A program made the position numbers and the translations under genes. From Desulfosoma sp. (GTDB taxonomy: Bacteria; Desulfobacterota; Syntrophobacteria; Syntrophobacterales; DSM-9756): a stretch of DNA of 64,000 bases. The stretch lies in NCBI GenBank assembly GCA_037481875.1, contig JBBFKY010000001.1, positions 248,001-312,000 on the forward strand, given 5' to 3'. Below the pieces are notes generated by a model, which saw only the letters and a program-made list of their open reading frames with translations, ran no database searches and was not told the DNA's origin. Shown piece after piece: positions 1 to 64,000 of this stretch (the first letter of the stretch is position 1; every line of letters starts with the position of its first letter).

Positions 1-1345
1 AAAGCTCTCGAATTTCCTGCGGTTCATGGGACAGAAGCAGGTTTAGGGCCATGGAAAAGTTCACACGAATTTGGCTTTCGATGGGATCCGGCGGTGATTT
101 CAAAAGGTCATGAATCAATGACACGTTTTGATATCGACCCGGCGTGACCAAAACAAAGCCGATTTTGTCCATGCCGCGCCGTCCCGCCCGTCCCGTCATC
201 TGAAGAAGGTCTGTTGCGGTCAAATCCACAAATTCCCGACCGTTGAAACGATCGCTTTGAGGAATAACCACGGTGCGGGCAGGAAAATTCACGCCGGCGG
301 CCACGGTGGATGTGGAAAAAATGGCTTCAAGCCAGCCTTCCTGCATGAGGTTTTCTAGAAGAAGTTTCCAGTGAGGCAATTGTCCGGCATGATGGGCGCC
401 CACACGGGAACGTTTCAGAATGGATAGGTGTTTATGATCCCTGAGAAAAGGCCACTTGTTTAACAGGGACTCCAGCCGTGCCGTAAAGGCTTTGGCATTG
501 AATCCCGGCGATCGTGGGGCTTGAGGACACAAAGTGATAGCACGCTCACAATCGGCTCGGGACTTGAGGAAGAAGATGGCGGGCAGAAGGTTTGCCTTGC
601 GAAGGGCTTCCAAAATGTGAGCCACATCGGGAAAGTCTTTTCGAGAGAACTGACGAGGATCCAGTTTTTCAATAGGTCCATAGAGGCCGCGACGTCCCCC
701 TAGAGGCGTCAGTTCACCGTTGGGAAAAAGGAACAGGGGATAGAGAGGGACAGGTCGTTCTACGGCGTTCACCCACAGGCAAGGCTCTTTGCGTAACCAA
801 AAGAGCCATCGGCAAAGCTCATGAGCGTTTCGAATGGTGGCGGAAAGTAACAAGAGACGGACGCGGCTTGGGAGGTAAATAAGAACCTCCTCCCAGACCA
901 CACCGCGATCCTGATCCCCCAAGTAATGGGCTTCATCCATGACCACCAGATCGACGGGAAGATCTTGACCGCGATGCATGGCGTCGTAGAGTTGATTTCT
1001 AAGGATTTCGGTTGTCCCTACGATGATCGGGGCTTCGGGGTTTTCCTTACGATCCCCGGTGAGAATCCCAACATTTTCCGGTCCAAAAGCCGTAGAAAAT
1101 TCTTCCAGTTTGGCGTTGGAAAGAGCTTTGAGGGGCGAAGCATACCAGCTTCGACCGCCTTTCAAAAAAATTTCGCGAATCGCTTCAATGGCGATATAAG
1201 TCTTGCCGGATCCTGTGGGGGCCGTGACAAGCACATCGGCGGTCCGGACCTTTTCGATGGCTTCCAGCTGAAAAGGATCCGGCGTAAAGGGTTGCGGCTC
1301 AGGTACTCCAATCTGCGCAAGAACCTTGCGCACCGCAGGCGCCAT
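1..1345 (-). CDS. DEAD/DEAH-box helicase, Ski2-like (3' end cut by window)
   Basis: ATP-dependent superfamily 2 helicase of the Ski2/Hel308-like group, probably acting on RNA or DNA in the cytoplasm. Translating the minus strand gives a Walker A motif TAPTGSGKT about 40 residues in, a DEAH box in VVMDEAHYLGD, motif III LLLLSATIRN, then the C-terminal RecA lobe with STSTVAAGVNFPARTVV and the motif VI-like QMTGRAGRRGMDKIGF. The frame is open to position 1, so the C-terminus lies outside the window. The start is uncertain: the frame is open back to a stop at about 1508, and the residues before the ATG at 1345 are basic and low in complexity. The ATG at 1345 is the first methionine before the conserved QIGVPEP...FQLEAIE segment, but its ribosome-binding site is weak. 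The helicase family is clear; the substrate is not. Confidence 0.8.
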   Translation of the reverse strand, partial: MAPAVRKVLAQIGVPEPQPFTPDPFQLEAIEKVRTADVLVTAPTGSGKTYIAIEAIREIFLKGGRSWYASPLKALSNAKLEEFSTAFGPENVGILTGDRKENPEAPIIVGTTEILRNQLYDAMHRGQDLPVDLVVMDEAHYLGDQDRGVVWEEVLIYLPSRVRLLLLSATIRNAHELCRWLFWLRKEPCLWVNAVERPVPLYPLFLFPNGELTPLGGRRGLYGPIEKLDPRQFSRKDFPDVAHILEALRKANLLPAIFFLKSRADCERAITLCPQAPRSPGFNAKAFTARLESLLNKWPFLRDHKHLSILKRSRVGAHHAGQLPHWKLLLENLMQEGWLEAIFSTSTVAAGVNFPARTVVIPQSDRFNGREFVDLTATDLLQMTGRAGRRGMDKIGFVLVTPGRYQNVSLIHDLLKSPPDPIESQIRVNFSMALNLLLSHEPQEIREL

Positions 1346-1592
1346 GCGCACATGAAATTCCGTGCCTTCACGGGTGACGGTTTCGCGAGGCTTTTTTTTG
1401 CCCGTGGATTTCTTTCGCCGAAAAATGGGTCTGGCTTCGGGTTTCAATGGGAGGTCCGCCTTTGGATTGACTTCCTTCTGGGATCTGGCGATGGCGCTTC
1501 GTTCGCATTATGGCTAACACGGCTTTGGGCGAACATCAAGGGATGATCATCATTTAACAAATGAACCCCTTTGTCTTCTAGGAGACAGCCTC

Positions 1593-2057
1593 GTGGAACA
1601 GGCAAAGCCCAGCAGCTTTTCATGCCAAGGGCCTTGGTACGCACACAGCCTACGTGTTCCCCTTTTTGAAGTGGATCTGGGTCAGGGTGTGTACCATGGC
1701 AGCTATTTTCATCTCTTTGAACTGGGTCGAGAAGCTTTTTTAAGAGCTTTACAATATCCGTATTCGCGCCTCATGGCTCAAGGTCTTCATCTAACCGTGG
1801 CGGCTCTGGAATGTCGTTACGTTCAATCCTTGCACTATGATGACCTTATCGAGGTTCAGACGGCCGTCTCACGTCTGGGGCGGCGCAGTCTTTCTCTGGT
1901 CCACCGAATCCAAAGGTTGACGATGGAACAATCACTGGAAACCACCACCGAAGCCGTGATGCACTTCGTGTGTGTGCGTGAAGGGGTTCCGGAGCCGCTG
2001 CCTGTTGAGCTGAGCGATAAGATTCTCGCCTGGATGGATGCCAAGGATCAAGGATGA
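1593..2057 (+). CDS. acyl-CoA thioesterase, YbgC/FadM hot-dog family
   Basis: A 154-residue protein that should hydrolyse acyl-CoA thioesters. The segment FEVDLGQGVYHGSYFHLFE matches the YbgC/4-hydroxybenzoyl-CoA thioesterase signature, in which an Asp precedes a helix carrying G-V-x-Y/H-x-x-Y; the catalytic Asp appears to be present. Length is slightly above the usual 130-150. The start is a GTG at 1593 preceded by GGAG at 1581. The gene is convergent with the secreted protein that ends at 2070 and divergent from the helicase at the window start. Substrate chain length cannot be read from sequence. Confidence 0.8.
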   Translation: MEQAKPSSFSCQGPWYAHSLRVPLFEVDLGQGVYHGSYFHLFELGREAFLRALQYPYSRLMAQGLHLTVAALECRYVQSLHYDDLIEVQTAVSRLGRRSLSLVHRIQRLTMEQSLETTTEAVMHFVCVREGVPEPLPVELSDKILAWMDAKDQG

Positions 2058-2069
2058 GGATGCCTCACC

Positions 2070-2816
2070 TTATCGCCATGTGGCCAGCTCATAGCGGCGA
2101 ATGTTCGCATCGGGTTTGATGCGTGCCACCACGGCGTACAAACGACCCTGAATGCCCAACTTTTCCGAAAGTTCTTGCGGGACGTTCACGGGTTGAATCG
2201 AGCAGGCTTGTCGTTGCACGATTCGGTCTTGTCCGTCATAGAGAATGAGCTCGAAACGCTTATCTTGGAAATCTTCTTGAACGTTCAAGAGATATTTGAC
2301 CACCAAGACGGCGTCGTTTTTTTGCACACGCATCCATTCGGTCACATCCCCTTTGGGGGAAAAGCTTGTCTTGTAAAGACGCACGGCTTGAGGAGGTTCC
2401 TGGGGTGGAGCCGTCGATGCCAGAAGTCGTGAGAGATCCTCGGAAGATAAGGGTTCGGCGGATGTGTCGGAGGGTGTCCCTCTAAGAAGCGTGACCCATT
2501 CTTTTTGCTGTTCGGGATCCGAGGCTGCGGCTGTCCGTACGCGGGTTTTGACGGTGTCGTAGGCGACTTCAGATCCCGCGACAATCTCCTGAATGCTTCG
2601 AACCTGGCTCTTGGGAATACCCGCGACACCCCCTGGAATTTCAAAAAAGACTGTATCTTTCATTTCCCAACAGTAAGGCACCTCAACTCGGTTGCCGTCG
2701 TGAAAGGTAATGCGAATCTTGGCCGCAAAAGCTCCTTCAGTGCCCAAGAGCCAAAAGACGGCGGCTATTGCCAATACCTTCAACCACGTGGTGGATCCTG
2801 ACTCTTTTTTTGCCAT
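2070..2816 (-). CDS. secreted hypothetical protein
   Basis: A 248-residue protein with an N-terminal signal peptide: a KK basic start, hydrophobic LKVLAIAAVFWLLGT and a plausible cleavage after AFAA. The mature part begins KIRITFHDGNRVEVPYCWE, a short beta-rich segment, and continues into a Pro/Ser-rich linker and a second beta-rich domain. I do not recognise the family. The open frame runs upstream to 3479, but the ATG at 2816 is chosen because an AAGGAGGTG ribosome site lies 7 bases upstream and the signal peptide starts here. It probably works in the periplasm or envelope. It is divergently transcribed from the RNA helicase. Confidence 0.75.
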   Translation of the reverse strand: MAKKESGSTTWLKVLAIAAVFWLLGTEGAFAAKIRITFHDGNRVEVPYCWEMKDTVFFEIPGGVAGIPKSQVRSIQEIVAGSEVAYDTVKTRVRTAAASDPEQQKEWVTLLRGTPSDTSAEPLSSEDLSRLLASTAPPQEPPQAVRLYKTSFSPKGDVTEWMRVQKNDAVLVVKYLLNVQEDFQDKRFELILYDGQDRIVQRQACSIQPVNVPQELSEKLGIQGRLYAVVARIKPDANIRRYELATWR

Positions 2817-3116
2817 GAGTTCACCTCCTTGGGAGTTTTTTCGGCAAAGGTGGAAAAAAGGCCAAAACATGTCCCGAGGGTCATCTGACGTTTGCTGTCG
2901 CCTTGGGCTTTTGGTATAGACTCCAAGCGTGCTGCTTTCATGGCCTTGGGTGTTCGATGCGCGCTTAGGGACCTTTTCTTGAGGAGCTTCGAATCCCTGT
3001 TTTTCTACCTTTCGTTCCGTCATGGATGAAGGCAAAATCAGTGTGCCAAATTTTGGCTCGATGGCCAATGAGAATGTGGTAGGTGTCCCTTTTCGGTTGT
3101 GAAGGAATCCTCTATC
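2817..3116. other. divergent intergenic region
   Basis: About 300 bases between two divergent genes. It must hold both promoters. No convincing -10/-35 pair, sigma-54 motif or repeat stands out. The long minus frame crossing it has no coding features. Confidence 0.4.
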
Positions 3117-4568
3117 GTGATTGAGGCTCTCAAAAAACTGTTCCAGCACCTTTTGTGGTGGCGTCGACGTGATCTCGAAACGGCAGGGGACGCCGTCACC
3201 GGCCTCGAACCGGAAGCTCCGGAACCCAGAAAGGCACGGGAAGATTTGGCTTCCGGCATGGCTTTTGCCAACCTTGGGCTTTCGGCTTCGGTGCTCCAAG
3301 GGCTCCATGAGGCGGGCTTTTTGCGCTGCACACCCATTCAGGAAAGATCTCTTCCCATCACACTCAAAGGCCAAGATATCGCCGCACAGGCTCAGACAGG
3401 ATCCGGCAAAACCGCCGTGTTTTTGATCACCATCCTTGAAAGTTTGCTCAAAAAGCAGCCCTTGTCTTCCCACTGCCATGCCCTCATTCTAGCCCCCACT
3501 CGCGAATTGGCCTTGCAGATTCTAGCCGACGCTCAGATGCTTGGACGGTATTGTCCTTTTCGTTTTGCGGCCATCTACGGAGGTGTCGGCTACGAGAAGC
3601 AGGTTCAGGCCCTGCAACAAGGGGCGCATATTGTCATTGCCACTCCCGGTCGCCTCATCGACCTCATGAAACAAGGCCTTTTCAAGACGAATCATGTGTC
3701 CCTGCTGGTCATCGACGAAGCGGACCGCATGCTGGACATGGGCTTCGTCAAGGACCTTCAATACATTCTCAAACGTCTCCCTCCTTATCATCGTCGGCAG
3801 AGTATGCTTTTTTCTGCAACACTTTCTCCACGCGTTCTGGAAATCACCTACCCGTACATGAACGCTCCCGTGGAAACAGCCGTGGACCCAGAAAAATTGG
3901 TAGTGAAAACGGTTAAGCAGGAACTGTTTCATGTGGCTCGAGCCGAAAAGTTTTCCTTGCTCTTGGGGCTTTTGGAAAAGGAAAAACCAGAACGCGTTCT
4001 TCTTTTTTGCAATACCAAAGTGCAAACGCTGCGCATCGCCGAAAGGCTTACGGCCAACGGATATGCCGCTCGAGGCATCACAGGGGATTTACCTCAAAGT
4101 CGGCGAGTGCAATTGCTGGAACGCTTCAAGAAAGGTCAGATCGCCATTTTAGTGGCCACCGATGTGGCGTCTCGAGGGCTTCACGTGGAAGATGTGACGC
4201 ATGTCATCAATTATGATGTGCCTCAGGATCCTGAGGAATACGTCCATCGTATCGGCCGAACGGCCCGTGCCGGGAAAGAAGGCAAGGCCGTCACTCTGTG
4301 TGGTGAAGACGACGTGTATGCCCTGGAAAACGTGGAAAAACTGCTGGGTCAGAAGATTCCTGTGATCTGGCCCGAAGAAGATTGGTTTTTGCCGGATCGT
4401 GCCGAAAATGTCGCTGCTCGTCGGCCTTCTCGAGGACGGCGACCCGAGCCGCCGAAAAAGGAGATCAGGCTGGCAAAAAACAAGGGAACTTATGGCGGAA
4501 AGCACCGCGGGCGACGTCGAAAAAAAGATGTTTCTTCGTCCAAAGGCCCTTCTTCCGTAGGGTCGTGA
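3117..4568 (+). CDS. DEAD-box ATP-dependent RNA helicase, RhlB/RhlE-like
   Basis: A 483-residue RNA helicase for RNA unwinding in decay or ribosome assembly. All motifs are visible in order: the Q motif (FLRCTPIQ), Walker A AQTGSGKT, PTRELALQ, TPGRLIDL, DEAD in VIDEADRMLDMGF, SAT in LFSATLSP, then the second lobe with LLFCNTKVQT, VATDVASRGLHV and HRIGRTARAG. The last 60 residues are rich in Arg/Lys (RRPSRGRRPEPPKK), the usual RNA-binding tail. I chose the GTG at 3117, in frame with an upstream GTG at 3099, because GAAGGA at 3101-3106 sits at proper spacing. The N-terminal region before the Q motif is also basic. RhlB and RhlE cannot be separated with confidence. Confidence 0.9.
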   Translation: MIEALKKLFQHLLWWRRRDLETAGDAVTGLEPEAPEPRKAREDLASGMAFANLGLSASVLQGLHEAGFLRCTPIQERSLPITLKGQDIAAQAQTGSGKTAVFLITILESLLKKQPLSSHCHALILAPTRELALQILADAQMLGRYCPFRFAAIYGGVGYEKQVQALQQGAHIVIATPGRLIDLMKQGLFKTNHVSLLVIDEADRMLDMGFVKDLQYILKRLPPYHRRQSMLFSATLSPRVLEITYPYMNAPVETAVDPEKLVVKTVKQELFHVARAEKFSLLLGLLEKEKPERVLLFCNTKVQTLRIAERLTANGYAARGITGDLPQSRRVQLLERFKKGQIAILVATDVASRGLHVEDVTHVINYDVPQDPEEYVHRIGRTARAGKEGKAVTLCGEDDVYALENVEKLLGQKIPVIWPEEDWFLPDRAENVAARRPSRGRRPEPPKKEIRLAKNKGTYGGKHRGRRRKKDVSSSKGPSSVGS

Positions 4569-4619
4569 CAGGGTTTCGATCTCGGGTTGAAACTGATTGA
4601 AAAACTAAAGGAAACGCCC

Positions 4620-5585
4620 ATGGAAATCTACATCAGTGGATCGTTGGCTTATGATCGTATTATGACTTTTCCGGGCCATTTTGCGGACCACATTCTTCCC
4701 AACAAGATCCATGTGCTCAATGTGTGCTTCAACATCAACGGCTTGGTGGAAAAATTCGGAGGCACGGCAGGAAACATCGCTTACACTTTGAGCCTGCTCG
4801 GAGAAAAGCCCTGGATTGTTGCGACGGCTGGGGACGACTTTGGGCGATATGAACGGTGGCTGCACGAGCATGGGCTTGACACAAAATGGATCAAACGCCT
4901 CTCCGGTGTGCTCACTGCCGGAGCCTACATCACCACGGACCTTAACGACAATCAAATCACGGCCTTTAACCCTGGTGCCATGGCCTTTTGTGCAGACTTA
5001 CCGGCTTTGACCGATGGAAACCAGGGTGCCCTGGTCCACATTGGGCCAGGAAACAAGACCGATATGCTGGCATTGGCTCGGCGTTGCAGAGCCTGCGGGG
5101 TGCCGTTCGTTTTTGATCCCGGTCAGAGTCTCAACATTTGGAGCGGCGAAGAAATTGCCGAAGCCGTGGAAGGGGCTCTGTGTTTCATTTCCAACGACTA
5201 TGAGCTGAGCCATTTTCTCAAGCTGACCCGATGGCAGCTTTCAGATCTGGCGTCTCGAGTGCGCCTGATCATCACGACCCAAGGGCCCGAAGGCAGCGTG
5301 CTACGTATACATGAGGAAAAGGTCTTTATCCCGGCCGTCACTCCTCCTGTCGTCGTGGACCCCACGGGAGCCGGAGATGCTTATCGCGCAGGATTCCTGA
5401 AGGGACTGGCTTTGGGTTTGGATCCGGCGATGTGCTGCCATCTGGGCAGTGTCGCGGCATCTTTTGCCGTCGAACACCACGGCACGCAGGAACACGTTTT
5501 TGACTGGCAGGCCTTTTGCCAACGCTTTGAAAAGCACTTCGGGTATCAAGTTCCGGGAATGTCATCACAAGCGGCAGCACCTTAA
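4620..5585 (+). CDS. PfkB-family carbohydrate kinase, adenosine-kinase-like
   Basis: A 321-residue ribokinase-fold enzyme that phosphorylates a sugar or nucleoside with ATP. The N-terminus GSLAYDRIMTFPGHF and the signature FGGTAGNIAYTLSLLG correspond to PfkB signature 1. DPTGAGDAYRAGFLKGL near residue 245 is signature 2, with the catalytic Asp and the anion-hole GAGD. In bacteria this version is usually annotated adenosine kinase. The ATG at 4620 follows AAAGGAAACGCCC; an upstream in-frame TTG at 4587 is less likely. It follows the RNA helicase by about 50 bases and may be co-transcribed. Nucleoside versus sugar specificity is inference. Confidence 0.85.
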   Translation: MEIYISGSLAYDRIMTFPGHFADHILPNKIHVLNVCFNINGLVEKFGGTAGNIAYTLSLLGEKPWIVATAGDDFGRYERWLHEHGLDTKWIKRLSGVLTAGAYITTDLNDNQITAFNPGAMAFCADLPALTDGNQGALVHIGPGNKTDMLALARRCRACGVPFVFDPGQSLNIWSGEEIAEAVEGALCFISNDYELSHFLKLTRWQLSDLASRVRLIITTQGPEGSVLRIHEEKVFIPAVTPPVVVDPTGAGDAYRAGFLKGLALGLDPAMCCHLGSVAASFAVEHHGTQEHVFDWQAFCQRFEKHFGYQVPGMSSQAAAP

Positions 5586-5628
5586 AGCTCGAAAGGGTGC
5601 ACAAGGTGTCCGTGTTCGAGCCCATCTT

Positions 5629-5655
5629 GTAGGGGCGGACCGATGTGTCCGCCCC
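5629..5655. repeat. interspersed GC-rich palindromic repeat, copy 1
   Basis: GGGGCGGAC followed by a short centre and GTCCGCCCC forms an almost perfect inverted repeat. Related copies lie at about 7972, 8057, 8108, 15111, 41307, 41358, 41479, 61386 and 63012, always between genes. The surrounding gap 5586-5873 contains nothing else recognisable. Confidence 0.8.
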
Positions 5656-5873
5656 AAATGAAAGACAGATCATCCGCGCACCAAAGAATTCCCTTGTAAT
5701 GATTTCCTGCGTGGTTTACCCGAAAGGTAAACCGGCGATGACCGCTAGCGTGAAATGCGGAAATAATCCCGCCTGCCGAGAAAACGCCTTGACACTTGGG
5801 CACGAGCCTCCAAGGTATTTTCCTGGTCTTTCCCGTGTTGCCATAGACGTCCTGTTCCGCAAACGGGAACTCT

Positions 5874-7880
5874 TTACTGCATGAGAAGCTGTTCGTGTCG
5901 CAGCCGTTTAATTTCGTCTCGAAACGCCGCGGCTTTTTCAAACTCCAATCGAGCCGCCGCCTCTTTCATCTTCTTTTCAAGCTGCTCAATGGTTTGATCC
6001 AGGTTCAGCTTTTCTCCAGTCGTATATATGGCCCGCACTTCCTGGATCACTTCCTCAGGAACAAAACTCTCTTCAGGGGATCTGTATGGAGCCAGAATAT
6101 CGGCGATGGATTTTTCTATGCTTTGTGGGGTAATACCATGAGAGGCATTGTAAGCTTGCTGCAAAGCTCGACGGCGCTCTGTTTCCTCGACGGCTCGACG
6201 AATGGAATCCGTAACCTTGTCCGCATAAAGGATCACGGTGCCGTCCACGTTACGAGCAGCCCGCCCTGCCGTCTGAATCAAGGAACGCTCGGAGCGCAAG
6301 AAACCCTCGTTGTCGGCATCCAGCACAGCCACCAGCGACACCTCGGGAATATCCAATCCTTCCCGTAACAGATTGATTCCCACGAGAACGTCGTACTCCC
6401 CAAGACGTAGGCCTCGAACCAGTTCGATACGGTCCAAAGTGTCCACGTCCGCATGCATGTAGCGCACGCGGATTTTCAGCTCCGAAAGGTATTCGGTCAA
6501 ATCCTCGGCCATGCGCTTGGTCAAGGTGGTCACCAAAACCCTCTGTCCTGCAGCGACCCTTTTTCGAATTTCGCCGATCAGGTCATCCACCTGATGTTGC
6601 GCGGGTCTCACTTCCACTTTGGGATCCACCAGACCTGTGGGGCGAATGATTTGTTCCACCACATACCCTTGAGTACGCTCCAATTCATAAGGACCTGGAG
6701 TGGCGGAAACATAGATGACTTGATGCACCTTGGCTTCAAATTCCTCAAAACACAAAGGCCGATTGTCCAAAGCCGAAGGCAAACGAAAACCGTAACGGAC
6801 CAAAGTCTCCTTACGGGATCGGTCCCCTCGATACATGCCTCGAAGCTGTGGAATGGTGATGTGGCTTTCATCGATAAAGAGCAAAAAATCTTCGGGAAAA
6901 TACTCCAGGAGCGTCGGCGGTGGCTCCCCTGGAAGACGGCCGGTGAGGTGGCGAGAATAGTTTTCGATACCTGGACAGTAGCCGAGTTCCTGCAGCATTT
7001 CCAGATCCAACCGTGTGCGCTCCTCAAGACGTTGAGCCTCCACCAGAAGGCCTGAGGCTCGGAGCTCCTGAAGCCTTGAGGTTAGTTCCTCTTTGATGCT
7101 CTGAATGGCTCTCTCAAGGGTGGTCTTATCCGTGACATAATGGCTTCCAGGATAGATGGCCACTTCTGTCAGAGAACGTAACGTTCGGCCGGTTAACGGA
7201 TCGAATTCTCGAATGGCATCGATTTCGTCTCCAAAAAACTCTAAGCGAACGGCCCGGTCTTCTTCATGGGACGGAAAGATTTCCACGACATCCCCGCGAA
7301 CACGAAAGGTTCCTCGATGGAAGTCCACATCGTTGCGGGCGTACTGAATCTCTACAAGCTTTCGCAACACCACGTCCCGGTCCACGGCCATGCCCGTCTT
7401 GACCCATAAGAGCATGTCCCGGTAGGTTTCCGGGGCACCCAAACCATAAATACAGGAGACACTGGCCACGATCAGCACATCCCGGCGTTCCAAAAGGGCT
7501 CGTGTCGCCGCGTGGCGCATCTTGTCGATGGTTTCGTTGATGGAAGCGTCCTTGGCAATGTAGGTGTCGGTCTGAGGCACATAGGCTTCGGGCTGGTAAT
7601 AATCGTAGTAGGAAACAAAGTACTCCACAGCGTTTTCCGGAAAAAAGGCCTTAAACTCCCCGTAAAGCTGCGCCGCCAGGGTCTTGTTGGGGGCAATCAC
7701 CAGAGTGGGTTTCTGCATTTGAGCAATCACATGAGCCATAGTGAACGTTTTTCCGGAACCGGTGACGCCTAAAAGGGTTTGTTCACGAACCCCGGCTCGA
7801 AGATTGGCAGTGAGCTTTTCGATGGCTTGGGGTTGATCGCCTTGGGGCTTCCAAGGAGCATGAAGCTTGAAAGCATTCAT
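5874..7880 (-). CDS. uvrB: excinuclease ABC subunit B
   Basis: The damage-verifying helicase subunit of nucleotide excision repair; it loads with UvrA and recruits UvrC. Full length at 668 residues. Visible features: N-terminal [17 protein letters not shown], Walker [13 protein letters not shown], the beta-hairpin region [14 protein letters not shown], Walker B FIDESH, the helicase VI motif QTAGRAARN, and the C-terminal UVR motif ([19 protein letters not shown]) that binds UvrC. The start ATG at 7880 has AAAGGAGA upstream. It is transcribed toward the PfkB-family kinase and separated from it by a repeat-bearing gap. No SOS box was recognised upstream. Confidence 0.98.
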
Positions 7881-8407
7881 GGTGGGTTGTCTCCTTTACG
7901 CGGCAATGACTTCACCCAAATAAGAAGCCGCTCGGTAGTTCTGTCAAGGATCTCACGCCCTTGGTATCCAGGCCCTGCAGGGGCGGTTGTGTGGATCCAC
8001 CTAAATGAGAAGGGCCATGGTAAAGGACGGCGATATGCGGCCCTCATTGAGAACCCGTAGGGGCGGACCCATGTGTACCTGCTAAACCGCAGGGAAGGGG
8101 TTGTCATGGGGGCGCACACACCGGTGTGCCCCTACACGGAAAAATTGTCTTGGGCAAGGATCTGCGCCTTAAGATCTATGCAATATTCACTATGGCATGC
8201 CCCCAATTTTTCATGAGGAGCCGCTTCGGGCTGTCTCGAACCATACGTACTAGAGTCTATAAGATGTTATCCTGATGCTCTAGGTTCTTGTGAAAAAAGA
8301 CATTTTGTCACTTGAAGGAGTGTGCTTTATGGAATAAAAAGCAAGAAATGGTTCCGCACGAAACGCGGGCGTGTCGGCGGATGTTCCTCGGAGAAAAAGG
8401 AGAGGTC
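7881..8407. other. repeat-rich intergenic gap
   Basis: More than 500 bases without a credible gene. It holds at least three degenerate copies of the GC-rich palindrome (about 7972-8002, 8057-8081 and 8108-8136). An open frame begins at 8312 in phase with the iron-sulfur gene, but its first 32 residues lack a ribosome site and family similarity. The uvrB and iron-sulfur gene promoters should lie here; none could be assigned. Confidence 0.5.
8108..8136. repeat. GC-rich palindromic repeat, inverted copy
   Basis: GGGGCGCACACACCGGTGTG followed by CCCCTAC is the same family in opposite orientation and a different central flavour. It forms a hairpin through ACACCGGTGT. Confidence 0.65.
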
Positions 8408-9244
8408 ATGGAGAACGTGTTTCAACCTAACACGGTGCATCGACGTTGGATCCATGAAGCGGTTCGAGCTGAGATCAATCTTTGCTTCACCTGCGGGTCA
8501 TGCGCTGTGGAATGTCCGGTGAACCGAGCGACCCGCGGGCTGGATCCGAGGCGACTTGTATGGATGGCCAACTTGGGTTTGATAGAAGATCTGCTTCGTT
8601 CCCCTGAAATCTGGTTGTGCCTGGAATGCCGTAAGTGTTCTCACGTGTGTCCCATGACCGTCAAACCCTCGGCGCTCATTGCGTTCTTGCGTTGGAAAGC
8701 CGTTCGAGAACGTGTTGTTTCGACGGAACTTTCCGATCAAAGGCGCCGTCTTCAGGAAAATCTTCATCGGCAACGAGCCTCCGTGGTGTCCGAGCTACTT
8801 TCTGAAACCACGCATCGAGCCCGAGGAATTCAGTCGAGCGAATCCTTTCCGGAACCCTTCTCCTGGAAAAAGTTGGCCCGGTATTACGGCCATGAAACGC
8901 GCTTAGCGTCTTGCTTTGCGTGTGGGGAATGCAGCAATGCCTGCCCTGTGTGTGTGGACCGAACCGTGTTGGATCCTCTGGTGCTGGTGCGCTCTGCCAT
9001 GCTGGGCTATGCTCGAGATGTCATGGTCTCTCCCGCTCCTTGGGTTTGTCTCCAGTGTCAGAGCTGCTCCCGGGCTTGCAGCCATAATGTGCAGGGTCAT
9101 TTGGTAGTTTTGGCGGTACGTGAAGCGGCGCACGAAGAAGGTTGGGTCAACGATAGGTTCCTCAAAACGTGGCAGGAAAAGGATAAGCAGCTTTTCCAGA
9201 AACACATGGATGAAATCATCCAGATACACCGGCTTTCGAGGTGA
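8408..9244 (+). CDS. duplicated HdrC-like iron-sulfur protein
   Basis: A 278-residue soluble electron carrier resembling two fused heterodisulfide reductase C (HdrC) units. Four cysteine clusters are visible: CFTCGSCAVECP, CLECRKCSHVCP, CFACGECSNACP and CLQCQSCSRACS. Each fits the CxxCxxCxxxC binding pattern of a [4Fe-4S] cluster, so four clusters are expected. No membrane segment or signal peptide is seen, so it is cytoplasmic. HdrC normally passes electrons between HdrA and the HdrB catalytic subunit, but no HdrA or HdrB lies nearby. The ATG at 8408 follows AAGGAGAGG; an upstream in-frame start at 8312 lacks such a site. Electron partners are unknown. Confidence 0.85.
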   Translation: MENVFQPNTVHRRWIHEAVRAEINLCFTCGSCAVECPVNRATRGLDPRRLVWMANLGLIEDLLRSPEIWLCLECRKCSHVCPMTVKPSALIAFLRWKAVRERVVSTELSDQRRRLQENLHRQRASVVSELLSETTHRARGIQSSESFPEPFSWKKLARYYGHETRLASCFACGECSNACPVCVDRTVLDPLVLVRSAMLGYARDVMVSPAPWVCLQCQSCSRACSHNVQGHLVVLAVREAAHEEGWVNDRFLKTWQEKDKQLFQKHMDEIIQIHRLSR

Positions 9245-9376
9245 CTTTGGAAGATTTCGTGCTTAGAAGTAAAGCATAGGAGGCGGACAAGCCTGAACCC
9301 GTCCTTGAAGCGACAAGATTCAGGACATGCGGGCTCAGGACAAAAATTCTTCGGTCAGGGAGCAAAGGAGGGTTCC

Positions 9377-9712
9377 ATGGTCGCGCAAGAAAAAAAGTTC
9401 CTTCAAACGGTAGACGAAAGCGGCTGCCCGACTCCCGTGGACAGTACGGGCCAACCGTATACATGTAAAGAGCGATCATCTGTGTTGACCTATCGGGAAC
9501 AGGAAGTGTTGGAAAAAATCCGGGAGGTTAAAAAGGAAGCGGGGGAGGTCAAGGGCAAGCTTGAAAAGCTTCGTGCAAGTACGGAAAGGGATCTGGAAAC
9601 CGAGAGTTCCCTTGAGGAACGCCTCGAGGCCTTGAGGAGACTTCGGGAGAAGCTGGAGCAGGAACGTGAAGAGGCGGCTCAAGAACGCATGCGTTTGTTA
9701 GGGCACGTCTAA
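9377..9712 (+). CDS. small coiled-coil hypothetical protein
   Basis: A 111-residue protein of unknown function. Residues about 35-108 are almost entirely charged heptad-like sequence (EKIREVKKEAGEVKGKLEKL and similar), predicting a long coiled coil. The N-terminal 30 residues contain two cysteines (SGCPTP and YTCKE). The ATG at 9377 follows AAAGGAGG with good spacing. It lies about 130 bases downstream of the iron-sulfur protein and could be in the same transcript. Confidence 0.6.
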   Translation: MVAQEKKFLQTVDESGCPTPVDSTGQPYTCKERSSVLTYREQEVLEKIREVKKEAGEVKGKLEKLRASTERDLETESSLEERLEALRRLREKLEQEREEAAQERMRLLGHV

Positions 9713-10126
9713 GGCTCGAAAGCTTTAGTCTATCAACTACAAACGTTTCTTTCCAGCTAAAGCCTTTTGGAAGAGAGGTTCTTTTATTTCCATCTCCTTG
9801 CCCAAGCACTCGGGGAGGAATCTCCCCCCTCTGTCATGAACACCCGGCGACACAAAGGTATCTAAAGTTAAAAACACGGGCCGCCAACCGAGCGGCCTTT
9901 TTTGCTCGGTTTGTTGATCTCGTAAAAGAGTGTCGAGGTGCGACGTTTTCGAAACCATCTACCGGGTGCGGCTTTTTGAAGACCATTCTCTAGATTCACC
10001 TGAAGACAACACAAATAGTATATGAAGAACCGGTGCAAAGAAAATCCTTGTTATGTCCTCCCACTTTTTGTATTTACCCAATGGAAAGGAAAACATAAGG
10101 GTTCATTAAAAAAGGAGGAGAGGCCC
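9713..10126. other. intergenic gap before the MucR gene
   Basis: About 410 bases. It contains an inverted repeat with arms GCTTTAG/CTAAAGC at about 9722-9763 and the terminator hairpin at 9879-9903. The remainder, 9904-10126, is AT-richer and presumably carries the MucR gene promoter. Open frames here lack ribosome sites. Confidence 0.4.
9879..9903 (+). terminator. rho-independent terminator
   Basis: GGCCGC, a 7-base loop and GCGGCC, then TTTTTT. The 6-bp GC stem and T-run favour termination of plus-strand transcripts from the coiled-coil gene. A shorter A-run on the other side may let it work both ways. Confidence 0.7.
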
Positions 10127-10594
10127 ATGAGCAAAAGACTTCTAGAAATGTGTGTGCAGATTGTGGAGGCTCAAGCTTCGGCAGGCATGATGTCCACAGA
10201 GGAGATCGAGGTGTCTTTGAGACGGATTTACAGGGTGCTGCAGGAGCTTGATACGGCGGAAGAGATTTCGCCGGCCGTGGAAACGATTCGCAAGGGTGAG
10301 GAAATGGCCGCCCCGGCCAAAGCCCCCGTTCTCGGTAAAGGTCCTTATGAATCCATTGGGGAACACAGCGTGGTCTGTCTGGAATGTGGGGCCCAGTTTC
10401 GCCAGATTACGGCCAATCATCTAAAAAGCCACGGACTGACTCCTCGAGAATACAAGAAAAAATGGGGATTTCGCCTGAAAGATTCTCTGGCGGCCAAAGT
10501 GGTTACGCGATCCCGCAGCGAAGCGGCCAAGGTGCGCGGTATTCCAGAAAATCTCAAGGCGTATCAAGAAAGACGTCGGAAAAGAGTATCTTAA
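10127..10594 (+). CDS. MucR/Ros-family transcriptional regulator
   Basis: A 155-residue zinc-finger regulator. The C-terminal half has VVCLECGAQFRQITANHLKSH, a C2H2-type finger with Cys-x2-Cys...His-x3-4-His, followed by GLTPREYKKKWGF, the hallmark of the Ros/MucR family. These proteins bind AT-rich promoters, often controlling surface polysaccharide or motility genes. The N-terminal 80 residues are helical and probably mediate oligomerisation. The ATG at 10127 follows AAAGGAGGAGAGG. It stands just upstream of the nth-mutT cluster, with about 40 bases between. Target genes cannot be deduced. Confidence 0.9.
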   Translation: MSKRLLEMCVQIVEAQASAGMMSTEEIEVSLRRIYRVLQELDTAEEISPAVETIRKGEEMAAPAKAPVLGKGPYESIGEHSVVCLECGAQFRQITANHLKSHGLTPREYKKKWGFRLKDSLAAKVVTRSRSEAAKVRGIPENLKAYQERRRKRVS

Positions 10595-10637
10595 GCCGCC
10601 TTGGTATTGGTGACGTGAAACGAGGAGTCACGGCGTC

Positions 10638-11294
10638 ATGGAGGACCAAGACCGTGCCAGGGAGCTTTTGAGGCACCTGGAACAGCTTTATCCCGATGCT
10701 TCTACGGCCTTGACTTTCCGCAATCCCTTTGAGTTGCTCATAGCGGTGATTCTTTCAGCCCAGTGCACCGACGAACGGGTTAATCAGGTCACGCAAACCC
10801 TTTTTAAGAAATGCCCAACTCCGGAAGCTCTTGCATCGGAACCCTTGGAAAGCCTGGAACAGATCATTCGCCCGACGGGATATTATCACAACAAGGCGAA
10901 GGCTATTCGTGCTTGCGCGGAACAGTTGGTGCAAAAGCATGCAGGGCAAGTTCCGCGGACCATGGAAGCCATGGTGAAGCTTCCCGGCGTAGGACGCAAG
11001 ACGGCGGCTATGGTTTTGGGAAACGCTTACGGAATTCAGGAAGGTATTGCCGTTGATACGCACGTGTTGCGGGTTTCCCAACGGTTGGGCATTGTGGCCG
11101 ATAAGACGCCTGAGGCTGTGGAAAAACGACTCATGGACTTGGTGCCCCGCGAAAGATGGACGTGGTTCAGCAATGCCCTGATCCTGCACGGGCGCCAAAT
11201 CTGCCAAGCCCGTAAGCCTTCATGCAACCGATGCCGCCTTGCCCATTTGTGTGATTATGCGCGCCAGACGGCCCCGGAACGTGATTCGGTATGA
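10638..11294 (+). CDS. nth: endonuclease III
   Basis: A DNA glycosylase/AP lyase that removes oxidised pyrimidines in base excision repair. 218 residues, the usual length. Visible: the helix-hairpin-helix LPGVGRKTA with the catalytic Lys, the catalytic Asp in AVDTHVLRV, and the C-terminal iron-sulfur loop C-x6-C-x2-C-x5-C (CQARKPSCNRCRLAHLC). The stop overlaps the start of the NUDIX gene by 4 bases, so the two repair genes are translationally coupled. Confidence 0.97.
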   Translation: MEDQDRARELLRHLEQLYPDASTALTFRNPFELLIAVILSAQCTDERVNQVTQTLFKKCPTPEALASEPLESLEQIIRPTGYYHNKAKAIRACAEQLVQKHAGQVPRTMEAMVKLPGVGRKTAAMVLGNAYGIQEGIAVDTHVLRVSQRLGIVADKTPEAVEKRLMDLVPRERWTWFSNALILHGRQICQARKPSCNRCRLAHLCDYARQTAPERDSV

Positions 11295-11731
11295 CCAGGA
11301 AGACGGTGACAGCAGCCATTCTCCAACGTGACGGGTGCGTGCTTTTAGCTCAACGGCCTGCGTCCGACACCCTGGCTTTCCTGTGGGAATTCCCCGGTGG
11401 CACCTTAGAGCCTGGGGAAACGCCTGAAGAGTGCCTATGCCGGGAGATTCTGGAGGAACTGGGCATTGAGGTGGAGGTGCTCTCGTTTTTTGCCGAAAAT
11501 CGACACCGGTATGATCATGGAGAAATTCGGCTTATGGCCTACAAGGTTCGCTGGGTTTTGGGTGAAATAAAACCCTCGGTCCATGCCCAAGTGCGCTGGG
11601 TGCCTCTCAAGGATCTTCATCACTATGCAATGGCACCGGCGGATCGCCCCTTTGTGCGTCGACTCCTTGACGAGCAGGCCGAGCCGAAGAATGGAGGGCA
11701 TCATGTGTCTGCATCAGAAAAGGGCTTGTGA
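11291..11731 (+). CDS. mutT: NUDIX hydrolase, MutT-like (8-oxo-dGTP diphosphatase)
   Basis: A 146-residue hydrolase expected to remove oxidised nucleotides such as 8-oxo-dGTP. The full NUDIX box is present: GG-x3-PGE-x6-CREILEELGI, matching GX5EX7REUXEEXGU. The N-terminal TVTAAILQRDGCVLLAQRP is typical of MutT. It overlaps nth by ATGA and also overlaps the next gene, giving a three-gene operon. Pairing of Nth with a MutT fits a shared oxidative-damage role. Exact substrate is inferred. Confidence 0.88.
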   Translation: MTRKTVTAAILQRDGCVLLAQRPASDTLAFLWEFPGGTLEPGETPEECLCREILEELGIEVEVLSFFAENRHRYDHGEIRLMAYKVRWVLGEIKPSVHAQVRWVPLKDLHHYAMAPADRPFVRRLLDEQAEPKNGGHHVSASEKGL

Positions 11732-12140
11732 GTGCGGTCGGGAAGAGGCCTACATTTTTCATCGGGATAGCATCTTACCCGAAGAGGTCTTGGTGCATCT
11801 TTACTGCCCTCAATGTGCCGCCTTGGCCCGATGGGACATGCGAACCATGGTCCAAGACGGGGGCTGGATTTTGGAATACGACATGGAGGCGGCCAGGTTC
11901 TATTTAGGAAAGCGTCTGGGTCGAAGCCAGTATTCCCCAGAAGAAATTTTTGACCAGGATTATTGCAGCTGGTACGGTTTGACCCCCAAAGATCTGGAAG
12001 CAAATGCACGCCTTCATGAGGAACTGGAACCCCTCAAGCGATCGGACCTCAAGGAATATATTCGCCAAGTGACTCGGCGCCGTCAGGAAGAGGTGCTCTC
12101 TCTCAAACGCCAGGGCTGGCGTAAGGCCGCTCGAACCTGA
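11703..12140 (+). CDS. hypothetical protein with cysteine-rich N-terminus
   Basis: A 145-residue cytoplasmic protein of unknown function. The N-terminus has C-x5-C-x-C-G and, about 30 residues later, CPQC, which could bind zinc. The middle is hydrophilic and the C-terminal 40 residues are basic and helical (VTRRRQEEVLSLKRQGWRK). I chose the ATG at 11703 because GGAGGG at 11693-11698 is well spaced; an in-frame ATG at 11691 is possible. It overlaps mutT by 29 bases in another frame, so the nth-mutT transcript probably includes it. Confidence 0.65.
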   Translation: MCLHQKRACECGREEAYIFHRDSILPEEVLVHLYCPQCAALARWDMRTMVQDGGWILEYDMEAARFYLGKRLGRSQYSPEEIFDQDYCSWYGLTPKDLEANARLHEELEPLKRSDLKEYIRQVTRRRQEEVLSLKRQGWRKAART

Positions 12141-12306
12141 CCGCACAGACCTCACAGCCGCTCAAAATCAAGGCGGCGATACTCCGTTATGCCTCCCCAA
12201 AGGGGCTCAAGTGATGCGCCCCTCGTGCCGAATTTTTCTTCAGAAACATCCAAGGCGACACGCGATAGCCTTGAGCTGAAGGGTTCGGCAGGAGGAGGTG
12301 TTAAAG

Positions 12307-12972
12307 ATGAATCCATATCAGTTAGCCACATGGAAACTGGTACGTGGACCCTATCGGTTTTTTCTGGAACCGCAGGTCAGTGGCCTTGAAAACATCACCA
12401 AAGCCTGTTGCAAGGCAAAGGAGCATAACCAAGGCCTTCTTCTCATTGCGAACCATATCAGCGCGTGGGACCCTTTGTTCATCTGTGCCGTGCTCGAACT
12501 CCAGGATCTGCGACGCCTAGGTCCCGTGACTTTTCTGGGTAAAAGGGAACTTTTCAACAAGCCGTGGAAACGCTGGCTTATGGCGCGTCTAGGGTGTGTC
12601 AACATAAGAGAAAGGTCCGTGGTGCGGCAAGTCCTTCAAGGACTTCGACAAGGCCAAGTGTATTTTCTCTTTCCTGAGGGATGTGTGTCCTGCAACGGAC
12701 ATATGGGGCAAGACTTAGGGGCTCTGCGCTTTTTTGCCAAATATGTCTCCTTTGTGGTGCTTCCCATTCGTATTCAAGGGATCTGGGGAGGATTTCGAAA
12801 GGATTGGAAGAACATCGCCGCTGGCCGACGCCGGTTTCAAGTGGCTTTCGGGGATCCTGTTGCGGTGGAAAAAGGCTATTATCCTCATCTGGACGCCATG
12901 GCCTTGATTCGTGCTGTCACCTTCATCCCGAATCCTGGGGTGACCTTGATGCCCTCTTGCGCGGCTTCTTAG
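12307..12972 (+). CDS. 1-acyl-sn-glycerol-3-phosphate acyltransferase-like (PlsC family)
   Basis: A 221-residue acyltransferase of phospholipid synthesis or lipid remodelling, probably membrane-associated. It has the HX4D catalytic motif in NHISAWDPLF and the substrate-binding FPEG in YFLFPEGCVS. GKRELFNKPW between them fits block II of the family. The ATG at 12307 follows AGGAGG. The C-terminus (FIPNPGVTLMPSCAAS) does not look conserved. Acyl acceptor is not determinable. Confidence 0.85.
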   Translation: MNPYQLATWKLVRGPYRFFLEPQVSGLENITKACCKAKEHNQGLLLIANHISAWDPLFICAVLELQDLRRLGPVTFLGKRELFNKPWKRWLMARLGCVNIRERSVVRQVLQGLRQGQVYFLFPEGCVSCNGHMGQDLGALRFFAKYVSFVVLPIRIQGIWGGFRKDWKNIAAGRRRFQVAFGDPVAVEKGYYPHLDAMALIRAVTFIPNPGVTLMPSCAAS

Positions 12973-13035
12973 AAACGACGCCGGGGATCCAGGAGTCGAA
13001 GAGCCGGCCTATAGGCGAAAGAGACATAGGGCGGT

Positions 13036-13329
13036 TCAAGGGGAATGCAAAGGTCTTCCGTGAATGGGTGGTGGCAGGGTTCCTGTGCGACCGCCTTGCC
13101 TTTGGATTTGGGACTCTTCCTTGTCGCGGATCAGTTTGTTGACCACATAATCTACTCCGTAGGCCAAAACAGCCAAACACACGAAGGCAATCAAGAATCG
13201 GCGCAACAAAATGGCGAAACGAATCTTGGCCCGCAGCCTTTTGGCCCACCCAAATGGAGCCAGCCCAAGTGCAATAACCACAAGGGCCAAAGGCAAGAGA
13301 ATCCTTAAAAAGACCAGCTTTGTGAACAT
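13036..13329 (-). CDS. small membrane protein, unknown
   Basis: A 97-residue protein with two predicted transmembrane helices: residues 5-24 (FLRILLPLALVVIALGLAPF) and about 43-62 (RFLIAFVCLAVLAYGVDYVV). The C-terminal 35 residues are charged and Pro-rich. CGAGGTG precedes the ATG at 13329; an ATG two codons upstream is possible. Convergent with the plsC-like gene. No family recognised. Confidence 0.6.
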   Translation of the reverse strand: MFTKLVFLRILLPLALVVIALGLAPFGWAKRLRAKIRFAILLRRFLIAFVCLAVLAYGVDYVVNKLIRDKEESQIQRQGGRTGTLPPPIHGRPLHSP

Positions 13330-13453
13330 TAGCACCTCGTGACGCCTTGCCGGGGAAAAACCTTGCGAAAGCCTTCCTCTTCACCATAACATGCTCGGAC
13401 AGCAAAAGGCCTGCACCTTTGAACAATAACCGCATGCCACCAAGGGTAAAGTT

Positions 13454-14056
13454 ATGATATTCTCTTTGTCTTGTCGCTGGCTAGAAGAAAGATACCGTGA
13501 ACTGGAAACTCTTTACGATAAATTTCAACATACCGCGTCACCCTTTATGGCGCATGCGGCATGTAAGCCTGGGTGTGCGGATTGCTGCACCAACGTGGGC
13601 GAAATTTTCACCACGACCCTGGAGGCAGTGCGCATTCGGCAGGTCATGGAGACGCTTTCAGTCTTTGAAGCGACCGCCCTTCGCAGATCGGTTGCGGAAA
13701 ACAGGGAGCGAAAGAAACATAGCCTTCTTCTGCCCTGCCCGTTTCTTGATCCGGCAAATCTGTGCCGTATTTATGTCGTTCGTCCATTCAGCTGCCGGCG
13801 CCTATATTCCGTTCGTCCATGTGGGGACAAGGGGCCTGTGGTGCACAGGGAATTCTGGATGTTGGCCGAAGAATTTACCCGAGCCCTTCAGGCGCTGGAT
13901 CCTTTAGGATATTCTGGCCATATCACTTATGTTCTCGGACTTCTTGATGACCCTCTCTTCAGCGAAAGCTACATGGCCCAGAGACCGTGCCCAAAGGCTC
14001 TGGAAAGCGTTTTTCGCGACTACAACCTGGTGGGGCATGCACAAAGGGGGACCTAA
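13454..14056 (+). CDS. YkgJ-family cysteine-cluster protein
   Basis: A 200-residue protein of the YkgJ/UPF0153 family, which carries a Cys-rich metal-binding cluster. CKPGCADCCTNVGEIF is the family's N-terminal motif, followed by CPFL...CRIYVVRPFSCRRLY, the second part of the cluster. Zinc or iron-sulfur binding is likely; the biological role of the family is not established. The next small gene starts 3 bases after its stop, suggesting co-transcription. Confidence 0.85.
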   Translation: MIFSLSCRWLEERYRELETLYDKFQHTASPFMAHAACKPGCADCCTNVGEIFTTTLEAVRIRQVMETLSVFEATALRRSVAENRERKKHSLLLPCPFLDPANLCRIYVVRPFSCRRLYSVRPCGDKGPVVHREFWMLAEEFTRALQALDPLGYSGHITYVLGLLDDPLFSESYMAQRPCPKALESVFRDYNLVGHAQRGT

Positions 14057-14058
14057 GC

Positions 14059-14280
14059 ATGGCATGGCAAGCTATTGTCTTTTGGAAGAGTTTTGGCACC
14101 GGGCCTTTGGGTTGGCATTGGAGGCTCACCAATGTGGATCTGGGGCTGGAAGAAGATGGTCCGGCGGATTCCGTGGAACAAGCTCTGGCGGCCGTTCGGT
14201 CGGCGCTTCGTCGTCACGGTGTGGATCCCAAAGCTGTTGCCGTAGAGGTGTGGGACGAAGGTGTTTGGGAAAAGTGCTGA
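14059..14280 (+). CDS. small hypothetical protein
   Basis: A 73-residue acidic protein (MAWQAIVFWKSFGTGPLGWH...). It starts 3 bases after the YkgJ-like gene, which supports it as real. A helix around residues 38-55 (VEQALAAVRSALRRHGVD) and a C-terminal acidic strand can be seen. No family recognised. Confidence 0.5.
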   Translation: MAWQAIVFWKSFGTGPLGWHWRLTNVDLGLEEDGPADSVEQALAAVRSALRRHGVDPKAVAVEVWDEGVWEKC

Positions 14281-14312
14281 CCCGCGGTTAAGAATCTTGA
14301 GTTCAAAAGACC

Positions 14313-15041
14313 ATGAGTTTCTACATCTATTTGACCACGGCTCAGACCATCGTTTTGGCCGCAGACAATAGAAAACAGGTGTGGACCGTCAGAGCCGGCC
14401 TGGAAGGGTCCCCTCGAATGGAAGGACTCACGTCATGGAATGCCCGAAAAATCCATGCGGTGGGTTTTGGTTGGTGGATGACCGGCACTGGGTTGTCCCC
14501 TTTTCTTGCGAAAGTTCGAAACCACGCGCGGAACCTTTTGGAAGAAAAGGCTCGTGAAGATAGGTCTTCCTTGGAAGTCACCAAGATTCTGACTGTCGAA
14601 AGCGGGTCTCTGCAAAGGCTGTTTGAGGAAACCGTCTTTGAGTTGACGCAGAAGATGCGGGGCGGCGTGGAGAAACCCGAAATGCTTGAAAACCTGCAAG
14701 AGATCGTTTTTGCGGGCTTTGATGAAGCGGCTAAGCCTGTGGTTCTGCGGGCTCGAAGTGTTGAGACCTTTTCCTTTGAAGTTCAAACCGGTGCCGGTAT
14801 CTTGGGGTTTACCGGGGAAATGGGTGTTTGGCAAGAGACGGTTATCCAAGCGATTCATGGTTTCCTGGCCGATGTGCTTCGTGACCTGTTGTCTCGACCT
14901 GCAACGGAGGTGGGGCATCGGGCATGGAATCTTGTGCCCTCTCTTTTTCAGCGCATGGCCCGCTCTTTTCCTGAAAAGCTTTCAGCATGCGGTGATCTTG
15001 TCTTAATCGTGCCCTCAGGGCACCAGTGGTTTTTGTTCTGA
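14313..15041 (+). CDS. hypothetical protein
   Basis: A 242-residue cytoplasmic protein. The start TTAQTIVLAADNRKQVWTV loosely recalls the N-terminal strands of proteasome/HslV-type Ntn hydrolases, whose VLAAD motif is common, but there is no clear N-terminal nucleophile. This is a weak hint only. The rest is mixed alpha/beta. It follows the small gene by 32 bases; the ribosome site is weak. Confidence 0.55.
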   Translation: MSFYIYLTTAQTIVLAADNRKQVWTVRAGLEGSPRMEGLTSWNARKIHAVGFGWWMTGTGLSPFLAKVRNHARNLLEEKAREDRSSLEVTKILTVESGSLQRLFEETVFELTQKMRGGVEKPEMLENLQEIVFAGFDEAAKPVVLRARSVETFSFEVQTGAGILGFTGEMGVWQETVIQAIHGFLADVLRDLLSRPATEVGHRAWNLVPSLFQRMARSFPEKLSACGDLVLIVPSGHQWFLF

Positions 15042-15108
15042 TCCGGCCGGCGTTCCAGGCCGCCGTCAAATCCCTCGGCAAAGAACAGATGATTGAAAGG
15101 GCGGGAAT

Positions 15109-15140
15109 TTTGGGGCGGGCACGTCGGTCCGCCCGATCCC
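15109..15140. repeat. GC-rich palindromic repeat
   Basis: GGGGCGGGCACGTCGGTCC followed by GCCCGA, a member of the interspersed repeat family, between convergent genes; it may also act as a bidirectional terminator. Confidence 0.65.
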
Positions 15141-15149
15141 CAACATTTC

Positions 15150-16013
15150 TTATTGGAGGTTCAAAAAACCATGCGCATCTTCCATGGCTTCGACAATCTT
15201 GAGTAGATAGGCATCCAGGCGTTCCTGAGTGATTCCCAGCTTTTGAAAAATTTCATCGGCGTCCGGCTGAAGGAAATCCCCGGCACTTACGCCGATCCCT
15301 AGGCTGTGCACGGTGCGATTGGCGGCGTAGAGAATAGCGGCTACATCCTGGTGGTGCTTAGCTTCCAAAGGGTTATGATGGAACCGAATGCCCACTTGCA
15401 CCTCCGGAGGGAAATTCCACCGGTGGGCGATGAGGGCGCCGAGATCCTGATGATTGATCCCGATGACCTCGCGTTCCGCTTCCAGGAACGGGATCTGGCG
15501 CTCCTTGACCAAAAGATACATCGTGTCAAAGTAATCGGGAACCTGTCGGTCCAACACCGTCTTGCCGATATCATGAAGCAGCCCTGCCGTGTAAATGGTG
15601 AGGACACGTTGGCGCTGCAAGTCTTCGGCAATGATCTGGGAAAGAAGAGCCGTCGCCACGGAATGGGCCCACAGTTCCCCTTCTCGAAGGTCGTAGGCCC
15701 GCAACTGTCCTCGAAAATAATGAGCGGAACAGGCCATGAGGATGATTTCTACGAGCTGGCGCTGTCCCAAAAAGATAATCGCGTCGCGCAGGGAGCGAAT
15801 CTTGTAACGGCGCGCGTAGAAGGGGGATCGAGCGATGGAAAGCACGCGGGCCGTAATAGCCTGATCATATCGAATCACGGCTTCAATCTCGGCGATGGGC
15901 GCCATGGAGCGCAATAAAGGAATGACACGGGTGACCACCTTGGGAAACGGCGGCAGCCGGTCCACAGCCCTGAGGATTTCATCAAGTGCGGGCTTGGTGA
16001 CGATGGTGGCCAT
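15150..16013 (-). CDS. HDOD-domain signalling protein
   Basis: A 287-residue protein with an HDOD domain over about residues 10-215, a catalytically variant HD fold used as a signalling output or input module. LPPFPKVVTRVIPLL near the start and the central LLHDIGKTVLD are typical. The HD pair is retained in LLHDIGK, whereas many HDOD proteins lose it, so hydrolase activity is not excluded. The last 60 residues form helices (GITQERLDAYLLKIVEAME). It stands upstream of nothing on its own strand. Confidence 0.85.
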   Translation of the reverse strand: MATIVTKPALDEILRAVDRLPPFPKVVTRVIPLLRSMAPIAEIEAVIRYDQAITARVLSIARSPFYARRYKIRSLRDAIIFLGQRQLVEIILMACSAHYFRGQLRAYDLREGELWAHSVATALLSQIIAEDLQRQRVLTIYTAGLLHDIGKTVLDRQVPDYFDTMYLLVKERQIPFLEAEREVIGINHQDLGALIAHRWNFPPEVQVGIRFHHNPLEAKHHQDVAAILYAANRTVHSLGIGVSAGDFLQPDADEIFQKLGITQERLDAYLLKIVEAMEDAHGFLNLQ

Positions 16014-16057
16014 AGTCCGTGTCGGGCTCCTTGGTTCTATTTCGTTAAGTGAGACAC

Positions 16058-16537
16058 TTAAAGGGGTGGAAGCAAACGAAACTCTCGCCCATAACGAACG
16101 AGATCCATTTTTTCCAATTGTTCCAAGACTTGGCGTATTTCTGCAGGGTCGTCCGCCAGGTCGCGAGCTTTCTGCAGCAAATGAATGGCTGCTTGCAAGT
16201 AAATTCCTGCCTTGGTGCGACGTACTTCGTGATCGGCTCCGATCCAGATGGTGAAGGACTTCTCGTCCTGTTCCACAGTGAAGCTGCCCACACCTTTGGC
16301 GAAACGGCCCAAGGCCTGCAGAACGCCGACCACTTTCTTGTGGGTCTGCGCATCAAGGACGCCTTCCATGTCGATACGGAATTTTCCCGTGTGCGGATCA
16401 AAATCCACCACGGGAGCCCCCTCCGATTCATCGAGGGAACGTGCCGTTTCTTTCAGGAACCGAAGGGGCGGGCCCAGCTCCTTGTCCCTGGATGGATCCA
16501 AGATCACGGAACCGTAATACGATGCGTAAACCTCCAT
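16058..16537 (-). CDS. hypothetical protein
   Basis: A 159-residue soluble protein, no family recognised. The N-terminus MEVYASYYGSVILDPSRD and the alpha/beta body with FDPHTGKFRIDMEGV are followed by a helical C-terminus (AAIHLLQKARDLADDP). I chose the ATG at 16537 because GGGGGAG lies 7 bases upstream; the longer frame from 16585 lacks a ribosome site. It may be co-transcribed with the HDOD gene, whose start lies 45 bases downstream. Confidence 0.6.
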   Translation of the reverse strand: MEVYASYYGSVILDPSRDKELGPPLRFLKETARSLDESEGAPVVDFDPHTGKFRIDMEGVLDAQTHKKVVGVLQALGRFAKGVGSFTVEQDEKSFTIWIGADHEVRRTKAGIYLQAAIHLLQKARDLADDPAEIRQVLEQLEKMDLVRYGREFRLLPPL

Positions 16538-16710
16538 CTGTCGCTTCTCCCCCGTAATGTCTTCGGCTGTTTTTTTAAAAAGCATAAATTTTTTTCAGCC
16601 CATGAGGCTGGTTTCCCCTTTTCGGCCCCGTCGTTGTTCTTAAGTTTACGGTACAGCTTTCTATGGACGGATTCCGAACTCATCGCAATCTTTTTTGGAG
16701 AGGATTTGCC

Positions 16711-17073
16711 ATGATGACCGAAAACGATCTGAAGACTCGCAAGGACCTTTTGGATAAGATCGATTGGGACATGACTCCGGAGCGGGCCATAGAGACTTAC
16801 CTGGAATGGGGGACGGGGTGGTCCCGCAAGGGGCAGTCGGCCACGGTTCCCGGCCAGGAATCGTTCTATTTCGTCGTGTATGCGTGGGAAGAACCTGCCC
16901 AGGTGACCCTGGTGCGCAGGGATTCCCAAGGCATGGAGGAATTGGCCAAGATTTCGGTGCCGTCGTCCATGGTGCAGGAAATCGTCAACCGAGAAGGACG
17001 CAAGCCCGGTGTAGGGGTGTATGCCTTAAGTGAAGAGTTGAAACAATGGCTCAAGACACAACTGGGGCTGTAA
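16711..17073 (+). CDS. small hypothetical protein
   Basis: A 120-residue acidic protein (MMTENDLKTRKDLLDKIDWD...). The pattern DMTPERAIETYLEWGTGWSR then SFYFVVYAWEEPAQVTLVRR reminds me of a small family of sulfate-reducer proteins of unknown function, but I cannot confirm it. The ATG at 16711 follows GGAGAGGA. It is convergent with the aldo/keto reductase gene. Confidence 0.65.
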   Translation: MMTENDLKTRKDLLDKIDWDMTPERAIETYLEWGTGWSRKGQSATVPGQESFYFVVYAWEEPAQVTLVRRDSQGMEELAKISVPSSMVQEIVNREGRKPGVGVYALSEELKQWLKTQLGL

Positions 17074-17089
17074 CGTCTGCACGGCGGCT

Positions 17090-17953
17090 TCATAAAGAAC
17101 CTCGATAGTAGGCAAGTCTTTTTGCGTAGGGGCGAAAGATACGAAGCACGGCATTCTGTTCCTGCTGATCCATGGGTTCAAAGGGTCGAATGCATGACGC
17201 CAAAGTACGCACATGATGGGGATTGTGACAGCCCACGATGACCATGGTCACAGGTTGCGACAGGGCAAAACGAATCAGGGTTTCGGCGGTGATACCGTCC
17301 TGGGGTGCCAGGTATTGACCCCCTCCCAAAACTTTCATGCCGATGACGGCCACGCCTTTTTCCATAGCCACATCGACTGTTTTGTCCAAAAAACCGCCTA
17401 GAATGGCCTCGACGGGATTTACGGGAAGAAGAACCGCATCCAGAGACCATCGGGACACGGCTTCCGTAAGCACCTTGGGATCGTGATGACCGGTGACTCC
17501 GATATGGTTGGTCAATCCTGAAGCTTTAGCTTCAAGAAAGGCATGCAAGGCTCCACCAGGCCTTTCCAACGTTTCAAGCTCCTCCATGGTACGGACATCG
17601 TGGATCTGCCAAAGGTCGAGCCGAGAAATGCCCATACGCTGAAACGTGCGTTCCAAGTCCCGAAGTGCCCCGTCTCGAGTGCGCTGTGCGGACTTGCTCG
17701 CCTGAAAAACCCCATCGCGAAGCTTCAAATCCCCTTTCCACACCGCACCGTAGTATTCTTCACTGTCTGCATAGGCCGGAGCACTATCGAAGTAGAGCAG
17801 ACCTTGGTCCAGAGCGGTTTCAATGACCGCTCGCGCTGCACTCAGCTGAGATCGCGTGCGCAATATTCCTTCGCCTCCCAGACCCACCCGGGTTACCAGT
17901 CGACCCGTACGGCCAAAAACCACCTGATCCAAAGGGTTTACCGGTGTGTCCAT
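17090..17953 (-). CDS. aldo/keto reductase
   Basis: A 287-residue NAD(P)H-dependent oxidoreductase of the TIM-barrel AKR family. The catalytic residues are visible: Asp and Tyr in YFDSAPAYADSE, Lys in QASKSAQ and His in WQIHDV. The start VVFGRTGRLVTRVGLGG is typical of bacterial AKRs. AAAGGACAAAGCC precedes the ATG at 17953; the longer frame upstream crosses a terminator. The natural carbonyl substrate is unknown. Confidence 0.88.
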   Translation of the reverse strand: MDTPVNPLDQVVFGRTGRLVTRVGLGGEGILRTRSQLSAARAVIETALDQGLLYFDSAPAYADSEEYYGAVWKGDLKLRDGVFQASKSAQRTRDGALRDLERTFQRMGISRLDLWQIHDVRTMEELETLERPGGALHAFLEAKASGLTNHIGVTGHHDPKVLTEAVSRWSLDAVLLPVNPVEAILGGFLDKTVDVAMEKGVAVIGMKVLGGGQYLAPQDGITAETLIRFALSQPVTMVIVGCHNPHHVRTLASCIRPFEPMDQQEQNAVLRIFRPYAKRLAYYRGSL

Positions 17954-18009
17954 GGCTTTGTCCTTTTCAGAACCCCCATCCCGTGGTTTGGTAAAGCGTC
18001 CTCGGCAAC

Positions 18010-18052
18010 AAAAAAAGACCAGACGGCGGGGCTGTACCGTCTGGCCTTTTTT
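18010..18052 (-). terminator. strong terminator hairpin
   Basis: CCAGACGG (18019-18026) pairs with CCGTCTGG (18037-18044). A T-run follows on both strands, so it is probably bidirectional. It should end transcription of the HTH gene that stops at 18297 and separates it from the aldo/keto reductase. Confidence 0.8.
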
Positions 18053-18296
18053 CGAGGAGGAAAGAGTTGGTTTCTTTCGCTCTGTATGCAGGAGCAAGGG
18101 GTGTGCCAAATGAGAAACCTTCGAGGCCAATCCGCTTCTGAAGCGCCATGGCGGCCCGTTTCCTTCTTTCTAGAAATTGCAAGCGGCCTAAGAATCGCGC
18201 CACAATCACGACAGATCGGCCATAAACACGCCATTATGGCTGGATTCCACGGGGGCATGGCTTGAGGAAGGTGCGTGGGTGTGGGCTCTAGATTGT

Positions 18297-18740
18297 TTAG
18301 CGGCGCCATAGGCGGTGCCACCATGGTTTTTTGAGCTGGGCCAATTCAGCTTCCAGCTGCCCGATGCGATATTCCTTTTCCAAAAGGAGAGCGTTTTTTT
18401 CATAGGCTTCGGTTCGATAGAAGTCAAGGAGTTGACTTTGGTAGCGGAGTCGGCCCAGTTCTTCCAGCAGGGCTTCGTAATGGCTTACGGGAATGGAGAC
18501 GGTATTTTCTTGAACGCCGGGCGCAGGCGTTGTGGCTTTGTCTTCCACGAAGGAAACAGCCCCGGGGTGGCTTCTGCGTTTTTTTTCTTCAAGAAGCGCT
18601 TTGACTTCGTGGGAGGGAATAAAGACTCTTTTGCCTTGGCGAATAGCTTCCATTTTGCCTGTCCGTTCCAGGTATTCTTCCAGGGTTTCCGGGGAAACAC
18701 CGAGGGCCTGGGCTGCGGTGCGGACGGTCATGCGTGCCAT
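18297..18740 (-). CDS. excisionase-type HTH protein with coiled coil
   Basis: A 147-residue DNA-binding protein. Residues about 5-55 form a MerR/excisionase-like helix-turn-helix (VRTAAQALGVSPETLEEYLE, then GKRVFIPSHEVKALLEE). The C-terminal half (residues 88-140) is a leucine-rich coiled coil for dimerisation. AGGAGGGA lies just upstream of the ATG at 18740. Function probably regulatory; target unknown. The chaotic open frame extending upstream to 19259 is not coding. Confidence 0.75.
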   Translation of the reverse strand: MARMTVRTAAQALGVSPETLEEYLERTGKMEAIRQGKRVFIPSHEVKALLEEKKRRSHPGAVSFVEDKATTPAPGVQENTVSIPVSHYEALLEELGRLRYQSQLLDFYRTEAYEKNALLLEKEYRIGQLEAELAQLKKPWWHRLWRR

Positions 18741-18893
18741 GGGATTCCCTCCTGATCGACACAATGGCTCAGCTTGGTCTTCTGTATCATAAAAGCCGAG
18801 CATTCCCAAGATCTTGTTTGCCATTGAAAAGGCCTTGTGTTCTATTGACGTCGGGAAAGGATCGAGGCGATTCAAGGGAAAGGACGTGCAGAG

Positions 18894-19811
18894 ATGAGCC
18901 GTTTCGTGGAACGATTCCAGAAGGCTTTGGATGTCAGAATTTCTTCTTGCTATGAAGCCTTGCTGACGCACCACGATGAGCATCTGTCTCCGGATCCCTT
19001 GTCCGAACCGGGCTGGATTCCGGGGATCGGCAATGCGGACTTTGCCGTGGGAACCACTCAGACGTTTCGAAGCATGTTTCCTGATTTTCCTAAGAACTGG
19101 CTCATTATCGGCATGGAAGGTAAGCGGACCCTTGAAAAGATCGCTGAAGACATTGACGTTTACGTGGCTTTGGACATGAGGGATGACAATGTGCACTTGG
19201 TGGATTCCTTGGGAAAATCCTGGAAGACAGTAGGGCATTTTCGAGACTGGTTGGCCCATAAACTGGCCCGCGCTTTATGGGAACGGACCCATGACATCCA
19301 TCTCTTTGTCATCGGGGACAAGACGGAAGCTACCATTCAGAGATTGCGTGAGGAGTTGGTGCATTGGCATCGAAAAGGAGCTGTGCATTTAGAAGGAATG
19401 CTTATTCTTTATCGGGAACAGCAGGGAAGGCTGACCCTTAAGCCCGTGCAACACGTGGATATCAAGGAAACGGCCGTGGGAGGCATTGCCGGCCTTCTGG
19501 TGGGATCCCTTCTTATGCATCCCCTACTCGGTGCCGCCTTGGGGACCCTCACAGGCGCCGCCGCCGGAAGCTCAAAGTTTAGTTTGTCCCATGTAGGTCT
19601 CGATGACGAATTCATCAAACAGCTTGCCTGTGCGGTGCTTCCGGGAATGTGGGCTTTGGTGGTGGTCGTGCGCCAGGCTAAGATTCGAGAGATGCTGGAA
19701 ACATTAAAAAAAGTCGGCGGGACGGTGCTGGTGACTTCTTTAAGTAAAAGAGGTGAAGAACGCCTTCGAGCCGCTTTGGCTGCATCCTTCTCTAACGGTT
19801 CTTCCTTGTAA
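18894..19811 (+). CDS. DUF1269-like membrane-associated protein
   Basis: A 305-residue protein. The C-terminal half carries a glycine-rich hydrophobic hairpin (GGIAGLLVGSLLMHPLLGAA then GTLTGAAAG), followed by D-x-F-IKQLA...LPGMWALVVVV, a pattern shared with DUF1269 proteins, whose function is unknown. The N-terminal 170 residues are alpha/beta and look soluble (NWLIIGMEGKRTLEKIAEDI). It starts with ATG at 18894, close to divergent HTH gene 18297-18740. No enzymatic motif is apparent. Confidence 0.65.
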   Translation: MSRFVERFQKALDVRISSCYEALLTHHDEHLSPDPLSEPGWIPGIGNADFAVGTTQTFRSMFPDFPKNWLIIGMEGKRTLEKIAEDIDVYVALDMRDDNVHLVDSLGKSWKTVGHFRDWLAHKLARALWERTHDIHLFVIGDKTEATIQRLREELVHWHRKGAVHLEGMLILYREQQGRLTLKPVQHVDIKETAVGGIAGLLVGSLLMHPLLGAALGTLTGAAAGSSKFSLSHVGLDDEFIKQLACAVLPGMWALVVVVRQAKIREMLETLKKVGGTVLVTSLSKRGEERLRAALAASFSNGSSL

Positions 19812-19896
19812 AGAGTCCGCGGCCTCCGCAGGCTTTACAAGCGTACCTACGTCTTTCCTTCGTCTGTGGCGGGAACGGGTCACTGTCCCGTTAAGA

Positions 19897-20802
19897 TCAG
19901 CTTGACAGTCTCCGGACGTAGTCGGCGGCTTCCAGCCCAGCCACGCAGCCTTCCCCGACGGCTTTGGCAATTTGCCATGGAGGGCCGCAAATATCCCCGG
20001 CCGCGTAGACTCCGGGAACATTGGTTTCCTGCTTTTTGTTTGTCACGACATATTGAAAGGATTCCGGATCCAAAGCCACGCCTAAAGCTGTGGCGATCTC
20101 CAAAGCGCCTTTGGCCCCTCGTTCAATGAAGACGCCTTGGACGGCAATGGTTGTGCCGTCATCCAAAAGCACGCCTTCCACAGCATCGGCACCGATAATC
20201 TTCACCACCTTGCGGCCTTCATGGAGGAAAATGGGGCTTTGACGCAGTTTCTCGGCCAAGTTTTCTGAAACTTGTAGTTCTTCGCAGACGAGGTGCACCT
20301 GGTCGGTGTAAAAGAGAAGGGTTAGAGCTCCGGAAACGGCAGCGCTTTCGCAGCCCACCACGGCTACAGGAACGCCTCGAAAAAAGTTGGCGTCGCACTC
20401 CACACAATAACTGACGCCTTTGCCGAGGAATTCCCGTTCTCCAGGAACCCCTAGTTTCTTTCGAGAAATACCCATGGCCAGAATGACGGCTTTCGCTTCA
20501 ATCTCGTGATCTTCTTCCAATTCTAGTTTGAAATGACCATCAACGTGTTGTGCTTGGACCACATCTTCCTCAAAGAAGACAGCCCCGAATTTTTCCGCTT
20601 GAAGGCGTCCTTGAGTCAGCAGATCTTCTCCGGTGCTATGTGGAATGCAACAGAAATTTTCTATATGCGCTCGGTAGGCGCTGCTTTTGGAAATTTTTCC
20701 CACCACGGCCACAGAAACCTTCTTTCGTGAGGCGTGAATGGCGGCCTGCAAGCCGGCCGGACCTGTGCCAATGATCACGACATCGTAAGTATGCTTCTGC
20801 AT
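19897..20802 (-). CDS. trxB: thioredoxin reductase-like FAD/NAD(P) oxidoreductase
   Basis: A 301-residue flavoprotein that should pass electrons from NAD(P)H to a disulfide partner. The N-terminal FAD-binding GxGPAG motif is present (VIIGTGPAGLQAA), as is the redox pair CVEC near residue 135 (SYCVECDANFF), and the C-terminal FAD motif VPGVYAAGDI. The second nucleotide loop is VVGCESAAVSGA, which departs from the usual GGGxSA pattern, so pyridine-nucleotide use may be atypical. AAGGAGG precedes the ATG at 20802. It is the TrxR family rather than a proven TrxB. Confidence 0.85.
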   Translation of the reverse strand: MQKHTYDVVIIGTGPAGLQAAIHASRKKVSVAVVGKISKSSAYRAHIENFCCIPHSTGEDLLTQGRLQAEKFGAVFFEEDVVQAQHVDGHFKLELEEDHEIEAKAVILAMGISRKKLGVPGEREFLGKGVSYCVECDANFFRGVPVAVVGCESAAVSGALTLLFYTDQVHLVCEELQVSENLAEKLRQSPIFLHEGRKVVKIIGADAVEGVLLDDGTTIAVQGVFIERGAKGALEIATALGVALDPESFQYVVTNKKQETNVPGVYAAGDICGPPWQIAKAVGEGCVAGLEAADYVRRLSS

Positions 20803-20936
20803 CGTCTTCGGCCTCCTTGCGTCCAGGAGAGGCTTGTTTCCAGAACTGGATTGAGCCTTCAGGTTTCCGGCGTGAGCGGTTTCTCGAACACGGGACAAGG
20901 AAAAGGCCACGCGCGTGCTTTGTATGGATCTCTATT

Positions 20937-21590
20937 CTATAGCCCAAGGTCTTCGTTGATGAGCACCACCTTGATCCGCCCCTTGGGATAGGATTTTTCC
21001 GTGACCGTCCAGTGATTGCAAATCCTCTCGGGACTGGAACAATCATCGCAACAGCCCGTATGGTAACACGGCGTCTTTTTATCCAAGCGCATGGCATTAG
21101 CCGGGGCGGCGTAGTCCTTGATACGCCTCATGGCGGCTTCCAGGTTGGGAACCACCTTGTTTCTTCCAACGAGGAGAATCACATGCCGAGGTCCAAAGGT
21201 GATGGCGGCCACTCGGTTCCCGATCATATCCAGGTTGACCAGCTGGCCGTCTTCGGTCACGGCGTTGGTTCCCGTAAAAAAGAGATCGACCAGCAGGGAA
21301 CGGCGGCGCCGTTCCAGCATGTTTTCAGGAGCAAGGCCTTTCTCGTAGGTGTCCAAGACTTCCAGGTCCTTTCGGTTTTTCATGGCTTCATAAAGGCCTG
21401 TGGCCATAAAGGTCATGGATCCTCCCCAAGAAACGCTTTTCACCGACAGGGACGGCAGGATTTCTTCGAGGACGATACGTTTGGCGTCCTGAGTGTTTTG
21501 CGCAACAAAAACAGCGAAATTGTTCTTTTCCAGAGCCTCCTGGACGCGTTTCAATCGAAGTTGCCAGTAGTGATCCACGGGCCGATCCAT
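20937..21590 (-). CDS. LUD-domain (lactate-utilisation LutC-like) protein
   Basis: A 217-residue protein of the LUD/DUF162 family (LutC/YkgG). VKSVSWGGSMTFMATGLYEA, DLFFTGTNAVTEDGQLVNLD and GPRHVILLVGRNKVV are family landmarks. LutC acts with LutA and LutB in lactate oxidation, but neither lies nearby, so the role here is open. A C-terminal Cys set (PCYHTGCCDDCSSPERICN) is typical of stand-alone members and may bind metal. AGGAGGAAGGC precedes the ATG at 21590. Confidence 0.85.
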   Translation of the reverse strand: MDRPVDHYWQLRLKRVQEALEKNNFAVFVAQNTQDAKRIVLEEILPSLSVKSVSWGGSMTFMATGLYEAMKNRKDLEVLDTYEKGLAPENMLERRRRSLLVDLFFTGTNAVTEDGQLVNLDMIGNRVAAITFGPRHVILLVGRNKVVPNLEAAMRRIKDYAAPANAMRLDKKTPCYHTGCCDDCSSPERICNHWTVTEKSYPKGRIKVVLINEDLGL

Positions 21591-21892
21591 GCCTTCCTCC
21601 TGAATTCTTGAGAATCGGTTTGCTGCTCTCGGCAACCACGCGAATAGAAAGATCTCTCTTCTAACAAAATCGAGGCGTGTTTGAAAGAAGCCATGCTTGA
21701 GAGAAGCAACCAAAACCGGTGGAGGATGGCCCATAAGTGGGCCAAGGGTTATCGTCGCCATGGGGTCAAGAGATGAAAAATTCGGCTTAATAGCAAACCC
21801 AGAAAATCCTCACCCAAATTCTGGGATTCTTGGAAAATGACAAGTCTTTTTCCTAGGCAGAGACAACTATCATGATGTAAACGCAAAATATT

Positions 21893-22370
21893 TTGTTCAG
21901 GCCAAAGACGGGACGTGAGAGTCCTTCTTCCGCAGCTTGCGATACCAAGAAGGAGAAGGACAGACTCGGCGATCTTCAATCGGGTGGTGAGCAAGCTGGA
22001 GAAGCTCAGGAAGAGGAGCGAGGAAGGGGGCTTGCGCAAAGGTTGGCCGAATGTTCCGCACTGGCTTTTCTGCAATGGGTACGGCATTCCGATGGATCTT
22101 GACAATTTCCGCATAAGGGTCCGGAAACCGGGCTATGGATAAATTCTAAATTCGGCCTTCGATGGCATACTCCTCGTGACATGCAGCAGACTTACGGGGC
22201 GTTAGAACTTGGCAAGGGGGATCCCACTGGGGAAAGTGACAATGGACATGGAATACACCTCCGCCCAGATCACTTTCCACACTTGCTAAAATGGCCGCCT
22301 ATTGAGAGCCGTTCCACCATCGACGCGCTGGACGACGTGGTGAACGATCACACGCAACTATCCGCAAGCA
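21893..22370 (+). pseudogene. decayed tyrosine recombinase (phage integrase)
   Basis: Remnants of an integrase are spread over several frames. VRVLLPQLAI near 21913, then WLFCNGYGIPMDLDNFRIRV near 22065-22125, matches the usual pre-catalytic segment (lFcN..G.PmD.dNFr.RV). After an in-frame stop near 22140 and a frame change, RDMQQTYGALELGKGD near 22178-22220 corresponds to the HDxRHTYA-LxLxxG catalytic motif, with the Arg and His changed to Gln. The tail H-L-L-x3-PIESRSTIDALDDV resembles the final helix. The stops, frameshifts and lost catalytic residues mark a dead gene. It lies about 50 bases from the initiator tRNA gene, a common integration target. Confidence 0.6.
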
Positions 22371-22374
22371 GAAA

Positions 22375-22408
22375 GAAAAAAGGGCTTAGCCTGACGAGCC
22401 AAGCCCTT
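22375..22408 (-). terminator. terminator of the tRNA transcript
   Basis: AAGGGCTT and AAGCCCTT form an 8-bp stem around a 13-base loop, followed on the minus strand by a run of T. It sits immediately 3' of the tRNA gene. Confidence 0.8.
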
Positions 22409-22416
22409 GATTGTCT

Positions 22417-22493
<77 letters not shown>

Positions 22494-22610
22494 TCAGCGA
22501 GCGATGTTGTATAGCTCATGGTTGATGAGAAGTCAAGAGGGCGAAATTCGGGTTTTTGCGTTCCCTTAACAGAGAGGAAGGCGTGCGCAGGGTGGCACGG
22601 GATTTCTTTC

Positions 22611-23207
22611 CTAAAGGACGCCTTTGGAGCTGGGCACGGCCGATCGGCGTGGATCCAAGCTTGCGGCTTCGTCCAAAGCGCGCCCAAAAGCTTTGAAGAC
22701 CGCTTCCAGAATATGATGCGTGTTGGCACCGTAAGGGACCAGAATATGAGCCGTAATGCCTCCATTCTGGCACAAGGCTCGAAAGAATTCCGGCACCAGT
22801 TCGCTGTCAAAGGTGCCGACCCGTTCGGCCAGGGAAGGTACCCGGTAGACCAGGTAGGGCCGATTGGAAAGATCGAGACTCACTTGAGCTAAAGCCTCGT
22901 CCATGGGAATGAAGGCGGTCCCGTAACGACGAAGACCTTTACGGTCCCCCAGGGCTTTGGAGAGGGCTTGGCCGAGGCAAATACCCACGTCTTCCACGGT
23001 GTGGTGGCCGTCCACCTCCAAGTCCCCTTGGGCTCGAAGGGTCAAATCAAAGAGACCATGCACAGCCCACAGGGTAAGCATATGGTCAAAAAAAGGAAGG
23101 CCCGTGTCCACATCCACCATTCCCGTGCCGTCCAAAACAATTTTCACCGAGATAGCGGTTTCCTGGGTTTTTCGTTCCACCATCGCCTGGCGCAATTCCC
23201 TATTCAT
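22611..23207 (-). CDS. hisB: imidazoleglycerol-phosphate dehydratase
   Basis: Catalyses a dehydration step of histidine biosynthesis, forming imidazole-acetol phosphate. 198 residues, the usual monofunctional length. Metal-binding motifs are visible: LPFFDHML, GHHTVEDVGI, and NTHHILEAVFKAF. The ATG at 23207 follows GGGAG. It stands alone, with no other his genes in the window. It is the minus-strand gene upstream of the tRNA gene. Confidence 0.96.
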   Translation of the reverse strand: MNRELRQAMVERKTQETAISVKIVLDGTGMVDVDTGLPFFDHMLTLWAVHGLFDLTLRAQGDLEVDGHHTVEDVGICLGQALSKALGDRKGLRRYGTAFIPMDEALAQVSLDLSNRPYLVYRVPSLAERVGTFDSELVPEFFRALCQNGGITAHILVPYGANTHHILEAVFKAFGRALDEAASLDPRRSAVPSSKGVL

Positions 23208-23468
23208 AAGAGCTCCCTAGTAACATGAGAAAAGGATTTGGGTTCCTGGGGCGCCGCGGCTTCCACGGAGAAGCCTTCATCCAACAACAAATAGCTACTC
23301 TATAAAGATTTTTCACTCGTGTGTAAACACTGGAGCACTCATGACCTTGAGGGTGTCTTGCCTGTAGAAGCAGAGCAGGGTAAAATAAAACATTAAGGTG
23401 CTTTCATGCTTATGGCGGGCCTATGTGCCAAGACAAGAAACATGCATCACGTACAAAGGGAAGGATCA

Positions 23469-23804
23469 ATGATGGCTGAAGAAAGATTGCCGCGCTGGTA
23501 TAGCTTCCTTCGCGAAAACCACCCGAGTGTCATGGATGCCCTAGACGCCTTGGGAGTCGCTGTGCGCCGAGAAGGGCCCTTGGATCCTAAGACGGCCCAT
23601 CTGGTGCAATTGGCGGCCGCGGCGGCTATTCGCTCTGAGGGCGCCGTGCACAGCCACACACGGCGAGCGCTTCAAGCGGGTGCCAGTCGCGAAGAAATCG
23701 TGCATACCCTGATCCTCCTGGTCAGCACCATAGGGTTTCCGTCCGTATCCGCCGCTCTGAGCTGGGCCCAGGACGAATTGGACAAGACGTCGTCACCTGC
23801 TTAA
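23469..23804 (+). CDS. carboxymuconolactone-decarboxylase/AhpD-like protein
   Basis: A 111-residue alpha-helical protein of the CMD fold. The hairpin EGAVHSHTRRALQAGASREE corresponds to the family's central segment, with the conserved His in HT. The redox CxxC of AhpD-type members is absent; no cysteine is present in this motif, so peroxide-linked disulfide chemistry is unlikely. An AAGGA ribosome site precedes the ATG at 23469; another Met follows directly. Function unknown. Confidence 0.75.
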   Translation: MMAEERLPRWYSFLRENHPSVMDALDALGVAVRREGPLDPKTAHLVQLAAAAAIRSEGAVHSHTRRALQAGASREEIVHTLILLVSTIGFPSVSAALSWAQDELDKTSSPA

Positions 23805-23903
23805 ACAAAAATCGCCTTCCTTTCAGCAAATCCATCAACCGGCTGCCGGCACCAAAAGGCACGGCTGGATAAGTGCATTTCTTTCTTTTTTCATGTTCGC
23901 TTC

Positions 23904-24332
23904 TTACCAGCCTTTTTGCCTAAGAATGTTTCGGATCTTTTCTTCCGTTTTTTTCTCAACCAGAACCATCTTTTCCACGTGAGCCTTTCTGATTTTGTCG
24001 GCAAGCACCTTCACATCCGCCGGTTTCTCCAGAACATCGCTCGCTCCCAGCTTCATCGCCTCGATGCCCTTTTGAACGGTTGCATGCCCTGTCAGCACAA
24101 TGACCTGAATGTCAGGGTTTTTGCTTTTCATGACCTTCAGGGCTTCAATCCCGTTCATTTCCGGCATTTGCAAATCGAGAATGACTGCATCAAAGCTTTC
24201 ATGTTCAATGAGAGACAAAGCCTCTCTTGCCGACGGTGCCGTCTTGACCCGGATTTCCCGAGCCTTCATCCGCTCCGCCATCACCTCAAGAAAATCGGTT
24301 TCATCATCCACCAACAAGACTTTCTCGGACAT
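23904..24332 (-). CDS. single-domain response regulator
   Basis: A 142-residue receiver with no DNA-binding domain. The acidic pair is DDE in LLVDDETDF, the phosphoacceptor Asp is in VILDLQMP, the switch Thr in VLTGHA, and the conserved Lys in EKPADVK. About 25 extra C-terminal residues (KKTEEKIRNILRQKGW) follow the domain and end in a KGW motif also found in the receiver at 37141. It is the last gene of a minus-strand signalling group that also includes a degenerate kinase and a receiver fusion. Confidence 0.88.
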   Translation of the reverse strand: MSEKVLLVDDETDFLEVMAERMKAREIRVKTAPSAREALSLIEHESFDAVILDLQMPEMNGIEALKVMKSKNPDIQVIVLTGHATVQKGIEAMKLGASDVLEKPADVKVLADKIRKAHVEKMVLVEKKTEEKIRNILRQKGW

Positions 24333-24368
24333 GGATGGCTCCTTTCTGGGGTGTCGTGATCTTTTTGT

Positions 24369-25064
24369 TTAAGCCTCAGGGACGTTTTTGGGGAGGCTCA
24401 GCACGACATCACCTGTGGATGAGTCCATGGAGATCTGCGCATGGAGGATAGACAAAAGCGGCGCGGCATCCTTTCGAAGGCTCTCCGGTAAGCTTGTCTG
24501 CGTTGGTTGAATGGCTTGACAATGAAGTCGGACTTCCACGTCCTTGTCTTTTTCCTGGGCGTCGACCTGGACCACGGAGGAGGGAGGGATCGTCTCAAAC
24601 AAGGCTTTCAAGCATAGCCAAAGAAGATTCAACAGGAAAAAGGGCTGCACTTGCACTGAAAACGAAGCCTCCCGACAAGCCACCTTTAGGGTAATGCCTG
24701 ACATCGTCGCCTTTCTTTCTGCCAACGTGACTAAGAAGCTGATCAGTTCAGACAGAGGAACGGTTGTGATGGGCTCATCAATACTGTGCGCAAACCGGTT
24801 TAGGTTCCCTATGAGAACGTTAGCCCGCTGCACCTGTCGTGTGATCTGCATCGCTGTCCGTTTGAGTCGCTCCGGATCAAGAGGTTTTCCGCGCTCGGCA
24901 AGGAGCGCCAAATCCTCCAAAAGCCCTGCATGTTCACTGACGATGGCAATGGCATTTTTCAACTCATGGGAAATCGATGCGGAGACGGCTCCAAAAAACC
25001 GTAGCCCACACACAGCCGGCGCATCGTCGTAACCTCTGACCTCGGACGATTCAAAAGATGCCAT
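24369..25064 (-). CDS. histidine-kinase-like protein with degenerate ATP domain
   Basis: A 231-residue protein. SASISHELKNAIAIVSEHAG at about residues 28-47 is a HisKA-type dimerisation segment with the phosphoacceptor His (about residue 33). The following 150 residues have the general HATPase order but lack recognisable N, G1 and G2 boxes; for example, no DxGxG motif is seen. It may be a phosphotransfer protein or pseudokinase. The next gene downstream is a receiver, 36 bases away, and another receiver lies upstream, so His-to-Asp relay is plausible. Confidence 0.65.
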   Translation of the reverse strand: MASFESSEVRGYDDAPAVCGLRFFGAVSASISHELKNAIAIVSEHAGLLEDLALLAERGKPLDPERLKRTAMQITRQVQRANVLIGNLNRFAHSIDEPITTVPLSELISFLVTLAERKATMSGITLKVACREASFSVQVQPFFLLNLLWLCLKALFETIPPSSVVQVDAQEKDKDVEVRLHCQAIQPTQTSLPESLRKDAAPLLSILHAQISMDSSTGDVVLSLPKNVPEA

Positions 25065-25069
25065 GGGGT

Positions 25070-25441
25070 TTACTCTCTTTTTTCCGATTGGACTAATTTT
25101 CGAAGATGCTCGATCAATTGTTCGATTTTCACAGGCTTAACAAGATAATTATCTATTCCCGTATCCCGACATGCTGCGTCGAAATCTTCCTGGGAACCAT
25201 GGCCGGTCATAAACAAAAACTTGAGGTTCGGTCGAATAGAGGCCAATTTCCTTTTCAGCTCGATCCCGCCCATTTTCGGCAGTTTCACATCAAGAACCGC
25301 CACATCGAATTCCCGGTTCTTTACCATCCGGATGGCGTCCTCAGCGTTGGTGACCCAAGAGGCATGAATCCCCCGAAGTTCAAGCCTTTCCGCCAGGGTC
25401 GAGACCAGCTGATCTTCGTCATCCACCAACAAGATATTCAT
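25070..25441 (-). CDS. single-domain response regulator
   Basis: A 123-residue receiver. ILLVDDEDQL holds the acidic pair, VAVLDVKLPKMGG the phosphoacceptor Asp, FLFMTGHG the switch Thr, and YLVKPVK the Lys. No output domain. The ATG at 25441 follows GGAGAAAAAG; the longer frame from 25489 is unlikely. Its stop is only 5 bases from the start of the degenerate kinase downstream, so the two are translationally linked. Confidence 0.85.
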   Translation of the reverse strand: MNILLVDDEDQLVSTLAERLELRGIHASWVTNAEDAIRMVKNREFDVAVLDVKLPKMGGIELKRKLASIRPNLKFLFMTGHGSQEDFDAACRDTGIDNYLVKPVKIEQLIEHLRKLVQSEKRE

Positions 25442-25611
25442 CTTTTTCTCCAGATTGTATGCGATGCCCTTAGAAGGCGTTCTGTCCACCTGCGAGAGTC
25501 GCTGCAGGAAGCCCTCGAGAAGCTACATACGTGAAAAGATACCCTTCAAGTATTGGCCGATTCATGGACTTTATCGGGCTTTCCGGGTTTAAGCCTGGGA
25601 TTCTCAGCCCC
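25442..25611. other. gap between the receiver and the fusion gene
   Basis: 170 bases with no gene. No clear terminator or promoter was seen, so the fusion gene and the receiver cluster may or may not share a transcript. Confidence 0.3.
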
Positions 25612-26838
25612 CTACGTTTTGGCACCGGAACTTTTTCGAATCTTGTCGTAGGCACGCTTCAGCGTATCACTCAAGACATCGATGTCGACCGGTTTCTGAA
25701 GATAGGCGAACGCGCCCAACTTCATACAGGTTTCCCTGTCAGCCTCAGAGCCGTGCCCTGTCAGAATGATGACCTCGATGTTGGGTTTGGTCGCCTTGAC
25801 CCTTTTAAGGACTTCAATGCCGTCAATACCAGGCATCTTCAGATCAAGGATCATGACCTCGGGCTCCTCCTCACTGACGAGCCTGAGCGCAGATTCACCG
25901 TCGTAGGCGACGGCAGATCCCACATCCCTCAGGAGCAGGCGTTCGGAAAGTGTTTGGACGAATTCCCGTTCATCATCGACAAGAAGAACCTTGGACGGTG
26001 CCCGGAAATCATATTTACGGTAAATATCCGCCTGATGAAAATTGGGTCCAACTCGAACCTCGACGGATCGAACACCTTCCATCGGCGCCACAAGAGCCTT
26101 CAAATCTTCTTCCAATCGAGACAGCATCAACACATGCTTGTTGACGATCAGGGTGACGGCACCGTTTTTGGCTTCCACATCCACATCATGGCCTTCGGCC
26201 GCAAGAGCCACCGCTACGCGGGCTTGAAGCAGAAAATCGGCGGCTGCGGCTCGAGAGGCTTCTGTCGGATGCAGGACATCTTTTTGAGTGTTACTGACGA
26301 TCAAATCCACGGCTTGTTCCACGGAAACTTTATCCATCGGGATCAAGATGTCATAGAGCGCCGGTTTCCACGGATCGATTTCCTTCTTCACCATGGATGT
26401 CCAGGAAGAGCGGTCTTCATCGGATTTACGGATGGCTTTGAGTGCGTCCTTTTCGGATACTGCCTCCGCTGTCGCGGCCGTTCGAAGACGAAAGGCCAGA
26501 TCTGCAATCAGACACACTCGAAGAACATGGGTGATCTGGGAGGGGATCAAAAGGCCGCAACAGCCGGCAACCAAAAGACGTTCTTCCTGAAGCATCTGCG
26601 CCGTGGCCAATCGTAGGTAAGCGACGGCGCGTTCTTTTTCATGTGTAAAGGCATTGAAGATCGATGTCTTGGCACTGAAAGCTCGGGAAATGCGTTCAAC
26701 CGACATGCCGGACAACTGAGAAGCCAAGGCGGCAAGGGTATCGTCTTCAACCAATCGAAATCCGGTGCGCTCCGCCACGTTTCGAATCACAGAACCTTCA
26801 TTGCAGTACAAGCCGTAAAAGACGGAAATGACTGACAT
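25612..26838 (-). CDS. cytidylate-kinase-like domain fused to a response-regulator receiver
   Basis: A 408-residue fusion. Residues about 1-205 resemble the cytidylate-kinase-like family: VISVFYGLYCNEGSVIRNVA is its P-loop region, but the usual GSGG/GK pattern is lost (GLYCNEGS), so phosphoryl transfer is doubtful. Residues about 215-275 form a small alpha/beta domain with BON-like rhythm (VDVEAKNGAVTLIVN). Residues 281-400 are a complete receiver: LLVDDE, phosphoacceptor Asp in VMILDLKMPG, Thr in ILTGHG and Lys in LQKPVD. It starts 28 bases downstream of the SulP permease and is probably co-transcribed with it. The N-terminal domain may sense a nucleotide rather than make one. Confidence 0.8.
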   Translation of the reverse strand: MSVISVFYGLYCNEGSVIRNVAERTGFRLVEDDTLAALASQLSGMSVERISRAFSAKTSIFNAFTHEKERAVAYLRLATAQMLQEERLLVAGCCGLLIPSQITHVLRVCLIADLAFRLRTAATAEAVSEKDALKAIRKSDEDRSSWTSMVKKEIDPWKPALYDILIPMDKVSVEQAVDLIVSNTQKDVLHPTEASRAAAADFLLQARVAVALAAEGHDVDVEAKNGAVTLIVNKHVLMLSRLEEDLKALVAPMEGVRSVEVRVGPNFHQADIYRKYDFRAPSKVLLVDDEREFVQTLSERLLLRDVGSAVAYDGESALRLVSEEEPEVMILDLKMPGIDGIEVLKRVKATKPNIEVIILTGHGSEADRETCMKLGAFAYLQKPVDIDVLSDTLKRAYDKIRKSSGAKT

Positions 26839-26865
26839 GGTTTGTATCCCCTTTTCATGCGGAGT

Positions 26866-29004
26866 TCAAGCAACAAGCCGACAGACCGTCAGCAACGGGC
26901 AGTCTTTTTCGTCCCCATCTCGATGCGCATCCTCGTGAATGGCACGAATGGCCTTTTCCATGGTTGGAAAGATATGTGATTCTCCTATCTTGGCAGTTAA
27001 ATGGGTCTTCTTCAACACGCTCATCACGGTCTCGTTCACACCGCTGAAGGAAATCTCAATCCCTCCGCTTCGAACCCGGTCTATCAGTAAAGAAAGTGTT
27101 TCTTCACCGGATGCGTCCATATCGTTGATTCCATTGCATACGACAAGAATGTGGCGCAGAGTGCTTTTTTTTCGAATCAAATCCGTTATCAGATCCTCAA
27201 AATAGCTGGAATTGGCGAAAAACAAAGGCGCATCGAAGCGCATGACCGAAATATACTTACATTCACGAAGCCCATGGGTGGTAGCACAACGAAGCGCTTC
27301 GTCCTCATACCTGGCCAAGGAGGCCACCGTCGGCCTCATACTTTTATACAGAAACACTCCAAGACTCAACCCGACTCCCATCATGATGCCCTTGTCCAGA
27401 TGCGGGGCGAACCACAAAGTGAAGATAAAGGACAGAATGGAAATGAGCCCATCGTACCATTTGGCTCGCCAGGCATGAATGAAACCTGAGACGTTGATGA
27501 GACCGATGACGGCCATCATGATAACGGCGGCGAGCACCGACTGGGGTAGGTGATAGAGAAGAGGGGTGAAGAACATCAACGTGATAACGACGGCCAGACT
27601 GGTAAAGACGCTGGAAAGTCCAGTGACGGCCCCTGCCTGTAGGTTCACGGCCGATCGGGAAAACGATCCTGAGACCGGGTAACTTTTGCCCAGAGCCCCG
27701 ATGAAATTGGCAAGCCCCTGTCCGATGAGCTCTTGATTGGGATCCAATCGCTGTCCGGTTTTGCTTGCCATGGCCTTGGCAATGCTAATGGCTTCCATGA
27801 ATCCCAAAAGGGAAATGATGGCGGCGTAGGACAACAGATGCAAAGCGGCTGAGAGCTCAATTTTAGGCACGGAAAAGGCGGGGATCCCTTTGGGAACAAC
27901 ACCTACAACCTCCCCGCCTCCCATCATGGTGAGGCTCTCCGTTTGCAGGGGCCTGTTCCCGACTCGAAGACGCCAGATACGCCCGTCGGTCTTGAATCCC
28001 GGTGGCAGATGGCCTTTGAGATAAAAAGTCATGGTCCCGTCAGGCTTCATGGCCGCTTCAAAAAGAGTGGATCGCAGCTGTTCTCGATATTGTTGCGCTT
28101 TCGTTTTCAGCGCCTCACTTTCCAGCTGGATCAATTTGTCCTCGGATTCCCACTTCAGTTGAGCGACTGCGTCATGGGCCTCTTTGGCTCTTTCGATCTC
28201 TTTGCTCACAAGGGTGCGTTTTTCCGCCAAAGGTTTAAGTTCGTAGACGGCTTTGTTAAAGGATTGCACGCGCTCCTGTGTTTCCGGATCCTGAATCGCC
28301 GAAAGAGGCACCGTGGTGTTGTGTTCAAACCCCATGAACCAGGAGATAACCGTGGTGATGGCTACGGCCACCAAAACGTTGGGAAGCTTCGGGGCAACCT
28401 TTTTGAGGCCGTACATAATGGCGAAGGCTGTCACCCCCAAGAAGAACGTGGGCCAATGGGTGTAGTGAAAAGCCTGCTGGATCACTCTGTAAACAGTTTG
28501 GTAGTGATGTGGAGCATTGTCCACATTGACACCAAACATCTTGGAGAGTTGGGAGGTGGCGATGATGATGGCGGCCGCGTTGGTGAAGCCATTGACCACT
28601 GGATGGGAAAGAAAATTTACCACCAACCCTAGGCGCAAGACACCGAGGCTGAACTGAAAGAGTCCAACCAAAAGCGCCAACAAGACGGCATAGGCGATGT
28701 ATTCTTGGCTGCCGGCCGTGGCAAGCGGCTCAAGGGAAGCCGATGTCATCAGGGAAACCACCGCCACGGGACCAGTTGCCAGCTGTCGGGAAGAGCCGAA
28801 CAAGGATGCGATCATAGGCGGCAAAAAGGAGGCATAAAGGCCGTAGTAGGGAGGCAAACCCGCCAGTTGGGCATAGGCCATTGACTGGGGAATCAGGACC
28901 AGAGCTACGGTCAATCCGGCGATGGCATCGGCTTGAAATGTGGCGATGTTGTACCCTTTGAACCAGTCGAGAAAAGGAAAGATTTTTTTGAGCATTTCGT
29001 CCAC
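26866..29004 (-). CDS. SulP-family anion permease with STAS domain
   Basis: A 712-residue membrane transporter of sulfate, bicarbonate or similar anions. Membrane segments begin at about residue 25 (AIAGLTVALVLIPQSMAYA, a SulP landmark), and a cytoplasmic STAS domain fills about residues 555-690 (YISVMRFDAPLFFANSSYFE). An unusual stretch at about residues 228-362, rich in charged coiled-coil sequence, sits just before the conserved V-G-V-V-P-K-G-I-P-A-F. Most SulP proteins have only a short loop there. The gene leads a minus-strand group with the kinase-like/receiver fusion. In a sulfate reducer, sulfate uptake is the likely role. Confidence 0.9.
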   Translation of the reverse strand: MDEMLKKIFPFLDWFKGYNIATFQADAIAGLTVALVLIPQSMAYAQLAGLPPYYGLYASFLPPMIASLFGSSRQLATGPVAVVSLMTSASLEPLATAGSQEYIAYAVLLALLVGLFQFSLGVLRLGLVVNFLSHPVVNGFTNAAAIIIATSQLSKMFGVNVDNAPHHYQTVYRVIQQAFHYTHWPTFFLGVTAFAIMYGLKKVAPKLPNVLVAVAITTVISWFMGFEHNTTVPLSAIQDPETQERVQSFNKAVYELKPLAEKRTLVSKEIERAKEAHDAVAQLKWESEDKLIQLESEALKTKAQQYREQLRSTLFEAAMKPDGTMTFYLKGHLPPGFKTDGRIWRLRVGNRPLQTESLTMMGGGEVVGVVPKGIPAFSVPKIELSAALHLLSYAAIISLLGFMEAISIAKAMASKTGQRLDPNQELIGQGLANFIGALGKSYPVSGSFSRSAVNLQAGAVTGLSSVFTSLAVVITLMFFTPLLYHLPQSVLAAVIMMAVIGLINVSGFIHAWRAKWYDGLISILSFIFTLWFAPHLDKGIMMGVGLSLGVFLYKSMRPTVASLARYEDEALRCATTHGLRECKYISVMRFDAPLFFANSSYFEDLITDLIRKKSTLRHILVVCNGINDMDASGEETLSLLIDRVRSGGIEISFSGVNETVMSVLKKTHLTAKIGESHIFPTMEKAIRAIHEDAHRDGDEKDCPLLTVCRLVA

Positions 29005-29075
29005 CCGTTAGAGAAAGAGTTATGATAAAAACCTGGACATGATTCACGGATTGTCAAAGCGTGGCGCGAACCCTT

Positions 29076-29726
29076 TTAGTTGGCCGCTCTACAATTTTCG
29101 TTCTCAGCAACAGCCTTTCCATTCTCACCCTCTTCCAAAGGCATGTTTCGGTTTTCCAGCATGCGTCTGCAAGCCTCGATCATTTCTTTGTACAGCGAAG
29201 TCACATCGTACAGGTTGTACATGCGAAATCGGACCATGCTATCCACCATGGCAAAAAGGATCATGGCACTTTTTCGCGTATGCCAGGGACCAATGGAGCC
29301 ATCCTTCTGGCCCATGCGGATGGCATTTTCAAATATGTCCACAAACGCTTCATAAATGGATTCCAAAAGTTCACGGCAATCAGGGTTGGCTTCCGCCAAT
29401 TCGTAGGGATAACGCTGATGCAGGATGGAGAAGAGATCTTCCCTAATGGATGCCATGTAAAGGTAAAAGGCAATGGATTCTTCAACGAGATTGAGCCCCG
29501 TGATGACTTTTTTTTCGGCCTTGTATTTTTCGAATTCCGGAAGAATGGTGTCCCGAAGGTTTCTCAAAATGGTCAGAAAAATCTCTTGTTTGTTCTTGAA
29601 ATGATAAAAAACCGTTCCTTCCGCCACTCCCGCAGCCTTGCACAGTTCGCTCATGGATGTGTCTTTAAAGCCTTTGCGGGAGAAAAAATAAGTGGCGGCC
29701 TGAAGAATCGCATCACGTTTTTTCAT
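29076..29726 (-). CDS. TetR-family transcriptional regulator
   Basis: A 216-residue repressor-type regulator. The N-terminal HTH is clear: ILQAATYFFSRKGFKDTSM then AGVAEGTVFYHFKNKQEI. The rest is the helical ligand-binding/dimerisation domain with no recognisable ligand signature. The C-terminal 15 residues are acidic and unconserved. A palindromic operator lies about 25 bases upstream of its start, so autoregulation is likely. It lies 70 bases upstream of the SulP gene on the same strand, suggesting it may control that operon. Confidence 0.92.
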   Translation of the reverse strand: MKKRDAILQAATYFFSRKGFKDTSMSELCKAAGVAEGTVFYHFKNKQEIFLTILRNLRDTILPEFEKYKAEKKVITGLNLVEESIAFYLYMASIREDLFSILHQRYPYELAEANPDCRELLESIYEAFVDIFENAIRMGQKDGSIGPWHTRKSAMILFAMVDSMVRFRMYNLYDVTSLYKEMIEACRRMLENRNMPLEEGENGKAVAENENCRAAN

Positions 29727-29750
29727 CTTTGATCCTCGCCCTGAGATGTC

Positions 29751-29766
29751 GACTGAGTGCTCAGTC
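29751..29766. promoter_or_regulatory. probable TetR operator
   Basis: GACTGAGTGCTCAGTC is a 7-bp perfect inverted repeat (GACTGAG/CTCAGTC) around a 2-base centre. It sits 25 bases upstream of the TetR start and has the TGA-TCA character of many TetR half-sites. Confidence 0.75.
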
Positions 29767-30294
29767 GTTTTTTACTTTAATGGCTCAAAAGACACAGGTC
29801 AAGAGAAAAAAAGATCAAGCCAACAAAAAAGCGGCAGGAGAGCTTCTCTCAAGGACGACCCTTGAAAAGAACGGCCTCAAAAGGACCTTTTCCTTAGGAG
29901 CGCGGCGCCTTGAGTCTGTTTTTCATGCAGGCGATCCTCTTTTCGCGAGAAAGCCGCTTCTTTCCGTCTTATGGAAACAGGGCACGCCCCACTTCCCCTT
30001 GAATCGGCATGCGCTGAAATGCTGTCATTTCAATTTCTTGCAATGGATTCAAAAAAAGGCTTTGCGAGCAGAACGCCTTTTTGCTCTTGTGTCCTGAAGC
30101 TTCCATGACTCACCTTGCCCGCAAGAGCTAAAATAGGTACGTTAAGCGGCACGACAGGTCGAGAACTGTGAATCTAGGTTTTTGGGCTTCACCATGACAG
30201 CATGGAGGCATGAGGGTTCACACAGTCTGCGAAGGATTCAAAAGATCAGAAGAAACAGCTGAAATCGATGAAAGAAGGAAGCGGAGCTGGCGTT
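29767..30294. other. intergenic gap between the TetR and glgB genes
   Basis: About 530 bases without a supported gene. An open frame on the plus strand (about 29729-30097) has a low-complexity, Lys/Arg-rich product and begins inside the regulator's promoter; I do not consider it coding. The glgB promoter must lie near its end. Confidence 0.4.
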
Positions 30295-32214
30295 ATGGGG
30301 GAAAGCCAATGGCGTTTTTTCAGCGACTTTGATGTCTATCTCTGGAAGCAGGGCAGCTACTACCGATCGTGGGAAAAGATGGGGGCTCACCCCTGTGTTC
30401 TGAACGGTGTGAGCGGGGTTCATTTTGCGGTGTGGGCTCCCAATGCCGAAAAGGTTTCTGTGGTGGGGGATTTCAACGCATGGAATGAAACGGCCCATCC
30501 TTTGGAACCCTTTGGAGATACCGGCATTTGGAAGGGATTTGTTCCTGGAATCGGTGTGGGCACCTTGTACAAGTATGCCATCACCTCCCGCTTCAATGGC
30601 TACCACGTGCTCAAAGCAGATCCCTATGCCTTTTTTGCCGAAAAACGCCCGGGGACAGCTTCCATCGTCTGGGATCTTTCTGGTTATATCTGGCAAGATA
30701 AAACCTGGATGCGGTCCCGAAACAAAAAAAACACCCGATCGGCCCCCATGGCCATTTACGAAGTCCACTTGGGCTCATGGATGCGGGTGCCCGATGAAGG
30801 CAACCGCTGGCTCACTTACCGCGAACTGGCGCCTCGACTGGCCGCCTACGTTCGGGAGATGGGTTTCACTCACGTGGAATTACTCCCTGTGACCGAACAT
30901 CCCTTGGACGCCTCATGGGGATACCAAACCACCGGGTATTTCGCCGTCACGAGCCGCTTCGGCACCCCTCAGGATTTCATGTTTTTTGTGGACACGCTGC
31001 ACCAGCATGGCATCGGGGTGATCGTCGATTGGGCCCCTGCCCATTTCCCTACCGATGAACACGGCTTAGGCTTTTTCGACGGCACGCACCTCTACGAACA
31101 TGCTGACCCTCGAAAAGGCTTCCATACGGATTGGAAATCTTTCATCTACAACTACGGCCGCAACGAGGTTATGAACTTTTTGATTTCCAATGCCTTGTTT
31201 TGGCTGGATGTCTATCACGTGGATGGTCTTCGAGTGGACGCCGTGGCTTCCATGCTCTATCTCGACTATTCCCGCCGTGATGGAGAATGGATTCCCAACC
31301 AGTACGGCGGCAACGAGAACTTGGAAGCCATTGCCTTTTTGCGCCGTTTTAATGAAATGGTCTACCGGGAACACCCCGACACCATGACCATCGCCGAAGA
31401 ATCCACCGCGTGGCCCATGGTGTCACGCCCCACATACCTGGGCGGTCTTGGGTTCGGCTTCAAATGGAACATGGGCTGGATGCATGACACCTTGCTATAC
31501 ATGTCCAAGGATCCCGTTCACAGAAAATACCACCATAATCTTTTGACCTTCAGCTTGCTTTATGCGTTTTCGGAAAACTTTATTCTGCCTTTTTCCCATG
31601 ATGAGGTCGTTCATGGAAAAGCGTCCATGCTGGCCAAGATGCCAGGAGATTTGTGGCGGAAATTTGCTAACTTAAGGCTTCTCTACGGCTATATGTACGG
31701 CCATCCTGGAAAGAAGCTGTTGTTCATGGGTTCGGAATTCGGCCAGTGGAGTGAATGGAACCATGAGAGTTCACTGGATTGGTTTCTTTTGGAACATGAC
31801 TCCCACAAGGGACTTCAGCAGTGGGTGAAGGATCTCAACCACTTTTTATGCAGCGAACCGGCCCTGTATGAGCTGGACAATGAACCCCAGGGCTTTGAAT
31901 GGATCGACTGTAACGACAGCGATCAAAGCACCCTGGTCTTTTTGCGCCGTGGGAAAAAGGGAGAAGACCTGGTGGTGTGCGCCATGAATTTTACCCCTGT
32001 TCCACGATACCCTTATCGTATTGGGGTGCCTTTTGGAGGCTTTTGGCAAGAGGTGCTTAACAGTGACGCCGTCATCTACGGTGGAAGCGGCCAAGGAAAT
32101 CTGGGCGGCGTGGTGGCCGAAGCTTCCCCTTACCATGGTCGGCCTTTCTCCTTGAGCATCAATTTGCCTCCCTTGGCGGCAGTCTTTTTCAAACCCCAGG
32201 GTTCAGCCCTGTGA
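30295..32214 (+). CDS. glgB: 1,4-alpha-glucan branching enzyme
   Basis: Introduces alpha-1,6 branches into glycogen. 639 residues from the ATG at 30295, a usual GlgB length. The N-terminal CBM48 domain is visible ([23 protein letters not shown]). The GH13 core has the nucleophile Asp in [11 protein letters not shown], the acid/base Glu in IAEESTAW and the transition-state Asp in [15 protein letters not shown] at 30283 lies 8 bases before the chosen ATG; an in-frame ATG at 30268 is possible. No glgA or glgC is in the window. Confidence 0.95.
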
Positions 32215-32256
32215 CGGCGTACGTCTCATTTTGAAAACACGAGGGGCGAACCTTCC

Positions 32257-33696
32257 ATGGCACCCGCGACTCCTGCGCTCATTTCCGGGCTCTTTTCTAG
32301 ACCGATCGAATGCGCCACCGCCTTGAACGACCTTCCTGACGCTCTCATTTTTTTGTCCCTTCATCGAAGGGTCCTCTTCTTGAACCGAGCGGCGGAGGTG
32401 CTCACGGGGCTTAGCGATGAACAGGCTCGAGGGCTGCCGTGCCGCCATGTCGTGCGCAGCAATCTTTGCCTCAGGGAATGTCCTTTCCGTCAACCCTGGG
32501 GTCATGGAGGGGCTCAGTGTCGTGAAGGGGACATCATCAATAGGGATCGACGTCGGGTTCCTGTGCGCATCAGCTACGTGGTTCTGAGAGACCTGGAAGG
32601 CGCCGTGGCCGGTTTCCTGGAAATTCTTGAAGATCTTCGGCCTTTTCAGATGCTGGAATCTCGATCAGGCCAAGCGGACCGGCTCAGCCGTATCATCGGT
32701 GGAAGTCCCGCCATGGAGCGGCTTTTCGGCATCCTTCCGGGCATTGCCCAGACCGATTCTTCGGTGCTCATTACGGGGGAAACCGGCACGGGCAAGGATC
32801 TTCTCGCTGAAGCCATTCATCAACTTTCGAGCCGGGCCAAAGGGCCTTTCGTAAAAGTCAATTGCGGAGCGCTGCCGGAAACCCTCTTGGAGTCCGAGCT
32901 TTTCGGGCATCAAAAGGGAGCCTTTACGGGCGCTGTGGAAAATAAACCGGGTAGATTCCGGCTGGCTCACAACGGCACGTTGTTTCTTACCGAGATCGGG
33001 GATCTGCCTTTACCTCTTCAAGTTAAGCTGCTCACTTTTCTGGACGACCATGTCATCTACCCTTTGGGTTCCACTAAAGGCACGCGCGTCGATGTGCGCA
33101 TCATCGCCGCCACCCATAGGGACCTTCAAGCCATGGTTCGGGAGGGCAAGTTTCGCCAGGATTTGCTCTATCGATTAAACGTGGTCCGAATTCACATTCC
33201 GCCCCTTCGAGAAAGGCGCGAAGATGTGCGGTTGCTGCTGGAGCATTTTCTTGCCGCTTTTGTTTCCAATTTTCAAAAGAATGTCAAAGGCTTTTCCAAG
33301 GATGCCTTGCGCTGTCTTTTGGAATACCCTTATCCTGGAAACGTGCGCGAGCTTAAAAACATTGTGGAATATGCGGTGAACGTGTGTCGTGAAGAGACCA
33401 TTGATGTGCATCACTTGCCGTCCTATGTGACAGAGATGCGGGATAGGGTTCTGCACGTGCCAGAGACTGGAGACCTGGAACCGCCGACGAAAAGTGTCTT
33501 CGTGGGGTTGCCTCTTGGCGCCGAAACGGCCGACTGGACCGCAATGGAGCGACGTCTCATTGTGGAAGCTCTTGTCAAGGCCAAAGGCAAACGAACTCGA
33601 GCGGCGCAAATTCTGGGCTGGGGGCGTTCCACTTTGTGGCGTAAGATGAAACAATACGGGCTTTTGGCTTCTGGATCCGACCAAGTGGACGTTTAG
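32257..33696 (+). CDS. PAS-containing sigma-54-dependent regulator
   Basis: A 479-residue bacterial enhancer-binding protein. Residues about 18-125 form a PAS-like sensor with an unusual cysteine cluster (RGLPCRHVVRSNLCLRECPF), which might bind a metal or respond to redox state. The AAA+ domain has Walker A GETGTGKD, the sigma-54-contacting GAFTGA loop, Walker B-like LFLTEIGD (Thr instead of Asp), and arginine fingers. The C-terminus has a Fis-type HTH (RTRAAQILGWGRSTLWRKM). It activates promoters recognised by sigma-54 RNA polymerase; targets unknown. It precedes the NifX-like and kinase genes. Confidence 0.9.
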   Translation: MAPATPALISGLFSRPIECATALNDLPDALIFLSLHRRVLFLNRAAEVLTGLSDEQARGLPCRHVVRSNLCLRECPFRQPWGHGGAQCREGDIINRDRRRVPVRISYVVLRDLEGAVAGFLEILEDLRPFQMLESRSGQADRLSRIIGGSPAMERLFGILPGIAQTDSSVLITGETGTGKDLLAEAIHQLSSRAKGPFVKVNCGALPETLLESELFGHQKGAFTGAVENKPGRFRLAHNGTLFLTEIGDLPLPLQVKLLTFLDDHVIYPLGSTKGTRVDVRIIAATHRDLQAMVREGKFRQDLLYRLNVVRIHIPPLRERREDVRLLLEHFLAAFVSNFQKNVKGFSKDALRCLLEYPYPGNVRELKNIVEYAVNVCREETIDVHHLPSYVTEMRDRVLHVPETGDLEPPTKSVFVGLPLGAETADWTAMERRLIVEALVKAKGKRTRAAQILGWGRSTLWRKMKQYGLLASGSDQVDV

Positions 33697-33710
33697 AAGT
33701 GGGGCATTCT

Positions 33711-34097
33711 ATGGTTCGAGTGATTATTCCTGTGCATGGTTCAGAAGTGGCGCCCCGCTTTGATTTGGCCTCAGAAGTCTGGATCGGTGTGCAGGGACCG
33801 GACGGCCGTTTTATGCAAGAACGCACGGTGGTCATGCCGCAGGCGTCTACGGAAAACCTGTGTCAGCTCATTGTGTCCGAAGGGGCGCACGTGGTGGTCT
33901 GCGGAGCCGTCGAACAGGAGTATTTCGATTATCTTGTTTGGAAAAAAGTTACGGTCTATGACGATGTCATAGCGACGGTGGACGCCGTGAAAAAGGCCCT
34001 CGAAGAGGGCACCTTGAAACCTGGCGCTGTGCTTTTGGAAAGGATCCTTGAGGAGTCAGAGCATGTTTTGGGACCGGTGGATTCACCAGATTCGTGA
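33711..34097 (+). CDS. NifX/NafY-like protein (dinitrogenase cofactor family fold)
   Basis: A 128-residue protein with the small alpha/beta fold used by NifX, NifB C-terminus and related proteins. VIIPVHGSEVAPRFDLASEV matches the family start (IP....V..RFD.A). These proteins carry or sense Fe-S or metal cofactors, but no nitrogenase genes are nearby, so the function here is unknown. It overlaps the start of the kinase by 35 bases, suggesting co-translation and a possible regulatory link. Confidence 0.7.
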   Translation: MVRVIIPVHGSEVAPRFDLASEVWIGVQGPDGRFMQERTVVMPQASTENLCQLIVSEGAHVVVCGAVEQEYFDYLVWKKVTVYDDVIATVDAVKKALEEGTLKPGAVLLERILEESEHVLGPVDSPDS

Positions 34098-35787
34098 GGC
34101 TTTCAGCCTGGAATTGGACGAAAGCGGTGCCGCTCGATATGGGATTTTGCGCCGCAATTTGGTCATTCTCATGGGCGTGGTGACGATTGTCCCTCTGGTC
34201 CTTATGGCTGCCATCAATTATCACGAATATCGAAAGGTGCTCGGCCAGGAACTTGCCAATCCTTTACGCAATATTGTCAATAAGACGAAGCATTCCTTTG
34301 AACTTTTCATTGCCGAACGTCAATCGGCGGTGAGTTTCATTGCTCGCGCTTACGGATATCACGAACTCGTGGATCCCCAGCGACTCAATCACATTTTTCG
34401 AGTGGTCAAGCAGGAATTTTCCGGCTTTGTGGATATGGGCTTGATAGACTCGCGCGGCGTTCAGGTGAACTATGTAGGCCCTTATGATCTTAAGGGAAGA
34501 GATTACTCGGATCAGAACTGGTTTCACGAAGTGAATGTTCGAGGGATCTATGTAAGCGATGTTTTTTTGGGATATCGTCGATTCCCTCACGTGGTGATCG
34601 CCGTAGAACAGACCAGCTTGGAAGGGGATCGATGGATTCTTCGCGCCACCATTGACACCCAAAGGTTCAACGAACTGATCGCTTCGATGGGTTTAGATCC
34701 GGACAGCGATGCCTTTCTCGTCAACCATGACGGCGTCTTTCAGACGCCTTCGCGCTTTTATGGAGGCGTTTTAGAAAAATGCCCGCTTCCCATTCCCCCG
34801 GTCAGCTACCAGGCCAATGTCACGACGGCCGTGGATCCCTCGGGACGCCCCATTTTTCTCGCTTATGCCCATTTTGTGCATCCCAATTTTGTCCTTATGG
34901 CGGTTAAGCCCCAGGCGGACGTGCTTCGAGCCTGGACCACGCTCAAGAACGAGCTGGTGGTCCTGTTTTTGGCGGCCACCACGCTGATCTTTCTTGTGGT
35001 TTACAGGCTGACCGGCAACGTGGTGCGAAAGGTGAGGGAGGCTGATGAACGACGCGAAGCGGCCTATCAAGAAATGCAGCATCATCACAAATTGTCTTCC
35101 ATCGGCCGGTTGGCTGCCGGCGTTGCCCACGAGATCAACAACCCTTTGGCTATTATCAACGAAAAAGCCGGCCTGATGATGGACCTTTTGCAAGGGGTTC
35201 CGGATTTTCCGTATCGCGAAAAGTTTCAGGTCTTGATCACCGCGATCCTTGACTCTGTGGAGCGCTGCCGCAACATCACTCATAGGCTTCTGGGGTTTGC
35301 TAGGCGTATGGATGTGCATATCGAGGTGCTCGATGTCAACGAGGTGATTCATGACGTCGTGGGTTTTCTGGAAAAGGAGGCTCTGTACCGCAATGTCGAC
35401 CTGAGACTTCATCTGGCACCAAATCTTTCCAAAATCGCCTCCGACCGGGGGCAACTTCAGCAGGTTTTTTTAAACATTCTCAACAATGCCTTTGCCGCAG
35501 TTGCTGAAGGAGGCATGGTGAGCATTACCACCTGGGATGCGGATTCCGAGCGAATCGGCGTCAGTATTCAGGACAACGGGCACGGCATGAGTCCGGAAAC
35601 GCTGCAACACATCTTCGAGCCCTTTTTTACGACCAAGAAGGGTTCCGGGACAGGACTGGGTTTGCCCATCACCTACGGCATCGTCAAGAAGCTGGGCGGT
35701 TGCATTGAGGTTCAGAGCGAGGAGGGTCGAGGAAGCACTTTTACTGTTTATCTGCCGAAAAAAGGACCTGAGCTGAGCGAAAATTGA
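34063..35787 (+). CDS. Cache-domain sensor histidine kinase
   Basis: A 574-residue membrane sensor kinase. One transmembrane helix spans residues 32-53 and a second about 297-314; between them is an extracytoplasmic Cache-type domain with the phrase YVGPYDLKGRDYSDQNWFH. The H box is [20 protein letters not shown] (His about 356), followed by the N box ILNNAFAAV, G1 DNGHGM and G2 GTGLGLPITYG. The ATG at 34063 follows GAGGAG with 7-base spacing. It is strikingly similar to the kinase at 48362. A single-domain receiver follows 24 bases downstream, its likely partner. Confidence 0.92.
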   Translation: MFWDRWIHQIREAFSLELDESGAARYGILRRNLVILMGVVTIVPLVLMAAINYHEYRKVLGQELANPLRNIVNKTKHSFELFIAERQSAVSFIARAYGYHELVDPQRLNHIFRVVKQEFSGFVDMGLIDSRGVQVNYVGPYDLKGRDYSDQNWFHEVNVRGIYVSDVFLGYRRFPHVVIAVEQTSLEGDRWILRATIDTQRFNELIASMGLDPDSDAFLVNHDGVFQTPSRFYGGVLEKCPLPIPPVSYQANVTTAVDPSGRPIFLAYAHFVHPNFVLMAVKPQADVLRAWTTLKNELVVLFLAATTLIFLVVYRLTGNVVRKVREADERREAAYQEMQHHHKLSSIGRLAAGVAHEINNPLAIINEKAGLMMDLLQGVPDFPYREKFQVLITAILDSVERCRNITHRLLGFARRMDVHIEVLDVNEVIHDVVGFLEKEALYRNVDLRLHLAPNLSKIASDRGQLQQVFLNILNNAFAAVAEGGMVSITTWDADSERIGVSIQDNGHGMSPETLQHIFEPFFTTKKGSGTGLGLPITYGIVKKLGGCIEVQSEEGRGSTFTVYLPKKGPELSEN

Positions 35788-35811
35788 ACAAGCGGTGAAA
35801 GGAGCCAAAGA

Positions 35812-36198
35812 GTGGGTATGGAACCGTTTCACGTACTGCTTGTGGATGATGAAAAAGAATTTGCGACCACCCTGTCTGAAAGACTGGAAATTCGAGGCCT
35901 TAAGGTGAGTGTGGCCTTCAACGGAAACGATGCCCTACGATGGATGGAAGAAAAACGGTTTGACGTCATTGTGGCGGACGTGCGCATGCCCGGCTTCAGC
36001 GGTTTGGATCTCCTGAGGCACATCAAGTCCCGGAAAATAGGAACGCCGGTGATTCTCCTTTCAGGATACAGCGCCCTGCAAGAAGCCATCGAAGGCATGC
36101 ATCTGGGCGCTTTCGATTATCTGATAAAGCCCGTGGACATCGAACAGCTCATGGAAAAGATGCGGGAGGCCGTCGAGAACAAAAGTTCGGGGGGATGA
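35812..36198 (+). CDS. single-domain response regulator
   Basis: A 128-residue receiver. VLLVDDEKEF has the acidic pair, VIVADVRMPGFSG the phosphoacceptor Asp, LLSGYS a Ser at the switch position, and DYLIKPVD the Lys. The GTG at 35812 follows AAAGGAG at suitable spacing; ATG at 35818 is possible. It lies directly after the Cache kinase and is its probable phosphoacceptor. No output domain. Confidence 0.88.
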   Translation: MGMEPFHVLLVDDEKEFATTLSERLEIRGLKVSVAFNGNDALRWMEEKRFDVIVADVRMPGFSGLDLLRHIKSRKIGTPVILLSGYSALQEAIEGMHLGAFDYLIKPVDIEQLMEKMREAVENKSSGG

Positions 36199-36643
36199 AG
36201 TGGTGAGCGCGTTTCCTGGTGATTCCGATTCCTGCCCTTAAAGATTGCCCTTTCTGTGCCATTTCATATCATTTTGTTTCACTCCCATATGTCTCATATT
36301 GTTTTAGGATGAAGCTTGGCGGGGAGCCGTCAGAGCGGCATCGAAGCGAGTCCTTTAAGAAACCATGGTTTTTTCTCTGGCATCCTTTGTGCATTTTCGA
36401 ACAAACGCCACGCCCGGGAAACACCAGGGCGCGGTCTATGAAGGAGAGATTGTAAGAAAAGAGTGGTTGAACGGCGTGACTTGAAGGGAAATCCTAAGGG
36501 CGCCAAGGTTACGGATCACGCGGGGCATCGGGTTCGGTGGCCGGGGTTTGCCGATTTGTTGGATTTTTTTGTCATGATGAAAAGTTTACGAAACACTGCG
36601 TCAGGCTTTTCGCGGGAAAGGTCGGCCTGACGGGGCGATGGTC
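36199..36643. other. intergenic gap with a sigma-54-like promoter
   Basis: About 440 bases. Apart from the candidate sigma-54 site at 36378-36393 there is nothing recognisable. A small open frame at 36219-36455 has no ribosome site. Confidence 0.4.
36378..36393 (+). promoter_or_regulatory. candidate sigma-54 promoter
   Basis: TGGCATCCTTTGTGCA has the required GG-N10-GC spacing of sigma-54 promoters and matches TGGCAC-N5-TTGCA except for two positions. It faces the pseudo-receiver/receiver/CBS/DASS gene group. Confidence 0.45.
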
Positions 36644-37141
36644 ATGAAGGGTACTGTTTTGGTGGTGGCATTGGAGGAAGATTTTCGCTCGGGCATCAAA
36701 GTGCACCTGCAAAAAAGGGGCTACCGTGTTCTAGGGGCGGCGGATCAGGCTGAAGCGGTGGGTCTGTTGGATCTCTCGGATGTGGATGTGGTGGTCTGGC
36801 ATTGTTTTTCCGGTGACAGGTGCGGCTGGATTCTCATGGATCATGTGCGCACTTTGTCACCGGCTCCGCCTGTGATCCTTTTGGTTCCCAAGGGGCAGGT
36901 CCAGCACGGGATTGAAGGGATGAAGCGAGGTGCTTTTGATGACCTTCTCATTCCTTTTGCATGGGAAAATCTGGAAGAAACGGTTGAGGCGGCCATTAAG
37001 GCGGGGCGCAAGGCAGTTAAGAACAGAAAATCTTTGCGCCCTTGGGAGAAGGACTCGACGGCAGCCGAGGTTCCTTCCGGCACCGGCGGGTTTCAAACCG
37101 TGGAAGAACAAGAAAAAGGTCAAGACCAAAGAGGGAAGTGA
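36644..37141 (+). CDS. pseudo-receiver protein
   Basis: A 165-residue protein with a receiver fold but without the active site. The start VLVVALEEDFRSG retains an acidic residue, but the phosphoacceptor position is Trp/His/Cys (VDVVVWHCFSGD) and the Lys region is LLIPFAWEN. Its C-terminal 45 residues are low-complexity and charged. It cannot be phosphorylated in the usual way, so it may act as a constitutive or ligand-driven adaptor. It overlaps the next receiver by one base (TGATG), so both are translated together. Confidence 0.7.
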   Translation: MKGTVLVVALEEDFRSGIKVHLQKRGYRVLGAADQAEAVGLLDLSDVDVVVWHCFSGDRCGWILMDHVRTLSPAPPVILLVPKGQVQHGIEGMKRGAFDDLLIPFAWENLEETVEAAIKAGRKAVKNRKSLRPWEKDSTAAEVPSGTGGFQTVEEQEKGQDQRGK

Positions 37142-37569
37142 TGAAAGCGCATGTGATGGTCGTGGACGACGAGGTGGAATTTGTGGATGTTTTGTCTGAG
37201 CGTTTGGAGGCTCGGGACTTTATTGTCCATAAGGCCTACAACGGAGAGGAGGCTCTCCGGCAGCTGGACGAGCACAAAGTGGACGTGGTCATCTTGGACG
37301 TGCTCATGCCCGGCAAATCCGGCATTGAGACACTTCACGAGATTAAGCACAAGCAGCCCCTCGTAGAAGTGATCATGCTGACAGGGCATGCCACCGTGGA
37401 GACGGCCATTGAGGGGATGAAATTAGGGGCTTACGACTACCTCATGAAGCCGATGGAGACTCCGGAGCTTGTGGCAAAAATCAACGCGGCATTGGCTCGA
37501 AAGCGCGAGCATGAAGAGCGCATTCGAAGAGCAGAGATCAACGAGATTGTGAAACGTCGAGGTTGGTAG
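37141..37569 (+). CDS. single-domain response regulator
   Basis: A 142-residue receiver. VMVVDDEVEFV, phosphoacceptor Asp in VVILDVLMPGKSG, Thr in MLTGHATVE and Lys in LMKPMETPE are all present. The extra C-terminal helix ends in NEIVKRRGW, like the receiver at 23904, suggesting a shared functional tail. It lies between a pseudo-receiver and the CBS protein in a tight operon. Confidence 0.88.
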   Translation: MKAHVMVVDDEVEFVDVLSERLEARDFIVHKAYNGEEALRQLDEHKVDVVILDVLMPGKSGIETLHEIKHKQPLVEVIMLTGHATVETAIEGMKLGAYDYLMKPMETPELVAKINAALARKREHEERIRRAEINEIVKRRGW

Positions 37570-37609
37570 CCGATAGATCGATCATTCCTATTTCAAAGGG
37601 GGCGTTGCT

Positions 37610-38164
37610 GTGAGTAAGGATACGGTTAAGGATCTCATGGTCCCTATCGAGGAATACGGCACGGTATCCGAGGACGCCACACTTTACGAAGCGGTGCTGG
37701 CTTTGGAGGAGGCTCAAAAGAGGCCCCACTTTCGGGAGTACAAGCATCGAGCCGTGTTGGTGTGCAATGCTTCGGGCAAGGTGGTGGGAAAAGTGAGTCA
37801 GTTGGATGTGCTTCGAGCTTTGGAGCCAAAATTCAAGAAGTTCGGGGATGTGGGGCTTTTGGGGCGCTTCGGACTGGGGCCTGATGTGGTCAGGATCATC
37901 ACCAAGGAACTTTCTTTGCTGGAAAACCCATTGGATGATCTGTGCAAGAAAGCGGCACGCATTCGCGTCAAAGACATGATGCACAGTCCTACCCAGGGGG
38001 AGATTGTGGAAGAGACGGCCAGCTTAAACGAGGCGATACGCCAATTGGTTCTTGGGCCGCATCAGTCTCTTTTGGTGAAGCGCGGGGAGGCAATCGTGGG
38101 CATCTTGCGCTTAACTGACGTCTATGTGGAAATCAGTCAACGGATCAAGGCCTGTGAACTTTAA
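37610..38164 (+). CDS. CBS-domain protein
   Basis: A 184-residue protein with two CBS motifs, which bind adenine nucleotides as energy sensors. The first is VKDLMVPIEEYGTVSEDATL and the second VKDMMHSPTQGEIVEETASL; both have the usual D-x-M and closing D-V-x-R/Y. The start is GTG at 37610. It sits between a receiver and the DASS permease, so it may gate or report on transporter activity. A second CBS protein lies in the PiT operon. Confidence 0.85.
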   Translation: MSKDTVKDLMVPIEEYGTVSEDATLYEAVLALEEAQKRPHFREYKHRAVLVCNASGKVVGKVSQLDVLRALEPKFKKFGDVGLLGRFGLGPDVVRIITKELSLLENPLDDLCKKAARIRVKDMMHSPTQGEIVEETASLNEAIRQLVLGPHQSLLVKRGEAIVGILRLTDVYVEISQRIKACEL

Positions 38165-38193
38165 GCGCTTGAGGAACATAGTGGAGGATGAGC

Positions 38194-39666
38194 ATGCATG
38201 ATGTGGCCGTTGCCTTGGAAAATCGTATAAACTGGAAGCGACTTTGTCTTATGCTGCTAGGTCCTTTCTTGTTTTTTATCGTTTACTTCTCTCCCCCATG
38301 GGCCGACGCCGTCGATCCCATGGGAGTGCATTTTCCTCTGTCCCGGGAAGCCAAGGGGGCGTTGGCCGTATTCCTGTGGGCAGGCACTTGGTGGGTCTTT
38401 GAGGTTGTCCCCATTGGCGTTACCAGCTTGCTTATCGGTGTTCTTCAAACTCTTTTCATGGTGCGGCCGGCCAAAAGCGCCTTTAAAGATTTTATGGACC
38501 CTTCCGTGCTCTTTATCTTCGGTTCGGTGGTGATCGGTTTGGTGTTCACAAAGACCGGCCTTGCCAGGCGGCTTGCCTATAAGATGCTCGTCATTGTAGG
38601 AGAAAAAACCAACAACATTCTTCTGGGCTCTTATGTCTTGACGGCGGCGCTGACCCACATCATGGCCCATACAGCTGTGGCTGCCACAATGTTTCCACTT
38701 CTGATGTCCATTCATTCCTTATACGGAGAAGACAACGGCCGGACGAAGTTTGGCAAGGCCTTGTTCATGGGCATGGCCTATGTGGCGGGGGCTGGAAGCG
38801 TTATTACGTTGCTGGGTGCGGCCAGAGGTGCTGTGGCCATCGGTTTTTTCAATGAGATCACACAGAAAAATGTGGGATTTTTTGAGCTCACCTACTACAT
38901 GTTCCCCATTGGTTGGTTGATGGTCTTTCTGCTTTGGGGATTTTTCATTGTGCTGTGCCCTCCGGAGAAAAAGGTGATTCCAGGGCTCAGGGAAAAAGCC
39001 AAGGTTTTAGCCTCCCAACAAGGTCCCATGACCAAAAATGAAATTTTAGCCTTGATCATTGTGGCCTCCGTGATTCTTTTGATGAGCCTGCAGTCCTTCA
39101 TTCCTGCATTGAAAGACTTGAACAAGACGGCCATCATTCTTTGTTCCACTATTTTGTTTTTCGTTACCGGCATCTTGGACATCAAGGATCTTGAAGAGAT
39201 CTCGTGGAACGTGATTCTTCTCTTTGCCGGGGCCATGAGCATCGGTTTTTGCCTCTGGGAAACCGGTGCGGCCAAGTGGCTTGCTGTCAATTGGCTCACC
39301 CTGTTTCAAAAGGCAAATTGGTTTGTCTTCGTCATCAGTATGGCTTTCTTTGTGTTGGTGATGACCAATTTCATCATGAACGTGGCCGCCATCGCCATCT
39401 CGCTTCCTGTGGCTCTGGTGATCGCTCCGTATCTTGGCGTGGCAGGCGAAGTGGTCTTCTTTTCCTCCTTGGTCACAGCCGGCATGCCATTCCTTCTTTT
39501 AGTGGGTGCGGCCCCTAATGCCATCGCCTATGAGTCCAAGCAGTTCACCGCTGGTGAGTTCTTTGGTTATGGGATCCCGGCAAGTATCCTGCTCATGGTG
39601 GTGTTAGGTCTTTTTGTAGCATTTATTTGGCCCGTCATGGGCATGCCCGTGACTCTTAAGGGCTGA
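38194..39666 (+). CDS. DASS-family anion:sodium symporter
   Basis: A 490-residue integral membrane protein with about 12 hydrophobic segments. The divalent anion:sodium symporter family transports sulfate or dicarboxylates. WWVFEVVPIGVTSLLIGVL, and the family signature-like SLVTAGMPFLLLVGAAPNAIAYES near the C-terminus support it. The ATG at 38194 follows GGAGG at 6 bases. It is in an operon with a receiver and a CBS protein and ends in a terminator. In a sulfate reducer, sulfate is a plausible substrate, but dicarboxylates are not excluded. Confidence 0.88.
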   Translation: MHDVAVALENRINWKRLCLMLLGPFLFFIVYFSPPWADAVDPMGVHFPLSREAKGALAVFLWAGTWWVFEVVPIGVTSLLIGVLQTLFMVRPAKSAFKDFMDPSVLFIFGSVVIGLVFTKTGLARRLAYKMLVIVGEKTNNILLGSYVLTAALTHIMAHTAVAATMFPLLMSIHSLYGEDNGRTKFGKALFMGMAYVAGAGSVITLLGAARGAVAIGFFNEITQKNVGFFELTYYMFPIGWLMVFLLWGFFIVLCPPEKKVIPGLREKAKVLASQQGPMTKNEILALIIVASVILLMSLQSFIPALKDLNKTAIILCSTILFFVTGILDIKDLEEISWNVILLFAGAMSIGFCLWETGAAKWLAVNWLTLFQKANWFVFVISMAFFVLVMTNFIMNVAAIAISLPVALVIAPYLGVAGEVVFFSSLVTAGMPFLLLVGAAPNAIAYESKQFTAGEFFGYGIPASILLMVVLGLFVAFIWPVMGMPVTLKG

Positions 39667-39683
39667 TTGCGCAAAAAGGCAGA

Positions 39684-39709
39684 CCCAAGGCTAAGACCTT
39701 GGGTTTTTT
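39684..39709 (+). terminator. rho-independent terminator
   Basis: CCCAAGG, loop CTAAGA, CCTTGGG, then TTTTTT. It lies 17 bases after the DASS gene, ending that operon or attenuating transcription into the hexapeptide gene. Confidence 0.85.
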
Positions 39710-39741
39710 CTTTTCCTGACTTGCAAGGGAGTAAATGATCT

Positions 39742-41163
39742 ATGAGGCAACTGGAAAAACTCATTGACCGTATCATTGACCGTGTGAATATCAACCTCAG
39801 GGAACCTGCCTTTGATGTGGGGCCTTATGTACGCCATCTCATTCCTCTGGAGCAATTCACCAAGTTTTATGCCTTCTATGGGCTGACGCCCCATCATCCG
39901 TTGCACTTCGTGTTTAAACATTCCAGCCTGGCTGGAAGCTATTTTCTTGGGCGCTGCAACGTGGACCATTCTGTGTTGTATAAGAGCGATCTTCGCGGTG
40001 ACGAGCTGAAGCGTGAAGGAGATGTTTTTTATTATCGAGGCATCCAAATTCCTCTGCACGACGATGAAGTTATCACCGTCAAAGACAGTTTTCTCATCAA
40101 GACCTTGGTGCACAATCATTCCCACGATCCGGAAAACCCTGAGGAGTTTGGCATTCGAAACAGCGTGGCCATGCACTACGCCAACATTCACGGAGCACCT
40201 ACGGAAGGGTGTTTTCTAGGACCGTTTGCCACCGTGGATCTCACAACGGTCCACGATTCCGTCTTGGGTGCGTTTTCTTACGTGCAGACGGGAGAATTGT
40301 CCCACACAAAGGTGGAGGCAGGCACCGTGTGGATTCGCTCAGACGGAGCCTTTGAATTTCTCTATCGGTTTCCGAAAAGCGTGCTGGAGCGTTACATTTG
40401 GGTGGAGCCAGGGGCTGTACCGACAGGGGAACTCATGGATTTTGTGGAAGGGCGTAAAGAGGAATTTCAATGCGTTTTTGATTCGGTCACCTGCAGCCTC
40501 GGTGTGGAAGTTCCCACGGGAGCGTCTGTAAGTCGGTACGCGGTGGTAAAAGGGGCAAGCACTATTGGGGAAAATGTGTTGGTGGCCCAAAGAGCCTACC
40601 TGATGAACGCCTGGATGGGGCCGGGCTCCAATGCCCAGGAAAACTGCTACATCGTCGATGCGCATCTGGAAGGGTTCAACGTGACGGCCCACGGCGGAAA
40701 AATCATAGGAGCGCGTTTGGGGCGCAAGGTCTTTGTGGGCTTTAATGCTTTTGTTCGTTCTTCTCAGAGGGCTCCTTTGGTCATTGGGGAGGAGTCCATC
40801 GTGATGCCCCATACGATCATTGACGTGGAAGAGGAGGTGGTGATCCCGCCGCGCCATGTGGTGTGGGGACATGTTCGTACGGCTCGGGATCTTGAAGAGA
40901 ACAGTGTTTCCGTGGATGAGTTGGTGACGCTGGAAGGGGAGCTGAGGCGAGAGGGTATGACCTTTCGGGGCAACGGATCGGCTTTTGTTCGAGCCTTTCA
41001 GCATCGTATCGAGCACATTCTGGAAGAAAACGGTGCCTACTTTGATGGTAGCCGACACATGGGGCATGCGCAAAAAGGCCAGAACATCGTGTTCAACATT
41101 ATTCAGCCTTACCCGGAAGGTGATATGAAAGGGATGTATCCGAGCATTGACATTAGGCCTTAG
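39742..41163 (+). CDS. hexapeptide-repeat (left-handed beta-helix) protein
   Basis: A 473-residue protein. The middle and C-terminal parts show the six-residue periodicity typical of transferase hexapeptide repeats (for example GASVSRYAVVKGASTIGENV and GARLGRKVFVGFNAFVRS, then EESIVMPHTIIDVEEEVVIP). The N-terminal 130 residues are alpha/beta and not recognised. No acetyltransferase cofactor motif is assigned. It follows the DASS gene by 75 bases across a terminator, so it could be a separate or read-through transcript. Function unknown. Confidence 0.7.
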   Translation: MRQLEKLIDRIIDRVNINLREPAFDVGPYVRHLIPLEQFTKFYAFYGLTPHHPLHFVFKHSSLAGSYFLGRCNVDHSVLYKSDLRGDELKREGDVFYYRGIQIPLHDDEVITVKDSFLIKTLVHNHSHDPENPEEFGIRNSVAMHYANIHGAPTEGCFLGPFATVDLTTVHDSVLGAFSYVQTGELSHTKVEAGTVWIRSDGAFEFLYRFPKSVLERYIWVEPGAVPTGELMDFVEGRKEEFQCVFDSVTCSLGVEVPTGASVSRYAVVKGASTIGENVLVAQRAYLMNAWMGPGSNAQENCYIVDAHLEGFNVTAHGGKIIGARLGRKVFVGFNAFVRSSQRAPLVIGEESIVMPHTIIDVEEEVVIPPRHVVWGHVRTARDLEENSVSVDELVTLEGELRREGMTFRGNGSAFVRAFQHRIEHILEENGAYFDGSRHMGHAQKGQNIVFNIIQPYPEGDMKGMYPSIDIRP

Positions 41164-41306
41164 AAGGCTGTCCAAGAACGGATTTGTCTCTGCAAGCGCT
41201 GGCGTCCCGCCCGCATCATGAGCGTGGCGGGAATCAATTTTCCAGGAAAAGCCATGGCCTTTTTTCAGTGGCACGCAAGCTTGGAGGCTTCTGCCGGTAC
41301 CCCGTT

Positions 41307-41336
41307 TGTAGGGGCGGACCTGTGTGTCCGCCCCAT
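41307..41336. repeat. GC-rich palindromic repeat
   Basis: TGTAGGGGCGGACCTGTGTG followed by TCCGCCCC. Almost identical to the copy at 5629-5655. Confidence 0.8.
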
Positions 41337-41569
41337 AGGATTGTCGTGCCTGAACAGCTAGGGGCGGACACATGGGTTCGCTCCTACGAAGGTGACCGAG
41401 AATTTATCCCTGGGAGCTGGGGCATCCCGTAAAAGCAGGTAAAGGCCCGAGCTCCCAGAAAAACAAAGGTCTTGCGGCGTAGGGGCGGGGCGCCGCCTCG
41501 CTCCGACAAAATGGGATGAGATGGATCGGTCTTTGTCGTTCTCGAAAAGACCCTTAGGATTCAGAGTCC

Positions 41570-41618
41570 AAAAAAGAGGGAGGCTGTGAGCCTTTGGGAT
41601 TGCAAGCCCTCTTTTTTT
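41570..41618. terminator. bidirectional terminator-like hairpin
   Basis: AAAAAAGAGGG pairs with CCCTCTTTTTTT, enclosing a nested GGCT/AGCC hairpin. It lies upstream of the kinase at 41678 and may end transcription from the hexapeptide gene. Confidence 0.7.
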
Positions 41619-41677
41619 GATGTGCAGCCCGGTGTCGGCGAAGGCATTTTAGGCTTTTATAGAAAGGCCCGGAGGAC

Positions 41678-43177
41678 ATGCCTAGGCTTCCCTCTTTGAC
41701 CCTGAGATCTCGAATCTTTATCCTTCTTGTCGCCTTGATGGGTGTCAACTGCGCTGGAGCGCTGATGACCATCTGGACAACGTCCCAGACTTTGGAGATG
41801 TCCGAATCCGTGGTAAAAAGAGATCTTCAGGCGCTTCTTGCGGCGGAAAAATTGAACAGCGCCTTGGTAATGCAGAAAGGTTACGTCACCTATTATTATC
41901 TGACGGGTGACAAACAATGGTTGACGCGGCTGAGGGAACATCAGAGGGCGTTTCATCACTGGTTGGAAGTGGCCCAAGAGCGCACACGGATGGATGAAGG
42001 CCGGCGCATTCTGGATGAGATCGGCAAGGCTTATGAGCGCTTTGAAACGGCCAGGGATCAGGTCATTCAACTCTACAAGGATGGACGCAAGGAGGAGGGA
42101 GCCCGACAGCACTGGACGGTGCGGGATCAGTTTCACGGCATCTATGAGCTCACCGAGAAGTTCAAAAGCCTGCAGGAGGCTCAAATCGACCGTCACCAGC
42201 AGTTGTCTGAACGTAAAGCTCGAAGCCTGACCACGCTGGCTTGGGTGGCTTTGCCTTTGGTCCTGCTCATGGGCATCGGATTGGCTGTGGTTCTATGGGG
42301 CCAGATTCTGGAACCCATTCGGCGTTTGGCTTTTGTTCAGGAAAAGGAAGGTCTTTCGGTTCCGGAGGAAGAGGCTCGAGACGAAGTGAAAGCCCTGAGT
42401 CGGCGCATGCACAGTTTGCTGGAGGATGTGGACCGGGCCCATGAGGAATTGGAGGAAAGTCGGGAACATTTGATACAGTCAGAAAAACTGGCCATGGTAG
42501 GAAAGCTTGCCGCCAGTGTGGCCCACAGTATTCGCAATCCTCTCACCTCCGTGAAAATGCGCCTTTTCTCCCTGGAAAGGAGCCTCAATTTGACTCCAAT
42601 GCAACGCGAAGACTTTGAAGTGATTTCGGAAGAAATCGGCCATATCGACACCATTGTGGCCAATTTTTTGGAATTCAGCCGCCCGCCGAAACTCAGGATG
42701 CAGCCCATGAGCCTTTCCGACGTAGTGGATACGACTCTACAACTTCTCAAACATCGATTGGAATCTTACGGCGTGCGCATCGAGGTGGATCGAAAAGGAA
42801 GGCTTCCTTTGGCCATGCTGGATCCTGACCAGATGAAGGAGGTTTTGGTGAACCTGATCTTGAATGCCTGCGAAGCCATGGGAGAAGGTGGGCAGATACG
42901 CATTGTCGAAGAGTCCGGCATGATAGGGGATCAGGGGTTTGTGGTTCTTGTGCGCATAAAAGACAATGGACCCGGTATACCGGAGGAAATCAAGGACAAG
43001 ATCTTTGAGCCTTTCTTCAGCACCAAGGAAGAGGGATCCGGATTGGGGCTGGCCATTGCCAGAAGGATCCTTCAGGATCACAAGGGATGGATTCATGTCC
43101 ATTCCAAGGTAGGGCAGGGGACCACTTTCGTGGTCGGGCTGCCCTGCGAGGAGCGGGGGCTGTGGCTGAGATCCTGA
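41678..43177 (+). CDS. sensor histidine kinase (partner of NtrC-type regulator)
   Basis: A 499-residue kinase. Transmembrane helices are at about residues 12-33 and 190-208; between them is a helical, four-helix-bundle-like sensor. A HAMP-like linker follows. The H box is AASVAHSIRNPLTSVKMRL, the N box LVNLILNACEAMGEGG, and G1/G2 DNGPGIP and GSGLGLAIARRI. GGAGGAC precedes the ATG at 41678. It overlaps the NtrC-family regulator by 16 bases, so the two form a translationally coupled two-component pair. Confidence 0.92.
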   Translation: MPRLPSLTLRSRIFILLVALMGVNCAGALMTIWTTSQTLEMSESVVKRDLQALLAAEKLNSALVMQKGYVTYYYLTGDKQWLTRLREHQRAFHHWLEVAQERTRMDEGRRILDEIGKAYERFETARDQVIQLYKDGRKEEGARQHWTVRDQFHGIYELTEKFKSLQEAQIDRHQQLSERKARSLTTLAWVALPLVLLMGIGLAVVLWGQILEPIRRLAFVQEKEGLSVPEEEARDEVKALSRRMHSLLEDVDRAHEELEESREHLIQSEKLAMVGKLAASVAHSIRNPLTSVKMRLFSLERSLNLTPMQREDFEVISEEIGHIDTIVANFLEFSRPPKLRMQPMSLSDVVDTTLQLLKHRLESYGVRIEVDRKGRLPLAMLDPDQMKEVLVNLILNACEAMGEGGQIRIVEESGMIGDQGFVVLVRIKDNGPGIPEEIKDKIFEPFFSTKEEGSGLGLAIARRILQDHKGWIHVHSKVGQGTTFVVGLPCEERGLWLRS

Positions 43178-44604
43178 TTGTGGATGATGACCCGCAGCTG
43201 CGGCAAAGTTTTGGAAAGATTTTACGAGCCGAAGGCCATGAGGTGCGCATGGCCGGATCAGGGGAAGCAGGTCTGGCCGCCGTCAAGGAACGTGTGCCGG
43301 ATCTGGTGGTCTTAGATGTGCGTCTGCCCGGCATGTCGGGTCTGGAAACCTTTAAGGCCATGAAAGCGGTGGACCCCAAATTGCCCGTAATCGTCATGAC
43401 CGCTTACGGCACCACGGAAACGGCTATCGAAGCCACCAAAATGGGCGCTTTTGATTACGTCCTGAAGCCCTTTGACATTCCCGCCTTGCTGGACTTGGTT
43501 TCGCAAGCCATCAAAGCAGGTCGGTTCATGCGCAGCAAGGTGGCTTTGGACGCTCAGCCTGAATCGCCGCAAGAAGACGCTCTCATCGGCCGAAGCCGAG
43601 CCATGCAGGAAGTCTACAAAGCCATCGGGCGTGTGGCAGGAACCGATGCCACCGTGCTCATCCGTGGAGAATCGGGGACGGGCAAGGAGTTGGTGGCTCG
43701 AGCCATCTACCAGCACAGCCATCGATCCCATGGGCCTTTTTTGGTCATCAACTGTGTGGCCATTCCTGAAACGCTTCTTGAAAGCGAACTTTTCGGATAC
43801 GAAAAAGGGGCCTTTACCGGCGCGGTCACTCGCCGAATGGGCAAGGTGGAACAAGCTCATCGAGGCACCTTGTTTTTGGACGAAATCGGCGACATGCCGA
43901 TAAGCATTCAGGCTAAGCTTTTGAGGCTGCTTCAGGAACGCAGCATTGAAAGGTTAGGGGGCAAACGTCCCATCGCCGTGGATGTCCGCATTATCGCGGC
44001 CACCAACCGAAACCTGGAAGATGCGGTGGCTGAAGGGCGCTTTCGTGACGATCTTTTTTACCGACTCAATGTGGTGACCTTGACCCTGCCTCCTTTGCGT
44101 GACCGAAGGGAGGATATTCCTCTTCTGACAGAGTATTTCCTCAGCCGTTGCGCCGCCGAGATGGGGGTTCCTAATCCCGGGATCACCCAAGACGCCCTGG
44201 AATGTTTGATGGCCATGGACTGGCCGGGCAATGTTCGTCAGTTGGCCAACGTCATTCGCAAGGCTCTTATTTTCAATCGAGGTTTTCCTCTGGAACGTGC
44301 CGATGTTCAGCGTGTGGTGGGTGGGGAATCCAACGGGGAGGAGTCGGAAAAAAAGGCCAAAGATTTCGATGAAACGGCTTCCGTGCTGGATCAATGGATT
44401 CTTCAACACTTGGGAAAGGATGTTTCCGAAAGGCTTTTCGATTCTCTTGTCGATGATTTCAGCGCCCGAGTCATTCGGGTAGCTTTGGAAGTGACCAAAG
44501 GAAACCGAACCCATGCTGCCAAACTTTTGGGCATTTCTCGGCCGACCCTCTTGGCGCGCATGGAAAAATACGGCATTCGGGTCGAAGCCACCGTGGCGTC
44601 CTAA
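43162..44604 (+). CDS. NtrC-family sigma-54-dependent response regulator
   Basis: A 480-residue regulator with an N-terminal receiver ([10 protein letters not shown], phosphoacceptor Asp in [23 protein letters not shown]), a central AAA+ domain with Walker A GESGTGKE, intact GAFTGA in [10 protein letters not shown], Walker B LFLDEIGD, and a C-terminal Fis HTH ([19 protein letters not shown]). The GTG at 43162 follows GAGGAGCGGGGG and overlaps the kinase gene. It should activate sigma-54 promoters on phosphorylation by the upstream kinase. Target genes are unknown. Confidence 0.95.
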
Positions 44605-44660
44605 CGGGTGCCGCCCTCTGAAGCGTCAGGACTTTTAGCTGGTGGGAACGGCGCCTTCAT

Positions 44661-47279
44661 TTAAGAGCCCTTAGAATTCCCAAGAAACTTCGTCACGGTG
44701 CTTGTGGGCAGCACCTTGCGCAGCACCGCTTGCAGATCCTCCATGCAGTAAGGTTTGGCGATGCCGGCCTGAAACCCATAGGCTTGGGGTTGAGACATGA
44801 CCGGGTCGTTGGAATACCCGCTGGAGGCGACGGCGCGCACTTGAGGATCCAGGGCACGCAACTTTTCGATAACGTCCCGACCGCCCACACCTCCAGGCAC
44901 TGTCAGATCCAAGATGACGGCGTCGAAAGGTTTTCCTGCTTCCAAAGCCTTTTTGTAGCACAAAATGGCCTGGGCCCCTTCCTCCGTGGTCTCACTGGTC
45001 AATCCCAGTTGTTGCAACATGGCCGAGAGCACATCCCGCACGAGGGGATCATCATCCATGACAAGAACGCGCCCTGTTGCTCGAAAAGGTTCCTCCTCCA
45101 TAAAAGCTTGAGCCTGGTCGGTCTCGGTTGAGGAGGCCGGAAGGTAAAAGGTCACGCTGGTTCCCTGGCCGACCCTGGAGCGTACGGTCATGTGGCCGTC
45201 ATGTCTTTTGACGATGGAATAAGCTGTCGAAAGCCCTAAGCCGCTGCCTTCCTTTTTGGTGGTGAAATAGGGATCGAAGATCTTATCCAAATGCTCTTCG
45301 GGAATGCCGATACCCTGATCCTCAACGCACACGGCCACATAGCGGCCGGAAGCCAGAGTGGCATCACCGCCTTCCTCCACAAAAACGTTGCGGGCCTTGA
45401 CGGCCACGGTGCCTCCTTGAGGCATGGCCTGATGAGCGTTAATGACCAGATTTTGCATGACTTGGCTGATTTGGGCGGGATCGTAGTCCACAAGCCACAA
45501 ATCTTCGGGAAGATCAAAACAGGACTTGGAGGTGGTGCCCCGAAGGGAAAATTCCGTGCAGTCTCGAATGAGGTCCTGCAAGGAGCCCGTTTTCTTGATA
45601 GGAGCTCCACCCTTTGCAAAAGTGAGCAGCTGACGGGTGAGTTCCTGGGCTCTGAGGCAAGCTTTTTCCACGTGATCCAGACGATCACCGACGACAGCTC
45701 CGTTCTTTAAGGCGTGTTTGATAAGAGAAATATGCCCCAAAATGCCAGTAAGAATATTGTTGAAATCATGGGCGATTCCTCCCGCAAGAAGCCCTAGTGA
45801 TTCCAACTTTTGCGCTCGAAGCCGCTCCTGCTCCGCAAGTTTTCGATCACTTATATCTTGAACAAAAGTCCAGATGGAATCCGGGGTGCCGTCGGGACCA
45901 TGATGAAGATACATGCGGACTTCCACGTCCAAGAGGGTACCGTCCTTTCGAATCAGCTGCTTTTCAAATTTGTCCGAAAACCCTCGATCAAAGAGTTGTC
46001 GACGCATGGCTCGCGTCATAGCATCAAACCGATGAGGTGGGGTCATGTCCCCGCAAGCCACCCCCGCGATTTCACTAGGATCGTCGTAACCCAACATGAC
46101 AGCAAAAGGCCGGTTACATTCTAAAATGACACCTTGAAAATCCGTGCGAACGTACCCGTCTCGGCTTCGCTCATACAGCTCCCGGTAGCGCCGCTCCGAT
46201 TCCGCCAGCTGAGCTTGAGCCTCATGACGTCGCTGAAGCTCTTCGTGCAGCCGAGCGTTAGCTTCCTTAAGTTCGGCTGTTTTTGCGGCCACTTCTTCTT
46301 CCAAGCGCCGGGCAGCCTGATCCAGGATTTGCTCGGAATGCTGTTTCTGAAGCATGGCCCCTACCAGATGTGCCGCCGTCTTCAGGGCGTCGATTTCCAC
46401 GGTGGTCCAATGCCTGCGTGTGACACAATCGTCAAAGCCGATGAAACCCCAGAGGGTTCCGTCCAAAAAGATGGGTGCCGCCACCAGGGAAAGAATGTCT
46501 TGAGCTTCAAGAACAGGGCGTTCGGAAGCAGGAAAATCCTCGACAAGGCCGTAAATGGGTTCTCCTTTTAGGAACACCTCAAGCCACCGTCCAAAATCTG
46601 CTTCAACCATAGGAAAATTTTCCAGGTCGGGATTTCCTTTTTGCGAAGAAATTCCTTCAGCCGTCCATTCATAACGCTGGCTGGTCAGCAAAGTGCCGTT
46701 CGAGGCGCGGTGATTTTCAAAGATATAAACCCGGCTCACTTGAGCGGCTTCTCCCAGTCGACCCAGAACTTTTTCCAGGGGAACCTCGGTTCGTGAATGG
46801 AGAAGAAAGTATTCGGCGGCATAGGCGACAGCCTGAAGGATTGTATCCCGTGCGGATAGCGCCTGTTCCAGAGCCTTTCTTTCGGTAATATCTTGAAGCA
46901 TGCCGTGAAGCTCTCGCGTGCCGTTCTTGGCATGCACGACGCTCGCCTGGTCCAAGACCCAGCGAACCTGACCGTCCGAAGTGACGAGACGGTATTCACA
47001 GCACAGGGGCTCGGCTTTTTCCAAAGCTCGACGCCGTTCGGCTAAGACCTTTTCCCTGTCTTCCGGATGCACACATGCATGCCAAAAATCATCCTCATTG
47101 GACCCGCGAGAAGCGGTGAAGATCCGTTCCAGCTGCGGACTGATGTAAAGACAACGGCCGTTTTCACTTTGGGTCTCACAATAGACCACCGCCGGAAGAT
47201 GCTCCACAAGATTACGATAAGAAGGATCGGCCTCGACCCTTTTCCATTGGTCTTTAAGCTCCACCCCAGGCCTTTGCAT
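44661..47279 (-). CDS. hybrid sensor histidine kinase (PAS-GAF-PAS-HK-receiver)
   Basis: An 872-residue soluble hybrid kinase. In order: a PAS/PAC domain at about 18-135 (ending GMLQDITERKALEQAL), a GAF domain at about 150-320, a coiled-coil linker, a second PAS at about 365-485, the H box AGGIAHDFNNILTGILGHIS, the N box NLVINAHQAMPQGG, G1 EDQGIGIP, G2 GSGLGLSTAYSIV, and a C-terminal receiver (VLVMDDDPLVR, Asp in AVILDLTVPG). No transmembrane helix is seen, so it senses a cytoplasmic signal. It is convergent with the NtrC-type gene. Confidence 0.92.
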   Translation of the reverse strand: MQRPGVELKDQWKRVEADPSYRNLVEHLPAVVYCETQSENGRCLYISPQLERIFTASRGSNEDDFWHACVHPEDREKVLAERRRALEKAEPLCCEYRLVTSDGQVRWVLDQASVVHAKNGTRELHGMLQDITERKALEQALSARDTILQAVAYAAEYFLLHSRTEVPLEKVLGRLGEAAQVSRVYIFENHRASNGTLLTSQRYEWTAEGISSQKGNPDLENFPMVEADFGRWLEVFLKGEPIYGLVEDFPASERPVLEAQDILSLVAAPIFLDGTLWGFIGFDDCVTRRHWTTVEIDALKTAAHLVGAMLQKQHSEQILDQAARRLEEEVAAKTAELKEANARLHEELQRRHEAQAQLAESERRYRELYERSRDGYVRTDFQGVILECNRPFAVMLGYDDPSEIAGVACGDMTPPHRFDAMTRAMRRQLFDRGFSDKFEKQLIRKDGTLLDVEVRMYLHHGPDGTPDSIWTFVQDISDRKLAEQERLRAQKLESLGLLAGGIAHDFNNILTGILGHISLIKHALKNGAVVGDRLDHVEKACLRAQELTRQLLTFAKGGAPIKKTGSLQDLIRDCTEFSLRGTTSKSCFDLPEDLWLVDYDPAQISQVMQNLVINAHQAMPQGGTVAVKARNVFVEEGGDATLASGRYVAVCVEDQGIGIPEEHLDKIFDPYFTTKKEGSGLGLSTAYSIVKRHDGHMTVRSRVGQGTSVTFYLPASSTETDQAQAFMEEEPFRATGRVLVMDDDPLVRDVLSAMLQQLGLTSETTEEGAQAILCYKKALEAGKPFDAVILDLTVPGGVGGRDVIEKLRALDPQVRAVASSGYSNDPVMSQPQAYGFQAGIAKPYCMEDLQAVLRKVLPTSTVTKFLGNSKGS

Positions 47280-47534
47280 GGAATATTCCCCCCGTCTTCA
47301 CGTCGGCCCTGGACGGGCCTGTTCGGAAAAGCGCCTCAGGCTTTACGAGACACCGAAAAAAGGTTTCATCAGATTTGTCGAAATTCAAGGGGTTGTCAAC
47401 ATCGAGTCGACCCGTGGCTTTGAAAAATCTGGAACTGTCAGCTTCTTTTACAGTCCGTCAAATTCTGTGTGCCTTCAAGCACAAGCAAGGCGATGCTTCA
47501 AGGCATTCCACAGAGGCAGGCTTGTTTTTAAGAT

Positions 47535-47550
47535 TGGTGCAATTCTTGCC
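47535..47550 (+). promoter_or_regulatory. candidate sigma-54 promoter
   Basis: TGGTGCAATTCTTGCC keeps the GG-N10-GC spacing and the downstream TTGC of the sigma-54 consensus. It lies about 150 bases upstream of the cyclic-nucleotide-binding gene and kinase group. Confidence 0.5.
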
Positions 47551-47700
47551 TTATTGATAACCAAGCTTTTTCCTTTCGAGTCCGGCTGCCCTTCATCTTT
47601 TGTGGGCTGGGGACCGTAGGGACAAGCTTCTGAAACAGGATTGCTCGAATGGCGAGCGGCGCACGGTGTTTGTGGGTCTTTTGCACAAGGAGAGTTGTGT

Positions 47701-48183
47701 ATGATGAGCGTCGATGAACTCAAGGCCTGCCGTTTCTTCTTGGTCTTCGGCGATGCCGAGCTGGAAAAGATCGCTCAGGTGACCGAAAAGAAAAAGTACA
47801 CAAAAGGCGATGTGGTTTACCGAAACGGGGATGCCGCCCAAAAATTTTTCATTGTCCAAAAAGGCCTTGTGAGCCTTCGGGAATTCCAGCCCGGGGATGC
47901 CGTCGGCATCGCCTTTGAAACACGGGGTCCCGGAGAACTTTTTGGAGTAGCCTCCCTCATGCCCACCAAAGCCTACACCCTTACGGCCCTATGTCAGGAG
48001 GACACCGAACTCTACGAAGTGAATGTCAAGGGTCTCGAAGAAATCATTCAATGGGCGCCATCCATCGGCTACATTCTCATGAAGGAAGTGGCTCATATCT
48101 ATTTTGACAGATATCGACTGTGCAAACGTCAACTGTATCAAATGGTCAAGACACCGACCTTGATTACCGCTCTGCCGGGGTAG
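47701..48183 (+). CDS. cyclic-nucleotide-binding-domain protein, no DNA-binding domain
   Basis: A 160-residue protein consisting of a CRP-type cNMP domain (LVFGDAELEKIAQVTEKKKY, then GDVVYRNGDAAQKFFIVQKG and GELFGVASLM). It lacks the C-terminal HTH of CRP/FNR, so it is probably a ligand sensor or protein-binding module. No cysteine pattern suggests FNR-like iron-sulfur sensing. It lies just upstream of a Cache kinase. Ligand unknown; the phosphate-binding RxA motif of true cAMP sites was not recognised. Confidence 0.8.
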   Translation: MMSVDELKACRFFLVFGDAELEKIAQVTEKKKYTKGDVVYRNGDAAQKFFIVQKGLVSLREFQPGDAVGIAFETRGPGELFGVASLMPTKAYTLTALCQEDTELYEVNVKGLEEIIQWAPSIGYILMKEVAHIYFDRYRLCKRQLYQMVKTPTLITALPG

Positions 48184-48230
48184 GCTTTTCAGCGGTTGCG
48201 AAAGCTCGTTGTCGAGATCATGGAACGGAA

Positions 48231-48258
48231 GGCGCAAGCTGCGAAGGCGGCTTGCGCC
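48231..48258. promoter_or_regulatory. strong hairpin between the cNMP and kinase genes
   Basis: GGCGCAAGC and GCTTGCGCC form a perfect 9-bp stem around a 10-base loop, with no T-run. It could attenuate, stabilise or bind a regulator. Confidence 0.5.
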
Positions 48259-48361
48259 GAAGGGCGGTCTTCACCTCCCGTTCAGCCTGGAACATGGTTT
48301 GGCGGGAAGGACATTGGCGAAGATACTTTCATCTGCCTGTTCGAGCACTCATGAGACGCCC

Positions 48362-50032
48362 ATGGAAGATAAATATTCCAATCTTCGACTAAAGTTTTTG
48401 GCTTCAATGCTGGCCTTTTCCTTGATTCCGCTCTTTATTGTGGGAATCAGCCTCTACTATCAGTTCGACAGAGCCTATCGGACTCGAGTGGAAAACAACC
48501 TTGGAAGCTTGTTGAATGATCGTCGGCATGCCCTGGATCTTTTTTTTGAAGAACGCCTTTCCCAACTCTACACCGTGGCTTACACCCAGACCTTTGACCA
48601 GATCAGCTCCCAGGAGAAACTCAACGAGATCTTTGACCTCATGCAGCGCCGCTCCAAATATTATGTGGACTTAGGGGTTATTGATGATCAAGGCCATCAT
48701 GTGGCCTATGTGGGGCCGTATTCCCTCAAAGGCGTTAATTACAAGGATTCCGATTGGTTTCAATCGGTGCGCCTTCGAGGGATTCATATCAGCGATGTTT
48801 TCTTGGGGGTACGAAACTTTCCCCATTTTGTCATCGCGATCCTGCGTCGCGAAGGCGACAGGTCTTGGATTCTCAGGGCAACCATCAACACGGATCTTTT
48901 TGAATCCATGGTCAAGGCGGCGCAAACGGGAGAATACGGTGATGCTTTTCTGCTCAATGAAGAAAACGTGCTGCAGACCTCCTCTCGCTTTCTGGGACCT
49001 GTTATGGCAAATCCGGGCATCCCCGCTCTGCCCCGGTTCGTCGGCACCCGCATCATGACCCAAGACGTCGGCCTGCGTTCCATGATCGTCGGGGCCACAT
49101 GGCTGACGAGCGTCCCCTGGATGCTGGTCGTCATGGAAGATCCTCAGGAAGAGTATCTTCCCATCCTTCAGACTCGATCTTTGGCTCTGATTCTTCTAGC
49201 GGCGGGTGTCGCTGCCGTGGTGCTCGGCGCCGTTTTTGTGGTGAACCTCATGATTTTGCAGCTTCAAGAAGCCGACCGGCAAAAAGCTTTGCTGGATGCA
49301 GACCTCATGCAGACGAGCAAAATGGCTGCCTTGGGTCGTTTGGCGGCGGGCATCGCCCATGAAATCAACAATCCTTTGGCTGTCATTCAGGAAAAGGCAG
49401 GTTGGATTCAGGATCTGTTAGAAGAGGAAGATCTCAGGAAAAGTGAGAATTTCAGAGAATTTGAAGCCGCCATCGCCAAGATACAGCACCATGTGGATCG
49501 CGCCCGCAACGTGACCCATCGGCTTCTTGGTTTTGCACGCCGCATGGAACCCGTGAGACATCCCGTCAATGTGAACAAAGTTGTGGAGGAAACCCTGACC
49601 TTTTTGGAGAACGAAGCGCGGCATCGCAATATCACAATGCATGTGGAACTGGAGGAAGGTCTTCCGGAAGTGATCAGTGACGGGGCTCAGGTGCAGCAAG
49701 TACTTTTGAACATCATCAATAACGCCATTGATGCTGTGCAAAAAGACGGGCATGTGTTCATCAAAACGCACTTCGAAAAGCCTTTGCAACAAGTGATGGT
49801 GGAAGTTCGGGATACGGGGCCGGGTATTCCGGATGAAATTTTGGACAAGATTTTCGATCCGTTCTTCACAACCAAAAAGCTTGGCAGCGGAACAGGCCTG
49901 GGGTTGAGTATCTGCCATAGCATCATGACGAAACTTGGAGGTCGCATTGAAGCACGCAACAGCCCTCAAGGGGGCGCCGTTTTTATCATCACCCTGCCCT
50001 TGCAGGCTCCGGGGGCGTCTCCTGCCATGTAA
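48362..50032 (+). CDS. Cache-domain sensor histidine kinase (paralog)
   Basis: A 556-residue kinase closely like the one at 34063. Transmembrane helices lie at about 11-32 and 282-302. The extracytoplasmic domain has [19 protein letters not shown] and [19 protein letters not shown], nearly shared with the paralog. The H box is [20 protein letters not shown], the N box [13 protein letters not shown]1 RDTGPGIP, and G2 [12 protein letters not shown]. The start ATG at 48362 has a weak ribosome site; an alternative start is possible. The receiver at 50080 follows, likely its partner. Confidence 0.9.
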
Positions 50033-50079
50033 AAAAGCCGGTCAGGGAGAGAGAACGTGTTGAAGGGAGGTATGGTTCT

Positions 50080-50478
50080 ATGGATCGGCCACCGTACCGA
50101 GTGATGGTCGTGGACGACGAAGCCGATTTTCTGGAAACCCTTGTTCGACGTCTGGAAAAGCGTCAAGTGGAGGTCGTCGGGGTTCCGGGGGGGCGGGAAG
50201 CCTTGGAAGTTCTTTCGCAGCGCCCTGTGGATGTGGTGATTTTGGATGTGCGCATGCCCGGCATGGACGGTTTGGAGGTGCTTCAGGAAATCAAAAAGCG
50301 CTGGCCTCTTGTGGAAGTTATTCTGCTCACGGGACATGCCTCGGTGGAATCCGGACTTCAGGGCATGGAATTGGGGGCTTTCGATTACGTCATGAAACCC
50401 TGTAAGCTGACTGAGCTTTTACCGAAGATTGAGCTGGCCTATGAACGCAAATGCCTTCGCGAAAAAGCTTTGCAATGA
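50080..50478 (+). CDS. single-domain response regulator
   Basis: A 132-residue receiver with VMVVDDEADF, phosphoacceptor Asp in VVILDVRMPGMDG, Thr in LLTGHASVE and Lys in VMKPCK. No output domain. It follows the Cache kinase and is convergent with the PiT permease gene, with which it overlaps by 60 bases at the 3' ends. Confidence 0.88.
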   Translation: MDRPPYRVMVVDDEADFLETLVRRLEKRQVEVVGVPGGREALEVLSQRPVDVVILDVRMPGMDGLEVLQEIKKRWPLVEVILLTGHASVESGLQGMELGAFDYVMKPCKLTELLPKIELAYERKCLREKALQ

Positions 50479-51414
50479 ATCGGCCCCCACGAGAAGAAAG
50501 AGCGAATGGAGTCCCAGAGTGAGCATTCCGGCGCATATGGGCGTCAGAACCCATCCGAGACCGATTTTGAGCACCACTCTTTTGTTAATGGTTTGAAGTC
50601 CTTTGACGAACCCAATGCCCACAACAGCGCCCACCACGGCCTGGGAGGACGACACGGGCACCGCCACCTGGGTGAACAGGTGAAGGGTGGCGGCTTCGGC
50701 AAACACCACGACCATGGCCGAAAAAGGATCCAAAGGCACGATTCCTTTGCCCACCGTCATCATGACACGCCCGCTGTACGTGAGGACCCCTGAGGCAATG
50801 CTCAAACCTCCGATCAGAGCCCCCAGACGAAGGTCCAGAAGTCCCGAGGTGACATAGACCCCTGTGACGTTGGCCACACTGTTGGCTCCCAAACTGTAGG
50901 CTGCGTAACAGCCGGTTACCAGCACGGCCACGAAATAGAACCGGTTTCGAGCCGAGAAAGACTTGATCTGGACCGTCACGAGTTTTTCAAGGCCACGATG
51001 CAAAAGGCTGCTGGCGATCAGGGCACTAAGCGGGGTGAGAGTCCAGCAGATCACAATTTTGGTCAGTTGAGAAAAATCAGGGGACGAGTTCAGAAGGGAC
51101 CAGCCGAGAATGGCCCCCACAAGGGCTTGAGATGTGGAAGCCGGGACACCTGCTCGTGTGAGCGCCGTCATGGTCACGGCGGTAGAGCTGGTCAAAATGA
51201 AAGCGGTGTCGGCGTGAACATAGGCCAGCTTGGCATAAGTGCTTACGCACTTGGTTCCTTCCACGACCGCTCCCAAAACCACATAAGCCGCGGTAAGCCA
51301 AAGGGCTTGGGAGAAGCGCAGAAGGCCACTGGCCACAGCGGTTCCGAAAATATTGGCGCAATGATTCGCCCCCAGACTCCATCCCAGAAAAAGCCCGCCG
51401 AAGATCCGCCACAT
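50419..51414 (-). CDS. PiT-family inorganic phosphate/sulfate permease
   Basis: A 331-residue integral membrane protein. The two duplicated signature motifs are GANHCANIFGTAVASG near residue 16 and GANSVANVTGVYVTSG near residue 175, versus the family consensus GANDVANA. PiT proteins carry phosphate, while CysP members carry sulfate; the Asp of the consensus is changed to His and Ser, so substrate or coupling could be modified. It is in a minus-strand operon with a DUF47/PhoU-like protein, which fits phosphate or anion regulation. Confidence 0.88.
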   Translation of the reverse strand: MWRIFGGLFLGWSLGANHCANIFGTAVASGLLRFSQALWLTAAYVVLGAVVEGTKCVSTYAKLAYVHADTAFILTSSTAVTMTALTRAGVPASTSQALVGAILGWSLLNSSPDFSQLTKIVICWTLTPLSALIASSLLHRGLEKLVTVQIKSFSARNRFYFVAVLVTGCYAAYSLGANSVANVTGVYVTSGLLDLRLGALIGGLSIASGVLTYSGRVMMTVGKGIVPLDPFSAMVVVFAEAATLHLFTQVAVPVSSSQAVVGAVVGIGFVKGLQTINKRVVLKIGLGWVLTPICAGMLTLGLHSLFLLVGADSLQSFFAKAFAFIGQLNLR

Positions 51415-51443
51415 TACTCCCGCCCCTCTTGTTCAGAACCTGT

Positions 51444-52070
51444 CTAGCGGAAGCTCACGGTGAGCACATAAAGGGCGTCGCTGGCATCTTCAATGAGGTC
51501 GCTAAAGGTGGTGAGGCTTTCAAGAAAGTCGGCGTAAAACTTGCCCTGCCAAAACTCGGAGACAGGAAGACTGTGGATTTTTTGGTAGATTTCCGCTTTT
51601 AGGTCGTCGACGCGTTTTTCCAAAATGCGAATGGCCAAGACCTGTTCGCGAATGTCCTGGCCTTGGACGGCCCTTTGAAAGGCGATGCTGAGGATTTCAC
51701 ACATTTCCTTGTTAAGCGAGGTGATGGTACGGCATTCTTCAGCAGTGGAGTCATGGAGATTGATGCGTTCAAAATACCGTGCCGTGTCTTCCACGGTATC
51801 AAAAGCTTGGTCCACCAGTTCCACGAAACGACATAAATTTGGCCGAATATAGGGTAGAAAAGCCCCTTCGAAGATGATGGACAAAGCGTGACGTCTGGCC
51901 ATGTCACCTTCACGTTCCAGGTCGTAGATGGTTTCGGCTCGTGATTTTTCGCCTTGATGAATAAGATCGGCCAAGACTCCATTGGCCGAGCACAGGAGAC
52001 GCAGATGCTCGTGCATGGCCGTGAGAGCGGCTTCCTCTTTGCGGTCTCCGCGCATCCACTTCTTAAACAT
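51444..52070 (-). CDS. DUF47/PhoU-like protein
   Basis: A 208-residue all-helical protein of the DUF47/PhoU-related family, which typically pairs with PiT permeases. DLEREGDMARRHAL and FVELVDQAFDTVEDTARYF fit the two-helix-repeat E-x3-D-x3 pattern that binds metal in PhoU proteins. AAGGAACGCTC precedes the ATG at 52070. It overlaps the CBS gene by 8 bases upstream and lies 29 bases before the PiT gene. Confidence 0.88.
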   Translation of the reverse strand: MFKKWMRGDRKEEAALTAMHEHLRLLCSANGVLADLIHQGEKSRAETIYDLEREGDMARRHALSIIFEGAFLPYIRPNLCRFVELVDQAFDTVEDTARYFERINLHDSTAEECRTITSLNKEMCEILSIAFQRAVQGQDIREQVLAIRILEKRVDDLKAEIYQKIHSLPVSEFWQGKFYADFLESLTTFSDLIEDASDALYVLTVSFR

Positions 52071-52464
52071 GAGCGTTCCTTGCCCTATCGATGAGCGCAG
52101 CCTGCATAATGTCCATAAGGGCGACGACGCCCACAAGCTTTCCCTGGTCGCAGACGAAGACTCGAGCCACATTGGCCTGTTCCATAAGGGCCGCCACATT
52201 CTGGACGCTTTCATCCTTGGACACGCATCGCAGAGGCCGACACGCGATATCTCCCACGCGAACCGTCATAGGATTCAGCCCTTTGGCCAGCACCTTAAAG
52301 ACGACATCCCGGGCCGTGACCACCCCATCCGTTTCCGAAGGCTGAGAGGCCCGCACAAGCAGGGATCGAATGCGCTTGTCGACCATTTTCTCAAGAGCCT
52401 CGTAGACCGTAGCGTTGGATGAAATCGACTCCAGCTTTCGTGTCATGATCTCTTCCAGTTTCAT
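52063..52464 (-). CDS. CBS-domain protein
   Basis: A 133-residue protein made of two CBS motifs (IMTRKLESISSNATVYEALE and VGDIACRPLRCVSKDESVQN), with closing TARDVVFKV and LMDIMQAAL. Adenine-nucleotide sensing is likely. It overlaps the DUF47 gene and thus links energy state to the PiT permease unit. Compare the CBS protein at 37610 beside the DASS permease. Confidence 0.88.
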   Translation of the reverse strand: MKLEEIMTRKLESISSNATVYEALEKMVDKRIRSLLVRASQPSETDGVVTARDVVFKVLAKGLNPMTVRVGDIACRPLRCVSKDESVQNVAALMEQANVARVFVCDQGKLVGVVALMDIMQAALIDRARNAHV

Positions 52465-52513
52465 AAGCTCCTCTTCCTGGAACTCTTTGCAGGGGTTTCA
52501 CGAACCCGGAAAA

Positions 52514-53287
52514 CTAAAGACGGGATACGTAGACAACGGCGGGCAGCCTCTGCGTTTCCTGAAGCCGGGCTTGAGCGTCGTTGAGGCTGACCGATTCCAC
52601 TTGGGCCGTGCCCAAAACTCGACCATCATGGGTAACAATCTTTACAGTGTCCCCCGGCGCCAGACCGTCGGTGCTTCCCAGCCCGAAAAAAACGGTGATG
52701 GTTTTGTCCTTGTTTTGAAGGGTTCGATAAACCGGTGCCATGCCTTGTCGCCGCAACTCTTGGTCCATCTTGTCACCAGCCTTATAGGACAACCAGAAGC
52801 ACAACACAAGAATCGGAAAAGCGCAGGCGGCCCCAACCCAGGGGCTGACACCAAGGTAACGCTGCACAAGGGATCGCTGTGAAGCGTGGTAGAGCTGCGC
52901 ATCGGCGAAAACGTGCAAGGAGTACAAAGGGTTTTCGGCAGCTTCCTCAGGTTTTTCTCCATGCAGGAACACGCGGAGGGTATAGGAGCCCTCGGGGGTT
53001 GTCGGCTCCACGGTGAGCTGAGCTCGCCAGAGCCGGCCTGTTGCTTCAAGAAACTGAAGGGAAACGCCAGGAGCCGTGGTTTCGTAGGTCAACCAACGTA
53101 AATCGGGAATGGCCGCTTCCGTCTTTCCCGCCACAGGTTTTTCCATGCCGGGGTACAGGCGAATCTCACGTTTCGGGGTTCGAAGGATATCCAAAATACC
53201 GTCAAGGACGCACAGGATCAGTATAAGCCCGACCACAAGGCCGAGCTTCTGAAATACCGTTGGTTGGGCTCCATGGGTAGAGGCCAT
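52514..53287 (-). CDS. membrane protein, unknown
   Basis: A 257-residue protein with two transmembrane helices, at about residues 14-32 (LGLVVGLILILCVLDGILDI) and about 150-170 (VGAACAFPILVLCFWLSY). The region between (about 115 residues) is beta-rich and probably extracytoplasmic. The C-terminal 80 residues are beta-rich and cytoplasmic (FFGLGSTDGLAPGDTVKIVT). No family recognised. It abuts the small gene upstream and is in the transporter operon. Confidence 0.7.
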   Translation of the reverse strand: MASTHGAQPTVFQKLGLVVGLILILCVLDGILDILRTPKREIRLYPGMEKPVAGKTEAAIPDLRWLTYETTAPGVSLQFLEATGRLWRAQLTVEPTTPEGSYTLRVFLHGEKPEEAAENPLYSLHVFADAQLYHASQRSLVQRYLGVSPWVGAACAFPILVLCFWLSYKAGDKMDQELRRQGMAPVYRTLQNKDKTITVFFGLGSTDGLAPGDTVKIVTHDGRVLGTAQVESVSLNDAQARLQETQRLPAVVYVSRL

Positions 53288-53288
53288 G

Positions 53289-53504
53289 TCAGTTCTCTCC
53301 GTGTGCGGTCAGACTGACTCCGGACAGACGCCGCACAAGGATCCAAGCCGTCAGCACGGTAACAAAGGCCATGGGCAGGTAGGTTTTGAGAAATACATTA
53401 GCCATGGCTTTTCCATAAGGCGCGCTCCAGTACATGCTTACCGCCAGCTCTGCCAGAAGCAATAGATCCATAAGGAGAACGATCAGTCTTTTCCGCGTTA
53501 TCAT
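53289..53504 (-). CDS. small membrane protein
   Basis: A 71-residue protein with two hydrophobic helices, at about residues 6-24 (RLIVLLMDLLLLAELAVSMY) and 41-58 (YLPMAFVTVLTAWILVRR). GGGAGGTCGCC precedes the ATG at 53504. It ends one base before the next gene, so co-transcribed. No family recognised. Confidence 0.65.
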   Translation of the reverse strand: MITRKRLIVLLMDLLLLAELAVSMYWSAPYGKAMANVFLKTYLPMAFVTVLTAWILVRRLSGVSLTAHGEN

Positions 53505-53622
53505 GGCGACCTCCCGGTCCTGAACGGAGTTCCCTTTTTTTGTTCCACTCCTTGCAAAGCGGGCTTCGGCGCGAGAAGAGTTCGCCGAAGCACCGCTCAC
53601 AATCACAAAAAGGCCGTTATTT

Positions 53623-53961
53623 TTATTTTTTCTTTAGATCTTGTTTGGAGACATTCATAATGCGTACTGCGATGCGCTCTGTGTTTTGGGTTCGAAAAGC
53701 GATACGTATCACATCCCCGGGTTGTGGTGGAATGCCGATAAGGGTTTGTTTCACGATCTTATACTCGGACGTCACTCCCGTGGGACGGCCGTAGGGATGT
53801 TCCTGGCTCTTGTGCGTATCGAATTCCTCGATAGTCAACGTGTTGTTGGCTTTGTCCACCGAGAGAACTTTTCCTTGAGCGACCTCTGCGGCCAGGCTGA
53901 CGGATGTCATGACAAGTGAGGCCGCAAAGACCAAAAGGGCGCCAAACAGGATTCGTTTCAT
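53623..53961 (-). CDS. secreted small protein
   Basis: A 112-residue protein with a signal peptide (KRILFGALLVFAASLVMTSV, cleavage likely after SLA). The mature 90 residues form a small beta domain (GKVLSVDKANNTLTIEEFD then GDVIRIAFRTQNTERIAVR), recalling an OB-like periplasmic fold. GGAGG precedes the ATG at 53961. It lies between the membrane genes and the TauE gene. Function unknown. Confidence 0.7.
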   Translation of the reverse strand: MKRILFGALLVFAASLVMTSVSLAAEVAQGKVLSVDKANNTLTIEEFDTHKSQEHPYGRPTGVTSEYKIVKQTLIGIPPQPGDVIRIAFRTQNTERIAVRIMNVSKQDLKKK

Positions 53962-54139
53962 GAAAAGACCTCCAGTTTTAGGGTTTTTTGAACTCATGTG
54001 TCGCTTGCCGCAATCGACTCTATCGGCCGGCTCATGGCTCTCGCAAGCTCACAAAAGCTTATTGTTTGAACTTATCGTTGAGATCCGGAACCTCATGGAC
54101 CGGCCGCGCTTTGGCGCCACCGGTCATGAATGTGCCAAG

Positions 54140-55177
54140 CTAGTGTAGTCGGGCTGCCGCTTCTCGAGCCCTCTTTTCCCGAAGCTCTTGAGCTGCTCCT
54201 CTGAACATGATGACACAGATATAAAGCGAAATCACACTGATGGCTCCAAGGACCACCACGGCAGCGGAGTTCGAAAATCCGTACTGCTTCAGAATGATGG
54301 AGACCATGCAGGCCAACACGGCAGCGCCGAAAAGGATGCGAATGCCGTAACCTTTGGCATACTTCGTGGCCACGGTGCCGATTTGAGCACCAATGGCAGC
54401 TCCGGTCAGCATCACAAAGACCGCCACCAATTCGATTCTTCCCTTCAAGCTGTAGGTGAAAGCTCCGTAGAGGCCTGAAATCATAACTTCAAAAAGATCG
54501 GTGCCCACCGCGATATGCGTCGGACAACCGATGAGATACACCAGAGCGGGCATTCTCAACAACCCGCCGCCGATGCCCAGGAAACCGGCCAAGACGCCCG
54601 TGGCGTAGCTCACCATGATGGGAAGCCAAGCGGAACAGGTGAACCCGGCCGTCTTGAAATGGACCATGGGAGGAATACGAATCTTGTGAAGCGTCTTGTA
54701 CCAGGTGATACCTTCCGTGCCTTTTTCGCCATCCACAATGCCGGCTCTTTTCTTCTTTTCCGCTTTATAAAAGTCATAGAACACGAGCCAGGCGATAAGG
54801 GCGAGAAAACCCACGTAAACCCAACGAACCACACCACCAACGACACCTAAACGCTCCAGATACATGATAAGCTGGGCACCGCATTCAATGCCCACCATGG
54901 TCCCTATGATCATGACAATTCCAAGCTTGTAGTCTACGTTGCCGAACTTGGAATGACGCATGGTGGACACCATGGACTTTCCTGCGATATGAGCAATATC
55001 GGTTCCGATGGCAAAGGCCATGGGAAATCCCAAAATGTTTAAACCTGGGGTGACCATCCAGGCGCCGCCCATGCCGAAAAACCCGCCGATGACGCCCACG
55101 GAAAATCCGATAATAACCAGGCCAGGCCACAAAATGTCCATTCCTGCAATGGGCATGTAAAGATACAACCAATCCAT
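54140..55177 (-). CDS. TauE/SafE-family permease
   Basis: A 345-residue membrane protein with about eight helices. GVIGGFFGMGGAWMVTPGLN and VLAGFLGIGGGLLRMPALVY are the duplicated TauE/SafE signature (G-x-GGGxxxxP). Members export sulfite or sulfoacetate, or import small sulfur compounds. GAAAGGAGG precedes the ATG at 55177. It lies downstream of a small secreted protein at 55200 in one operon. In this context an inorganic sulfur anion is a likely substrate. Confidence 0.88.
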   Translation of the reverse strand: MDWLYLYMPIAGMDILWPGLVIIGFSVGVIGGFFGMGGAWMVTPGLNILGFPMAFAIGTDIAHIAGKSMVSTMRHSKFGNVDYKLGIVMIIGTMVGIECGAQLIMYLERLGVVGGVVRWVYVGFLALIAWLVFYDFYKAEKKKRAGIVDGEKGTEGITWYKTLHKIRIPPMVHFKTAGFTCSAWLPIMVSYATGVLAGFLGIGGGLLRMPALVYLIGCPTHIAVGTDLFEVMISGLYGAFTYSLKGRIELVAVFVMLTGAAIGAQIGTVATKYAKGYGIRILFGAAVLACMVSIILKQYGFSNSAAVVVLGAISVISLYICVIMFRGAAQELREKRAREAAARLH

Positions 55178-55199
55178 GGGAATCCTCCTTTCAAGTGGA

Positions 55200-55502
55200 T
55201 TAGTGCTCTACAATTTTGCGGCTCTTAAGATCCAAGCCAGTGCGGGCCATAAGAAAATCCATCAAGAAGCCAAGAAATGTTCCATACAAGGCAGTCAAGA
55301 CCACGGCCCAGACCGCAAAAAGGAGCGTATTGGTGTTGTAAAGGTCGGCGATGTACTTGACGAAAGCGTTGTTAAGCACACGTGTGTCGGCCACCACGAT
55401 GAGCTGGGCGACTTTTTCACCTCCGGCAGCCCATGCCAAGGACGGTACAACACTTAAGAACCCTGCCACCATGACGGCAATTTTCTTTGCAAGCTTTCTC
55501 AT
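55200..55502 (-). CDS. small signal-peptide and membrane protein
   Basis: A 100-residue protein. The first 25 residues are a signal peptide (KIAVMVAGFLSVVPSLAWAA), and a transmembrane helix lies at about residues 58-80 (TNTLLFAVWAVVLTALYGTF). The C-terminus is basic (KSRKIVEH). It starts the minus-strand TauE operon, 22 bases before the TauE gene, and may be an accessory subunit of the permease. Confidence 0.65.
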   Translation of the reverse strand: MRKLAKKIAVMVAGFLSVVPSLAWAAGGEKVAQLIVVADTRVLNNAFVKYIADLYNTNTLLFAVWAVVLTALYGTFLGFLMDFLMARTGLDLKSRKIVEH

Positions 55503-55819
55503 GGTTTGTTCCTCCTGCCTTCTGCCTTTGTCCATTTCTGATTCCATCCCGCTGAAGTCCTGTCTTATGTTTGTCATCGAGTTCCTTTGATCTGCACACC
55601 TCCTTTCCTTTTCCCTGTGCGTCTGCCTCTCTTATTTGGATCGATAATTTTTGTCCTTATGGCTGTCTTGCCAGCCTGAAAAAGGATCAAAAGCCGTGCC
55701 GGTTTCTGGAGCGAGCATTGCGCGATAGCCTATAAAGTTAAGTTTGAAGCCGCTTACATTTTTTCAAGAAAAAAAATCGCGCATTTCGATCAAGGTCAGA
55801 GAAAGTGTCTCGCAATGGT

Positions 55820-55836
55820 TTGCTGACGCTATGCCA
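55820..55836 (-). promoter_or_regulatory. candidate sigma-54 promoter, TauE operon
   Basis: On the minus strand TGGCATAGCGTCAGCAA has GG-N10-GC spacing but a weak -12 element (CAGCA). It is about 320 bases before the first minus-strand gene. Confidence 0.35.
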
Positions 55837-56012
55837 TATTGAACAACTACTTGGAATAACATGGATAAACTGTTAGACACGCAGAACTGACAAAACCCTT
55901 GACAGCAGCATTCAAGCCGATCACGATCAAAAGAAAGCTCGATAGAACTTTTTATTCAATACATACAATGAGATAAGTGGACCAAGAGCCCCGCTCCTTG
56001 AAGGCTTTGTCT

Positions 56013-56028
56013 TGGCACAAAACCTGCC
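56013..56028 (+). promoter_or_regulatory. candidate sigma-54 promoter
   Basis: TGGCACAAAACCTGCC fits TGGCAC-N5-TTGC with one mismatch and has the GG-N10-GC spacing. It faces the AAA+ regulator. The start near 56084 leaves a short leader. Confidence 0.65.
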
Positions 56029-56083
56029 TAGGGGAAAATGCTGAAGGCAGTATCAAGGGATGGACGACGGCAAGGGTGACGAT

Positions 56084-58702
56084 ATGTCCATGAAGCTCAA
56101 ATGGCTCCAGCACGACCTTAACGGTTCTGCAGTAACTGGGTCTTTTCGGTCTTTACGCATTCGCACCAAACTGTGGCTCACGTTGGTGCCTACGGTGGTG
56201 ACGATTCTGGCCGTGACGGGATACGTGACGCACTGGTTTTCGCGTCAATTTCTTCAAGAATCGGTTAGCCGCACGGTGCTTTTACAGACCTTAGCGGTGG
56301 CGCACGAGTACGAAAGCATGATGTCTCGGTGCCGAGAAGATCTTGTGGAGTTGTCCCTCGGACCGGTGACCGAGGAAGGATTGCGAAAAAAATGGGCCCA
56401 TCTCAAGGCCGCGCGAGGGTGGGGTTACGTGGAAATGGGCTTCATGGACAAAAGCGGATCCAAAGCCATGATCTTGGCGGAATCGGAAGAAGGCCTCGAG
56501 CGAGTCTCCTTGGAACCTGGGACTTCCCTGTGGGATGGTGTGGGGATAGCGTCGGCGGAAACCCAAGGCCCTTCGAAAGGCGAAGCTGGACCCTGGGTGA
56601 GTTCGATAGTCCATGTGGGGTATCGATCGAGGGATGGTTCGGTTTTTTATGGAAAGGCCACCCATGTGGTTCGATTCATTAGCCGGAGTGAATCGAGGGA
56701 CGGCCAGGGTGAAGAAGGTTTTTTCTTTCTCTCCATGGACGCCCGGCAGTACAGGGATATTCTTTCGCTTTACAATTCCAGGCGTTCTCCGCTGTTTGGC
56801 TTTGTTCGCAGTCCGGAGTTGCGCTACCTCTATTTCATGGATCCTCAGGGGTGGATCCTTTTTCAATCAGAAGATGAGGTCGATGCAGGCAAAGCCCTCA
56901 ATACCGATACGGCGCGAAGCGGCCTCACAGGAACTTTCGGGCGTCCTGGGCTTCCCTTTGCGTTTCGCCCCAATGTGGACCAGCGGGATTACTGGGAGAT
57001 TGTCGGGAATATTCGCGAAAGGAAGTCCGGCGTTTTGGTGAGACGGATTTCTCCGACTTCGGAAAGCAAAGTGGATCGTGTCTACATCGGATATGCCCCG
57101 ATCTTGTTCTCGCGGGGGCCCGATGGGGCGAGTCTCTACGGCGCCGTCGTTTTTGTGGACCGAAGCCGTCTCATAACCATGGCAGGGTACCGTCAAGTGG
57201 ACGTGATGTTCATCATAAGCCTTTTGAGTTCCTTGCTGGTGGTCCTGCTTTTGTGGGGAATCAGCCGTGTGATCACCCGGCCCTTGTATCAATTGACGGC
57301 CGCGGTCAATGCCTTGCAGGAAAGCGGACACTTGGAAACGATAGAGATTCCGGACAAGGATCTTGAAACGGCCATGCTCAAGGAAGCTGTCAATGGACTG
57401 ATTCAGCGCCTTCAGGAACAAATGGCGGCTTTGGAGATGCAAGACAGGCAGTTGCGGGAAATGATCATGCGGGAGAGGATCTCGTTGGAGGAGGAATGCG
57501 ACGTTCTTCGGGTGGAGCGCGAAAAACTTCCGGAACCCTTGGCCAGGCTTGTGGGCCAATCCAGGGCGATGCAAAGGTTTCGTGAATTCATCATTCGGGC
57601 CGCGGTTGCCGAAGCGGATGTCCTGATCGTCGGAGAAACCGGAACCGGAAAGCAGCTGGCAGCTGAAGCCATTCATGCTCTCAGTCGCCGAGCCTCCCAG
57701 CCTTTTGTGGCCATCAACTGTGGCGCTTTGGATGAAAACCTGCTTCTGGACGCCCTTTTTGGTCATGTGAAAGGGGCCTTTTCCGAAGCCAAGGGCGATC
57801 GAAAAGGAGCCTTTTTGGCCGCCGACGGCGGAACACTTTTCTTAGACGAAATCGGCACGGCTTCGCCCAAAGTGCAGCAGGCTCTCTTGCGGGTTATTGC
57901 CGAGCGTCGAGTGCGCCCTCTTGGGAGCGACAGGGAAGTCCCTGTAGATGTGCGGCTCGTGGCCGCAACCAATGAGGATCTGTTGGATCTCACACGCCGA
58001 GGTCTCTTTCGCGAAGATCTCTATTACAGACTCAATGTGCTCACATTGCACACCCCTCCCCTGAGGGAACGCCGAGAAGACATTCCGCTCTTGGCGGCGC
58101 ATTTTTTGGCAAGAGCCGGGCGTCAGTTCAAACGTCCCAACGTGTCCCTCACCCAAGGAGCCTTGGAAGCACTCATGGCGCATCCCTGGCCTGGCAATGT
58201 GAGGGAGCTGGAAAACCGTCTCACTCGAGCGGTGACCATGGCAGAAGGATCTTTGATTCATGCCTCTGATTTGGAACTGGATCGGGATCCTTTGATGAAC
58301 GGCTCGGACTCTGTGGATACTTTGAAGGGAGTCTTGGAAGCACGTGCAAAGGGCGCCTCGACGGATGTGGGAGAATTGGGCGCGGTCCGTTTCGACGAAG
58401 GACAGAAAGAGGAACCGAAGCCATCGTCCAAGGGTGGACCTTCTTCCACCCTGGTGGAGATCAATGAGCGGCAGAGAAAAGCACTGGAAGCCATTCTTGA
58501 GCGAGGCCATATGACGCGTGCCGAGTACCAGGAGATTGTGGGAGGTGGAATCGCTCCACGGACGGCGCTCAGTGATTTGCAGGACTTGGTTGCCAAAGGG
58601 CTGCTCAAAAAAACAGGTCGAGGCCCGGCAACGCGCTACAGACTTTTGCATCGAGGACGCCTTGTGGCCTCTGGGAACCAAACATTCGGAGGGTCTTCAT
58701 GA
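56084..58702 (+). CDS. membrane-bound AAA+ regulator with altered GAFTGA loop
   Basis: An 872-residue regulator. Transmembrane helices lie at about residues 28-48 and about 372-392, with a roughly 320-residue extracytoplasmic Cache-like sensor between, then a HAMP-like region and coiled coil. The AAA+ domain has Walker A GETGTGKQ and Walker B LFLDEIGT, but the sigma-54 loop reads GAFSEA instead of GAFTGA. The C-terminus is not Fis-type but a winged-helix-like segment (EAILERGHMTRAEYQEIVGG then ALSDLQDLVAKGLL). It may therefore not activate sigma-54 holoenzyme. The ATG at 56084 is chosen because AAGGGTG is well placed; an in-frame ATG at 56060 is possible. It overlaps the next gene by 4 bases. 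Confidence 0.88.
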   Translation: MSMKLKWLQHDLNGSAVTGSFRSLRIRTKLWLTLVPTVVTILAVTGYVTHWFSRQFLQESVSRTVLLQTLAVAHEYESMMSRCREDLVELSLGPVTEEGLRKKWAHLKAARGWGYVEMGFMDKSGSKAMILAESEEGLERVSLEPGTSLWDGVGIASAETQGPSKGEAGPWVSSIVHVGYRSRDGSVFYGKATHVVRFISRSESRDGQGEEGFFFLSMDARQYRDILSLYNSRRSPLFGFVRSPELRYLYFMDPQGWILFQSEDEVDAGKALNTDTARSGLTGTFGRPGLPFAFRPNVDQRDYWEIVGNIRERKSGVLVRRISPTSESKVDRVYIGYAPILFSRGPDGASLYGAVVFVDRSRLITMAGYRQVDVMFIISLLSSLLVVLLLWGISRVITRPLYQLTAAVNALQESGHLETIEIPDKDLETAMLKEAVNGLIQRLQEQMAALEMQDRQLREMIMRERISLEEECDVLRVEREKLPEPLARLVGQSRAMQRFREFIIRAAVAEADVLIVGETGTGKQLAAEAIHALSRRASQPFVAINCGALDENLLLDALFGHVKGAFSEAKGDRKGAFLAADGGTLFLDEIGTASPKVQQALLRVIAERRVRPLGSDREVPVDVRLVAATNEDLLDLTRRGLFREDLYYRLNVLTLHTPPLRERREDIPLLAAHFLARAGRQFKRPNVSLTQGALEALMAHPWPGNVRELENRLTRAVTMAEGSLIHASDLELDRDPLMNGSDSVDTLKGVLEARAKGASTDVGELGAVRFDEGQKEEPKPSSKGGPSSTLVEINERQRKALEAILERGHMTRAEYQEIVGGGIAPRTALSDLQDLVAKGLLKKTGRGPATRYRLLHRGRLVASGNQTFGGSS

Positions 58703-61311
58703 GGAATCTGTGGCAACGGCTCAAGAATCGATTAGGCTTGGAGCGAGAACAAAACCCAGAGCACATTGCCGACATTTTTCGTTTCAAGTACAGCCACTTC
58801 AAAGATCTGCTGCAGTCCAACACGGATCTGGCTCAGATCATTGCAGACATGAGCGAGAAACTACAAGGTTACCACATCTTCGGCATGGGATACGTACGCT
58901 CCAAGGCGAGCCTGGCCATGTCTCAGGCGGTGCGTATGGTGCGCGCTCTCAATGCTCTGTCTTTTCACCGATACGCTGCTTTGGAACAGGCTTTGGAAAA
59001 AATTCGAATGGCTATAGTGAAGGAATTGGAGTCGGAGCTGGAGAAAACCGAAGAGTGTCCTGAACTGGTGATCCCGTTGGAAAAAGTGCACCGGGGCATG
59101 GTGGACTGGGTGGGAGGAAAGAGCGCCAACCTTGGTGAGATCACAGCTCGTGCAGGACTTCGTGTACCGGAAGGTTTCGCCGTCACCACTCGAGCTTTCC
59201 AATTGTTTATGGATCAAGGGGATCTTCGAGATTGGATTCGAAAGTACAAAAACGAAACGGACATGTCCTCGCCGGCTTCTGTGCAGGAACTGAGTGAAAC
59301 CGTGCAGCACCTGATCTTGCGTACCCCTGTGCCTCGAGAACTTCAGGAAGCTCTGCTGTCAGCTTACGATACTCTGGCAACCCACGTGTCTCAAAGGGAT
59401 GAGCTGAAATGGGATGTGCGGGTTGCTATGCGTAGCAGCGCCATCGGGGAAGACAGCGATCTTTCCTTTGCGGGTCAGTATGTAAGCGTTCTCAATGTGG
59501 AGCGTTCGAAGCTGGCGGATACATACCGGATTATCGTGGCCAGCCTTTATACGCCTCGAGCCATTGCCTACCGGTATCAGAAGGGGATTCGAGACGAAGA
59601 CACGGCCATGGGCGTCACGGTGTTGGAAATGGTTGATTCTGTAGCCGCCGGAGTCGCCTATTCCACGAATCCATTGGACCCGAATCCTGAAGAATTGTTG
59701 ATTTCCGGAATTTACGGTTTAGGTCCTTACGTGGTGGAAGGCGTGATGACGCCCGATATGGTGCGGGTGTCCAAGAAACCAGGTTTTCATATTTTAGAAA
59801 AAAAACCGTCCTTCAAGCCGGTGCGCCTGGTCATGAATGAGGAGGGGGGACTGAGGGAGGTTCCTGTGCCAGAGTCGGATAGAGACCGATTGTGTCTTTC
59901 GGATGAGACCATTCAACGGTTGGCCGAGGCTGTCACACGGTTGGAAAAACACTTTGGGGGCCCCCAGGACGTGGAGTGGGCGGTGGACGGGAGGGGAGAG
60001 CTGTTTATTCTTCAGAGCCGTCCATTGCAGATTCTTTGGGAGTCTGTTGAAAGCGCTTCGGCGGAGGGAGAGTCCGGTGAGAATGAGCCTGGAGTGCTTG
60101 CAGCCGGAGGCGCCACGGCCGTGCCGGGGGTCGGGTGCGGAACGGTGTATACGGTTCGAAATGATGAAGACTTGGCTGACTTTCCTCAGAACGGCGTGCT
60201 TGTGGCGGCGCATTCGTCGCCATCCTATGTGGTCGTGATGGCTCGAGCGGCGGCCATTGTCACGGAGGCCGGCAGTATCACGGGGCACATGGCTTCCGTG
60301 GCCAGAGAATTCGGTGTCCCAACACTTCTTGGGGTTCCTGGTCTGATGCGTGTTTTGAAACCAGGCCTTATGGTCACAGTGGATGCCTTGCGACGTCGTA
60401 TCTATGACGGCGTTCGAGAAGATCTGATCCGGGAGTCTCAAGAAAGACGTCCGTTCATGAAAGGAACACCTGTTTATGAAAGCTTGAGCCGAGTCGCCAG
60501 GTGGATTGTCCCTTTGAACCTGGTGGATCCTCGAGATGCCTCTTTTCGGCCGGAAGGATGCCGCACCTTACATGATGTCATGCGCTTTGCCCATGAAATG
60601 TCCTACCAGGAAATGTTTCGGTTAAGCGACAGTTTTGCCGAGGGCGAAGGCCGAGCCGTTAAGGTGGAAGCTCGGTTGCCCATCGATCTTTATGTCATTG
60701 ACCTGGGTGGAGGGTTAGCGCCGGTAGGCGCCCATGGCTCTCGAGTGCACCTGGAACATTTGACATGCGCCCCTTTGCGGGCGCTTCTGGAAGGCATGAC
60801 CCATGAAGCCCTGCAGGAACAAGGGCCGAGGCCGGTGCATCTCAAAGGTTTTTTGTCCGTCATGACCGAGCAGATGCTTTCGCCACCTCGTTTGGGCGCC
60901 GAAAGGTTCGGTGACAAGAGCTATGCCATCATTGCGGACCGATACATGAACTTCAGTTCCCGGGTCGGTTATCACTACAGCATTGTGGACACATACAGCG
61001 GCCAAGATTCCCACAAAAATTACATCACCTTTTCCTTCATGGGAGGTGCGGCCGATGAGGTTCGGCGAAACCGACGTGTGAGAACCATCGGCCGCATTCT
61101 GGAACACATGGATTTTCGCGTCGATGTGGTCGGGGATCGCGTGACGGCTCGTGTCCTAAAGTATCCCCTCGAGAAAATTCTGGAGCGCCTGGAACGACTC
61201 GGTCGCCTGCTTCAGTTCACGAGACAGTTGGATATGTTTATGGAAAGCGAACGTTCCGTGGAGGAATTGGCCCGCCGCTTCCTGGAAGAACAGTATTCTT
61301 TGACCGCCTGA
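58699..61311 (+). CDS. phosphoenolpyruvate-synthase-like protein, atypical C-terminus
   Basis: An 870-residue protein. After about 110 unique residues comes an ATP-grasp PEP/pyruvate-binding domain (VGGKSANLGEITARAGLRVP, AMRSSAIGEDSDLSFAGQYV, closing ILQSRPLQ). Next is the swivelling phosphohistidine domain with the His in EAGSITGHMASVAREFGVP. The last roughly 300 residues are not the PEP-utilising TIM barrel of PpsA; they contain DLGGG and LERLGRLLQFTRQLDM and are unrecognised. It may phosphorylate an unknown acceptor rather than make PEP. ATGA overlap with the regulator upstream implies coupled translation. Confidence 0.8.
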   Translation: MRNLWQRLKNRLGLEREQNPEHIADIFRFKYSHFKDLLQSNTDLAQIIADMSEKLQGYHIFGMGYVRSKASLAMSQAVRMVRALNALSFHRYAALEQALEKIRMAIVKELESELEKTEECPELVIPLEKVHRGMVDWVGGKSANLGEITARAGLRVPEGFAVTTRAFQLFMDQGDLRDWIRKYKNETDMSSPASVQELSETVQHLILRTPVPRELQEALLSAYDTLATHVSQRDELKWDVRVAMRSSAIGEDSDLSFAGQYVSVLNVERSKLADTYRIIVASLYTPRAIAYRYQKGIRDEDTAMGVTVLEMVDSVAAGVAYSTNPLDPNPEELLISGIYGLGPYVVEGVMTPDMVRVSKKPGFHILEKKPSFKPVRLVMNEEGGLREVPVPESDRDRLCLSDETIQRLAEAVTRLEKHFGGPQDVEWAVDGRGELFILQSRPLQILWESVESASAEGESGENEPGVLAAGGATAVPGVGCGTVYTVRNDEDLADFPQNGVLVAAHSSPSYVVVMARAAAIVTEAGSITGHMASVAREFGVPTLLGVPGLMRVLKPGLMVTVDALRRRIYDGVREDLIRESQERRPFMKGTPVYESLSRVARWIVPLNLVDPRDASFRPEGCRTLHDVMRFAHEMSYQEMFRLSDSFAEGEGRAVKVEARLPIDLYVIDLGGGLAPVGAHGSRVHLEHLTCAPLRALLEGMTHEALQEQGPRPVHLKGFLSVMTEQMLSPPRLGAERFGDKSYAIIADRYMNFSSRVGYHYSIVDTYSGQDSHKNYITFSFMGGAADEVRRNRRVRTIGRILEHMDFRVDVVGDRVTARVLKYPLEKILERLERLGRLLQFTRQLDMFMESERSVEELARRFLEEQYSLTA

Positions 61312-61385
61312 AATGACTTGCCGCAATAACGGCTATAGGAAGCCGACAAGAAACAAGGATGACCGCTGATTTGGTTATCATTTGT

Positions 61386-61417
61386 ATGTAGGGGCAAGGC
61401 ACCGCCTCGCCCCTGCA
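61386..61417. repeat. GC-rich palindromic repeat
   Basis: GTAGGGGCAAGGCACCGCCT followed by CGCCCCTGC, a variant flavour of the interspersed family. Confidence 0.7.
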
Positions 61418-61559
61418 ACCCTGAAACTGTGTCTCTTTATGGAAGGGAGCACGGAGTCCCGGCCCGCCTATTCTGCGACCGGCACGCTCGCCTTCCCAGG
61501 GAAAGACTCGTTGTCGGACAAGCTCGATGGGTGCTTTGTGGCCACGTTGCGACGGAAGG

Positions 61560-61961
61560 TCAGGAGCGCTGCACCTTTTCTTTGGCTCTTTTCTTTTCCA
61601 AAGCCCCTTCGATCTTGGCTACCAACTCGTCGATAGGGCACGGTTTGAGAAGATACTCGTATCCGCCAAGGCGCATAATTTCAACGGCGGCATCCACATT
61701 GGCGTGGCCTGTGAGAACAATGACTTCAGGCAAAGGGTCCATGCTTTTTATCTTCGCCAAGGCTTGAATGCCGTCCATGCCGGGCATTTTCACATCCAAG
61801 ACGATCACGTCCACATCTCCTTGCTGAAGACGCACCATAGCCTCGTGGCCGGATCCGGCTTCCTCCACCTCAAAGCCCCTCTTCCTTAGGAGTTTTCCCA
61901 TGGTCGTTCGAAACCGTTCCTCATCGTCCACAAGAAGGACGCGTGCCGTTTGCGATGTCAT
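61560..61961 (-). CDS. single-domain response regulator
   Basis: A 133-residue receiver with VLLVDDEERF, phosphoacceptor Asp in VIVLDVKMPGMDG, VLTGHA and LLKPCP. It follows the kinase gene by 11 bases on the minus strand and is its likely partner. No output domain. Confidence 0.88.
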   Translation of the reverse strand: MTSQTARVLLVDDEERFRTTMGKLLRKRGFEVEEAGSGHEAMVRLQQGDVDVIVLDVKMPGMDGIQALAKIKSMDPLPEVIVLTGHANVDAAVEIMRLGGYEYLLKPCPIDELVAKIEGALEKKRAKEKVQRS

Positions 61962-61972
61962 GCCGGGACCTC

Positions 61973-62902
61973 CTATTCCAGTTTTTTCTGTAATGTGTCA
62001 GGTCGGCGAGGCAGCCTTACGGTGAAACGGCTGCCGCAACCCTTTGAGGATTCCACAAAAATCAAACCACCGAGGGCGGTGACGATCTTTTGGCAAATGG
62101 CCAAGCCCAAACCGGTTCCTCGAGTCGGGTCCTTGGTGCTGAAAAAAGGGTCAAAGAGATGAGGCACATGGGATGGACTGATACCGCAACCCGTGTCGGC
62201 AATGGAGATATCGACCCAACCCTTGGCATCTTCCTGGGTTGTCACGATCACCGTTCCTTGAGACTCAATGGCTTGAACGGCATTGTTCAAGAGGTTCAAG
62301 ACAACCTGACGGAGAAGAGGTGGATCCGTCCATAAGGGGACCATGGAGTCTTGGTAAGATCTTTGAAAGGTGATGTTTTTCTCTTTGGTGATCCGCTCCA
62401 CCAATCGAACCATTTCCTCAATCAATCCGTTGACATCGACCCACTGAAGCACGGGCTGGCTTTTGCGTGCAAAATTGAGCAGCCTGTGAGTGATTTCGGC
62501 GCATCGGGACACCTGTGAGGCGATGACCTGAAGAGAATCTTGGATTTCCTGGGCTGCCTCGGGGTCGGAGGGTGGATGTTCCTTGAGAAGTTCCAGAATC
62601 CATTCCGCTTCTCGGCCGATGACAGCCAGAGGATTGTTCACTTCGTGGGCGATCCCCGAGGCCATTTCACCGATGGTGGCCATTTTTTGCGCCTGCAATA
62701 ATTGGCGTGTGGTGAACTCATCTTTCGCCCGTTCCAGAACGAGCATGCGGACCAGAAGAAAGCTGACCCCCAAGGACAAAACCGCCCATGGAACAAGGAT
62801 GGCCGTTAGGGAACACAGCCCCTGAGCCAATGCATGCCCACCAATGCCCAAAGCCCCCAAAGTTGGAAGATAGGCCCAGAAGAACCGTAGATGCTCTTTC
62901 AT
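61973..62902 (-). CDS. membrane sensor histidine kinase
   Basis: A 309-residue kinase with two short transmembrane helices at the N-terminus and almost no extracytoplasmic loop, so it senses within the membrane or cytoplasm. The H box is ASGIAHEVNNPLAVIGRE, the N box LLNNAVQAIE, G1 ADTGCGI and G2 GTGLGLAICQKI. The ATG at 62902 has a weak ribosome site; in-frame ATG at 62935 is an alternative. It forms a pair with the receiver at 61560. Confidence 0.88.
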   Translation of the reverse strand: MKEHLRFFWAYLPTLGALGIGGHALAQGLCSLTAILVPWAVLSLGVSFLLVRMLVLERAKDEFTTRQLLQAQKMATIGEMASGIAHEVNNPLAVIGREAEWILELLKEHPPSDPEAAQEIQDSLQVIASQVSRCAEITHRLLNFARKSQPVLQWVDVNGLIEEMVRLVERITKEKNITFQRSYQDSMVPLWTDPPLLRQVVLNLLNNAVQAIESQGTVIVTTQEDAKGWVDISIADTGCGISPSHVPHLFDPFFSTKDPTRGTGLGLAICQKIVTALGGLIFVESSKGCGSRFTVRLPRRPDTLQKKLE

Positions 62903-63309
62903 GAAATCATTATCCCTGTCCCTTTGAAGACGCACGCCTCCATTTCATGAAGCAAAACCCGCGCCCACAGGAGGCAAAAAGGGTCGACGGTAACAAGGCC
63001 GCCCATGGCATTCTGGGGCGGACACATCGGTCCGCCTTCACAGGGGCCGGGCAAGGTGCCGGCTGTGTTTGACGAACTGTAAAAGGTTCTGACAGCGAAA
63101 ATTCTGTCCACACCTGGCCGGGGTGCACGGTTTGGCATTCAGAACGGCTGAAGATTAGCCTTTTTCAAAGGGAAGAGGCGACCGGTTATCCTGGCACGTT
63201 CATTGCCCGTCCAGAAAACCGTAAGCCGAGAAACAGGATTTGTTGCGATGGCTGGTGTTCGTCAACCGGTACGAATCGCTCGTTCAAGTGGAAAAGGACC
63301 ACCGCGTTC
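62903..63309. other. intergenic gap with repeat and sigma-54-like promoter
   Basis: About 400 bases between divergent genes, holding a repeat copy (63012-63046) and a strong sigma-54-like site at 63192-63207. No gene. Confidence 0.6.
63192..63207 (+). promoter_or_regulatory. candidate sigma-54 promoter
   Basis: TGGCACGTTCATTGCC matches the sigma-54 consensus TGGCAC-N5-TTGC perfectly, with GG-N10-GC spacing. It faces the receiver and third Cache-kinase gene. Confidence 0.75.
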
Positions 63310-63759
63310 ATGGACCGACCGTTTCGCATCCTGGTAACCGACCGAAACCGTCATGTGCGCGCCTTTCTTCGAAGGGAACTCACACAAGACGGATACGAGG
63401 TCATGGAAGCCGGAGACTGTCGGGAAGTGCAAAAAATTCTACGTTCTCCCGTGATCGTGGACCTTTTGGTTTTTGATCCGGACATTGCTTGGGAGAGCCA
63501 TCGCCTAATCTTGCGGAATCTTCGAGAGCGATATCCATCAATGCGCGTGGTGCTTCACAGCCTTTGGGACGATGCGTGCCTGGTCCAGCACGTGCACGCT
63601 GCGGTGTCCAAAACGGGATCCCTTAAGGAATTGAAAGAGGTGGTGTCTCGCCTGCTCGCACCTGAGGTTTTGGAAGACCCAACGAAGCCAAACTCCTGCG
63701 AAGGCTCATGGCCTCAGTCAAGGGACAAGGAAGGGGAACGGAATGATCACGGCGGATGA
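63310..63759 (+). CDS. atypical response-regulator-like receiver
   Basis: A 149-residue receiver-like protein. The acidic pair region is reduced (ILVTDRNRHV), the phosphoacceptor Asp is probably in LLVFDPDIAWE, the switch position is Ser (VLHSLW), and a Lys occurs in AVSKTGSLKEL. It may be phosphorylated poorly. The last 40 residues are hydrophilic and unconserved. It overlaps the Cache-kinase gene at 63743 by 17 bases. Confidence 0.75.
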   Translation: MDRPFRILVTDRNRHVRAFLRRELTQDGYEVMEAGDCREVQKILRSPVIVDLLVFDPDIAWESHRLILRNLRERYPSMRVVLHSLWDDACLVQHVHAAVSKTGSLKELKEVVSRLLAPEVLEDPTKPNSCEGSWPQSRDKEGERNDHGG

Positions 63760-64000
63760 AAGGTACTACAGCAGCCTGCGCCGTAACATCATGGCCATTA
63801 TCATCACCGTGTCCCTGATGCCTCTGCTGGCCATGATGGCCATTGCCGGCTACCAGTTTCACACGGCTTATCGGCACAAGGTGGTGGACCATCTGGCCGC
63901 TCTTGTGGAACGTCACGCGGTGCATATAGACACCTTTCTTAACGAAAAACTTGCGGATATCAGCTCCTTGGCGGCCATTAAACCTTTAGAAAAGCTTCAG
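63743..64000 (+). CDS. Cache-domain sensor histidine kinase, N-terminus only
   Basis: The first 86 residues of a kinase truncated by the window end. A transmembrane helix spans about residues 16-37 (MAIIITVSLMPLLAMMAIAG), followed by HTAYRHKVVDHLAALVERHA, closely like the paralog at 48362 ([20 protein letters not shown]). AAGGGGAACGGA precedes the ATG at 63743. Confidence 0.8.
   Translation, partial: MITADERYYSSLRRNIMAIIITVSLMPLLAMMAIAGYQFHTAYRHKVVDHLAALVERHAVHIDTFLNEKLADISSLAAIKPLEKLQ

Follow-up and report, generated by a model that had tools for sequence, protein, structure and literature searches.

A GAFSEA-type AAA+ regulator and a PEP-synthase-like dikinase in a TauE/SafE permease locus of Desulfosoma

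In the window (the whole stretch of 64,000 nucleotides of Desulfosoma sp. DNA that was analysed), two overlapping genes encode a membrane-anchored AAA+ regulator and a PEP-synthase-like dikinase. The best reading of the sequence data is that the regulator acts as a sigma-54 activator of the divergent TauE/SafE permease operon, and probably also of its own operon. We favor this reading because the layout matches that of DVU0151 of Desulfovibrio vulgaris, because the TauE/SafE neighbor is conserved, and because -24/-12 sites are enriched in the intergenic regions of the regulator. The complete account, in which the dikinase in addition phosphorylates an acceptor via His530, appears likely to us. 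The regulator type is already described, and the dikinase represents a new variation on a known enzyme architecture.

We infer the ligand, the activation, and the dikinase chemistry in the following scheme. A periplasmic ligand would bind the dCache sensor of the regulator, and the signal would pass through the HAMP segment to the cytoplasmic AAA+ ring. The ring, bound to DNA via the winged helix, would remodel sigma-54 RNA polymerase and activate the anion-permease operon (TauE/SafE, TSUP) that diverges from the regulator; in the Desulfosoma-type family, it would also switch on its own operon, dikinase included. The dikinase would move the β-phosphate of ATP onto His530, with AMP and Pi leaving, and the phospho-His530 domain would then swivel and deliver the phosphate to an acceptor held by the enzyme's own C-terminal domain. 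A permease-linked small molecule is the probable acceptor, with a protein from the same pathway as the alternative.

Two overlapping genes divergent from a permease operon

The locus contains the following genes.

52514..53997, minus strand: more genes belonging to the divergent operon (p124, p105, and p257), membrane or secreted, partly conserved
54140..55177, minus strand: TauE/SafE (TSUP) permease, oriented divergently to the regulator gene
55200..55577, minus strand: small membrane protein encoded first in the divergent permease operon and kept together with the permease in most loci
56060..58702, plus strand: regulator, a membrane-anchored one-component AAA+ protein of 880 aa (872 aa if started at the ATG at 56084)
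58699..61311, plus strand: PEP-synthase-like dikinase of 870 aa, in ATGA overlap with the regulator gene

An earlier reading made from the DNA letters alone (the sequence-only reading) had placed two open reading frames here, joined by an ATGA overlap, and ORF analysis locates that overlap at 58699-58702. The same overlap is found in the near relative L067 (spacing of -4), and the spacing between regulator and dikinase ranges from -53 to about +200 in other loci. Another genome from this genus (G002, contig C9) has the same genes, with 76% identity between the dikinases.

A dikinase with a C-terminal domain in place of the PEP barrel

59104..60057, plus strand: ATP-grasp domain (PPDK_N; Pfam, 8.3e-93)
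60181..60387, plus strand: swivelling phosphohistidine domain (PEP-utilizers; Pfam, 2e-18)
60286-60288, plus strand: codon of the catalytic His530, from the alignment with PEP synthase
58699..59064, plus strand: N-terminal extension of ~120 aa, without Pfam match
60445..61308, plus strand: C-terminal domain of ~290 aa replacing the PEP barrel, from alignment and model

The second gene had been described as having the ATP-grasp and phosphohistidine domains of PpsA without its PEP barrel, and the Pfam scan agrees, since it gave no match to a PEP/pyruvate barrel in the dikinase. The protein shares with PEP synthase (PpsA; 8a8e, 9dae, and 2ols) the two domains in the same order and the catalytic His, but it differs in the missing barrel, in the extra N terminus, and in a C-terminal domain without Pfam match. 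PDB alignments with PEP synthases run out at about residue 600, and the dikinase scores well below the PEP-synthase NCBIfam cut-offs. Residues R245, E251, D252, E426, and Q439 of the ATP-grasp domain are kept in 48 to 49 of 49 homologs, and His530, which aligns with the catalytic His of PEP synthase, is invariant in all 49. The dikinase family has the residues that an active enzyme would be expected to carry.

A similar build is known from rifampin phosphotransferase and from HpeHI/CreHI/phenylphosphate synthase, where an ATP-grasp domain and a phosphohistidine carrier likewise feed a different acceptor domain. In rifampin phosphotransferase and the phenolic dikinases, however, the His domain comes last or the domains are divided between two proteins, whereas the His domain is central here, and the C-terminal domain of the dikinase has no clear match to the structures of these enzymes. 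We rejected an identification as rifampin phosphotransferase, given a score of 218 bits against a cut-off of 999 and a His domain that is central, not C-terminal. Our literature search found no biochemistry or assigned substrate for the dikinase family, and queries on DVU0150-DVU0147, DVU0152, the ortholog tags, and PEP-synthase-like genes with TauE returned nothing relevant beyond PMC4641369. The earlier label of an unknown phosphotransfer enzyme stays fair, and the name "PEP synthase" would probably be wrong for this family.

The C-terminal domain has its own set of invariant positions (C621, D626, H632, E633, H759, N774, GG782-783, R793, R842, and D845), and its C-x3-HD-x2-R-x2-HE set is kept in 48 to 49 of 49 members. 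A Pfam scan of the 49 C-terminal domains gave only scattered matches at chance level. The domain model is fairly confident (pLDDT of 85.5, pTM of 0.74). A PDB fold search with it returned no trustworthy match (best Foldseek E value of 0.019 with a TMq of 0.17; best VIA match with Z of 5.7 and rmsd of 4.4 over 134 aligned residues), an absence that does not show a new fold. By analogy with the dikinases of similar build, this domain is presumed to bind the acceptor.

Of 297 Desulfobacterota genomes sampled, 107 carry the domain, some in as many as 8 copies, and it was also found in 3 of 199 genomes from a phylum reached through a Planctomycetota locus; most copies lie in full-length frames of dikinase size. 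Two members are fused to a C-terminal DSP/PTP phosphatase with an intact HCRLGIGRT signature. These members (L100:1480-5238, 1252 aa; L101:7013-10792, 1259 aa) carry a further Cys-rich tail besides the phosphatase, and each follows genes for a histidine kinase and a receiver. A 1063-aa relative of the dikinase (L099:720-3911) has an additional region at its C terminus, with weak similarity to lectin-like beta domains.

Nature of the acceptor

Our one reason for leaning toward a small-molecule acceptor is that characterised relatives act on small molecules. The acceptor is rifampin for one dikinase of similar build (PMC4844700), and hydroxyphenylethanones, phenol, and cresol for others (PMC12167813). 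The dikinase neighborhoods, made up of TauE/SafE permeases, Cache kinases, and receivers, would suit a signalling acceptor as well as a transported metabolite.

A less likely possibility is that the dikinase acts in signalling, with a protein partner (regulator, receiver, kinase, or permease) as its acceptor instead of a metabolite. Such a role would agree with the HK2-type kinase found near 38 of 58 members, with the receiver gene directly before 11 of the 58, with the phosphatase fusions, and with the presence of up to 8 dikinase copies in one genome. However, a regulated transport locus would show such kinase neighbors too, and the small-molecule activity of the characterised enzymes points the other way. 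We consider it doubtful that the C-terminal domain defines a new class of dikinases phosphorylating a protein or signal metabolite in TauE/SafE-linked circuits of sulfate reducers; if it did, the PTP phosphatase fused to some members would reverse the mark. The identity of the acceptor would explain the recurring transport-and-signalling locus of these bacteria.

Architecture of the regulator

56159..56215, plus strand: transmembrane segment 1 (residues 34-52, hydropathy)
56255..57175, plus strand: extracytoplasmic dCache-type sensor (about residues 66-372, from alignment with the TlpQ LBD 6fu4)
57197..57253, plus strand: transmembrane segment 2 (residues 380-398, hydropathy)
57260..57418, plus strand: HAMP-like linker (residues 401-453; Pfam, 2.9e-4, below the gathering score)
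57548..58279, plus strand: sigma-54-activator AAA+ domain and lid (residues 497-740)
57773..57790, plus strand: L1 loop GAFSEA (residues 572-577)
58466..58645, plus strand: C-terminal winged-helix-like DNA-binding domain, from the model and a sub-threshold Pfam match

The anatomy first proposed for the regulator, an extracytoplasmic sensor and an AAA+ domain with a GAFSEA loop, followed by a C terminus that resembles a winged helix rather than Fis, was confirmed by Pfam, hydropathy, and the model. The domains follow one another in the order transmembrane segment, dCache sensor, transmembrane segment, HAMP, PF00158 AAA+, and winged helix, and hydropathy places a periplasmic part of ~325 residues between the two hydrophobic segments. 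Pfam reports Sigma54_activat (2.8e-61), AAA_lid_14, and a weak HAMP. As in sigma-54 enhancer-binding proteins, the regulator has a PF00158 AAA+ domain whose ATPase motifs are intact, and it conserves Walker A (GETGTGK), Walker B (GGTLFLDE), FREDLYYR, and WPGNVRE.

An AlphaFold model built from 18 orthologs had a mean pLDDT of 69, with most sensor blocks at 70 to 94. The modelled sensor aligns to the dCache domain of TlpQ (6fu4; Z of 18.3, rmsd of 3.2, 234 residues), and the AAA+ part aligns to sigma-54 activators. As the dCache matches include receptors for different ligands, we claim no ligand for the sensor. The C-terminal ~60 residues are modelled as helix-strand-helix-helix-strand-strand, which is the winged-helix order; Pfam matches to winged helices at this end were only sub-threshold, and the Pfam scan reported no Fis domain in the regulator.

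Compared with classical bEBPs (ZraR 1ojl, NifA, NtrC1, and PspF), the regulator has the same PF00158 AAA+ domain, Walker A and B motifs, arginine-finger segment, and lid, with an AAA+ identity of roughly 40 to 50%, but it differs in its membrane-anchored dCache-HAMP input, in an acidic residue at position 5 of the loop, and in the winged helix instead of Fis. A closer counterpart is DVU0151 of D. vulgaris. The relevant section of Kazakov 2015 (PMC4641369) lists DVU0151 as a single-component EBP with GAFSEA and a long N-terminal region, without an annotated Fis domain and with a winged-helix match in its orthologs. On comparative grounds, the same section places it divergent from a predicted sigma-54 operon, DVU0150-DVU0146, assigned to transmembrane transport, and it counts nine operons of the transport and metabolism group that encode TSUP or PSE permeases. 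The Desulfosoma regulator shares with DVU0151, as described there, the loop, the long N-terminal sensor region, the winged helix for Fis, and the divergent sigma-54 transport operon, and from these matching features we infer that it is a DVU0151-type ortholog. A difference from that description is the additional sigma-54 site of the regulator operon, together with the overlapping dikinase gene that comes next; the dCache sensor and the dikinase partner seen here are not named for DVU0151 in that section of PMC4641369. Elsewhere in the window, two more sigma-54-type AAA+ regulators are encoded at about 32671-33399 and 43576-44349.

The L1 loop and sigma-54 promoters

Exact GAFTGA is absent from the L1 loop of the regulator, which reads GAFSEA. 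Its relatives have GAFSEA, GAFSDA, or GAFTEA, so that GAF[ST][ED]A is found in 16 of 18 orthologs; two divergent orthologs, L109 and L112, have WAYTEA and GAHSEA and depart from GAFTGA also at positions 1 and 3. Across the 18 aligned orthologs, position 4 is always Ser or Thr, and position 5 is always acidic and never Gly. A published survey regards Thr or Ser as normal at position 4, accepting Ser, and describes substitutions or deletions in sigma-70-type members as disabling (PMC3162934). In NorR, Asp at position 5 gave an active, even constitutive, protein, whereas Glu replacing the Gly was non-functional (PMC2941729). The section of PMC4641369 on DVU0151 lists its GAFSEA among the variants expected to keep activity. 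In the loop alignment proposed in the sequence-only reading, position 5 departs from GAFTGA, but GAFSEA had already been published as compatible with activity. The loop alone settles nothing, because surveys accept GAFSEA while the NorR data are mixed.

The following sites were found between the regulator and the permease operon.

56013..56028, plus strand: sigma-54 -24/-12 site TGGCACAAAACCTGCC, before the regulator-dikinase operon, score of 15.1 of 20
55821..55836, minus strand: weaker GG-N10-GC site TGGCATAGCGTCAGCA, facing the TauE/SafE operon, score of 12.5

The genome encodes RpoN. The first site aligns with TGGCATGGAAGGTGCT in L067, and the weak TauE-facing site is not conserved there. 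The pattern matching the site at 56013 was expected 0.5 times in 64 kb and was found 3 times. The further matches lie at 18094-18108 (minus strand) and at 63192-63206 (plus strand), the latter upstream of an operon that begins at 63310 and encodes a receiver and a Cache kinase.

Sites were scored with a -24/-12 matrix written by hand from the known consensus, and the controls were random 600-base windows and the sequences preceding other genes of these loci. Sites scoring at least 14 were present in 14 of 17 regulator intergenic regions compared with 5% of the controls, and sites scoring at least 17 were present in 9 of the 17 compared with 0.8 to 2.3%. The site faces the permease in most genomes (score of at least 14 in 11 of 17 regions), and in the Desulfosoma-type family it also faces the regulator. 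A dyad count made without promoter input ranked TGGC-N7-TTGC first (11 of 17 regions versus at most 6 in shuffles). An operator search of the 17 intergenic regions found no recurring palindromes, and the dyad search gave only the sigma-54 signature; a second dyad, GCCG-N7-TGCG, located 195 to 505 bases upstream of the regulator start, was provisionally assigned to the divergent gene.

These data bear on whether the regulator has lost contact with sigma-54 through its acidic loop and now functions at sigma-70 promoters or by repression, in the manner of TyrR, DhaR, HupR, or VpsR. The fixed non-Gly position 5, the inactivity of NorR with Glu there, the two divergent loops, and a DNA-binding domain that is modelled as not Fis-like would all be in keeping with such a loss. 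Yet the -24/-12 sites are strongly enriched in exactly the regulator intergenic regions, Thr or Ser is kept at position 4 whereas sigma-70-type members carry changes described as disabling, NorR works with Asp at position 5, and the DVU0151 loop is among those expected to stay active, so we consider the loss unlikely. The sequence-only reading had set the regulator apart from the sigma-54 activators on account of GAFSEA and the winged helix; DVU0151, the Ser at position 4, and the sigma-54 sites speak against this. The regulator family can serve as a natural test case for the L1-loop rule, as an acidic position 5 is fixed beside sigma-54 promoters and Glu at that position inactivated NorR.

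Conservation of the neighborhood

The two genes had also been proposed to form a pair, to be searched for in other genomes. The pairing is conserved, with the dikinase directly downstream of the regulator in 13 of 18 testable loci and absent from that place in 5, but the divergent TauE/SafE permease gene keeps its place more strictly, adjoining the regulator in all 19 of the regulator loci for which the sequence extended far enough. It is unlikely that the adjacency is due to chance, the regulator serving the permease operon only and the dikinase working elsewhere: the 5 loci without an adjacent dikinase, and the fact that most dikinase copies have no DVU0151-type regulator beside them, would suit this explanation, but the regulator-then-dikinase order spans several families at 34 to 71% regulator identity, and many of the regulator-less dikinase copies are still near TauE/SafE genes.

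In total, 27 genome places matched the query regulator. A second permease cluster (L066:2897-12213; G000:C1, about 314897-324213) lies a little beyond the right end of the window. It comprises a TauE/SafE permease, a membrane protein, a dikinase paralog (38% identical), and a GAF histidine kinase, then a fusion of an acyl-CoA synthetase with a GNAT domain, and parts of this cluster recur in other genomes.
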